40,393 nucleotides of DNA, taken from contig JAQBNG010000161.1 of NCBI GenBank assembly GCA_028288675.1, positions 1 through 40,393 on the forward strand, in the 5' to 3' direction. Origin of the DNA: Flavisolibacter sp. Its GTDB lineage: Bacteria; Bacteroidota; Bacteroidia; Chitinophagales; Chitinophagaceae. Of this stretch, positions 1 to 40,393 are shown piece after piece; position 1 is the stretch's first letter; every line of letters begins with the position of its first letter. The translations under genes and the position numbers were made by a program. Below the pieces are notes generated by a model. It saw only the letters and a list, made by a program, of their open reading frames with translations, was not told the DNA's origin and ran no database searches.

Positions 1-1151
1 ATCGGGTGCCTTTTAAATTCCTTCGTCCTGTCAAATAAATAACGATACGTAGTAAGCTTACGGCTTTGGTACACATCGCCTAAGCCTTGCGCAACGTTCA
101 GCATCTTGGGATTAAAGTCACCGATCCATTGCATTTCATATTCATCATAGGGATTTTTTAAAACGGTTTTGTGGGCTTCGCCAACCATAAAAGAATCAAT
201 CCCCTTGCCCTGAAACTCAGGGACAATGCCAAAAACAAGGCCTGTGAACTTATTGCATTTCACTGTTTTTTTTATCCATAAAAATTTGAGCTTATGCAGT
301 AAGTCAAACTTTCCATGCAGGTGTTTAAACCACTGGTTCAGGTCAGGAAGGTTAACAAATATGGCAATCGGGTTTTCATCTTTATAAGCAAACCAAATAA
401 TACTTTCATCCATCACGGGCTTCATCTTTTTAAACATGATCACCACCTGTTCTTTCTTTAATTCTTTCAACCCGCCGTGGCCTGCCCAGGCAGCATTATA
501 AACTGTTGCAAAATCAGCTGCGTATTTTTCAAGCTTACTCTTCTCCATATTACGAACAGTAAACGCCGGGTCTTTTTCATATAAAGCATGACGCTCTATT
601 ACTTTATCATTCAGCTTGTTTTTTGGTGTCATGCCAAAACATACCTGGTGAAAGAAAGGTTGAAAACCATAAGTTTCAAATAACTGCTGGTAATAAGGCG
701 GGTTATAATTCATGCCGTAAAGCGGCGGCTGAAAACCTTCTACAACTAATCCCCACCACCGGTCACGTTCACCAAAATTGATGGGCCCGTCCATTGCTTC
801 TACCCCCTGTTGCAACAGCCAATGTTTAGCCACATCAAAGAGCATATCGGCTGCCGGCTGATCATTTATACAATCAAAAAAACCAATTCCACCAACCGTT
901 ACCTCATCGCCTTTATTCCTGTATTTTTTATTGGTGAAGGCTGCTATCCGCCCAATGCTTTTGCCCTCATTTTTTAGCAGCCATCTTTTTACTGTACCAA
1001 AACGGAAGGTCTTATTTTTCTTTTCATCAAATACCTCATTGATGTCTTTATCTAATGGGCGAATGTAATTCGCATTAGCCTGGTTGATTTGAACATTTAC
1101 TGTTATAAATTCTTTCGCTTCACTGGCATCGGTTACTTCTATCAACTGCAT
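1..1151 (-). CDS. GNAT-fold-like hypothetical protein (3' end outside window)
   Basis: An open frame of 383 codons runs from an ATG at 1149-1151 to the window edge without a stop, so the carboxyl end is missing. The translation starts MQLIEVTDASEAKEF and is rich in aromatic residues, with GGIGFFDC, DGPINFGERDRWWG and GIVPEFQGKGI. The last motif resembles an acetyl-CoA-binding loop of GNAT acyltransferases. The overall pattern is like large Bacteroidota proteins of the acyl-CoA N-acyltransferase superfamily (YghO-like), whose substrate is not established. A perfect TAnnTTTG element lies 22 bp before the start, and a terminator for the upstream gene precedes it, so it is probably transcribed alone. 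I am confident that it is a gene, moderately confident of the fold, and I assign no reaction. Confidence 0.75.
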   Translation of the reverse strand, partial: MQLIEVTDASEAKEFITVNVQINQANANYIRPLDKDINEVFDEKKNKTFRFGTVKRWLLKNEGKSIGRIAAFTNKKYRNKGDEVTVGGIGFFDCINDQPAADMLFDVAKHWLLQQGVEAMDGPINFGERDRWWGLVVEGFQPPLYGMNYNPPYYQQLFETYGFQPFFHQVCFGMTPKNKLNDKVIERHALYEKDPAFTVRNMEKSKLEKYAADFATVYNAAWAGHGGLKELKKEQVVIMFKKMKPVMDESIIWFAYKDENPIAIFVNLPDLNQWFKHLHGKFDLLHKLKFLWIKKTVKCNKFTGLVFGIVPEFQGKGIDSFMVGEAHKTVLKNPYDEYEMQWIGDFNPKMLNVAQGLGDVYQSRKLTTYRYLFDRTKEFKRHP

Positions 1152-1172
1152 GGCGCTGTTTTTATAAAAGGG

Positions 1173-1180
1173 CAAAAGTA
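1173..1180 (-). promoter_or_regulatory. Bacteroidota-type -7 element before the GNAT-like gene
   Basis: Read on the minus strand this is TACTTTTG, a perfect match to the Bacteroidota -7 consensus TAnnTTTG. It would start transcription about 15 nt before the ATG at 1151. No TTG is present at the usual -33 distance, so the call rests on the -7 box and its position. Confidence 0.45.
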
Positions 1181-1201
1181 TAGAAAGGCAGTTGCGTTTA
1201 G

Positions 1202-1229
1202 TATAAATAAAAACCGCCCTAAGGCGGTT
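1202..1229 (-). terminator. Rho-independent terminator downstream of the L,D-transpeptidase gene
   Basis: AACCGCC (1212-1218) pairs perfectly with GGCGGTT (1223-1229) around a 4-nt loop. On the minus strand the stem is followed by a run reading TTTTTATTTA. It lies about 150 nt past the stop of the transpeptidase gene and just before the promoter-like site of the next minus-strand gene. Confidence 0.8.
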
Positions 1230-1259
1230 ATTTACAGTGTTACATTGTTTAATTATAGT

Positions 1260-1355
1260 TTATCTGGCATCAAGATAAATTGCTTCCGGCGATGTGGCCA
1301 TCATTGCAAATTGAATAATAGGCATAACATTATCAGTGTCAGAAAGGTTAAACAT
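1260..1355 (-). CDS. Candidate 31-residue small ORF
   Basis: An ATG at 1353-1355 opens a 31-codon frame ending in TAA, with a purine-rich AGGGA about 8 nt upstream of the ATG. It sits between the stop of the transpeptidase gene and its terminator, so it would be in the same transcript. The peptide begins MFNLSDTDNVMPI and has no recognisable domain, signal peptide or membrane segment. It could be a chance frame in a 3' untranslated region. I list it because of its placement and the ribosome-binding-like sequence. Confidence 0.2.
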   Translation of the reverse strand: MFNLSDTDNVMPIIQFAMMATSPEAIYLDAR

Positions 1356-1377
1356 TAAAATTTCCCTGTGAGATTTT

Positions 1378-3012
1378 TTAGAGAAACATTTTTCCGAGTA
1401 AGTCTTTATCATGCTGGTAAATATCATCCCTGAAATTCAGCAGTCCATCTTCACCTACCCAGGCTGTGTAATACGTTATAATAACGGGGATAGCTTTTTT
1501 CAATTTTACATATTTTTCTTCGCCTGCATTCATTGCTTCATTGATTTTATCGGGCGTCCACTCTTGGTTATTGCTTAATAAATACTGCGCCATTTTTTCC
1601 GGCTCAGCTAAGCGAATGCAACCATGGCTGTAGGCTCTTTTATCCTGGCTAAACAAGCTTTTAGCGGGTGTATCGTGGAAGTAAATATTAAAGCTGTTCG
1701 GAAACAAAAATTTCACTTTACCTAAAGAATTTTTGTCGCCTGGCTTTTGGCGAATTACCGGTAAGCCGCCTTCGGTGCCGGTTTGTTCCATATTCTGACT
1801 CTCAAGATAGTTGGAGTTAGAAGCCATTTTAGGAAGTATCTCACTCTTTACAATGCTTGGCGGCACATTCCAGTATGGACTAAAAACAATGGTGCTTAAA
1901 TCGCCGCTGAAGCTTATTGTGTTATGTCCTTCTTTGCCTACTACAACGTTCATGTCAAATGCTTTCTTTTTATTTTCATAAACATGCAAAACAAACTCAG
2001 GAATGTTTACAACAATCAGCTGGCCTGCAGGTTCAGTCGGCATCCATCTCATGCGGTCCATGTTCATTAAAATTTGAGAAAGCCTTTTTTCGGCCGGCAC
2101 ATTCATGTCTTTAATAAGTTGTGCGTTTACTATGCCATTGGGTGTATAACCTAATTCTTTTTGAAAGATCCTCACGGCATTTTCCAGTGTGTCGTTATAA
2201 ACTTGAGATGTATCGGTTCCAGGCATTTCACCGGTTAGCTGCAAGCGTTTTTTAATTACTGCAACAGTTGGAGAACTACTTCCTTTTTTCAATGATTTTG
2301 CCGTAGGTATTTGCGGCCATCCACCCGCTTGCACTATGGGATAATACTTGGCTAATTGTTGTTTTAGTAACCTATATGGCTCATGTACGTCTTCAAAATA
2401 TTTGTTGTCTTTATGCTTTTTATTCAATAGCGAATCTGCCATCGCTAAAGGATCTTGTTTTTTATAAGGGATAAAGCGTTCCATTTCTTTCCGCTTTATA
2501 AAACCTTTCTCATAGTTAGATAATATGTATTTGATAAAGTGCTGTGTAAGCGTCAATTCTGTTTGAATAAAATTCCCTGAAGCACTGGCCTTTAACGATT
2601 CTTCTGCTATATAGGCGTCCATCTTTTTCTGCAGGTTTTTATCCCGCAGTGATGTATCGTTGTCGTAAGTAGTTACATAATCGTGCAGGTTCCAAAAGGC
2701 ACGGGCTTGTTCAGTTAAACCGCTGCTGGTAAACCAGGCAAAGCCGTAGTTGCGGCTATTGTAAAAGCTTCGCAGACGGCGGGCAATGGAATCATCCAGA
2801 CCTTTACTGGCGATATGTTTTTCCATAACGGCGCTATCTAAAAAAAGGTCAGAGTAAGAATTAGTTTTGGTAATGCTATAATCTCTTTTGGTCATGCCCT
2901 TTTTCGCTGCGCTTTTTTCATCTTCATTATTGCTGGAATCGGGGGCACTGGTATTTTGGCAGGAGGCCAATAGGCTGCCGGCTAGTGCGGCATAAATAAA
3001 AAATGTCTTCAT
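1378..3012 (-). CDS. L,D-transpeptidase, YcbB/LdtD type, lipoprotein
   Basis: A 544-residue protein predicted to form 3-3 cross-links in peptidoglycan, or to attach other groups to it, at the envelope. The amino end is a lipoprotein signal with LLASC as the lipobox (Cys18). A long helical scaffold region follows, then a peptidoglycan-binding domain at about 240-310 (SPTVAVIKKRL, FQKELGY) and a YkuD catalytic domain at about 325-490. The catalytic motif SHGCIRL is at 462-468, with Cys465 as the nucleophile. Length and order fit the large YcbB-like family common in Bacteroidota. It is separated from atpD by about 500 bp and read in the opposite direction. A terminator follows at 1202-1229. The family call is secure; the exact acceptor is unknown. 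Confidence 0.93.
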   Translation of the reverse strand: MKTFFIYAALAGSLLASCQNTSAPDSSNNEDEKSAAKKGMTKRDYSITKTNSYSDLFLDSAVMEKHIASKGLDDSIARRLRSFYNSRNYGFAWFTSSGLTEQARAFWNLHDYVTTYDNDTSLRDKNLQKKMDAYIAEESLKASASGNFIQTELTLTQHFIKYILSNYEKGFIKRKEMERFIPYKKQDPLAMADSLLNKKHKDNKYFEDVHEPYRLLKQQLAKYYPIVQAGGWPQIPTAKSLKKGSSSPTVAVIKKRLQLTGEMPGTDTSQVYNDTLENAVRIFQKELGYTPNGIVNAQLIKDMNVPAEKRLSQILMNMDRMRWMPTEPAGQLIVVNIPEFVLHVYENKKKAFDMNVVVGKEGHNTISFSGDLSTIVFSPYWNVPPSIVKSEILPKMASNSNYLESQNMEQTGTEGGLPVIRQKPGDKNSLGKVKFLFPNSFNIYFHDTPAKSLFSQDKRAYSHGCIRLAEPEKMAQYLLSNNQEWTPDKINEAMNAGEEKYVKLKKAIPVIITYYTAWVGEDGLLNFRDDIYQHDKDLLGKMFL

Positions 3013-3421
3013 AACCGATGAGATTTACAAAAGACGTGCCTATACGTTTCCAGCAGGGTAATGCTCCGCATTGCCGCTAACCCTTATCATTTTATTAGGA
3101 AAATGTGGGGAAAAGGATACTTTAACTAATAGAGAATATGCATTGTCACACTAATGTGCATTCTTACATATTGCTGGCCTGATTTAATTTGAGATATGAT
3201 TTGAGAGAAGGCAGGGCCGGTTGTGAGGTTAAATGTCAATAGAACCAGGTATAGGTAAGGGTAGTTCTCTGTTTTAGGATAGTTTTAAAGGCAACGGTAA
3301 TACCGGCATCTAACCAAAACCATTTAAGGGTAAGAGTTTGGCGCTATGATATTGAAATATTTTGTCCGGCGTCACCAAGCTACGATTGCGGGATTGAGCA
3401 ATAAATCGGGCTACATTTCAA
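3013..3421. other. Gene-free spacer between ldt and atpD
   Basis: No convincing coding frame or RNA gene was seen here. The only structure noticed is a GC-rich imperfect hairpin around 3055-3085, containing AATGC and GCATT around a TCC loop, in the leader of the transpeptidase gene. Its significance is unclear. Confidence 0.4.
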
Positions 3422-3452
3422 TTGGTAAAATCCCCTCACACCCTTACTTTTG
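3422..3452 (+). promoter_or_regulatory. Predicted atpD promoter
   Basis: A TTG at 3422-3424 is followed, after 20 nt, by TACTTTTG at 3445-3452. This is the -33/-7 arrangement of the Bacteroidota primary sigma factor. Transcription would begin near 3460 and leave a leader of about 60 nt before the atpD ATG. Confidence 0.7.
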
Positions 3453-3510
3453 CACCCTGAAAATGAAAAGCATCTGTTTTAAAACGGGTAACTTTCTTAA
3501 AATTATCTAA

Positions 3511-5019
<1,509 letters not shown>

Positions 5020-5034
5020 TTAGCAATGTGCAGG

Positions 5035-5114
5035 TATGAAAATTTGAAAATGGGCGTCGCAATAGCAGGCAACCTCTTTTTATTTTCATATTTACTAATT
5101 TTCAAATTTTCATA
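5035..5114 (+). repeat. 17-bp inverted repeat in the atpD-atpC spacer
   Basis: TATGAAAATTTGAAAAT at 5035-5051 is repeated as its perfect reverse complement at 5098-5114, separated by 46 nt. The right arm ends 8 nt before the atpC ATG, so the folded mRNA could limit ribosome access to atpC or protect the upstream message. No U-run follows, so it is not a standard terminator. Confidence 0.7.
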
Positions 5115-5122
5115 TTAGTCTT

Positions 5123-5380
5123 ATGACTTTAGAAATATTAACTCCGGAACGTAAATTATTCAGTGGCGAAGTGTATGGTGTGCAAATGCCTGGCATCAGC
5201 GGTTCTTTTGAAGTGCTGGAAAAACATGCTCCGCTTGTAAGTGCTTTGAAAGCTGGCCGGGTAAAAGTGTTGCGGGATAAGCAGGCACATACTACTTCGT
5301 ACAATATTCAAGGCGGATTTGTTGAAGTGCTGAATAACAAAGTAACTGTGCTTGTAGAAGGCGCTACCGAAGTAGAATAG
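5123..5380 (+). CDS. atpC: F1Fo ATP synthase epsilon subunit, short form
   Basis: An 85-residue protein with the beta-sandwich of the epsilon subunit: MTLEILTPERKLFSGEV, then GSFEVLEKHAPLVSALKAGRV and GFVEVLNNKVTVLVE. It links the rotor to the catalytic head. The two-helix carboxyl domain of the roughly 135-residue E. coli protein is absent. That domain mediates inhibition of ATP hydrolysis in other bacteria, so control here must differ; short forms are usual in this phylum. It follows atpD by about 100 bp across a long inverted repeat and is closed by a strong terminator. Identification is secure from sequence and context. Confidence 0.96.
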   Translation: MTLEILTPERKLFSGEVYGVQMPGISGSFEVLEKHAPLVSALKAGRVKVLRDKQAHTTSYNIQGGFVEVLNNKVTVLVEGATEVE

Positions 5381-5400
5381 ATAAAAGTAAAATAACTTTA

Positions 5401-5426
5401 AAAGCCCTCGGATGAGGGCTTTTTTT
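5401..5426. terminator. Bidirectional terminator between atpC and the RDD gene
   Basis: AAAGCCCTC (5401-5409) pairs with GAGGGCTTT (5414-5422) around GGAT, and the plus strand continues with a T run to 5426. On the minus strand the stem ends in TTTTAAAG. It stands between two convergent genes and can serve both. Confidence 0.9.
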
Positions 5427-5433
5427 ATGATGA

Positions 5434-5856
5434 TTAAGATTTTACAACCAATGTGTTGGCCATCTTATCGTGTAATGTTTGTCTCTTATCGTCCCAAAGC
5501 ATCATAAAGTATCCAATTAAAAGAATAAGCGCTGAAATTATTTGACCAAAATGCCGCCCTGTAGCCTGGCCAAATGAAATTCGTTCTCCAGCAGTTGACG
5601 TTACTTTTAACCCCAATGCTTTCTTACCGATAGTTGCCTGGCCTGGCCCTGATTCCTGCAAGGCCGAATACAGCCAATACATAAGAACAGAAAGAATGGT
5701 TCCGGAAACATCAGGTAATAAATAAGTAAGTGCGTAGTTTGGAATTAGCAGAATTAAACCATCGAGAAACATTGCGCCAAAGCGTTCCCAGAAACCGCCA
5801 TAAATAACAGGTTCCTCTAAAAATAAATCAGTTGTTTCGGTGTAACGTTGTTCCAT
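5434..5856 (-). CDS. RDD family integral membrane protein
   Basis: A 140-residue protein with the RDD signature: a first helix containing ERFGAMFLDGLIL, a second helix around the LPDVSG segment, then GQATIGKKALGLKV followed by a last helix near ALILLIGYFMML. Three membrane segments are expected. RDD proteins are small inner-membrane proteins of mostly unknown function; some have been linked to cation transport or stress tolerance. Nothing here singles out a substrate. It is convergent with atpC and shares its terminator. The start at 5856 agrees with a promoter-like TTG/TATACTTTG pair upstream. The family call is confident; the function is open. Confidence 0.88.
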   Translation of the reverse strand: MEQRYTETTDLFLEEPVIYGGFWERFGAMFLDGLILLIPNYALTYLLPDVSGTILSVLMYWLYSALQESGPGQATIGKKALGLKVTSTAGERISFGQATGRHFGQIISALILLIGYFMMLWDDKRQTLHDKMANTLVVKS

Positions 5857-5903
5857 TGTTTACAATTATTAAGTACCTAAGCTACTCGTTTAAAATCGCG
5901 ATG

Positions 5904-5933
5904 CAAAGTATAGCGCACTTTTATTTTAGTCAA
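5904..5933 (-). promoter_or_regulatory. Predicted promoter of the RDD gene
   Basis: On the minus strand a TTG (5931-5933) is followed by 18 nt and then TATACTTTG (5904-5912). The -7 box has one extra base compared with TAnnTTTG. Transcription would start around 5896, about 40 nt before the gene. Confidence 0.45.
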
Positions 5934-6001
5934 TTCTTAAATTAGTTAAGGGTGTTGTATGTAAACAACCGTCCTATTGCATCCGTTAAAAAATCTACTT
6001 T

Positions 6002-7885
6002 ATGAATCGCACACTCTTGTTTCTATTTTTAGTGATTTGCTACTCCAACGTTTTTGCCCAAATCAGGAAACTAACTGTGGAAAGCAGCATAACAGGTGTA
6101 ACTGTTTTTTCTTCAGGTGCGCAAATTATTCGCACCGCCAACATATCTGTATTACCTGGAAGATCCGAAATTGTATTCAATGGATTAAGTAATCAACTGG
6201 AACAACAAAGCCTGCAACTGAAAGCTGATGCTAACATTACCCTGCTCTCTGTGCAAGCGGTAAAAGATTTTGGAAGCCAGCGAAAATTAGAAGGTGATGA
6301 AAGAACACTGATTGATAAAAGAAGTGAATTGCTGGATAAAATTGGAAGTGATAGCCGCTTGTTGCAGGTATATAAAAAAGAAGAAGAGATGCTCGTCAAG
6401 AACCAATCGATTGGTGGACAAACCGGTGTAAAGACCGAAGAATTAAAACTGGCCCTGGACCTGCACCGGGCAAGGATGACAGAGGTGTTACAAAAACAAA
6501 TGGAGATTGAAAAGCGAATTGCCGCAGCGCAAAACGAACTAACAAAAGCAGGACTGCAGTTAACGGAAATAGGTAAGAAAAGAGACAGCGTAAACTACAC
6601 TGTTACAGCACTCATCGATAGTAAAACGCCGCAGGCTATAAAGTTTGATCTGATTTATACGGTGAAGGATGCAGGGTGGTTTCCTACATATGATGTTCGG
6701 GTAACGGATGTAACAAAGCCACTAAATGTTTTAATGAACGCTAACGTGTTTCAGCGGAGCGGCGAAACATGGAAAGATGTTGCTATCCAGTTAAGCACAG
6801 GCAATCCCGGTGATAATGCCACACCATCGGAGCTGCAGCCATGGATGCTGGGGTATTATGACCCTTCAACTGCGTGGATGCGGCAACAGGCAACTATTCC
6901 GGGAGTGATAAGTGGAAGGGTATTAGATGAAAGCGGCAATCCAATTAATGGGGCAAGTATTTATGTGAAAGGAATTAACCAGGGAACATCATCAGATGTA
7001 AATGGATTTTTTAAATTACAAAACATGGCTTCCAACCGTGCTATCGTTATTTCATCGGTTGGGTACAACAGCAAAGAAATTGCGGCAAAGCCAGGATATA
7101 TCAACATTAGCTTGCAGGCAAATAAGCAGTCATTGGAAGAAGTAGTAGTTGTTGGATATGGAGCACAGAGAGATCAGGATGATGCAGCTCAGAAAAAAAT
7201 TATGATTAGAGGAGCTGCCTCTCTTCAAGGTCGAGTGCCAGGAATTGAAGTCGTTGCCACTACTACCCAATACCAATCTACAACCACCGTTTATAAAATT
7301 GACGAAAAATACACTTTAGAGACTGATGGTAAAACAACAAAAATCGGAATCAAAAACATCGACATTCCGGCCCTGTATGAATATATCTCCACGCCTAAAG
7401 TGGATCCCTCCGCCTTCCTCACTGCAAAGGTTCTTAACTGGCAGGATTATGATCTGCAATCTGGTGAAACCAATCTCTATTACGAGGGAACTTTCCTCGG
7501 CAAAACATATTTAGACCTCTCCACAGTTGGCGATACGCTGTCGCTTTCCCTGGGTAAGGATAACAGTATAAAAGTGTCAAGAAAATTGTTGAAAGAATTC
7601 AGCTCAAAAAAATTCATTGGCAGTAACCGAACCGATTCAAGAGAATATGAGATCACGGTGATGAACACGAAAAGAGTTCCGGTATCAATTATTGTAAAAG
7701 ACCAGTTCCCTGTTTCTGTTGTCAAGGAAATTAGTGTAGATGATGTAACAGCACCGGACGCGCAAATTGAAAGAGAAACAGGCATCGCTACCTGGAATCT
7801 TTCTTTACAACCGGGCCAGGAGAAGAAAGTGAAAATTGGATATAGTGTGAAATACCCTAAGGATAGGAGAGTGGTTTTGGAGTAA
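6002..7885 (+). CDS. DUF4140/DUF4139 protein with inserted SusC-like segment
   Basis: A 627-residue secreted protein (signal peptide ending near NVFAQ, residue 20). Residues about 28-90 match the DUF4140 amino domain, about 100-195 look like a coiled coil, and DUF4139 begins near 205 (FDLIYTVKDAGWFPTYDV). DUF4139 is interrupted at about 299-420 by a carboxypeptidase-D-like regulatory domain (ISGRVLDESGNPINGASIYV). Fragments typical of the SusC plug region follow: EEVVVVGYGAQ at 379-389 and LQGRVPGIEVV at 408-418. DUF4139 then resumes to the end. Such proteins are annotated as mucoidy inhibitor A-like, but their function in Bacteroidota is not known. It stands alone, followed by a long hairpin at 7894-7953. 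The domain calls are by eye and fairly confident; the role is unknown. Confidence 0.85.
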   Translation: MNRTLLFLFLVICYSNVFAQIRKLTVESSITGVTVFSSGAQIIRTANISVLPGRSEIVFNGLSNQLEQQSLQLKADANITLLSVQAVKDFGSQRKLEGDERTLIDKRSELLDKIGSDSRLLQVYKKEEEMLVKNQSIGGQTGVKTEELKLALDLHRARMTEVLQKQMEIEKRIAAAQNELTKAGLQLTEIGKKRDSVNYTVTALIDSKTPQAIKFDLIYTVKDAGWFPTYDVRVTDVTKPLNVLMNANVFQRSGETWKDVAIQLSTGNPGDNATPSELQPWMLGYYDPSTAWMRQQATIPGVISGRVLDESGNPINGASIYVKGINQGTSSDVNGFFKLQNMASNRAIVISSVGYNSKEIAAKPGYINISLQANKQSLEEVVVVGYGAQRDQDDAAQKKIMIRGAASLQGRVPGIEVVATTTQYQSTTTVYKIDEKYTLETDGKTTKIGIKNIDIPALYEYISTPKVDPSAFLTAKVLNWQDYDLQSGETNLYYEGTFLGKTYLDLSTVGDTLSLSLGKDNSIKVSRKLLKEFSSKKFIGSNRTDSREYEITVMNTKRVPVSIIVKDQFPVSVVKEISVDDVTAPDAQIERETGIATWNLSLQPGQEKKVKIGYSVKYPKDRRVVLE

Positions 7886-7893
7886 AGGACTTT

Positions 7894-7953
7894 ATAAAAG
7901 CTGGTCAACAAAAAATGTTCACGATGACTTTGTTTTTGTTGACCAGCTTTTAT
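7894..7953 (+). terminator. 21-bp perfect inverted repeat after the DUF4139 gene
   Basis: The 21-nt arm at 7894-7914 (core GCTGGTCAAC) is exactly reverse-complemented at 7933-7953, with an 18-nt loop. It begins 8 nt after the stop codon, so it probably ends or protects this transcript. The tail after the stem is not T-rich, so an mRNA-stabilising hairpin is as likely as a true terminator. Confidence 0.55.
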
Positions 7954-7958
7954 ACTAC

Positions 7959-7986
7959 TATGAAGCGTCCCTTGCGACGCTTCATA
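7959..7986. repeat. 11-bp hairpin TATGAAGCGTC / GACGCTTCATA
   Basis: TATGAAGCGTC (7959-7969) pairs perfectly with GACGCTTCATA (7976-7986) around a 6-nt loop. It lies between the 21-bp hairpin and the left end of the composite repeat and may belong to that element. Confidence 0.6.
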
Positions 7987-8287
7987 GCCGCTGCATTACA
8001 TGAGAATTGCTTTTTGGCAGGTTGTGTCGTTTGTCATCCCGAGGCAGGAGGGATCTTTGAACTGAATTGTAAACGACTCCTGTAAAAAGTAAAACTATTA
8101 GCAGCATTCATCAATCTACGATCCACAGATCCCTCCTGCGTCGGGATGACAAGGGAGAGGGTTAATGATGGCAGTTAGGTTGAATGTTGGAAGAGAGGTT
8201 AAATAATGCTGAATAGAATTACAAAAAGTACAAGAGTGCGACGCAACAAAAGCTAGATAGATATTCTGTCCGCCGGGTACAAAAGAA
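7987..8287 (+). repeat. Composite dispersed repeat, copy A
   Basis: About 300 bp without coding potential that recurs in reverse orientation at 40072-40393. It has three parts. First is a left flank starting GCCGCTGC. Second is a palindromic core whose ends are GTCATCCCGA (8033-8042) and TCGGGATGAC (8141-8150), with inner arms AGGAGGGATCT (8046-8056) and AGATCCCTCCT (8127-8137). Third is a right part with GTACAAGAGTGCGACGCAAC and TGTCCGCCGGGTACAAAA (about 8228-8284). The two copies align through all three parts at roughly 80-85 percent by eye. The right part alone recurs at 12056-12113 and 36350-36412. It fills most of the 494-bp gene-free stretch after the DUF4139 gene. Confidence 0.8.
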
Positions 8288-8315
8288 AAACTCAATCATT
8301 GTCAATGATTGAGTT
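8280..8315 (-). terminator. Terminator of the polysaccharide utilization locus
   Basis: AACTCAATCATTG (8289-8301) is reverse-complemented at 8303-8315. On the minus strand the stem runs into TTTTTCTTTTG. It lies 65 nt past the stop of the last gene of the locus. Its T run is also the right end of the composite repeat. Confidence 0.82.
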
Positions 8316-8379
8316 GGCAAGTAATATTATAGCTTGCTTTAAACCTGGGTTGTGTACCACTTCCACCCTAAGTCTCTCT

Positions 8380-9450
8380 TTACAAAGACAGGGGTACCGT
8401 TCCTGATGGTAATTTCATCGGTTTTCTACTTGGCTTTCCAAGGTTTGGCGTCCCATCTTTATTCCAAGAAATTTTTTGCATGTGCGGTGCTCTTTTAACA
8501 CCGCAACCATCGGTAGCAGTTGGGTTGGCGTGATAAAGAATCCAGTCCTCTTTGCCATCAGGCGATTTAAAAAACGAGTTATGCCCCGGCGCATAAATAC
8601 TTTCTGCAGGCACTTGTGAAAAAACAGGTTTCGGATGTTTCTTCCAATTTTTCCGGTTCAATAAACTGCCTTTGCCGGAGTAGGCTAACATGCCTAAATT
8701 ATAATCGAGCCAGCAGGCGTTTGCTGAAAAAATAATAAACAACTTATTGGCCTTCGTCAGCGATTGTGGCCCTTCATTAATTCGCAGGTAAGGTGGCTCG
8801 CCTGTATTTTTCTGCCACTCCACGGGCACTTTACCATTCAACTCCCAGGAATATTGCGGCTCTGATAGTAACACCCTTTCACTCTTCATCGTCCATGGGT
8901 TTTCCATTTCTGCTATGTAAATATTCTGCTGCTCGTTGTTATAATTCTTCCATCCGCTCCAGGTAGCATAGCGTTTTCCTGCGTGTTCAAAAACGGTAAG
9001 GTCAATGGCCCAATGATCGCCGCTGTCGGTTTGGAGTTTGCCTTTCATTTTCCAATCGCCTTCAAATGGATCGGCATTTTCATTTTCTAAAACCCATATC
9101 CGGTGATGGAGGTTGTTGCCATCATCGGCGGCAAAGTATACATACCACCTGCCATCTAAAAAATGAATTTCAGGTGCCCATAATTGTTTGCTGTAAGGCT
9201 TATTTTTTGGCGGATCAAAAATGGTTTTGCTTTCGGCGGTGCCAATGGCCGCCATGTTTTTTGTTCGCCATAGCCGTAATTCATTTTCACCGGCATTAGT
9301 AATGGACGTGTTCATGTAGTAGTACCAACCGTCTTTATACATGGCCCATGGATCGGGGCCTGAGGCTTTTAACGGGTTGGTAAATGTTGTTTGCGAAAAG
9401 CCTTGTAAGCTTAAAAATATAGTTAACAGCAGAACTAATTTTCTACCCAT
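8380..9450 (-). CDS. Glycoside hydrolase family 43, secreted
   Basis: A 356-residue protein with a signal peptide ending near GFSQ (residue 20) and a single five-bladed propeller domain of family 43. The three expected acidic residues are visible: Asp33 in GPDPW (base), Asp150 in HWAIDLTV (pKa modulator) and Glu226 in INEGP (acid). LWAPEIHFLDGRWYVYFAAD is a typical blade. Family 43 enzymes remove arabinose or xylose by inversion. The sequence looks most like exo-acting alpha-L-arabinofuranosidases, but the substrate is inferred. It is homologous over its whole length to the GH43 gene at 10920-12026. It is the last gene of the locus, 184 bp after the epimerase gene with a palindromic repeat between them, and is followed by a terminator. 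Confidence 0.92.
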   Translation of the reverse strand: MGRKLVLLLTIFLSLQGFSQTTFTNPLKASGPDPWAMYKDGWYYYMNTSITNAGENELRLWRTKNMAAIGTAESKTIFDPPKNKPYSKQLWAPEIHFLDGRWYVYFAADDGNNLHHRIWVLENENADPFEGDWKMKGKLQTDSGDHWAIDLTVFEHAGKRYATWSGWKNYNNEQQNIYIAEMENPWTMKSERVLLSEPQYSWELNGKVPVEWQKNTGEPPYLRINEGPQSLTKANKLFIIFSANACWLDYNLGMLAYSGKGSLLNRKNWKKHPKPVFSQVPAESIYAPGHNSFFKSPDGKEDWILYHANPTATDGCGVKRAPHMQKISWNKDGTPNLGKPSRKPMKLPSGTVPLSL

Positions 9451-9513
9451 AAATATGTTGTTGTTTATCTTGTTAACAGGACAGCCCTAAAACTCTTTGA
9501 AATTCATGGATTA

Positions 9514-9612
9514 CTCTTTGTGACCTTCGTGGTTCGTTGTGTTCCTTGGTCGCCGCAAAGGGCCCGGAGCACGAAGTACACGAAGAACCACAAAGAACAC
9601 CACGAAAGGAAG
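9514..9612. repeat. Imperfect palindromic CACGAA-type repeat
   Basis: The spacer between the epimerase and the last GH43 gene contains CCTTCGTGGTTCG on the left and CGAAGAACCACAAAG with CACCACGAAAGG on the right. These form a long imperfect inverted repeat around a GGGCCC-containing centre. Similar CACGAA/TTCGTG phrases are common intergenic repeats in environmental genomes. It does not look like a terminator. Confidence 0.5.
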
Positions 9613-9634
9613 CATTGCGGCTTAGGCCAATCAA

Positions 9635-10819
9635 TTACTTTTTTACAGAAAACTGGTACATTGAATGTGTCTCGTATTTTTTGCCCGGCTCTAATAAAGT
9701 ACTTGGGTAAGATGGCTGATTAGGTGAGTCGGGATAATGTTGTGTTTCCAAGCAAAAAGCCGTGCGAAAATCATCTTTCTTTCCACCTTTAATGCTGTTT
9801 TTGCTTTGCATGAAATTTCCTCCATAAAACTGAAGGCCGGGTTCTATAGTGAATACATTCATTGTAATACCGGAAACATCGCCCGTAGCATTGGCAACAC
9901 TCGTTGTGCCATTTGTTACTGATTTACGCAACACATAATTATGGTCGTACCCTTTGCCGTATCTTAATTGGGTGTTAGTTGAATCCATCACCCGTGCTCC
10001 AATAGCGGTTGGTGATGTAAAGTCAAATGGTGTTCCGGCCACGCCTGCCATTTTTCCAAAAGGAATTAGGGTGCTGTCAACCGGTGTATATTCATCGGCA
10101 TTGATTTGCAAAACATGGTTGTTGATAGTACCGCTGCCTGACCCATTTAAATTAAAGTAAGCATGGTTGGTTAAGTTACAAACAGTGAGTTTATCGGTAG
10201 TTGCTTCGTAAGCAATTTTCATTGCATTATCAGCAGCCAGCGTGTAAGTAACTTTTGCCTGCAACGTACCGGGGAAGCCCATCTCGCCATCAGGCGATGT
10301 ATAAGAAAAGGCTACGGTGCTGTCATTCACTTGTTCGCCTGTCCACATAACATTATGAAACCCGCTTTTACCACCATGTAAAGTATTTGGGCCATTATTT
10401 ACATCCAGGTTATAGGTCTTTCCGGCTACTGTTATTTTACCCCCTTTAATGCGGTTGCCATACCGGCCAATCGTAGCGCCAAAGAATGGTTCAAGCGAGT
10501 TTACAAAACCTTCAACATTATCAAAGCCTACAATTACATCAGTAGGTTTGCCGTTTTTATCCGGCACAATCATGCTTACCCAACGGGCGCCATAATTAGT
10601 AAACGCAGCTTCTACACCCGATTTGTTTTTTACTACAAATAAATGCGCAGGCTTGCCCATTACAGTTTGTTCAAATCCTTTTTTATCGGGTAGCAACGAC
10701 GTGCCGGTTTTTGAAGTGCTGTCGTTAGTAGCGGTTGCTGTGTCTGCGTTGTCCATACATGCTGTTAATAGGAGCGAAGAAAATAAAAAGGGACTGATTG
10801 TTCTTTTAAATGAAATCAT
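9635..10819 (-). CDS. galM: Aldose 1-epimerase, lipoprotein
   Basis: A 394-residue mutarotase that interconverts alpha and beta anomers of aldoses. The amino end has a lipobox LLTAC (Cys21), so the protein should be lipid-anchored outside the cytoplasm, unlike the soluble E. coli enzyme. Recognisable motifs are NGPNTLHGG (His148), NLTNHAYFNL (His219, the general acid) and CLETQHYPDSPNQP (Glu358, the general base). The length fits the family plus a leader. It sits between two GH43 genes, so its job is probably to equilibrate the sugar released by them; arabinose or xylose is as likely as galactose. The symbol marks the family, not proven galactose specificity. Confidence 0.93.
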   Translation of the reverse strand: MISFKRTISPFLFSSLLLTACMDNADTATATNDSTSKTGTSLLPDKKGFEQTVMGKPAHLFVVKNKSGVEAAFTNYGARWVSMIVPDKNGKPTDVIVGFDNVEGFVNSLEPFFGATIGRYGNRIKGGKITVAGKTYNLDVNNGPNTLHGGKSGFHNVMWTGEQVNDSTVAFSYTSPDGEMGFPGTLQAKVTYTLAADNAMKIAYEATTDKLTVCNLTNHAYFNLNGSGSGTINNHVLQINADEYTPVDSTLIPFGKMAGVAGTPFDFTSPTAIGARVMDSTNTQLRYGKGYDHNYVLRKSVTNGTTSVANATGDVSGITMNVFTIEPGLQFYGGNFMQSKNSIKGGKKDDFRTAFCLETQHYPDSPNQPSYPSTLLEPGKKYETHSMYQFSVKK

Positions 10820-10919
10820 TGTAACGATTGATTTAGTTTATGGAGTAAAGATGGTTTTTAATCAGCATTCAGAACAACTGGAATTTTTGAAATAGGCTTG
10901 TTTTCCCGTCTGCAAAAAT

Positions 10920-12026
10920 CTATTCCCCTGCAGGAACCGTAATTGGAGTGTTGGTTCTAACCGGCGTTCCAAAATTGGGCGTACCATCAGAATTAAACGT
11001 AAATTTCTGCATACGCGGACTTCTTGCATCGCCGCATCCGTTGCCGTTCATCGGCGCTGCATTTGCATGATATATTATCCAGTTCTCGCTTCCATTGGGC
11101 GATGTAAAAAAGCTGTTATGCCCCGGACCATAAACATTATTAGCCGGGCTTTTTTGAAAAACAGGCGTGGTAGATTTTGTCCAGTCGGTTGCCACTAACG
11201 GGTTGCCGCCATCTTTTAAAGTAAGCATACCTAAACCATATTCATCCGTCCAGCATCCACTGGCGCTGTAAACCATAAACACTTTGCCTGCCGGGTTTTT
11301 TAAAATTTCCGGCGCTTCGTTTACATCCGGGTCTCCCTGTGTTTCCCAACTAAATGTTGGAGTGCTAAGTAAGGTACGGGAGCCTGTTATTGTCCATGGG
11401 TCTGCCATTTTTGCTATATAAATATTCTGTTTATCATTAACAGCAGCAGCACGTCCGCTCCAGATAAAATAGTTGGTTCCATTGTATTCAAGCACCGTTC
11501 CATCAATGGCCCAAAAGTCATTAGCTGCATCGTAAATGCGGGCTTTATCCAGCCATGTTCCGGTAGTAGGATCGGCACTGCTGTTTTCTAACACATAAGT
11601 GCGTTGAGTAGCAAAAGGATCGCCTGCTACGGAACTGCCATCACCAGCCGTATAATATATGTACCACTTGTTATTGATAAAAAACATTTCAGGCGCCCAT
11701 AAGTTTTCTTTATGGTTGCTGATACTAAGTGGTGTGAAGACTGTTAGATAAGGTGCTGATGCTAACTTACTCATGGCCGTTGTTTTCCAAAGCCCAATGC
11801 GGTTGCCCAACGTATGCGTGTAATAGTAGATGTTGTCCTTCTTTATTACATAAGGGTCGGGCCCCGAAGGCAGTAGTGGATTAGTAAATGTATTACCGGC
11901 CGGTAGTGGATTGGTACCGCCTCCGCCATTGTCGCCGCCACCTTTTTTACAACTAACATTTATTAGCAGCGAGCTGCTAATAAAAAATGTGATCAGTAGA
12001 TTTTTACTTAAAAATTTATTTATCAT
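10920..12026 (-). CDS. Glycoside hydrolase family 43, lipoprotein
   Basis: A 368-residue protein with a lipobox INVSC (Cys26), followed by a Gly-rich linker and a family 43 propeller. Catalytic residues by motif are Asp57 (GPDPY), Asp175 (FWAIDGTV) and Glu237 (VNEAPE). LWAPEMFFINNKWYIYY matches the same blade as in the GH43 gene at 8380-9450, and both end in a PRMQKFTF/PHMQKISW block. The pair probably arose by duplication and diverged: this one is tethered by lipid, the other has an ordinary signal peptide. A role in removing arabinose side chains is inferred from the family. The upstream spacer holds a fragment of the composite repeat. Confidence 0.92.
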   Translation of the reverse strand: MINKFLSKNLLITFFISSSLLINVSCKKGGGDNGGGGTNPLPAGNTFTNPLLPSGPDPYVIKKDNIYYYTHTLGNRIGLWKTTAMSKLASAPYLTVFTPLSISNHKENLWAPEMFFINNKWYIYYTAGDGSSVAGDPFATQRTYVLENSSADPTTGTWLDKARIYDAANDFWAIDGTVLEYNGTNYFIWSGRAAAVNDKQNIYIAKMADPWTITGSRTLLSTPTFSWETQGDPDVNEAPEILKNPAGKVFMVYSASGCWTDEYGLGMLTLKDGGNPLVATDWTKSTTPVFQKSPANNVYGPGHNSFFTSPNGSENWIIYHANAAPMNGNGCGDARSPRMQKFTFNSDGTPNFGTPVRTNTPITVPAGE

Positions 12027-12055
12027 ACCATGTTTTTGTAGTAATGCTTTCTGAA

Positions 12056-12113
12056 TCTTTTGTACCAGGCTTTTCTACTACTACCCAGCATCGTTGCGTC
12101 GCACTCTTCAAGG
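12056..12113 (-). repeat. Repeat fragment, copy C (right half only)
   Basis: On the minus strand it reads GAAGAGTGCGACGCAAC and ends in CCTGGTACAAAAGA. This matches the right part of the composite repeat at 8222-8287 but with a diverged middle. It lies upstream of the lipoprotein GH43 gene, and its end is about 30 nt from that start codon. Confidence 0.65.
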
Positions 12114-12226
12114 TTCTTATCGCTATTGCACTGGTGAAACATATAACCTACACGAAAGATAACTCTTCTCTATTTTGAGACATTGGGAGCTGATTGTTCT
12201 CTAATGCTTTGTAAATTGCTTATTGC

Positions 12227-13336
12227 TTATTTGCTCTTCTTTCCCGTCACCATTTTTATATACTCCACTTCCTCGGGCTTGTACGCTGTTCCATCCCTTC
12301 TAAAAATATCATGGAACCAAAGATCCGGTTCAGCTGTGTATTGTTTATCCCAGCTATTCCATGGATAAATCGTTTGCGATTTACCATCAACAAAGCCCCA
12401 GTTGTACATACCTACTTTGTATGTTTTTGCGATGCCTAACGTTGGTTTAAAAAAGCTGCTATTACCACGGGCCATATACTCCGTGCAAATAATGGGACGA
12501 TTATAACGCTGCAACCATTTAATGCGGGTAACAAATTCGGAAGCGCTGTCGTAGTTATGAAACGAAATAATGTCGGAGTTATTCAACTGCACTTTCCAAA
12601 TGGGTTTTAAGCTATCGGCATGGCTCCAGTTGCCCCACCAAACACCGGATGTCAGTGGCTGCACCGGCTTTTGCGAACGTGCCCAATCGAACGTTTTCTG
12701 CAGCAGTATCAGTACGTTGTATAATTTATTCCTGGGTTCTTGTTTATTGTATTCGCCACCGTTCATGTTATCGGGTTCGTTCCAAACATCCCATCCCCAG
12801 ATGCGGGTATCGTTCTTAAAATACCGCACTACATCTTTTACATATTTTTCAAGGCGAGGGTGCGAACTGTCATTGCTGAGCGCTATTGCTCCCGGGCTTT
12901 GCACCCAGCCGCTGTTATGCAGAAAAGGCTTGGGATCGCGTTGTTTACCTGCTACAGGATTAGGATCCCATACAGAATCGAAAAATACAAGAAGAGGTTT
13001 TATTTTATGGCGTGAAGCTATTTGGAGGAATGTATTAATTCTTTGCAGAAAGCCTGCACTGTCTTGTTGATAAGCCAGGTCATGCAAAAACACACGCATG
13101 GTGTTCATGCCTAAACTTTGTGCCCAGCCCAGTTCTTTACTAATAGTTGCGGTATCAAAGGTATCAGCCTGCCACATTTCTAATTGGTTGATAGCAGTGG
13201 AAGGAAGAAAGTTGGCTCCGACTGGCCAACCCTGGGCTGCATACCAGGTTTTTGCTTTGGCTGCCGGCCAAATGTTTTGCGATGATGCATTTAAGAAGAT
13301 GATGAAGGCGAAAGAAAAGAAGATGAATTTCCTCAT
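12227..13336 (-). CDS. GH5-like (clan GH-A) glycoside hydrolase, secreted
   Basis: A 369-residue protein with a signal peptide ending near NASSQ (residue 20) and a TIM-barrel hydrolase domain. The acid/base is Glu187 in WDVWNEPDN and the nucleophile is Glu286 in PIICTEYMAR, the spacing expected for retaining clan GH-A enzymes. GMNTMRVFLHD forms an early strand. Relatives are often labelled cellulase-family or 1,4-beta-xylanase, so a backbone-cleaving role on xylan or another beta-glycan is plausible but unproven. Its ATG lies about 14 nt after a terminator-like hairpin that follows susD, so its expression probably depends on read-through. Confidence 0.88.
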   Translation of the reverse strand: MRKFIFFSFAFIIFLNASSQNIWPAAKAKTWYAAQGWPVGANFLPSTAINQLEMWQADTFDTATISKELGWAQSLGMNTMRVFLHDLAYQQDSAGFLQRINTFLQIASRHKIKPLLVFFDSVWDPNPVAGKQRDPKPFLHNSGWVQSPGAIALSNDSSHPRLEKYVKDVVRYFKNDTRIWGWDVWNEPDNMNGGEYNKQEPRNKLYNVLILLQKTFDWARSQKPVQPLTSGVWWGNWSHADSLKPIWKVQLNNSDIISFHNYDSASEFVTRIKWLQRYNRPIICTEYMARGNSSFFKPTLGIAKTYKVGMYNWGFVDGKSQTIYPWNSWDKQYTAEPDLWFHDIFRRDGTAYKPEEVEYIKMVTGKKSK

Positions 13337-13349
13337 ATAGTAAAATTTT

Positions 13350-13384
13350 AAAAAAATTGCGCTGCAATTTTTTGCAGCGCAATT
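13350..13384 (-). terminator. Intra-operon terminator between susD and the GH5-like gene
   Basis: AATTGCGCTGCAA (13355-13367) is perfectly reverse-complemented at 13372-13384, with a 4-nt loop. On the minus strand the stem ends in seven T residues. It starts 7 nt after the susD stop. The next start codon is only about 14 nt past the T run, leaving no room for a new promoter. Confidence 0.88.
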
Positions 13385-13390
13385 AACTAT

Positions 13391-14944
13391 TTATCGATAT
13401 GCTTCGTTCTGAATCAGGTTTGGATTTATATCTATTTCTGACTGTGGGATAGGCATGTATTTTTTACCAGGTTTGTCAAAATTAATAAACTCAGGATCCC
13501 TGGCTTTTAGTTCGGCAAGTTTAGTCGCATCATCGAAATAACCCCAGCGTGCAAGATCATTCCAGCGGGTGCTTTCACCGGTTAACTCTGTAATGCGTTC
13601 ATGCATTAATTGACGTAAAAAGGCAGCTTGGGAAAGGCCTGGCCTTGCTACACTTAATTTGGCTAAGCCAGCACGTTCCCGCACCCTGTCAACAAAAGGA
13701 TAAGCCTCTATGGTGCGGCCTAAATTGTTAAGCGCCTCAGCATACATAAGTAATACATCAGCATACCGAATGCTGCGGAAATTTTTAGGGCCATTAAACA
13801 CTTCAAACTCGTTGATGCGCAATTCATCATTCAAATATTTGCGGTACCAAACCCGTGACCGGGTACCGGCATCATAATTTTTTGACGTAAAGGATGATCC
13901 ATAAACCAAGGTTGTGTTTGGACCGCCTACATCAGTGCTATCATAAAGTGCGGTTACGGCAAGACGTGGGTCTCTCTGGCCACCAACTGTTCTTTCCTGG
14001 TGAAATTCATTCAATACCCAGCGGTGCATATTTGCATCATTAAAACCGTGGCCCGGTGGTGCAAAAAACGGCGCCCTGCTCGTGCCTACATTACTGGTTG
14101 GTCCGTCATCGCCTCCATTTTCAGGCCTCAACTTAAATTGAATTTCGAACACAGATTCCCTGTTGTTCTCCGTAGTGTGCCTGAAGTTGTCGTAGTAAGT
14201 TGGTATCAATCCATACAATGCTGCTCCGGGCCCTGTTACAAGCCAGACAAGGGCATCAGCCGCCTGTTGATTTTTGCCTTGCTGCAAATAAGAGCGGCCT
14301 AACAAACCGTATGCAGATCCTTTGGTCGCCCTGCCAATCTCATCGCCAGTATACGCAGTAGGTAATGCGGCTGCAGCTTCTGTAAGGTCTTTTTCAATTT
14401 GTGCCCAAACTTGCGCCTGTGCTACCTGAGCGGGTTTGTCATTTGGTTGTGATGGTTCAAGTATCAAGGGAATGTTGCCCCAGATAGTAACCAGATTATA
14501 GTAATACCAGGCACGCAAAAATTTTGCTTCGCCAACATAGCGGTCACGGGTAGCTACGTCCATGTCAATACCTGGCACATTAGTAATTACCTGGTTTGCC
14601 CTGTATACACCCCGCCAGTGGTGGCCCCAGGTTTCGGCCTGTACCTCAAAACTAAAGTTTGTGATATTTAATCCACTAATGCTGCGTAACTCATTCCATG
14701 GGCTGGTAGAGTAGCCGTCATCCGACCGCACATCCATATAATATGGAAGCCAGCGGCTTGGCCCATTGCGATAAAAATTTCCGTAAACAGCATTAATACC
14801 TTGTAAAGCATGAGTACTGGTTTTCCAAAAGTTAGATTCATCTACGCGGTTTGGATTTTCAATATCCAAATCCAACGATTTTTTACAAGAGCCCAGCGAA
14901 GCTGCGAAAGCTGCTGCCAGTAGATATTTAGTAATATGGTTCAT
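13391..14944 (-). CDS. SusD/RagB family outer-membrane glycan-binding lipoprotein
   Basis: A 517-residue lipoprotein (lipobox SLGSC, Cys20) of the SusD family, which caps the SusC channel and binds oligosaccharide at the cell surface. The amino region has the usual DLDIENPNRVDESNFWKT and GINAVYGNFYR. TPR-like helices follow around AYGLLGRSYLQQGK, and the carboxyl region has RYADVLLMYAEALNNLG and RITELTGESTRWNDLARWG. Length is normal. It starts 27 nt after the susC stop and is clearly in the same transcript. A strong terminator hairpin follows immediately. The identification is secure. The glycan is inferred from the neighbouring GH43 enzymes to contain arabinose or xylose. Confidence 0.96.
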   Translation of the reverse strand: MNHITKYLLAAAFAASLGSCKKSLDLDIENPNRVDESNFWKTSTHALQGINAVYGNFYRNGPSRWLPYYMDVRSDDGYSTSPWNELRSISGLNITNFSFEVQAETWGHHWRGVYRANQVITNVPGIDMDVATRDRYVGEAKFLRAWYYYNLVTIWGNIPLILEPSQPNDKPAQVAQAQVWAQIEKDLTEAAAALPTAYTGDEIGRATKGSAYGLLGRSYLQQGKNQQAADALVWLVTGPGAALYGLIPTYYDNFRHTTENNRESVFEIQFKLRPENGGDDGPTSNVGTSRAPFFAPPGHGFNDANMHRWVLNEFHQERTVGGQRDPRLAVTALYDSTDVGGPNTTLVYGSSFTSKNYDAGTRSRVWYRKYLNDELRINEFEVFNGPKNFRSIRYADVLLMYAEALNNLGRTIEAYPFVDRVRERAGLAKLSVARPGLSQAAFLRQLMHERITELTGESTRWNDLARWGYFDDATKLAELKARDPEFINFDKPGKKYMPIPQSEIDINPNLIQNEAYR

Positions 14945-14971
14945 TGTCTTTATGTTTTTAAGTTTTGAGGG

Positions 14972-17900
14972 TTAAAATCCAAAATTTATTCCTGCCGAAA
15001 TAATGCGTAAAGCCGGATACTGGCCATTGTCGAGCCCCCGCTCAAATATGTTTACACCGGTAATGTCTGGATCTAGCCCTGAGTATTTTGTAAACGTTAA
15101 GAGGTTCTGACCACTTAAGAATACACGGCTGCTTTTGAAACCAATCTTGTCCAGTACTGATTTACCAAAGTTGTAACCAATCTCCAGGTTGCGGAGGCGC
15201 AGGTAAGAGCCATCTTCAAGCCAACGGTCGCTTTGCGGCAGCACGTTATAATCAAGTCCCTTGTCGGTATTGGTTCCTGATATGATGGCGGCACGTGGCC
15301 ATTCGTTACTTAAGTTGGAAGGCGTCCAAATAGTGGCCCCCTTGCGGAAATTAGTATTTTGGCTCATGCGGTCAACTGTAGAACGTGGGCGGTTATATAG
15401 TTCATTACCCACAACAGCATACCATTGCATGTTCAACGAAAGACTTTTGTAACTAAAGTTGAGTTGCAAGCCTGTTTCGAAATCAGCCCATGGGGAACCA
15501 GCATAATAACGGTCTTTATCCAAATCAATTACGCCGTCATCGTCAACATCAATATAGCGTATGTCACCTGGTTTAGACCATGCCTGAAGCATCTGGCCTG
15601 TCTTTCCCTTATGTGCATCAATTTCTGCCTGGCTTTGAAAAATGCCGGAGGTTTTCAATACATACCATTCACCAATAGAACGACCCAGTTGTGTACGGGC
15701 GTCGCCTGACTGCGTGTACTTGGTAGTTTCATTACCAAAAGCAATGACTTCATTGTTGATGGTAGTAAAATTGAGTGTGGCATCCCACCGAAAATCACGT
15801 CCGGGTTTTGGGCGATAGCCTAGTGCAAGCTCAAATCCTTTGTTTTGAAGTGTTGCTGCATTCACAGCAGGATTACCCCCGGCATTACCAGTAGTAGCAC
15901 TGATGGGAAGGTCAACAAGTACATCCTTTGATTTGGAAATAAAATATTCTGCTGTAAGTGTAAAACGGTTATTTAAGAAGGCAGCGTCCAAACCAATATT
16001 TGTAGTATTCTTCCGCTCCCAGCGAAGATCACTATTGGCGAGGCGTGTTACCGTTGCACCCAATTGCTCTACTTCAGCAGCGCCAAATACGGCACGTGGG
16101 AATGGATTTATTTGTGCGTAATACAGCCAAGGTTGTAAAAACTCAGAGTTACCCAATGATCCATAAGAAGCACGTAGTTTCAAGTCGTTTATGGCAGTGA
16201 CTGTCCAAAATTTCTCTCTTGAAATACGCCAGGCAACAGAAGCAGAAGGAAAGTTTCCCCATCGGTAATCCCTGCCAAATAATGAACTTCCATCGCGGCG
16301 GAAGGTAAGGCTTGCCAAGTACCTGTCTTCAAAGCTATAGTTCACTCTTCCTAATACTCCTATATTGTTCCATTTATTAGTATAAGGGTCTGCTACTTCT
16401 GGATTACCGGAAATAGTAGTGAATCTAAAAATGGGTTGGTTAAAAGTTTGATTTGTAAAGCCAGCGACTGCACTCAGCTTGTGCACACCAAAATTCTTAT
16501 CATAATTTACTGTATGTTCAAACAGCTTGGATTCAAATTCACCTTTACTGCGGAAGGTAGCCAGCCTGTTATTGTTGGGTGACGGAGTACCCTGGCGTAC
16601 CGTTCCTGGCTGGCGGGTTCCTAACCCACGGTCAAGTGTTTTTTCCAGACCAAAATTGAACCGATAAGTCAGGCCTTCTAAAATTCTAAAATCCAGGTAA
16701 GCATTACCACGGACCTTAAAGTTTTCCTGCTCAAACTGATCTAATCTCTGTAGTGCCGGAACATTGGCGGTAAGGGTACTCAGGTAGGCGTTGTTCAAAC
16801 CAAGTCCCCAGCCTTCCGGGTTTTCTGCACTTCTGTAGCGATCACCTTGCAGCGCCACAACGGGAGGCATTGCAATCATATCTACAAAAGGATTTACTCC
16901 TACACCGGCGTTTGCAATAGGGTCTTCTTTTGTCCAGCTTAATAGCATGTTCTGGCCAATAGTAAAGCGGCTGAATTTAGTGCTGGTATTGATGCGGAAA
17001 CCACTGCGGGAAAAGCTGTTATCGATAACCGGACCTTTATTTTGAAAATGATTTCCACTGATATAAAAATTGACCTTTTTTATGGCTCCTGATAGGGCAA
17101 GGTTATATTCACCAATAGCACCTTGGCGCAAAAACTCGTCTTGCCAATCGGTGTTTATTGAAGGGTCGAATTGAGTAGTAAGTGAAGTGGGCACTGGTGA
17201 ACCGCCGGCCTGATAAAGCGTTGTAGCCAGGTCGCGATACTCTGTTGCATTCATCATTTCATACCGGTTGCCAACGTTTTGTATACCGGTTTTAATGCTT
17301 CCGTTGACTACCAATGGTCCTTGTCTGCCTTTTTTTGTAGTGATGATGATTACACCATTGGCTGCCCTGCTTCCATAAATAGCAGCAGCGGACGCATCTT
17401 TCAAAATTTGTATTGACTCAACATCCTGCGGGTTGAAATCAGGTGTGGCATCGCTGTACATACCATCAATAATGTACAATGGATTGTTACCAGCAAATGT
17501 ACCAGCACCTCTAATGTCAATCTTAGCACCACCACCCGGCGCCCCGGAGTTACGTACGGTTACACCCGGCGTAAGTCCCTGGATGCTTTCTGCAATAGTG
17601 TTAGATACATTACGGTTGGCAGTAGCAGGATTGATAACTCCTACAGCACCGGTTAAATCTTTTCTTCGTACACTTTGGTAACCGATGATTACCACTTCAT
17701 CACCTGAGATAACATTGGTCTGAAGCACGTAATCAATAGTTGTACGGCTGGCGATATCCACTTCCTTAGGCACAAAACCTACGGATGAGAAAATCAGCAC
17801 ATCTGTAGGAGAGGCTGTAATTGTGTAGCGCCCCCCCGCATCTGTAACTGTAGAGCGGTTGGTACCTTTCACTGTCACACTTACTCCTGATACCGTGGCG

Positions 17901-18016
17901 TTTTTATCATCACGGAGAGTGCCGCTCACGGTTTGCTGGGCATATACACTTACGCTGAGCAGTAAAGCCAGCAAGGTGTTGAATCCCAAAGAAAGCAATC
18001 GTTTTTTCTTTTTCAT
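14972..18016 (-). CDS. SusC/RagA family TonB-dependent outer-membrane transporter
   Basis: A 1014-residue outer-membrane importer. In order: a signal peptide ending near VYAQ; a carboxypeptidase-D-like domain at about 28-105 (VSGTLRDDKNATVSGVSV); a TonB-box-like stretch DEVVIIGYQSVRRKDLTGAV; a plug domain containing SIQGLTPGV, RGAGTF and PLYIIDG; then a 22-stranded barrel ending in a terminal aromatic residue (GINFGF). No STN domain is present, so no anti-sigma partner is expected, which fits regulation by the adjacent LacI protein. It pairs with the SusD gene directly downstream. No promoter box was recognised in the 90-bp spacer upstream. Identification is secure. Confidence 0.97.
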   Translation of the reverse strand: MKKKKRLLSLGFNTLLALLLSVSVYAQQTVSGTLRDDKNATVSGVSVTVKGTNRSTVTDAGGRYTITASPTDVLIFSSVGFVPKEVDIASRTTIDYVLQTNVISGDEVVIIGYQSVRRKDLTGAVGVINPATANRNVSNTIAESIQGLTPGVTVRNSGAPGGGAKIDIRGAGTFAGNNPLYIIDGMYSDATPDFNPQDVESIQILKDASAAAIYGSRAANGVIIITTKKGRQGPLVVNGSIKTGIQNVGNRYEMMNATEYRDLATTLYQAGGSPVPTSLTTQFDPSINTDWQDEFLRQGAIGEYNLALSGAIKKVNFYISGNHFQNKGPVIDNSFSRSGFRINTSTKFSRFTIGQNMLLSWTKEDPIANAGVGVNPFVDMIAMPPVVALQGDRYRSAENPEGWGLGLNNAYLSTLTANVPALQRLDQFEQENFKVRGNAYLDFRILEGLTYRFNFGLEKTLDRGLGTRQPGTVRQGTPSPNNNRLATFRSKGEFESKLFEHTVNYDKNFGVHKLSAVAGFTNQTFNQPIFRFTTISGNPEVADPYTNKWNNIGVLGRVNYSFEDRYLASLTFRRDGSSLFGRDYRWGNFPSASVAWRISREKFWTVTAINDLKLRASYGSLGNSEFLQPWLYYAQINPFPRAVFGAAEVEQLGATVTRLANSDLRWERKNTTNIGLDAAFLNNRFTLTAEYFISKSKDVLVDLPISATTGNAGGNPAVNAATLQNKGFELALGYRPKPGRDFRWDATLNFTTINNEVIAFGNETTKYTQSGDARTQLGRSIGEWYVLKTSGIFQSQAEIDAHKGKTGQMLQAWSKPGDIRYIDVDDDGVIDLDKDRYYAGSPWADFETGLQLNFSYKSLSLNMQWYAVVGNELYNRPRSTVDRMSQNTNFRKGATIWTPSNLSNEWPRAAIISGTNTDKGLDYNVLPQSDRWLEDGSYLRLRNLEIGYNFGKSVLDKIGFKSSRVFLSGQNLLTFTKYSGLDPDITGVNIFERGLDNGQYPALRIISAGINFGF

Positions 18017-18106
18017 GATTTGCAGTTTAATTTAAAAAGTGGTTTATTAATTTGGGTTAAATAAGAGGTTGTCGATTCTATTACTGTAGGCATTTTTTCT
18101 GTTTAC

Positions 18107-19138
18107 TTAGCTGCGTTTACTTGATTGCCGGATGATTAATTCAGGCTCCAGAACTAATTTGACAGCTTTGTTTTTATAGAAATCTTTATTTTCAATTAAT
18201 TTGAAAAAAAGCTTTGCCGCTTCTTCTCCCATTTTAATTGTTTGCTGGTTTACAGTTGACAGAGAAGGGGTGATGTACCTGCCAAATGCTTCATTGGCAA
18301 AACCTATCAGGCACACATCGTCCGGAATATTTTTACCGGCTTCCTTAAGATATTGCATAGCACCCAGCGCTGTAAAATCTTCTACGGCATATACGCCATC
18401 AATACTTCGTGACGACGATAACAATTTCTGCATGCAACTCCGGCCCGATTCGATACTCACCGATCCATGAATAACTAAATTTTCATCATAAGGGATACCC
18501 GCTTGTTTTATAGCATCCAGGTAGCCTTTAAGCCTTTCTTTAAAAATATGTATGTGCTGTGGGCCGGCTATGTGAGCAATATGCTTGCATCCCTGCTCAA
18601 GTAAATGTGCAGTAGCCATAAAAGCTCCTTTGTAATCGTCAATTACTATAGAGGGTACTTCAAGATCGTCGCTTGCCCTATCGAATAACAATAATGGTAT
18701 GCCCCGGGCTTTTACTTCTTTATAATGATCAAGGTTGGTAGTTTCTTTCGAGATGGAAGCAAACACGCCGTCTACTCTTGAACGAAGGAAAGTGGCCAAT
18801 CCTTTTTTCTCAAACTCCAATTGCTCGTTTGATTGATAAAGGAGAACATTATAATCTCTTTCGCTGGCAATCTTTTCAATACCGTGCACTACTGAACCAA
18901 AGAAATTTATTTCGGCACTGGGGATAATAACACCAATAATTTTTGAGGTGCCTGACCGTAAAGAGGAGGCTATTTTATTAGGATGATAATTTAATTTTTT
19001 AGCTGTTTTTAAAATGGCTTTTTTAGTGGCTTCACTGATGGAGGCATGGTCATTCAAAGCCCTGGAAACGGTAGAGGGGGTGACATTGAGTTTATTGGCA
19101 ATGTCGATAATAGTAGCTTTGAAAATGGGGTCAGCCAT
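18107..19138 (-). CDS. LacI family transcriptional regulator
   Basis: A 343-residue regulator. Residues 8-30 form the LacI helix-turn-helix (TIIDIANKLNVTPSTVSRAL), followed by the hinge helix (HPNKIASSLRSG) and a periplasmic-binding-protein-like sensor domain (GVIIPS, LLLFDRA, GCKHIAHIAGP, GFANE). It would bind DNA in the absence or presence of a sugar ligand and control the glycan locus downstream. A near-perfect LacI-family operator lies 6 nt upstream of its ATG, implying autoregulation. Most Bacteroidota utilization loci use hybrid two-component, SusR or ECF regulators, so LacI control is less usual. The end of the gene is 90 bp before susC. The ligand is unknown. Confidence 0.95.
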   Translation of the reverse strand: MADPIFKATIIDIANKLNVTPSTVSRALNDHASISEATKKAILKTAKKLNYHPNKIASSLRSGTSKIIGVIIPSAEINFFGSVVHGIEKIASERDYNVLLYQSNEQLEFEKKGLATFLRSRVDGVFASISKETTNLDHYKEVKARGIPLLLFDRASDDLEVPSIVIDDYKGAFMATAHLLEQGCKHIAHIAGPQHIHIFKERLKGYLDAIKQAGIPYDENLVIHGSVSIESGRSCMQKLLSSSRSIDGVYAVEDFTALGAMQYLKEAGKNIPDDVCLIGFANEAFGRYITPSLSTVNQQTIKMGEEAAKLFFKLIENKDFYKNKAVKLVLEPELIIRQSSKRS

Positions 19139-19143
19139 AGCCG

Positions 19144-19157
19144 CGCAATCGTTTGCG
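19144..19157. promoter_or_regulatory. LacI-family operator before the lacI-type gene
   Basis: CGCAATCGTTTGCG is a 14-bp palindrome with a central CG and only one mismatched pair. It fits the general operator form of the LacI family (compare the PurR-type GCAAACGTTTGC). It is placed between a TACTTTTA box and the start codon, where a bound repressor would block transcription. An 8-bp core AACGATTG also occurs just upstream of the epimerase start (10823-10830), but without a full palindrome. Confidence 0.75.
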
Positions 19158-19165
19158 TAAAAGTA
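19158..19165 (-). promoter_or_regulatory. Possible -7 element of the lacI-type gene
   Basis: On the minus strand this reads TACTTTTA, seven of eight matches to TAnnTTTG, and it abuts the operator. No clear TTG stands at the -33 distance. The position beside the operator is the main support. Confidence 0.4.
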
Positions 19166-19288
19166 CTTTGCTTTTCAATACAGAACAGGATTGTGGCTAT
19201 TTTATTTTTTTGTAAGACATTTTTCAGCTACTCATGAGGCAACTATATCCGGGAGTATTTTCTATAAAATATATGCAGATTAGGCACC

Positions 19289-19840
19289 CTAATTCAAAAG
19301 CGGATCTATAGGAAAATTTATCATCATTTCAGCTTCGCCGCCAATATGCTTGAGCGAGTCTTTCCATATTTCTTCCGCATTGGGATGAAAGATTAATTTA
19401 CGGGTGGCTTCAACTGTCAGCCATGTTTTCTCTTCTATTTCAGTAGTTAATTGCCCGGCGCTCCATCCGGAATATCCGATGTAGAATCTGAGTCTTTCAG
19501 GATCAACCTTGCCGCTATTTATTAGCTTGATTACGGCATCAAAATCGCCGCCCCAGAATACCCCTCTCATTATTTCCACGCCACCGGATATCTCTTCCGG
19601 GTAGCGGTGTAAAAAATGAATTGTATTCATTTGTACAGGGCCACCGTAATAAACCGGCAACTTAAATCCTTCAACGTCGGGCAACAGTTCATCCAAAGTA
19701 TTTTCGTATTGGCGGTTTAATACAAAGCCAACTGTTCCGTCCTCCCGATGCTCGGTTAAAAAAACAACCGTGCGCATAAAGTTGGGGTCTTTTAAAAACG
19801 GGTCTGCAATTAATAATACGCCTGCTGCTGGTTCTGTCAT
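19289..19840 (-). CDS. yqgE: YqgE/AlgH family protein
   Basis: A 183-residue protein of the YqgE/AlgH family (DUF179), starting MTEPAAGVLLIADPFLKDPNF and containing YYGGPVQ and YIGYSGWSAGQL, the family hallmarks. The biochemical function of this conserved cytoplasmic family is not established; the name AlgH comes from an alginate phenotype in Pseudomonas. An in-frame ATG exists 66 nt upstream (19906). I chose 19840 because family members begin just before this first strand and because a promoter-like TTG/TATTTTTA pair would start transcription about 15 nt upstream of it. It is divergent from the histidine kinase gene. Confidence 0.92.
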   Translation of the reverse strand: MTEPAAGVLLIADPFLKDPNFMRTVVFLTEHREDGTVGFVLNRQYENTLDELLPDVEGFKLPVYYGGPVQMNTIHFLHRYPEEISGGVEIMRGVFWGGDFDAVIKLINSGKVDPERLRFYIGYSGWSAGQLTTEIEEKTWLTVEATRKLIFHPNAEEIWKDSLKHIGGEAEMMINFPIDPLLN

Positions 19841-19861
19841 AAAGCTTTTGCTGTAGATGTT

Positions 19862-19892
19862 AAAAATAGGTATAACAATCTTGTGCCACAAG
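19862..19892 (-). promoter_or_regulatory. Predicted yqgE promoter
   Basis: On the minus strand a TTG (19890-19892) is followed by 20 nt and TATTTTTA (19862-19869). A start near 19855 would exclude the longer reading frame from 19906 and supports the ATG at 19840. Confidence 0.5.
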
Positions 19893-19893
19893 T
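19881..19893. promoter_or_regulatory. 13-bp palindrome in the yqgE/histidine kinase divergent region
   Basis: CTTGTGCCACAAG is a perfect 6+1+6 palindrome that overlaps the -33 box of the yqgE promoter. It is a candidate binding site for a dimeric regulator, but no protein is known for it. Confidence 0.4.
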
Positions 19894-19908
19894 AGCTACG
19901 TTCCACCT

Positions 19909-19916
19909 ATTTTTGT
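19909..19916 (+). promoter_or_regulatory. Possible -7 element of the histidine kinase gene
   Basis: TATTTTTG matches TAnnTTTG exactly and would give a start near 19923, shortly before the coding region. The nearest upstream TTG is 24 nt away, too far for a standard -33. Confidence 0.35.
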
Positions 19917-19938
19917 TTGGAACAATTTTTTTCAGATA

Positions 19939-21276
19939 TTGCCTTCTGTGAAACGAATCTTCCCCATAATCATTGCGCTTATTACCCTTTCCCTTATTGG
20001 TATCATACTTATACAAATCTCCTGGCTACAAAATATGATAGTGGCCAAAGAGGAGCAGGTGAAGGAAAAACTTCGCGATGTCACGGAACTCGTGGCAAAT
20101 GAACTTGCACAAACCAAAGGATATAATATTACCACTAAACCCTTTCCGGGCTTTGACGAATTTTCGTTAGAGCATACAAAGCCATACAGCATAAGCAGCC
20201 GGTTAACGGCTGATGATATTAAGGCGAAGATTGACGCTGTATTTGCGGCGCAGCGGATGGAGGGTACACCCTACCAGTTTGGCTTGGCAAGTTTTGGCAC
20301 AGGTGCTATTGCGCCTCTTGAAAGAAAGTCGCCCGACTTTGAGAAATGGTATTATGATTCAGCAACCTATTATTCTGCTTATAATTATATAAGCCCGCCA
20401 AGCGGTTCAGCAAGCGAAAACCTTGTGATAGACGAAATGATAATTTTGGTTATTCCTATTAAGAAATTAGTATTTAAAGATCTGCGTCCTAATATCATCA
20501 TGGGTATCTTGTTTACGCTGGTAATTATCAGTGCATTCGGGCTTACAGTTTACACTATGATACGTCAGAAAAAGCTGAACGTTATTAAGAATGATTTCAT
20601 CAATAATATGACGCATGAATTTAAAACGCCGATTGCTACCATCTCGCTTGCGGTAGATGCGTTAAAAAATCCGAAAGTTATCGGCAGCCCTGAAAAGCTG
20701 TTGTATTTCAGCGGTATTATTAAAGAAGAAAACCAGCGAATGAACCGCCAGGTGGAAACTATATTGAAATCAGCATTATTGGATCGCCAGGAAATTCAGT
20801 TGAATAAAAAGCCGCTCAATGTTCACCAGATCATTGAAGATGTGGCAGATAATTTTGCCCTGCGCCTGCAGGAGAAAGGTGGGGATATGGAAGTTCATTT
20901 AAATGCGGAAAACGATTTGATCGACGGCGACGAAGTGCATATTTCTAACCTTGTAAATAACCTGTTGGATAATGCCGTAAAATATTCTAAGGATAACGTA
21001 CCTCCGCATATTTCTTTAACCACTTCATCCACACCTAAAAAATTTATTATGGTGATAGAGGACAACGGCATTGGCATGACGAAGGAAACGGTGAAGCGTA
21101 TTTTTGAAAAGTTTTACCGGGCGCATACCGGAAACATTCATAATGTAAAAGGCTTTGGCTTAGGATTGAGTTACGTAAAGCAGGTAATTGAAGCCCACGA
21201 TGGAAGTATCAGGCCGGAAAGTGTGTTGGGCAAAGGGAGTGTGTTCACTATCGAGTTGCCCCTGGCCTCATCCTAA
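19939..21276 (+). CDS. Orphan sensor histidine kinase
   Basis: A membrane-bound sensor kinase of 445 residues if it starts at TTG 19939; GTG 19948 is an equally good start (442 residues). Membrane helices lie at about 8-30 and 184-208 around a periplasmic sensor region of some 150 residues that I do not recognise. The HisKA motif is MTHEFKTP with the phospho-accepting His226. The ATPase domain has N box LVNNLLDNAVKYS, G1 box IEDNGIGM, F box FEKFYR and G2 box GFGLGL. No response regulator gene adjoins it: yqgE is divergent, and queA overlaps its 3' end by 9 bp on the other strand. The partner must be encoded elsewhere. The signal is unknown. Confidence 0.94.
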   Translation: MPSVKRIFPIIIALITLSLIGIILIQISWLQNMIVAKEEQVKEKLRDVTELVANELAQTKGYNITTKPFPGFDEFSLEHTKPYSISSRLTADDIKAKIDAVFAAQRMEGTPYQFGLASFGTGAIAPLERKSPDFEKWYYDSATYYSAYNYISPPSGSASENLVIDEMIILVIPIKKLVFKDLRPNIIMGILFTLVIISAFGLTVYTMIRQKKLNVIKNDFINNMTHEFKTPIATISLAVDALKNPKVIGSPEKLLYFSGIIKEENQRMNRQVETILKSALLDRQEIQLNKKPLNVHQIIEDVADNFALRLQEKGGDMEVHLNAENDLIDGDEVHISNLVNNLLDNAVKYSKDNVPPHISLTTSSTPKKFIMVIEDNGIGMTKETVKRIFEKFYRAHTGNIHNVKGFGLGLSYVKQVIEAHDGSIRPESVLGKGSVFTIELPLASS

Positions 21277-22476
21277 AGAGAGGTAACTGCTATCGCCATA
21301 GCTTAAAAACCGGTAGTCATTTTCCATCGCATGTTTATATACTTTCTTCCAGTCATTGCCAATAAAAGCGGCTACTAAAAGTAATAAAGTAGATTGCGGC
21401 TGATGAAAATTTGTTATCAACCCCACAGGCATTTTAAAGGTATAACCAGGGACAATCAGCATGCTTGTGCGGCAATGTAGCTCCGTAATAGAATGTTCAT
21501 CCATCCAATGAAGGATTGCCTTAATACTTTCTTCATAATTAATCGAATTGTCTAACGCGTATGCTTCCCATTGTTCCAGCGCCCAATTATTTTGTAACAA
21601 CCCTTTTACCAGCTTTACCCCAAGCCAGTAAATACTTTCTATTGTTCGTAAAGAAGTAGTGCCAACTGCGATGATCTTTTTTGCGGCCATTATTTTTTCC
21701 AATACTTCTTTGGTAATGGTGAAATCTTCGCCATGCATGGAGTGTTCTGCAATAGTTTCTGTCTTCACCGGTTTAAATGTTCCGGCTCCAACATTCAATG
21801 TAATAAAGGTGGTATCTATTCTTTTTTGTTGTAGTTGTTTAAATATTTCTGCTGTAAAGTGTAACGCTGCTGTTGGTGCCGCTACCGAGCCGTCATGCTT
21901 TCCAAAAATAGTTTGGTAGCGTTCGGTATCTATTGTTTCAGCGCTTCTTTTTATGTAAGGAGGTAAGGGAATCTCGCCGGCTGCATGAAGCACTTCTGCA
22001 AAATGTAGTTCAACAGGGCTCCAATCAAACCGGATTATAAAACCGTCATCCAGCTTTTCTTTATACGAACCTTGCAACTCGACCTCTTTTCCATTAATGC
22101 TTAGCTGCTTTTTTAAAATTTGCCCCGCCTTCCATTTAGACGCACCACCAACCAAACATTTCCATTGCATAGTTGCTGTTTGTTGCAAGGCTGTCTCCAT
22201 GTTTTGCCCAACCGGTTCCAGGCAAAATATTTCAATAATGCCTCCACTTTTCTTTTGAAAGAGAATTCGGGCTTCGATAACTTTTGTATTATTTAAAACC
22301 AGGAGAGAATCTGCTGGCAGTTCATCAGGCAAATTATAAAAGCGCTCATCTTTGATCTTCCCACTTTTATACACCAAAAGTTTAGATGCGTCCCGTTGCG
22401 GCAAAGGATGGCTTGCAATTCTATCTGCAGGAAGAAAATAAGTATAGTCTTTAATAAAAATGTTATCAGGGCTCAT
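21268..22476 (-). CDS. queA: tRNA preQ1(34) S-adenosylmethionine ribosyltransferase-isomerase
   Basis: A 402-residue QueA, which transfers and isomerises the ribosyl group of S-adenosylmethionine onto 7-aminomethyl-7-deazaguanine at the tRNA wobble position, making epoxyqueuosine. Clear family blocks are FLPADRIASHPLPQRDASKLLVY at the amino end, LLVLNNTKVIEARI, GEIPLPPYIKR, RYQTIFGKHDGSVAAPTAALHF, VGAGTFKPV and FHQPQSTLLLLVAAF near the end. The length is slightly above that of E. coli QueA (356). The last 9 bp overlap the end of the convergent kinase gene. It is divergent from mraZ, and its 5' region faces the mraZ regulatory sites. Identification is secure. Confidence 0.97.
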   Translation of the reverse strand: MSPDNIFIKDYTYFLPADRIASHPLPQRDASKLLVYKSGKIKDERFYNLPDELPADSLLVLNNTKVIEARILFQKKSGGIIEIFCLEPVGQNMETALQQTATMQWKCLVGGASKWKAGQILKKQLSINGKEVELQGSYKEKLDDGFIIRFDWSPVELHFAEVLHAAGEIPLPPYIKRSAETIDTERYQTIFGKHDGSVAAPTAALHFTAEIFKQLQQKRIDTTFITLNVGAGTFKPVKTETIAEHSMHGEDFTITKEVLEKIMAAKKIIAVGTTSLRTIESIYWLGVKLVKGLLQNNWALEQWEAYALDNSINYEESIKAILHWMDEHSITELHCRTSMLIVPGYTFKMPVGLITNFHQPQSTLLLLVAAFIGNDWKKVYKHAMENDYRFLSYGDSSYLSLG

Positions 22477-22532
22477 GATGTTTTACAGCTAGCTGCTGCA
22501 CATAGTTAAAAATGCTGTGTATTACTGGCAGT

Positions 22533-22643
22533 TTATCCACGCTTATCAACACCTAATTCACATTGATTTTTTTTCACCGAAATAAATTATCCGTGAAACG
22601 TAGTGAAATAAGCGCCTCAGCCGTAATAGCAGTAGGTGGATAA
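22533..22643. promoter_or_regulatory. Cluster of three near-consensus DnaA boxes
   Basis: TTATCCACG (22533-22541), TTATCAACA (22543-22551) and, reversed, TTATCCACC (22635-22643) each match eight of nine positions of the DnaA box TTATNCACA. They lie in the queA-mraZ spacer. The cluster may link dcw expression to DnaA or may be chance in AT-rich DNA. It is not enough to call an origin. Confidence 0.35.
22593..22608 (+). promoter_or_regulatory. Upstream GTGAAA direct repeat, 10-bp period
   Basis: GTGAAA occurs at 22593-22598 and 22603-22608, exactly 10 bp apart, about 80 bp upstream of the main MraZ box. The period matches MraZ half-site spacing, but the flanks fit less well, so it may be a secondary site. 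Confidence 0.3.
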
Positions 22644-22668
22644 CTATACACACCGAAAACCGTCAATG

Positions 22669-22695
22669 AAAGTGGTAAAAAGTGTTATTTTGTGT
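22669..22695 (+). promoter_or_regulatory. MraZ box upstream of mraZ
   Basis: Three heptamers AAAGTGG (22669), AAAGTGT (22679) and TTTGTGT (22689) are spaced by 3 nt, giving a 10-bp period. This is the form described for MraZ operators in Mollicutes (AAAGTG[TG] repeats with 3-nt spacers), and E. coli MraZ sites also have a 10-bp period. The last heptamer overlaps a TATTTTG stretch that may be the -7 region. The site is 36 bp upstream of the mraZ ATG, consistent with autorepression of the dcw operon. Confidence 0.75.
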
Positions 22696-22730
22696 CAAAT
22701 CTTAAAAAATCTTTTCCCAAACCATTGTAA

Positions 22731-23189
22731 ATGACAGGCTTTCTTGGCGAATACGAAGTTACTCTTGACGCAAAAGGCCGCTTCCTGCTTCCGGCAGGTT
22801 TAAAAAAACAATTGCCGGAAGGCGAAAATACGCACTTTGTTATCAATCGTGGCTTCGAGAAATGCTTAAGTCTTTACCCCAAACAAAGCTGGGAGCCAGT
22901 GTTTTCTAAAATCAGTTCCTTAAACACTTTCGATCCTGAAGTTAGAAGCTTTGTCCGCTATTTTTTGAACGGAGCTACCGAGGTGGAGATTGACTCAGCA
23001 GGAAGATTGCTAATGCCTCCTAACCTGAAAGAATATGCGGGGCTTGGAAAGGACGTAGTGCTGACATCGGGAGTAGATAAAATAGAGATATGGTCGAAAG
23101 AGGCCTACCAACAGTTCTTTGATACATATTCGCCCACTGAGTTCAGTACGCTGGCGCAGAAGGTAATGGGAGGGGAGCCAAAGCAATGA
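22731..23189 (+). CDS. mraZ: Transcriptional regulator MraZ
   Basis: A 152-residue DNA-binding protein with two SpoVT/AbrB-like swapped-hairpin domains. Each carries the DxxGR signature: DAKGRFLLPAGLKK near residue 17 and DSAGRLLMPPNLKEYAGLG near residue 88. MraZ forms ring-shaped oligomers that bind spaced GTG repeats upstream of its own operon and usually repress it. It is the first gene of the division and cell-wall cluster, and a matching MraZ box stands 36 bp upstream of its ATG. Its last 4 bp overlap the rsmH start (ATGA), so the two are translationally coupled. Identification is secure. Confidence 0.97.
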   Translation: MTGFLGEYEVTLDAKGRFLLPAGLKKQLPEGENTHFVINRGFEKCLSLYPKQSWEPVFSKISSLNTFDPEVRSFVRYFLNGATEVEIDSAGRLLMPPNLKEYAGLGKDVVLTSGVDKIEIWSKEAYQQFFDTYSPTEFSTLAQKVMGGEPKQ

Positions 23190-24118
23190 AAGAGCAGGAT
23201 GATATAGCGTCTTTCGCTTCGGATTACCACATACCTGTTTTGCTGAACGAAGTGATAGAGCATTTAAGGATAAACCCATCGGGGACGTATGTTGATTGCA
23301 CGTTTGGCGGAGGTGGCCACTCAAGGGCTATTCTTCAAAAATTAGGTGAGCGGGGAAGGCTTGTTGCTTTTGACCAGGATGCTGATGCTAAACGAAACTT
23401 GCCGGATGATAGCCGGGTAGTTTTTATACCGCAAAACTTTCGGCACCTGCAACGCTTCTTACGATTAAATGGAATAACAGAGGTTGATGGTGTGCTGGCA
23501 GACTTAGGAGTAAGCAGTTACCAGTTTGATGAAGCGAGCCGTGGATTTTCGATCCGTTTTGATGGTGCACTTGATATGCGCATGGATCAACGCCAGGAAA
23601 AAACAGCGGCGGACGTTCTAAATAAATATAGTGAAGCAGAACTGCATAAGCTCTTTGAACAATATGGTGAGGTAACCAATTCAAAAACATTGGCCCGTAC
23701 CATTATTGAAAAACGAAGGCTGGCGCCTTTTCAAACTATTGAGGCATTTAAAGACACATTGTTTGAAGTTGTCAGGGGCAACCCGAATAAATACTTCGCC
23801 CAGGTATTTCAGGCGCTGCGGATGGAAGTGAATGAGGAAAGTGAAGCATTGAAAGAATTGCTGGAGCAATTACCGGCTGTCTTAAAAACCGGGGGAAGAG
23901 CAGCGATCATCACTTTTCATTCTATTGAAGACCGTTGGGTGAAAATTTTTTTCAGAAAGGGAACATTTGTTACCGAAGATGAGAACCCTTTTATCTCAAA
24001 AGAAGTTCCAAGTCAGTTGATGCCGGTAAACAAAAAGCCGGTCATAGCAGCCCCGGAAGAAACAAAAAGAAATCCAAGATCAAGGAGTGCAAAACTGCGG
24101 GTGGCGGAGAAAAAATAA
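23186..24118 (+). CDS. rsmH: 16S rRNA (cytosine(1402)-N(4))-methyltransferase
   Basis: A 310-residue enzyme (formerly MraW) that methylates N4 of C1402 in 16S rRNA, in the decoding centre, using S-adenosylmethionine. The methyl-donor motif is DCTFGGGGHSRAIL. Other family blocks are HIPVLLNEVIEHL (with Y before it), GVLADLGVSSYQFDEASRGFS, FQALRMEVNEE and IITFHSIEDRWVKIFF. Length is typical. The ATG overlaps the mraZ stop. The next gene starts 50 bp downstream. Identification is secure. Confidence 0.97.
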   Translation: MKEQDDIASFASDYHIPVLLNEVIEHLRINPSGTYVDCTFGGGGHSRAILQKLGERGRLVAFDQDADAKRNLPDDSRVVFIPQNFRHLQRFLRLNGITEVDGVLADLGVSSYQFDEASRGFSIRFDGALDMRMDQRQEKTAADVLNKYSEAELHKLFEQYGEVTNSKTLARTIIEKRRLAPFQTIEAFKDTLFEVVRGNPNKYFAQVFQALRMEVNEESEALKELLEQLPAVLKTGGRAAIITFHSIEDRWVKIFFRKGTFVTEDENPFISKEVPSQLMPVNKKPVIAAPEETKRNPRSRSAKLRVAEKK

Positions 24119-24168
24119 GAGTTGGTAGTGAAGGGGCGACCCTTAAAAATCAAAGAGTACAAAACGCA

Positions 24169-24492
24169 ATGGAAGAAGTAAAGAAAAAAAAATATAAATG
24201 GAAGCGGTGGCTCAACTACGGATCCATCGTTAAGCAGGTTCCATTTTTTCTTTTCCTGTCGGCGCTTGCAGTTCTTTATATCTATAACGGGCATAATGCC
24301 GACAAAATGGTTCGCAGAACCAGTAAGGCAACCAGCGAATTGAAAGATTTGAGGGGCGAATACAAATCGGTAACCGGGGATGTATTGCTTCGCAGCCGTC
24401 AAAGCGAAATGGTGGAAACTGTAAAGCCATTAGGATTAAAAGAATTGATGGAAGAGCCAATTGTATTAATAGATAGTAGCGAGCAGGAATAA
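24169..24492 (+). CDS. FtsL-like cell division protein
   Basis: A 107-residue bitopic membrane protein: a basic cytoplasmic amino end (KKKKYKWKRW), one membrane helix at about 22-42 (QVPFFLFLSALAVLYIY), then a short periplasmic coiled-coil-like segment (TSELKDLRGEYKSVTGDVLL). Its size, topology and position between rsmH and ftsI are those of FtsL, which works with FtsQ and FtsB to activate FtsW-FtsI at the septum. Primary sequence similarity to E. coli FtsL is weak, as is usual for the FtsL-like family of Bacteroidota. It is followed by an 80-bp spacer with a 16-bp palindrome. Confidence 0.88.
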   Translation: MEEVKKKKYKWKRWLNYGSIVKQVPFFLFLSALAVLYIYNGHNADKMVRRTSKATSELKDLRGEYKSVTGDVLLRSRQSEMVETVKPLGLKELMEEPIVLIDSSEQE

Positions 24493-24500
24493 ACGTAGAG

Positions 24501-24516
24501 ACACGCCATGGCGTGT
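24501..24516. repeat. 16-bp perfect palindrome in the ftsL-ftsI spacer
   Basis: ACACGCCATGGCGTGT reads the same on both strands and is preceded by GTAGAG. The sequence resembles the left half of a widespread GTAGAGAC...CATGG... palindromic repeat of bacterial genomes; the right flank here does not complete it. No T run follows. Confidence 0.7.
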
Positions 24517-24572
24517 ACTAAAAAGATAGAATTAAGAACAGTAATAACCGAACGAGTTCAACACAAGCAGAA

Positions 24573-26684
24573 ATGGAAATTAAACGCGACATATTATGGA
24601 GAGCTTACCTAAGCTTTCTTGGCGTGGTACTACTGAGCCTTTGCGTGTTGGGACGTGCTTTTTATATTCAAAACGTACAGGGCGATCATTGGAGAAGTTT
24701 GTCCGACAGCATGCACCAGAAATATGTTGAACTGGATGCTGAACGAGGAACCATATTTAGTGAAGATGGCCAGATGCTAAGCACCTCTATTCCTTATTAT
24801 GATGTGTATATGGATTTTGGCGCTGATGGTTTGAGAGAGAAATCCGGGAAACGCTTCAGGGAAAACATTGACTCCTTTTCCATAGCAGTTTCTGGTTTAT
24901 TTGGAGATAAATCAACAGCTGCCTATAAAAAAGAATTACAATCTGCCTACAATAAAAAAAACCGTTACTATTTACTGCACAAAGCGCTTTCGTTTGAAGA
25001 ATACAAAAAATTCAGAAGCTTTCCATTAGTGCGCTTAGGCCGCAATAAAAGCGGCGTAATTGCAGAAGAAAGAAGCAAGCGGCTGAACCCCTTTGGTTTA
25101 TTGGCAAGAAGAACAATTGGCCTCTCAAGAGAGAATGCTCAAAACGTAGGCCTGGAACGGACATACGACACCATGCTGCAAGGCCAGAAAGGAAAACGCC
25201 TTGTACGTTTTATTGCCGGCGGCGCCCCAATTCCGGTGGAAGGCTATGAAATAGAGGCAGAGGATGGGAAAGACATTTACACTACGCTGGATATTCATAT
25301 GCAGGACATGGTAGAATCGGCTTTGATGAAAATGATGGTGCAAAGCGAAAGCGAACATGGTACTTGTTTGGTAATGGAAACCAAAACCGGCAAGATAAAA
25401 GCTATCGCCAACTTGGGCCGTACCAAAGATGGAGGGTATAGTGAAACGTTGAATTATGCGTTGCAAACAACAGAGCCGGGTTCTACTATAAAATTAGCCA
25501 CGCTGCTTGCTGTTTTAGACCATGGCTCAAGCAAGATTGATGATCTGGTGGAAGTAGGTTCGGCAGGTCACCAATACGTGGCGGTTCGTAATGTAACCGA
25601 TGCGGAACGTTCACCTAAACCAATGCTTACTGTTCGCGAATGTTTTGCACATAGCTCCAATGTAGGTATGGCGAAACTGGCTTACAAAGCTTTTGCTGAT
25701 AAGCCTGATGCGTATAGAAGTTATTTACAAAAATTTCATTTAGACAAAAGAAGCGGACTTGATTTGATGGGTGAGGATGCACCTGTGCTGCCAAAAATAA
25801 AGCGCAACAAAGAGGGGCTTCATGCAATGCTGACAGCAAGCTTTGGCTATGCCATTGAAGTAAGTCCGCTGCATACTTTAATGCTGTACAATGCCGTGGC
25901 AAATGATGGCAAAATGATGAAGCCATATTTAGTGAATACTATTAAAAACAATGGCATCACAGTTAAAGAATTTAAGCCGGTAGTGTTGGATGAAGCCATC
26001 TGCAAGCCTGAGGTTATTAAAGCTGCTAAAAGCAGTATGGAGGCGGTTGTTACCGAAGGAACCGCCATGCTGGTATTTAAAGATTATCCAATACCTGTTG
26101 CAGGCAAAACCGGTACGGCGCATGTAAGCGATGGCGCTTTGCGATATGGCGGTGGCGTTTACCAGGCTTCATTTGTTGGTTACTTTCCTGCAAACGAGCC
26201 GGAATATACCTGCATTGTTGTTATCAAAACAAAGCCTCATGCTGCTATACACTATGGCGGACAATTAGCCGCCCCGGTGTTTAAAGAAATTGTTACTGGT
26301 GTATATGCGCAATATGTAAAAGGAAAAAGGAACAATGGTGTGCAACTATCGGCTGATAGCACTGACTACAACTATGCCGGCACTGCTGAAGATGTACAGC
26401 AGGTAATGAAAGCGATCAAGATGCCTTATGTTGATTCAACAGATAAAAGCGCATCGCTAAGCGAAGTGTATTCTTATAATTATAACGCTGTAGCAAGAAC
26501 AATCTCAAATGAAAAAAACAGGATGCCTGATGTTCGATATATGACTTTAAAAGATGCTTTATACATTTTAGAAAACAAGAAGATAAAAGTGGTTGTAAAA
26601 GGTAAGGGAAAGGTGATGGTACAGGACGTATTGCCCGGAACGCCAATTACAAAAAATACAACGGTAACAATTTTATTGAATTAA
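24573..26684 (+). CDS. ftsI: Septal penicillin-binding protein with PASTA domain
   Basis: A 703-residue class B penicillin-binding protein that cross-links septal peptidoglycan with FtsW. One membrane anchor is near 11-30, and the dimerisation domain follows (ERGTIFSEDGQMLS). The transpeptidase domain carries S304-T-I-K307, S361-S-N363 and K512-T-G514. The carboxyl 55 residues form a PASTA domain (MPDVRYMTLKDALYILE, VLPGTPITKNT), as in other Bacteroidota FtsI/Spo proteins. Length and order are normal for this phylum. murE starts on the base after its stop. Identification is secure; PBP2/FtsI type follows from the gene context. Confidence 0.96.
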   Translation: MEIKRDILWRAYLSFLGVVLLSLCVLGRAFYIQNVQGDHWRSLSDSMHQKYVELDAERGTIFSEDGQMLSTSIPYYDVYMDFGADGLREKSGKRFRENIDSFSIAVSGLFGDKSTAAYKKELQSAYNKKNRYYLLHKALSFEEYKKFRSFPLVRLGRNKSGVIAEERSKRLNPFGLLARRTIGLSRENAQNVGLERTYDTMLQGQKGKRLVRFIAGGAPIPVEGYEIEAEDGKDIYTTLDIHMQDMVESALMKMMVQSESEHGTCLVMETKTGKIKAIANLGRTKDGGYSETLNYALQTTEPGSTIKLATLLAVLDHGSSKIDDLVEVGSAGHQYVAVRNVTDAERSPKPMLTVRECFAHSSNVGMAKLAYKAFADKPDAYRSYLQKFHLDKRSGLDLMGEDAPVLPKIKRNKEGLHAMLTASFGYAIEVSPLHTLMLYNAVANDGKMMKPYLVNTIKNNGITVKEFKPVVLDEAICKPEVIKAAKSSMEAVVTEGTAMLVFKDYPIPVAGKTGTAHVSDGALRYGGGVYQASFVGYFPANEPEYTCIVVIKTKPHAAIHYGGQLAAPVFKEIVTGVYAQYVKGKRNNGVQLSADSTDYNYAGTAEDVQQVMKAIKMPYVDSTDKSASLSEVYSYNYNAVARTISNEKNRMPDVRYMTLKDALYILENKKIKVVVKGKGKVMVQDVLPGTPITKNTTVTILLN

Positions 26685-28151
26685 TTGAAAACAGTAGCCG
26701 ACATATTATACAAAGTGCGCATCATGGGTGTATCGGGCAGCACGGATGTGGTTATCAGTGGTGTGCAGATTGACTCCCGCAAAGCATCGCACCGCAGCGT
26801 ATTTGTGGCAGTAAAAGGCAGCGGTGTTGATGGGCACTTGTTTATTGATACTGCGATTGAATCAGGTGCTGTTGCTGTTGTTTGCGAAGAGATGCCAACC
26901 CAAAAGAAAGAAGGCATTACATACATACAGGTCAGTGACAGCGCAGAAGCGGCTGGCTTGATCGCACATAACTTTTATGGCCAGCCTTCTCAAAAAATAA
27001 AGCTGGTTGGTGTAACAGGTACCAATGGTAAAACAACCATCGCCACCATTTTATATAAATTATTTGATTGCCTTGGCTATAAATGCGGGTTAATAAGCAC
27101 CGTTGAAAATATCATTGACGGAAAAGTAATTCCATCAACGCATACTACTCCCGATGCAGTTAGCTTAAACAGTTTACTCAAGCAAATGGTTGATGAAGGT
27201 TGCGGGTATGTTTTCATGGAAGTAAGCTCTCATGCCATTCATCAGCGCCGTATTGCGGGATTAGAATTCGCAGGCGGGTTGTTCAGCAATATCACACATG
27301 ATCATTTAGATTATCATAAAACATTTGATGAATATATAAAAGCAAAGAAGGGCTTTTTTGATGCGCTGCCGCAAAGTGCCTTCGCTATTACAAATATTGA
27401 TGATAAGCGCGGCGCAGTTATGTTGCAAAACACGGCAGCTAAAAAGTTTTCTTATAGCCTTAGGACGATGGCCGATTTTAAAGGAAAGATATTGGAGAAC
27501 CTGTTAACAGGATTAGTGATGAATGTTAACGACCAGGAGGTTCATTTCCGCCTGATTGGTGAATTCAATGCCTACAACCTTTTGGCCGTGTATGGTGCAG
27601 CAATTTCTTTAGGCCAGGATAAACAAAAGGTGTTGCAGTGCTTAAGCAATACAACCGGTGCAGAGGGAAGATTTGATTACAGTATTTCGCCAAAAGAAAA
27701 AATAATTGCCATAGTCGATTATGCGCATACACCCGACGCATTAATCAATGTATTGGCTACCATAAAAAAATTGAAGCAAGGAAATGAGCAGGTAATTACC
27801 GTAGTTGGATGTGGCGGCGACAGGGATAAAACCAAGCGGCCTGTGATGGGCGAAGTTGCCTGTGAGCATAGTGATAAAGTCATTTTCACAAGTGATAATC
27901 CGCGGAGCGAAAACCCGGAGCAAATATTAGTTGATATGGAAGAAGGCTTATCAGTTTCATCACGTAGAAAATATGTAGCGATTGCTGATAGAGCGCAAGC
28001 CATTAAGACAGCAATCTCTATGGCGAAGGCTGATGATATTGTTTTAGTTGCAGGCAAGGGCCACGAAAAATACCAGGAGATAAAAGGAGTGAAGCATCAT
28101 TTTGATGATAAGGAAGTAGTGCAGGAAATGTTTGAGTTACTGAATAAATAA
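26685..28151 (+). CDS. murE: UDP-MurNAc-tripeptide synthetase
   Basis: A 488-residue cytoplasmic ligase that adds the third residue to UDP-MurNAc-L-Ala-D-Glu. The ATP loop is TGTNGKTT at 111-118, and the specificity motif is DNPR at 404-407. DNPR is the form associated with meso-diaminopimelate, so the peptidoglycan is predicted to be of the DAP type. The start is a TTG directly after the ftsI stop; it gives the usual amino end (MKTVADILYKV) and no in-frame ATG comes before residue 14. Domains are the usual amino, Mur-middle and carboxyl. Identification is secure. Confidence 0.97.
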   Translation: MKTVADILYKVRIMGVSGSTDVVISGVQIDSRKASHRSVFVAVKGSGVDGHLFIDTAIESGAVAVVCEEMPTQKKEGITYIQVSDSAEAAGLIAHNFYGQPSQKIKLVGVTGTNGKTTIATILYKLFDCLGYKCGLISTVENIIDGKVIPSTHTTPDAVSLNSLLKQMVDEGCGYVFMEVSSHAIHQRRIAGLEFAGGLFSNITHDHLDYHKTFDEYIKAKKGFFDALPQSAFAITNIDDKRGAVMLQNTAAKKFSYSLRTMADFKGKILENLLTGLVMNVNDQEVHFRLIGEFNAYNLLAVYGAAISLGQDKQKVLQCLSNTTGAEGRFDYSISPKEKIIAIVDYAHTPDALINVLATIKKLKQGNEQVITVVGCGGDRDKTKRPVMGEVACEHSDKVIFTSDNPRSENPEQILVDMEEGLSVSSRRKYVAIADRAQAIKTAISMAKADDIVLVAGKGHEKYQEIKGVKHHFDDKEVVQEMFELLNK

Positions 28152-28214
28152 GGAGAATATCGAACAGATGAACGAGGATCTGACGAATGTGGAGGAAATA
28201 GACAGCAAAGGAAA

Positions 28215-28246
28215 AAATCCGAAATCCAAAATTGTAAATCCGAAAT
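28215..28246. repeat. Short direct repeat AAATCCGAAAT in the murE-mraY spacer
   Basis: AAATCCGAAAT occurs at 28215-28225 and 28236-28246, 21 bp apart, in a purine-rich 100-bp spacer with no coding frame. Such AATCC-GAAAT phrases are frequent in Bacteroidota intergenic DNA. No function is evident. Confidence 0.5.
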
Positions 28247-28251
28247 AGAAT

Positions 28252-29529
28252 ATGTTATATCACCTTTTTGAATGGTTACGAGCAAACGACATTCGCTTCC
28301 CTGGAAGTGAGTTGTTTCGTTTTATAACCTTCAGGGTGTTGATAGCGGTTTTATTATCCTTGTTTATTACTACAGTTTATGGAAAGAAATTGATTCGTTT
28401 CTTGCAAAAGAAGCAGATTGGTGAAAGTGTTCGTGAATTAGGTTTAGTAGGTGAGCAACAAAAGAAGGGTACACCTACAATGGGCGGCCTTATCATCATT
28501 GCCGCTATTTTAATTCCAACACTATTGCTGGCCGACCTTTCCAAAGTCTATATCCGCCTGATGATTTTCTGCACGATATGGCTTGGTGCTATTGGTTTTT
28601 TGGATGATTATTTTAAGATAAGATCCAAGCGCAGGGCGCAACAATCGGGCATCAAATATAAAAAAGGTGATGACGACGGGTTAGCTGGTAAGTTTAAAAT
28701 TTTTGGACAGGTGATGTTAGGTATTGTGGTTGGCGCTACTTTATACTTTAACCAGAATGTAAAAATCTGGAGAGAATTTCAGGGTGTGCCCAGGTCAGGT
28801 GATAGTACTATCATAGCAAAAGAGGTGAATGGTAAAGTAAAATATTTTGTTCCGGCCAAGTCATTCACAACTACCATTCCTTTTGTAAAAAATCATGAGT
28901 TTAATTACTCCAAACTATTGCCTGAATCGTGGCGCGATTACACCTGGATACTTTACATCCTGATCACCATATTTATTATTACGGCTGTTTCTAACGGTGC
29001 TAATATAACCGACGGTTTAGATGGCCTGGCAACAGGAACATCAGCAGTGATTAGTGCCACCTTTGGAATTTTTGCTTATGCAAGTGGAAGCTTATTGCTG
29101 GCCGATTATCTCAACATCATGTATATACCCAATCTAGGTGAACTATCCATTTTTATTGGGGCGCTGGTAGGCGGCTGCATTGGATTTTTATGGTACAACT
29201 CTTACCCGGCGCAGGTTTTCATGGGCGATACAGGAAGCTTAACGCTGGGTGGCATCATAGCCGCATTGGCGTTTATCGTTCATAAAGAATTGTTGATACC
29301 GCTTATATGTGGAGTTTTTCTGGTGGAGAATTTAAGTGTAGTGATGCAAGTGGCTTATTTCAAATACACAAAGAAAAGGTTTGGTGAAGGCCGCAGGATC
29401 TTTTTAATGAGCCCGTTGCATCATCATTATCAAAAGAAAGGATATCACGAATCAAAAATTGTAACAAGGTTTTGGATCGTTGCCATATTGTGTGCAGTGG
29501 TTTCCATTGTAACCCTAAAAATCAGGTAA
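28252..29529 (+). CDS. mraY: Phospho-N-acetylmuramoyl-pentapeptide transferase
   Basis: A 425-residue polytopic inner-membrane enzyme that moves phospho-MurNAc-pentapeptide to undecaprenyl phosphate, making lipid I. Signature blocks are [20 protein letters not shown]-like [43 protein letters not shown] and [23 protein letters not shown]. It is about 65 residues longer than E. coli MraY. The extra length lies largely in one loop after residue 160 ([11 protein letters not shown] to [10 protein letters not shown]), which is a known Bacteroidota feature. Identification is secure. Confidence 0.98.
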
Positions 29530-29617
29530 GCAGGAAAACTACTATTCGCCTTATTGAAGAAGACGGTGAACAAAGAAAAATGGTACCGCTCATGAAGAAC
29601 CAACTTAACCGTACAAG

Positions 29618-30952
29618 ATGAAAAAGCTGGTGATACTAGGCGGGGGAGAAAGTGGAGTAGGGGCAGCACTACTGGCGAAACAAAAGGGGTACGATGTAGT
29701 ACTCATGGATGAAAGCTCTTTGAAAGAAGGTTATCGTAATGAACTGAAAGCAGCAGGTGTAGAATTAATAGAAGGTAGCATTGATGAAGACAAGTTACTA
29801 AGCGCAGATGAGGTGGTGAAAAGCCCGGGCATTCCGGAAAAGAATGTATGGGTAAAAAAGCTGAGAGCTAAAGGCGTCCCCATCATTAGTGAGATTGAAT
29901 TGGCTTACCGGTATAAAGGAGACAGTAAAATAATAGCTATCACCGGAAGCAATGGAAAGAGTACAACTACTTCATTGATCTATCACATCTGCAAAACAGC
30001 AGAATTAGAATGTGCATTGGTTGGCAATATTGGTTACTCGTTTGCCAGGCAGGTGGCACAAGATCCAAAGCCGCTGTATGTAGCAGAAATCAGTTCTTTT
30101 CAGTTAGATGATATAGTAACATTTCGTCCGGATATAGCGCTCCTGTTGAATATAACAGAAGACCACCTGGACAGGTACGATTATAAGTTTGAAAACTATA
30201 TCAGAAGCAAGTTCCGCATTACGATTAACCAGTCAGCAAGTGATTATTTTATTTACAATTTAGATGATGAAGTCATCACAAAATATTTAGAACAAAACCA
30301 GATTCATTCAATTCAATTACCAATGAGTATGAAAGAGAAAGTAGAAAAAGGCGGGTACATACAGGCCGACCAGCTTCATGTAAAAGTTGAATCGGAAGAG
30401 CAAAGCATGAGCGTTTATGATTTTGCTTTAAAGGGCAAGCACAATCAATATAATACTATGGCAGCAAGTGTAGCGGGCGCCACCATGGACATCCGTAAAA
30501 GCAAGATTCGCGAAGCGGTAGAAACGTTTGAGAATTTAGAACACCGCTCGGAAGCTGTTGCAACCGTCAGGGGTGTAGAGTTTATTAATGATAGCAAGGC
30601 TACCAATGTAAACTCAACCTGGTATGCACTGGAAAGTATGACGAAGCCAACCATATTAATATTGGGTGGTGTTGATAAAGGCAATGACTATTCTGCAATA
30701 AAAGAGTTGGTGCACGAGAAAGTAAAAGCCATTGTGTGCATGGGTGTTGATAATTCTAAAATTCATGAAGCCTTTGATGGTGAGGTGAAATTAATTGACA
30801 CCGGCAGTGCTGAAAACGCCGTAGCGGCTGCGTATGATTTAGCGTCTCCGGGAGATGTGGTTTTATTAAGTCCGGCCTGCGCTTCATTTGATTTGTTCAA
30901 AAATTATGAAGACAGAGGTAAGCAGTTTAAAGACGCAGTTAAGAATTTGTAG
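29618..30952 (+). CDS. murD: UDP-MurNAc-L-alanine:D-glutamate ligase
   Basis: A 444-residue cytoplasmic Mur ligase adding D-glutamate to UDP-MurNAc-L-alanine. An amino nucleotide-binding domain begins KKLVILGGGESGVGAA, the ATP loop is GSNGKST at 110-116, and LNITEDHLDRYD and INDSKATNVNSTWYALE are the expected middle and carboxyl blocks, with LSPACASFDLFKNYEDRG near the end. Length is normal. The gene starts 88 bp after mraY and stops just before the ftsW frame. Identification is secure. Confidence 0.98.
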   Translation: MKKLVILGGGESGVGAALLAKQKGYDVVLMDESSLKEGYRNELKAAGVELIEGSIDEDKLLSADEVVKSPGIPEKNVWVKKLRAKGVPIISEIELAYRYKGDSKIIAITGSNGKSTTTSLIYHICKTAELECALVGNIGYSFARQVAQDPKPLYVAEISSFQLDDIVTFRPDIALLLNITEDHLDRYDYKFENYIRSKFRITINQSASDYFIYNLDDEVITKYLEQNQIHSIQLPMSMKEKVEKGGYIQADQLHVKVESEEQSMSVYDFALKGKHNQYNTMAASVAGATMDIRKSKIREAVETFENLEHRSEAVATVRGVEFINDSKATNVNSTWYALESMTKPTILILGGVDKGNDYSAIKELVHEKVKAIVCMGVDNSKIHEAFDGEVKLIDTGSAENAVAAAYDLASPGDVVLLSPACASFDLFKNYEDRGKQFKDAVKNL

Positions 30953-31024
30953 TTGACCGTTGTTCGTCTTATTCCCTTCGATCAACAACCAACAAACACC
31001 CATAGGATACCAATTGTAAAAAGA

Positions 31025-32410
31025 ATGACCCAACACGACGACATAAAATTCAGCGACTTAGCCCAGAACTTAAAGGGCAAGGCATTGCTGCATAATACAC
31101 GGGGCGACAAAGTGATTTGGGCTTTAGTGTTGTTGCTGGGGCTGGTGTCTTTACTGGTGGTGTATAGCGCTACTGGCTCCCTGGCATATAAAAACCATAA
31201 AGGAAATACAGAGGTCTACCTATTTAAGCAAATTACATTTATCGGTCTTGGGTTTTTGATCATCTATTTCGCACACAGGGTGAATTATACCATCTACTCA
31301 AAAGTGGCTAAAATTCTATTCCTGTTTTCTATACCGCTGCTTCTTTATACATTATTTTTTGGTGTAACCATGAATGAAGGAAGCCGGTGGATTCGACTGC
31401 CAATCATTAATATGACGATGCAGACATCCGACCTGGCAAAGCTTGCCTTGTTCATGCTGATTGCCCGGGTACTCAGCCGCAGGCAAACTAAAATAAAGGA
31501 TTTTAAAAAAGGTTTTTTGCCGGTGATTATCCCGGTTGCTGTTACTTGTATGCTTATTGCGCCAGCCAACTTATCTACAGCTTTATTGCTCGGTGCAAGC
31601 TGCATGTTGCTGATGTTTATTGGCCGGGTAAGTACAAAACATTTATTGGCTGTTTTGGGTTGTGCATTGATACCTGTTGCCTTTTTAATTATGGCCGCGG
31701 TTGTCAGGCATGGCGCTGATGGCAGCGAAGATGAAGCAATAGCAAGCACAACAAAAAAAGAAAAATCATCCCGCTTAACGGCAAGGGTTGATACCTGGAT
31801 AGGACGTGTGGAAAATTTTATGTACGGTTCTAAGGAAGGCGATAATGATGACGACCACTACCAGGTAAACCAGGCAAAAATTGCTATTGCACGAGGCGGG
31901 TTTTTTGGAAATGGCCCGGGTAATGGCGAAGCCAGAAATTTTTTACCACAGGCATACAACGATTACATCTATGCAACCCTCATTGAAGAATATGGTTTAT
32001 TGGGCGGTGCATTTATCATATTTATTTACCTCGTGTTTTTATACAGAAGCATCCGGTTATTTAAAAAATGTCCTTATGCATTTGGGGCATTTCTCGCCCT
32101 TGGGTTAAGCTTCACATTAGTTATACAAGCAATGGCTAATATGGCAGTAAACGTGAATTTATTTCCCGTTACCGGTGTTACGCTTCCGCTTGTTAGCATG
32201 GGTGGAAGCAGTTTTTTGTTTACCTGCTTATCTATTGGAATTATTTTAAGTGTGGCTAGAAACGTAGAACAATTAGAAGGTAAGAAAGCAGCGGCGTTGG
32301 CAGCGGCAATTGCAGCGGAGGCAGAGATTGAGGAAGAATATGATGAAGACGAAGAAGTAGAGGAAGAGGAAGAAGTGGAAGAAAGCGTTGAAGCCGCAGC
32401 AAAAAGATAA
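31025..32410 (+). CDS. ftsW: Septal peptidoglycan polymerase FtsW (SEDS family)
   Basis: A 461-residue polytopic membrane protein that polymerises lipid II at the septum with FtsI. SEDS blocks include VVYSATGSLAY, EGSRWIRLP, SDLAKLALFMLIARVLS, ARGGFFGNGPGNGEARNFLPQ followed by NDYIYATLIEEYG, and TGVTLPLVSMGGSS. I chose ATG 31025: the frame opens at a TTG directly after murD (30953), but those 24 extra residues are not family-like. A striking feature is the carboxyl tail of about 40 residues, Ala-rich and then almost wholly Glu/Asp, absent from E. coli FtsW. It would lie in the cytoplasm and may bind another division protein. murG starts 2 nt later. Confidence 0.95.
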   Translation: MTQHDDIKFSDLAQNLKGKALLHNTRGDKVIWALVLLLGLVSLLVVYSATGSLAYKNHKGNTEVYLFKQITFIGLGFLIIYFAHRVNYTIYSKVAKILFLFSIPLLLYTLFFGVTMNEGSRWIRLPIINMTMQTSDLAKLALFMLIARVLSRRQTKIKDFKKGFLPVIIPVAVTCMLIAPANLSTALLLGASCMLLMFIGRVSTKHLLAVLGCALIPVAFLIMAAVVRHGADGSEDEAIASTTKKEKSSRLTARVDTWIGRVENFMYGSKEGDNDDDHYQVNQAKIAIARGGFFGNGPGNGEARNFLPQAYNDYIYATLIEEYGLLGGAFIIFIYLVFLYRSIRLFKKCPYAFGAFLALGLSFTLVIQAMANMAVNVNLFPVTGVTLPLVSMGGSSFLFTCLSIGIILSVARNVEQLEGKKAAALAAAIAAEAEIEEEYDEDEEVEEEEEVEESVEAAAKR

Positions 32411-32412
32411 GC

Positions 32413-33567
32413 ATGAATGAAGCGAATGATACCACTGACTCTTCACTTTCCCCCGCTTTGCAAAAGGTGAGAGGAGGCCGGTTTATCATCGCAGGTGGTG
32501 GCACAGGCGGACATATATTTCCGGCCATTGCAATTGCAAATGCATTAAAGAAAGCCGATGATGCTATTGACATATTATTCATAGGTGCGAAGGGAAAAAT
32601 GGAGATGGAAAAAGTGCCGCAGGCAGGTTATAAAATACAAGGGTTGGATATAGCAGGTTTCAACCGAAGCTCTTTGATAAAAAATATTGGCTTGCCATTT
32701 AAGCTGATCAAAAGTTTTTTACAGGTGCGTAGCATTTTTAAAAACTTCAGGCCCGATGCTGTTATTGGTGTAGGAGGTTATTCTTCCTTTCCTGTGTTGC
32801 GTTTTGCACAGGCGAAAGGCATACGCTCTTTCGTTCATGAATCTAATTCGTTTGCCGGAAAGGCAAATATGATGTTGGGCAGGAAGGCGACGAAAATTTT
32901 TGTAGCAAGTGATGGAATGGAGAAGTTTTTTCCTGCACAAAAAGTTTTGGTCACTGGTAACCCGGTTCGTCCGGATATAGTAGCTGTAGCTGCTGTGAGC
33001 AAAGAGGAGGCAATGCATTTTTTTGGACTGGAACAGGGTAAGAAAACAGTGCTTATTGTTGGTGGAAGTTTAGGCGCCCGTTCTATTAATGAAGCAGTGG
33101 CTAACGGCATCGGGGACTTGGTTAATGCCGGCTTGCAAATCATTTGGCAAACAGGTAAAACAGACGCGGCAAAATGGAAAGACGCCGTTGCAAACAAAAG
33201 GGGTATCTGGATAGCTGATTTTATAAAAGAAATGCAATATGCCTATGCTGCAGCCGACATCGTTATTTCAAGAGCAGGTGCCATGGCTATAGCTGAATTA
33301 TGTGTTGTGAAAAAGCCCGTTGTATTCGTGCCTTACCCGTTTGCTGCCGAAGACCATCAAACTGTAAATGCACAAAACTTAATGCAGAAGAATGCCGCGT
33401 TAGTGGTAAAGGATAGCGAAGCAAAAGATAAGGTTGTATCAACAATAATCGCTTTAGCCAATAATGAAGTAAAGCAAAAAGAACTAAAAGAAAATATTGC
33501 ACGTTTAGCAATAACAGATGCAGATAAGATCATAGCAGAAGAAATTATCAGAGCAATTAAAAATTAG
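32413..33567 (+). CDS. murG: UDP-GlcNAc:lipid I N-acetylglucosaminyltransferase
   Basis: A 384-residue peripheral membrane GT28 enzyme that adds GlcNAc to lipid I, forming lipid II. The amino domain has GGGTGGHIFPAIAIANAL (residues 28-45), FIGAKGKMEMEKVP and GVGGYSSFPVLRFA; the carboxyl domain has GGSLGARSINE, ISRAGAMAIAELC and PYPFAAEDHQTVNA. An amino extension of about 20 residues precedes the first strand, so a slightly later start cannot be excluded, but this is the only ATG at the ftsW junction. Identification is secure. Confidence 0.98.
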   Translation: MNEANDTTDSSLSPALQKVRGGRFIIAGGGTGGHIFPAIAIANALKKADDAIDILFIGAKGKMEMEKVPQAGYKIQGLDIAGFNRSSLIKNIGLPFKLIKSFLQVRSIFKNFRPDAVIGVGGYSSFPVLRFAQAKGIRSFVHESNSFAGKANMMLGRKATKIFVASDGMEKFFPAQKVLVTGNPVRPDIVAVAAVSKEEAMHFFGLEQGKKTVLIVGGSLGARSINEAVANGIGDLVNAGLQIIWQTGKTDAAKWKDAVANKRGIWIADFIKEMQYAYAAADIVISRAGAMAIAELCVVKKPVVFVPYPFAAEDHQTVNAQNLMQKNAALVVKDSEAKDKVVSTIIALANNEVKQKELKENIARLAITDADKIIAEEIIRAIKN

Positions 33568-33639
33568 TAATTCATAATTAAAAACTAACTGTTTATAAAA
33601 GCAGAAGATACATATCAAAGTAGCAGGGATCTTGCAGCG

Positions 33640-35064
33640 TTGCTCTCTCCGCCCCAGGCGAAGGGGGATGCTGTTGGCGCTATCTATTTCATCGGCATTG
33701 GCGGCATCGGCATGAGCGCCTTAGCCCGGTATTTTTTATCGAAGGGTTTTTCAGTAAGCGGCTACGATAAAACAGAAACAGCGTTAACAAAAGAATTGGT
33801 AAAGGAAGGTATCAGCATTCATTATAACGAAGATGTTAATGCGATACCAAAAGAAGTTTCAACAGTGGTCTATACACCGGCTGTTCCAAAGGAGCACGCT
33901 GAATTAGTTTATTATCAAACTAATAAGTATAACGTAGTAAAGCGCAGTGATATATTAGGAGCTATTAGTGCAGCCACCTTTAATATTTGTATTGGCGGCA
34001 CGCACGGTAAAACAACCATCACTTCAATGGTGGCGCATATACTTCGCCACAGTGGTTATGGTTGCAATGCTTTTTTAGGTGGTATAGCGGCTAACTATGG
34101 CACCAATTTTTGGAGCAGCGATAAAAATGTATCTGTAATTGAAGCCGATGAATATGATAGAAGCTTTTTGAAACTAAGTCCCGACATAGCCATCATAAGT
34201 TCTATGGATGCCGATCACCTGGATATTTATGGCGATGAGGAAACAATGCAGGATGCCTTTATTCAATTTGGAAGCAAAGTAAAGAGCGGTGGGTTGTTGA
34301 TAAGCAAGTTTGGGTTGAAGCGAATGAAGGAAACAGGCGTTGGAAAACGCCTGACCTATAGTTTGCAAAACGAAGCAGCAGATGTATTTGGAAGCGATGT
34401 AAAAATCAGGGAAGGAGGTTATGAATTTAATGTTCGCTTAACTGATACAGTTCTTTCAAATGTGGAATTAAAAATTGGCGGCATGCACAATGTGGAAAAT
34501 GTAATTGCAGCGATTGCTGTTGCGCATGCGTTGGAAATAGATGATGAAAAGATCAAAGCGGCCTTAGCAGATTTCAAAGGAGTCCGGCGCCGGTTTGAAT
34601 ATATCATTCCACCGAAAAAAATAATCGAAGGTGGCTATGTACAACCTGTGTTGGTCGATGATTATGCGCATCATCCCGAGGAGTTAAGAGCTTTGCTTAA
34701 GAGTGTGCGAAGCTTGTTTCCCCAACGTGTGGTAACGGTTGTTTTCCAACCTCATTTATTTAGCAGAACCCGTGATTTTGCCGATGCCTTTGCGGATGCG
34801 CTTTCCCTCGCCGACAGAATAATTCTTTTGCCAATATACCCGGCAAGAGAGCTGCCAATTGAGGGAGTGACAAGTGAGATGATCTTGAATAAGATTGACA
34901 GGGATGACAAACAGGTTCATTCCAAAGAAGATTTTTTAGCATGGATGAAAACCCATGGAGGTAAAATAGATAAAGAGTTTGGTGAAGTGATTGTAATGGC
35001 CGGCGCTGGAGATATTGATACGCTTGTGCAGCCTGTTCGTGAGTTAATAAGCAATGGGCAATAG
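33640..35064 (+). CDS. murC: UDP-MurNAc:L-alanine ligase
   Basis: A cytoplasmic Mur ligase of about 474 residues that adds the first L-alanine to UDP-MurNAc. Blocks are IYFIGIGGIGMSALARYF, the ATP loop GTHGKTT at 120-126, EADEYDRSFLKL, SSMDADHLDIYGD and DDYAHHPEELRALL. The start is uncertain. No ATG lies between the upstream stop (33586) and the conserved GIGG block; TTG 33640 is the best candidate, but the 13 residues after it (SPPQAKGD) are not family-like. A frame without a stop extends to 33589. A CTG or other unusual start, or a sequence error, is possible. The gene identity itself is secure. Confidence 0.95.
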   Translation: MLSPPQAKGDAVGAIYFIGIGGIGMSALARYFLSKGFSVSGYDKTETALTKELVKEGISIHYNEDVNAIPKEVSTVVYTPAVPKEHAELVYYQTNKYNVVKRSDILGAISAATFNICIGGTHGKTTITSMVAHILRHSGYGCNAFLGGIAANYGTNFWSSDKNVSVIEADEYDRSFLKLSPDIAIISSMDADHLDIYGDEETMQDAFIQFGSKVKSGGLLISKFGLKRMKETGVGKRLTYSLQNEAADVFGSDVKIREGGYEFNVRLTDTVLSNVELKIGGMHNVENVIAAIAVAHALEIDDEKIKAALADFKGVRRRFEYIIPPKKIIEGGYVQPVLVDDYAHHPEELRALLKSVRSLFPQRVVTVVFQPHLFSRTRDFADAFADALSLADRIILLPIYPARELPIEGVTSEMILNKIDRDDKQVHSKEDFLAWMKTHGGKIDKEFGEVIVMAGAGDIDTLVQPVRELISNGQ

Positions 35065-35124
35065 GCAACTGGCAAAAGGAACAGACAAAAAAATTAGAAA
35101 AATTAGTTCGTAAAAAATTAGTGT

Positions 35125-36243
35125 TTGAGATTTAAGAGACCCATATACCGCATTTTATTTTTCGCTGCATGGATAGTAGTACTTGGTGGTATTGTTATGC
35201 TGTTGATTGCTGCTAACCGCAGAAGCAAAGAGCATTTATGCAAAGGAGTTGAAGTGACAATCAACGGCGGTGGTGATAAGATTTTTGTGAAGAAGGATGA
35301 TGTACAAAAGAGCATTGAAATAGCTGCAAAGGGTTCTTTGACAGAAAAGCAATTTGGCGAGATCAACCTTACGCTGCTTGAAAAAACACTTGAAGCGAAC
35401 CGGTGGATACGGGATGCGGAATTGTATTTTGATACGAAAGATATATTGCATGTATCCATATCGGAGAGGAAGCCGGTGGCAAGAGTATTTACAACAGCCG
35501 GAGCTTCGTTTTACATGGATAGTGCTGGCTACACAATGCCGCTGTTAGAAAATTATAGTCTGAAACTACCAGTAATTACAGGCTTCACACCTGTAAAAAA
35601 ATGGACTACCAGGGATAGTGCTATAGTAAGAGGGATTAAAAATATTACCCGGTATATTGAGACCCACCCTTTTTGGAATGCACAAATAGGACAGATAGAT
35701 ATTACTCCGGCTGGCAGGTTTGAGCTGGTACCTGTTATCGGTAGTCATATTATAAAATTGGGTGACGGTGAAGATGTAGAGGATAAGTTAACCCGGCTCT
35801 TCATTTTTTATAAAGATGTTTTACCAAAGGCCGGTTTTGCAAAATACAGTGCCCTGGATGTTCAGTTTGATGGACAGGTAGTAGGGGTGAAGGGCGACCT
35901 GCAATCGCCGATTGATTCTATCCAGTTGCAAAAAAATATCCTGGAGCTGATGCGCAAAAAAGCAACGGAACAAGAAGCAGAAGGGATGTTGCCTGATGAA
36001 AGTTTACCGATAGCGATAGCACCGGTTGTGGACATTAAAAAGGATTCAGGTAAAGTGAGTGTAACAAAAAAAACAATATCAATTCCTGTAAAAAAACTAT
36101 CCAATCCACCAGCTTCTGAGAAAAACTCTATTCAAAAATCCAATGTTGTAAAACCGGTTGTCAACAAACCGAATCCTGATAAACCAAAAGAACAAAACAA
36201 GAAAGAGCAGAAAGCAAAAGCGGTAATGCCGAAGAGGGAATGA
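35125..36243 (+). CDS. ftsQ: Cell division protein FtsQ/DivIB
   Basis: A 372-residue bitopic division protein. A short basic amino end is followed by a membrane helix at about 9-30, a POTRA-like domain (GVEVTINGGGDKIFVKKDDV) and an FtsQ beta domain (WIRDAELYFDTKDILHVSISERKPVARVF). It recruits FtsL and FtsI to the septum. The start is a TTG at 35125, giving RFKRPIYRIL before the helix. The last 90 or so residues form a Lys-, Pro- and Gln-rich tail not present in E. coli FtsQ, ending in KPKEQNKKEQKAKAV. Sequence similarity is modest, but position and topology agree. A hairpin follows the stop. Confidence 0.93.
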   Translation: MRFKRPIYRILFFAAWIVVLGGIVMLLIAANRRSKEHLCKGVEVTINGGGDKIFVKKDDVQKSIEIAAKGSLTEKQFGEINLTLLEKTLEANRWIRDAELYFDTKDILHVSISERKPVARVFTTAGASFYMDSAGYTMPLLENYSLKLPVITGFTPVKKWTTRDSAIVRGIKNITRYIETHPFWNAQIGQIDITPAGRFELVPVIGSHIIKLGDGEDVEDKLTRLFIFYKDVLPKAGFAKYSALDVQFDGQVVGVKGDLQSPIDSIQLQKNILELMRKKATEQEAEGMLPDESLPIAIAPVVDIKKDSGKVSVTKKTISIPVKKLSNPPASEKNSIQKSNVVKPVVNKPNPDKPKEQNKKEQKAKAVMPKRE

Positions 36244-36247
36244 ATTT

Positions 36248-36327
36248 CTGAACCGGGACAAGTAGGATGGATGTGATTTTGGGATAAGATTACACGCATC
36301 CCATTTAACCCAAAAATCCCAGTTCAG
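36248..36327 (+). repeat. Long imperfect hairpin in the ftsQ-ftsA spacer
   Basis: CTGAACCGGGA (36248-36258) pairs with TCCCAGTTCAG (36317-36327) with one mismatch, and the inner bases GGGAT/ATCCC also pair. It begins 4 nt after the ftsQ stop. It resembles a type of intergenic palindrome frequent in Bacteroidota. No T run follows. Confidence 0.55.
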
Positions 36328-36349
36328 ACGATTTGTAGAGTAGAGAACA

Positions 36350-36412
36350 AAGTGTACAAGAGTGCGACGCAACAGAAGCTGGATAGTAGCACTGTCCGCC
36401 GGGTACAAAAAA
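36350..36412 (+). repeat. Repeat fragment, copy D (right half only)
   Basis: GTGTACAAGAGTGCGACGCA through TGTCCGCCGGGTACAAAA, close to the right part of the composite repeat at 8222-8287 and well conserved. The left parts of the element are absent here. It lies in the spacer between ftsQ and ftsA. Confidence 0.75.
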
Positions 36413-36416
36413 GAAA

Positions 36417-36459
36417 AATGAATAATCAGTTAGAGAAAGCTCGTTACTGATCACTCATT
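36417..36459 (-). terminator. Terminator-like hairpin abutting repeat copy D
   Basis: The 16-nt arms at 36417-36432 and 36444-36459 pair at 13 of 16 positions. On the minus strand the stem runs into TTTTTCTTTTTT, which is the right end of repeat copy D. No minus-strand gene needs a terminator here, so it may be part of the repeat rather than functional. Confidence 0.45.
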
Positions 36460-36490
36460 AAAAAAATGTCAACAACTAAAAACAACATAC

Positions 36491-37867
36491 ATGAACAACG
36501 AGCAACCAATTATTGTGGGGCTTGACATCGGAACCACCAAAATCGCCGTCATTGCCGGACGCAAGAACGACTTCGGCAAGCTGGAAATTTTGGGTTTTGG
36601 CCGGGCCAATTCCAATGGCGTCAAACACGGCCAGGTACTAAACATTGATGAAACTATCAAAGCAGTAAAGCAAGCGTTGGATGCCTGCTATTCTTCTAAC
36701 CCAAGCCTTGAAATTACAGAGGTGTATGTAGGCATTGCGGGGCATCATATAAAGAGCCTTCAAACCCGCGGCGATATTGTTCGCCAGGATACGGAGAACG
36801 AGATTTCGCAAAAAGAAATTGATCAACTAATCGCTGACCAGTTTAAAACCTACATTCCTGCAGGCGACCAGATCATTGATGTAATTCCACAGGAGTACAC
36901 CGTGGATAATTTTCAAAACATTCAGCACCCGATTGGCTTTAGCGGGGTAAAAGTTGGCGCTAATTTTCACATCATCACAGGTGATAAAAATGCGATCCGC
37001 AACATTAAGCGTTCAGTAGAAAAAAGTGGTTTGGCCACAAAAGACCTGGTATTGCAACCCCTGGCTTCGTCTGCCGCTGTAATGGCGCAGGAAGACCTGG
37101 AGGCAGGTGTTGCCATAGTAGATATTGGTGGTGGTACAACCGACCTTGCTATTTTTTACGAAGGCATTTTGAAGCATACAGCCGTTATCCCTTTTGCCGG
37201 TGAGAACATTACCAACGATATTAAAACAGGATTAGGCGTATTGAAAACACAGGCCGAACAAATGAAAGTTCAGTTTGGCAGTGCATTGGCCAACGAAGCA
37301 AAAGCAAATGCGTATATCACCATTCCGGGTTTGCGTGGTATGCCCCCTAAAGAAATTTCTGTAAAAAATCTGGCGCACATTATCCAGGCACGTATGAGCG
37401 AGATACTGGATTTTGTGACCTACCATTTAAAACAGGTAGGGCTGGATAACAAAATGCTGAATGGTGGCATCATTCTTACTGGTGGTGGGTCGCAGCTTAA
37501 GCACCTGATTCAGTTAACAGAATATGTTACCGGGTTGAATGCACGGATTGGTTTGCCTAACGAGCATTTAGCGGCCAATCATATTGATGAATTAGCGAAG
37601 CCGACGTATGCAACCTGTTTAGGATTGATTTTAAAAGGGTATGATGATTTTGAACATGACCGCAAGAAGTTTGAGCAGGACTTTAAGCATGTGGCCGTAC
37701 CGGAAGGGTTGAAAGCTTCAGACATGCAGGAAGAGGAATTGGTGGAAGATGATAATGGAACAACAGTTGTGAGAACTGCGCCACGTAAAAGCATGTCGAG
37801 CTTTTGGAGAAAATTTCAAAATAGTTTGATTGACATTTTTAAAGAAGAAGAAGACGAGAAACTGTGA
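36491..37867 (+). CDS. ftsA: Cell division protein FtsA
   Basis: A 458-residue actin-like ATPase that anchors FtsZ to the membrane. Phosphate-1 is VGLDIGTTKIAVIAGR at the amino end, the SHS2/1C region has LEITEVYVGIAGHHIKSL, phosphate-2 is GVAIVDIGGGTTDLAIF, and the adenosine block is NGGIILTGGGSQLKHL. The carboxyl end (SFWRKFQNSLIDIFKEEE) looks like the amphipathic membrane-targeting helix, with basic and aromatic residues on one face. It is separated from ftsQ by about 250 bp holding repeats, an unusual gap for this cluster. Identification is secure. Confidence 0.98.
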   Translation: MNNEQPIIVGLDIGTTKIAVIAGRKNDFGKLEILGFGRANSNGVKHGQVLNIDETIKAVKQALDACYSSNPSLEITEVYVGIAGHHIKSLQTRGDIVRQDTENEISQKEIDQLIADQFKTYIPAGDQIIDVIPQEYTVDNFQNIQHPIGFSGVKVGANFHIITGDKNAIRNIKRSVEKSGLATKDLVLQPLASSAAVMAQEDLEAGVAIVDIGGGTTDLAIFYEGILKHTAVIPFAGENITNDIKTGLGVLKTQAEQMKVQFGSALANEAKANAYITIPGLRGMPPKEISVKNLAHIIQARMSEILDFVTYHLKQVGLDNKMLNGGIILTGGGSQLKHLIQLTEYVTGLNARIGLPNEHLAANHIDELAKPTYATCLGLILKGYDDFEHDRKKFEQDFKHVAVPEGLKASDMQEEELVEDDNGTTVVRTAPRKSMSSFWRKFQNSLIDIFKEEEDEKL

Positions 37868-37916
37868 GTATGCAGTAAAGAAGTAAGCAGTATGCAGTGG
37901 GGTTCCTTACTGCTTA
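37867..37916. repeat. Direct repeats and hairpin in the ftsA-ftsZ spacer
   Basis: AGTATGCAGT occurs at 37867-37876 and 37889-37898, 22 bp apart. TAAGCAGTA (37884-37892) also pairs with TACTGCTTA (37908-37916). The hairpin directly follows the ftsA stop but has no T run. Confidence 0.5.
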
Positions 37917-38018
37917 TTGCCGGCTGCCAACTGCCTGTTTTTCGACACCATCTTTCTACCCAAAAAATTTAACCAACCCGTTGTTGCCATGAACCAGCAG
38001 TAACACAAATTTTTTCTA

Positions 38019-39923
38019 ATGATCCATTTTGATTTGCCTAAAGAAAAGTCTTCCATCATAAAAGTAATCGGTATCGGCGGTGGCGGAAGCAACGCTGTAA
38101 ACCACATGTATAGCCAGAACATTGAAGGTGTAAACTTTATTATTTGTAATACCGATGCACAGTCAATTGCGCAAAGTACCGTACCTAACAAAGTACAGCT
38201 TGGGCCACACTTAACGCAAGGTTTAGGTGCTGGTGCTAACCCCGATATTGGCCGCCAGGCAACAGAAGAAAGCCTGGAAGAATTAAAAGCCATTTTAGAA
38301 GTCAATACGAAGATGGCTTTTGTTACAGCAGGTATGGGTGGCGGAACCGGAACGGGCGGTGCGCCTATCATTTCTAAAATTTGTAAAGACCTTGGTATTC
38401 TAACGGTGGGTATTGTTACCACGCCGTTTGCGTACGAAGGAAGAAAGCGCCAGATGCAGGCTGAAGAAGGAATTAAAATTTTAAAGCAATACGTAGATAC
38501 GTTGCTTGTGATCAGCAATGATAAACTACGTCACCAGTTTGGTAATTTAAAAATGCGTGAAGCCTTTGCAAAAGCGGATAACGTTTTGGCTACTGCCGCA
38601 AAATGTATTACTGATGTTATCAACAGCACCGGTCAAATCAACGTTGACTTTGCCGATGTATGCACTGTAATGAAAAATGGTGGTGTAGCTATTTTAGGCA
38701 GCGCTGCCTGTGAAGGTGAAGACCGTGCGCAAAAAGCCATAGAAGAAGCATTAAGTTCTCCATTGCTGAATGACAATGATATACGTGGAGCGAAGTGGAT
38801 TCTTATCAACATCAATTCTTCGGAAGGTGAGCATGAGTTTACGATGGATGAAGTGGAAATAATTCAAACGCATTTATTGAGCGAGGCTGGCGAGCACACC
38901 GATGTAATTCTTGGTTTAGGCTACGATAATTCCTTAGGTAGTAAAATTGGTATTACGCTGATTGCAACCGGCTTTGAACACAAAGACCCGTTTGTAAAAA
39001 AAGTAGCAGTTAAGCAGGAACCAAAAGAAGAACGCATTGTTATGACATTAGGTAATGAGCCGTCAGGAACTAAAAGACAAGCTGTAGTTGAAGTACTTCA
39101 GCCGGATCTGTTAGCCCCATCGCTGGTTGATGATGAAGCGATGCAGCAAAATCCTGCATTGCAAATACTGGAAGAAGAGGAAGAAGCCGCAGCTCCATTG
39201 CAATATTTTGAATTAGGCGCTAAAGAACCTAACGAAGAAATAAAAGACGAGCAGATGCCTTCTTTAAAATTGAAGTTTAAAGAAGAACCTAAGAATGACC
39301 GGAGCGAAATAGATGCGGAAAAACTGGAATGGGAAAAAAAGAAGCAGGCATTGGAAGATAAGGCTGAAGCGCTTCGTTCAACTATTTTAGGCGGCCAAAC
39401 TTCTAGAGCGGCTACATCTCAAAATGCTCCATCACCTTCTGCAGGTGGGTACCTGGCCCGGCCATCCAGTATTTATTCCGAGTCAAAAGCAGAGACATCA
39501 AGGCCTTTAGCTGAGCCACTTAAAACACCGGTTGCAAAAGCTGAGCAATCTGAAGAACTTGACATGCAATTAGTAATTCGAAGCGAAAAGCCAGCGGCGG
39601 ATTTACCTGCTGCAACCCATCAATCCGAGGTGTCAAAAGATAAAGTGGAGGGAACACAAATGCCGGATGAAGCAAGCGATGAAAAGCAGCGGGCATCAGA
39701 ACGTTTACAGAAGTTACGTAACCTCTCGTTCAACCTGAATGCCGCTGACCCGAACAATGAATTTGAGGCTGTGCCGGCCTACATTCGGCGTAACATGGAA
39801 CTGCAAAACAGTTCTTCCACAGTAGAAAATTTTTATAGCAATTACACGGTAAAAAGCGATGGTAGGAATAAAGCGACCATTAGCACGATCAATACATTTT
39901 TAGATGGCAAAAAGCCTGATTAA
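38019..39923 (+). CDS. ftsZ: Cell division GTPase FtsZ, long form
   Basis: A 634-residue tubulin-like GTPase that forms the Z ring. The GTP-binding core (about 1-330) has IGIGGGGSNAVNHM, the tubulin signature GGGTGTG at 107-113, and the T7-loop region around NVDFADV. After it comes a linker of some 250 residues, rich in Glu, Lys, Ala and Pro and likely disordered, with a predicted coiled coil at WEKKKQALEDKAEALRST. The segment EAVPAYIRRN at about 583-592 and the last block STINTFLDGKKPD are the conserved Bacteroidota tail. Typical FtsZ is about 380 residues, so this one is much longer, as in its phylum. It ends the dcw cluster. Confidence 0.97.
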   Translation: MIHFDLPKEKSSIIKVIGIGGGGSNAVNHMYSQNIEGVNFIICNTDAQSIAQSTVPNKVQLGPHLTQGLGAGANPDIGRQATEESLEELKAILEVNTKMAFVTAGMGGGTGTGGAPIISKICKDLGILTVGIVTTPFAYEGRKRQMQAEEGIKILKQYVDTLLVISNDKLRHQFGNLKMREAFAKADNVLATAAKCITDVINSTGQINVDFADVCTVMKNGGVAILGSAACEGEDRAQKAIEEALSSPLLNDNDIRGAKWILININSSEGEHEFTMDEVEIIQTHLLSEAGEHTDVILGLGYDNSLGSKIGITLIATGFEHKDPFVKKVAVKQEPKEERIVMTLGNEPSGTKRQAVVEVLQPDLLAPSLVDDEAMQQNPALQILEEEEEAAAPLQYFELGAKEPNEEIKDEQMPSLKLKFKEEPKNDRSEIDAEKLEWEKKKQALEDKAEALRSTILGGQTSRAATSQNAPSPSAGGYLARPSSIYSESKAETSRPLAEPLKTPVAKAEQSEELDMQLVIRSEKPAADLPAATHQSEVSKDKVEGTQMPDEASDEKQRASERLQKLRNLSFNLNAADPNNEFEAVPAYIRRNMELQNSSSTVENFYSNYTVKSDGRNKATISTINTFLDGKKPD

Positions 39924-40002
39924 CACTGTTTCGTTGAAGCCACCGTCTTTGTAGCTGTTGAACTGCACTGACATCAGAATAAGGCTTTTGTTTTTAGTTG
40001 TG

Positions 40003-40031
40003 CCCCCGCTGTTTACAGTGGGGGTTTTTTT
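40003..40031 (+). terminator. Terminator of the dcw cluster after ftsZ
   Basis: CCCCCGCTG (40003-40011) pairs with CAGTGGGGG (40016-40024), one G-T pair included, around TTTA, followed by seven T residues. It lies 80 nt past the ftsZ stop. Between stop and hairpin I see nothing coding. Confidence 0.92.
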
Positions 40032-40071
40032 GACCGTGGATTGATTGGATTTATTATGGATTGGCAGTATT

Positions 40072-40393
40072 TTTTGTACCCGACGGACGGAATATCTATT
40101 TGGCTTCTCTTGCACAGTTTATGCTGAGGCTGCCGAAGTACACTCTTGTACGCTTTGTAATTCTATTGGGCATTGCTTAACTACTCTTCAAGCATTCAAC
40201 CTACTTACTATCATAAAGCTTCTCCCTTGTCATCCCGACGAAGGAGGGATCTATGGATTGTGCTTTGATGAATGTTGCCACCAGTTTTACTTTATACAGT
40301 GGTCGTTTACAATTCAGTTCAAAGATCCCTCGTGCCCCGGGATGACAAGCACCCTACTGCCAAATAGCAATTCTTACGTAGCGCAGCGGCAAT
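40072..40393 (-). repeat. Composite dispersed repeat, copy B (runs off the window)
   Basis: Read on the minus strand it follows the order of copy A at 7987-8287: GCCGCTGC flank, palindromic core with GTCATCCCG and CGGGATGAC ends, then AATAGAATTACAAA, GTACAAGAGTG and CGTCGGGTACAAAA. Between GTACAAGAGTG and the final GTCCG block it carries about 30 bp more than copy A. Homology extends to the last base of the window, so the full length is not known. With the terminator it fills the 470 bp after ftsZ. Confidence 0.8.

Follow-up and report, generated by a model that had tools for sequence, protein, structure and literature searches.

We found that the two copies of a non-coding repeat in the analysed window (the whole stretch of 40,393 nucleotides from Flavisolibacter sp.) belong to one dispersed element, which we are inclined to read as a nested miniature element: a shell holding a REPIN-like dimer, moved in trans by single-strand HUH/Y1 transposases, with insertion at hairpin centres. 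More specifically, the outer layer would be a palindromic shell of about 155 bp composed of two inverted, diverged arms, and the inner layer a REPIN-like dimer of TGTC-tagged REPs placed at the symmetry centre of the shell. The shell itself would be a non-autonomous repeat located between genes, in some cases directly adjoining an intrinsic terminator's T-tract. In the most likely history, REP-type hairpins inserted at the tips of pre-existing hairpins, an insertion that HUH/Y1 single-strand transposases (IS200-like or RAYT) may have performed in trans, and the shell-plus-REPIN composite would afterwards have spread as one unit.

A whole-genome search with the block aligned the reverse complement of 40072-40393 to 7984-8284 at 77% identity (260 bits, E = 9.7e-70), and the order of parts is identical in both copies (Table 1). 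These were the two regions that the preliminary description of this DNA had taken for copies of one non-coding repeat, rightly so on both points: no open reading frame (ORF) of at least 100 amino acids overlaps either copy, and both are located between ORFs. Its left boundary at 7987 was about 50 bp too far right and omitted the true left arm at 7934-7981. Copy 1 accordingly extends over 7934-8284 with imperfect inverted ends (TTTTTGTTGACCAGC...GGGTACAAAA), its arm limits being taken from a 38-copy alignment and profile matches. The dimer of copy 1 matches the REP2 profile at 114 bits and was also detected as inverted repeat I1; its two inverted REP motifs lie in 29-nt arms that are 93% complementary, with 64 nt between them. 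Alignment with empty shells assigns the last part of RI in copy 1 (TGCTGAATAGAATTAC) to the shell. Directly after the stop codon of ORF 6002-7885 begins a perfect inverted repeat formed by the left end of LA and a reversed copy of the same, the latter giving a match to the reversed LA profile at 7893-7913. Copy 2 is truncated within the element and has no left arm because the contig ends there. In several contigs the sequence stops within a copy of the element (the window at 40393, C158 at 1, C253 at 3267 and C141 at 9249), so that the repeat probably breaks the assembly.

Table 1. Parts of the element and related features in the window.
Feature	Position	Strand	Basis
Left arm (LA) of the shell, copy 1	7934..7981	+	Profile match, 46 bits
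Small palindrome within LA, copy 1	7958-7969/7976-7987	+	Inverted repeat I4
Inner left part (LI) of the shell, copy 1	7984..8020	+	Profile match, 36 bits; alignment
REPIN-like dimer, copy 1 (REP 8033-8056, spacer, inverted REP 8127-8150)	8031..8152	+	Pattern scan
Inner right part (RI), copy 1	8157..8224	+	Profile match, 57 bits
Right arm (RA) of the shell, copy 1; core TGCGACGCA, end GGGTACAAAA	8228..8284	+	Profile match, 55 bits; conserved in relatives
Intrinsic-terminator-type hairpin just beyond the right end	8289..8315	.	Self-complementary match; outside-end statistics
Perfect 22-nt inverted repeat: left end of LA and reversed copy of the same	7893..7954	.	I2, 100% complementary
RA, copy 2; core palindrome split by a 27-nt insert (40114-40140)	40072..40153	-	RA profile positions 17-57 at 40072-40113
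RI, copy 2	40155..40222	-	Profile match, 57 bits
REPIN-like dimer, copy 2	40227..40348	-	Pattern scan, profile match
LI, copy 2	40352..40393	-	Profile match, 54 bits
Further RA arm between ORF 35125-36243 and ftsA-type gene 36491-37867	36354..36410	+	55 bits; Pfam FtsA
Further, weaker RA arm between gene 12227-13336 (-) and GH43 gene 10920-12026 (-)	12058..12108	-	29 bits; Pfam

Across the genome, the search with the block returned 74 matching pieces, which we counted as at least about 40 separate places (the best 40 of 232 candidates were scored). These places carry common ends and unrelated flanks. The preliminary description had argued for a single element rather than chance motifs and had proposed a genome search with alignment of the ends; the result bears it out, with many places instead of two and ends that agree without random breaks. 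At just 72-84% identity, the long matches to copy 1 reveal no recent movement, and the copies are old.

The shell recurs as a palindrome of about 155 bp, with arms LA and RA inverted and diverged, and is found either empty or with various palindromic cargos at its centre. Of the two classes suggested beforehand, MITE-like and REP/BIME-type, each applies in part, the first to the palindromic shell and the second to the dimer inside it. We use our own labels for the cargos (c1, c2, c3, c5 and c10), c1 being the GTCATCCCGA REP dimer. Reading several alignments in combination, we sorted 42 two-armed shells of the own genome into 25 with the c1 dimer, one with the dimer and c2, 5 with c2, 4 with c3, one with another insert and 6 empty, classes that do not give genome-wide proportions because the loci were fetched partly for holding the dimer. 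The arms in these shells are paired as LA-RA in 35 cases, RA-RA in 7 and LA-LA in none, compared with 20.4, 14.3 and 7.3 expected at random (p = 3.7e-6), and the LA+RA pairing holds regardless of cargo. It is mainly because of this non-random pairing that we treat the shell as a unit. Arms are also present without the c1 dimer, and a sequence model counted at least 150 of them in the own genome, at least 150 in G003, 55 in G006, 52 in G014, 15 in G025, 4 in G005 and none in G015.

Another, rather unlikely, reading takes the RA arm for the actual unit, namely a one-sided repeat of about 80 bp that inserts beside hairpins, with terminators on its outside and REPs on its inside; a palindromic REPIN that gains an arm on each side would then only resemble a shell with cargo. 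Loci from G003, G006, G008 and G014 speak for it, since the RA arm is mostly single there and a pair was found in 2 of 59 arm loci (a sixtieth locus proved to be a Y1 gene); a direct comparison gave a partner for none of 58 arms in those four genomes, but it is insensitive because it also missed these two pairs. Outer ends adjoin terminator-like hairpins and inner ends adjoin several kinds of REP palindromes, as this reading has it, whereas the non-random pairing of the arms goes against it, and so do the cargo-free shells: besides the six of the own genome, many of the 34 inverted arm pairs of less than 620 bp in public loci are without cargo by eye. Moreover, the inner shell sequence reaches the same centre with or without cargo.

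The cargos are distinct palindromic sequences. Cargo c2 consists of the small palindromes GCCTGAAGGGCTT, CCGGTAAAACCGG and CAACCCC..GGGGTTG in inverted order, c3 of ACCACGGAGGCACAAAG.. and c5, seen by eye in two G003 shells, of GGCTCC..GGAGCC, while c10 is a CCTTCTCC..GGAGAAGG hairpin located between RI and RA in C110, C143, C68, C146 and C22. The composite can be aligned with the six empty shells and with differently loaded ones up to one central point, near GCATTA/TAATGC. Insert positions were obtained by global alignment to the empty consensus, which gave an insert call for 37 of the 42 shells and none for 5; 23 shells with alignments split over several positions were left out of the position count. 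In the 14 single-insert shells, the inserts are at positions 86, 81, 53, 61, 78, 81, 78, 77, 82, 76, 80, 77, 33 and 81 of 159, that is, at 76-86 in 11 of the 14, where the shell centre is at 79.5 of 159 nt. For loaded shells alone the figure is 10 of 13, the rest being at 33, 53 and 61 (C154, with an 18-nt insert at position 80, was counted as empty). These positions are not independent events because the copies share ancestry; at least three unrelated cargos are involved. In the own genome, 49 of 81 RA arms have cargo motifs, which were picked after viewing the sequences, no more than 200 bp away on the inner side, and none of the 81 has them on the outer side; the background for these motifs is 287 of 5000 random 200-bp pieces of relatives.

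The arm cores are themselves palindromes and are also split by other hairpins. The RA core TGCGACGCA, which hardly varies among 58 arms from relatives, is split by the 27-nt insert in window copy 2, C17, C11 and C22 (and, by eye, C132) and by another hairpin in C76 and C234, and the LA core is split by AGTTTATCCTGAG..CGAAGGG-type sequence in C129, C234, C240 and C152. The central position of the cargos and the splitting of the cores are consistent with hairpin tips as the target of insertion. Within the window, the inner side (36248-36328) of the RA arm upstream of the ftsA-type gene resembles by eye the outer flank of cargo c2. This arm with its c2-like remnant (36248-36410) is just upstream of the ftsA-type gene, with an ftsZ-type gene next, and is thereby located within a cell-division gene cluster.

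The c1 cargo comprises two GTCATCCCGA-type REPs in inverted orientation. Allowing up to two mismatches, the 24-nt REP motif has 45+41 sites in the whole genome, compared with 0+0 for a reversed control pattern. The 86 monomers fall into 56 sites, namely 30 strict dimers, 21 degenerate dimers and 5 single REPs, and all strict dimers but one (29 of 30) have their two REP starts separated by 93-96 nt. A shell arm of at least 20 bits lies within 400 bp of 47 of these 56 sites, on both sides of 25, and 9 have none; by chance, 150-400 arms would bring 2.7-7.2% of the genome within that distance. The dimer resembles REPINs, in the parts of their description relevant here (Bertels and Rainey, 2011, PMC3116915), in having two inverted short palindromic motifs with a near-constant spacer, able to form a hairpin, in an extragenic position (judged from the window copies) and in many copies. 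It differs in being mostly nested in a shell and TGTC-tagged rather than GTAG-tagged, and no RAYT gene was found beside the REP: none of 32 Y1 loci, out of 59 genus matches, has a GTCATCCCGA REP beside the gene. A second likeness is to CGTC-tagged REPs, as far as the pertinent parts of a 2013 survey describe them (Di Nocera et al., 2013, PMC3733652). Both show a tag next to the AT pairs of the stem (here TTGTC-ATCCC..GGGAT), inverted dimers and no dedicated transposase, CGTC-type REPs being without an assigned one in those parts of the survey. By reading, however, the unit ATCCC-GACGCAGGA-GGGAT has a shorter perfect stem (5 bp instead of 8-9 bp), a longer loop (9 nt instead of 4-5 nt) and a CTT tail instead of CCA. 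In other genomes, related REPs occur as dimers or singly with no shell arm detected, at L173 and L204 (G013), L174 (G025) and L175 (G055).

A hairpin of 8 bp or more is present in the 50 nt outside 19 of 126 ends, 16 of these at a distance of 0-3 nt, compared with 2 of 124 control segments 100-150 nt out (Fisher p = 1.2e-4) and 0 of 126 shuffled segments. The outside hairpins differ from place to place and hence are not the element's own sequence. A run of four T is found in the last 10 nt at 43 of 126 ends (10 of 124 in the control, 10 of 126 shuffled; Fisher p = 3.9e-7), a figure that is partly the element's own sequence because the element end is T-rich. We take this as a preference of the shell for terminators as sites; alternatively, shells and terminators may both accumulate in 3' intergenic space. 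Several shells of the own genome that are empty or hold c3, for example at C10, C34, C90, C109 and C222, have AAAGAACT or AAAGAGCT about 20-25 nt beyond their right end.

Such surroundings would also suit a structured RNA, in which the copies are transcribed 3' hairpins (terminators or mRNA stabilisers) under selection, copied by gene conversion and not by transposition. Both window copies fold strongly, forming long hairpins as single-stranded DNA with z scores of -4.46 and -3.67, each better than 100 of 100 shuffles, and the copies lie near gene ends and terminator-like hairpins. We nevertheless regard this explanation as improbable, given that all four arrangements relative to neighbouring genes are seen in all three samples and that cargo varies freely. 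The window has no Rfam match at gathering score, and a consensus RNA fold of 58 arms contains three nearly invariant pairs and no covariation; the last 20 nt of the arm look hairpin-like with compensating changes by eye, for which the program gave no support. A strand-specific 3' UTR element was ruled out, the orientation not being fixed.

Target-site duplications, which the preliminary description had proposed to look for, do not exceed what mismatched flanks give: a common word of at least 7 nt flanks none of 41 shells, where 0.8 would be expected. A non-autonomous element of IS200/IS605 type would leave no such duplication and would have subterminal hairpins; the arms do contain small palindromes, but these lack covariation support. 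The missing duplication weighs against a classical MITE derived from an insertion sequence of DDE type bounded by terminal inverted repeats, its parent lost or missing from the assembly, an origin for which the inverted terminal ends, small size, lack of coding capacity and many copies could be cited and which we consider highly improbable. The 118 public loci contain 52 outward-facing arm pairs, 21 of whose intervals measure 300-2600 bp and hold 26 listed ORFs; 21 of the 26 were scanned against Pfam and gave no transposase family, four of them no family at all. The arm pairs of the fetched loci gave no autonomous element sharing these ends, and the transposase elsewhere that had been suggested to mobilise the element did not materialise, in the DNA examined, as a transposase or full-length element with these ends. 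A 1.5 kb arm pair in the own genome was rejected as a candidate autonomous element, as it encloses a transaldolase-type gene instead. At L349, two outward-facing arms separated by 935 bp (3479-4413) surround an HNH endonuclease gene, which may be due to chance.

The nested reading would call on enzymes encoded elsewhere, and the own genome has four Y1 genes, one of them broken. The proteins of C153 and C11 match the IS200/IS605 transposase model at 68.5 and 76.3 bits (cut-off 55), and the protein of C69 matches the REP-associated tyrosine transposase model at 103.1 (cut-off 80). Both the C153 gene, associated with cargo c2, and the C11 gene, associated with c5-type palindromes, bear the Y---Q--HH motif that marks TnpA-Y1 subclass 1.2. 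Palindromes of c2 type flank the C153 gene on either side, and further out, upstream of the gene, follows an RA arm; a second shell arm was not found at this gene. Of the 59 genus matches, 32 Y1 loci were analysed (L045, L046 and L205-L232 among them), which our motif rule divided into 21 of subclass-1.2 type, one RAYT and 10 without class. The same small palindrome flanks 16 of the 21 subclass-1.2-type genes on both sides, compared with 57 of 420 mismatched pairs, although the loci are not fully independent because several come from one genome. In the relevant parts of the classification of Quentin et al. (2018, PMC6006769), no REP is listed for this subclass, so that the flanking palindromes depart from what is given there. 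Enzymes for cargos c2 and c5 are thus probably present in the genus. For c1, no enzyme was found among the Y1 genes of the own genome and the 32 genus loci, and the Y1 genes may be unrelated to the shell itself.

The shell bears on how REPs, which are widespread small bacterial repeats, choose their sites. Palindromes enclosing REP dimers are described, in the pertinent parts of the 2013 survey (PMC3733652), for A. variabilis (GTAG-15), T. roseum (GTAG-23) and H. neapolitanus (CGTC-1), with hundreds of copies of the small target palindrome in T. roseum and no REP-free palindrome found in A. variabilis or H. neapolitanus. The present REPs are similarly placed mid-way in a larger palindrome. Unlike those cases, which in these parts have one REP kind per palindrome, one long shell here occurs REP-free and with several unrelated cargos; our addition to that work is this variety of cargos, or their absence, in one shell. 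No description of the present shell was found in the open-access literature searched. A shell seen both empty and loaded with several kinds of REP provides natural before-and-after pairs, and such shells make insertion at hairpin tips testable. As a tentative generalisation, hairpin tips could be preferred landing sites of REP-type elements, with single-strand transposases placing one hairpin in another's loop on the lagging strand and palindromes thereby becoming nested, and IS200-like Y1 enzymes of subclass 1.2 could mobilise REP-like palindromes in Bacteroidota. If true, landing at hairpin tips would explain the spread of TGTC/CGTC-type REPs, for which there is no known transposase.

A further difference from the palindromes treated in those parts of PMC3733652 is that the arm is found in many genera of one family. 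The arm pattern occurs in at least 118 stretches of the genome collection, and all 118 listed bear names of Chitinophagaceae or wider Bacteroidota, with Segetibacter, Foetidibacter, Pinibacter, Limnovirga, Lacibacter, Paracnuella, Ferruginibacter and Flavisolibacter among the matches listed. A 353-nt query matched 23 of 58 genomes, the own genome included. At the flanking gene, identity to the closest genus genomes does not exceed about 74%, so no empty chromosomal site is comparable. In the four genus genomes G003, G006, G008 and G014, cargo motifs keep less strictly to one side of the arm (inner in 28 of 58, outer in 16 of 58), the reason being that two of these genomes have the arm within a larger unit bounded by another REP. 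More specifically, the arm in G006 and G014 is inside a unit of about 300 bp bounded by CCCCCTGTCCCCCGGTGGGGG-type repeats, and the nesting order therefore varies.

Other combinations are visible by eye in JANXWM01, a metagenome-assembled Chitinophagaceae genome, where two shells (L287 and L296) enclose another TGTC-type dimer, GTCATTGCGAGG.., and a short pair of the same set (L337) encloses c3-like sequence. Many of the fetched JANXWM01 stretches of up to 8 kb (L238-L349) contain several arms, the stretches having been chosen for holding one. At L371-L399 (G014 and G006), units of about 300 bp have inverted CCCCCTGTCCCCCGGTGGGGGAACTTAGG ends and contain one RA arm together with a TGCCTG..CAGGCA hairpin.
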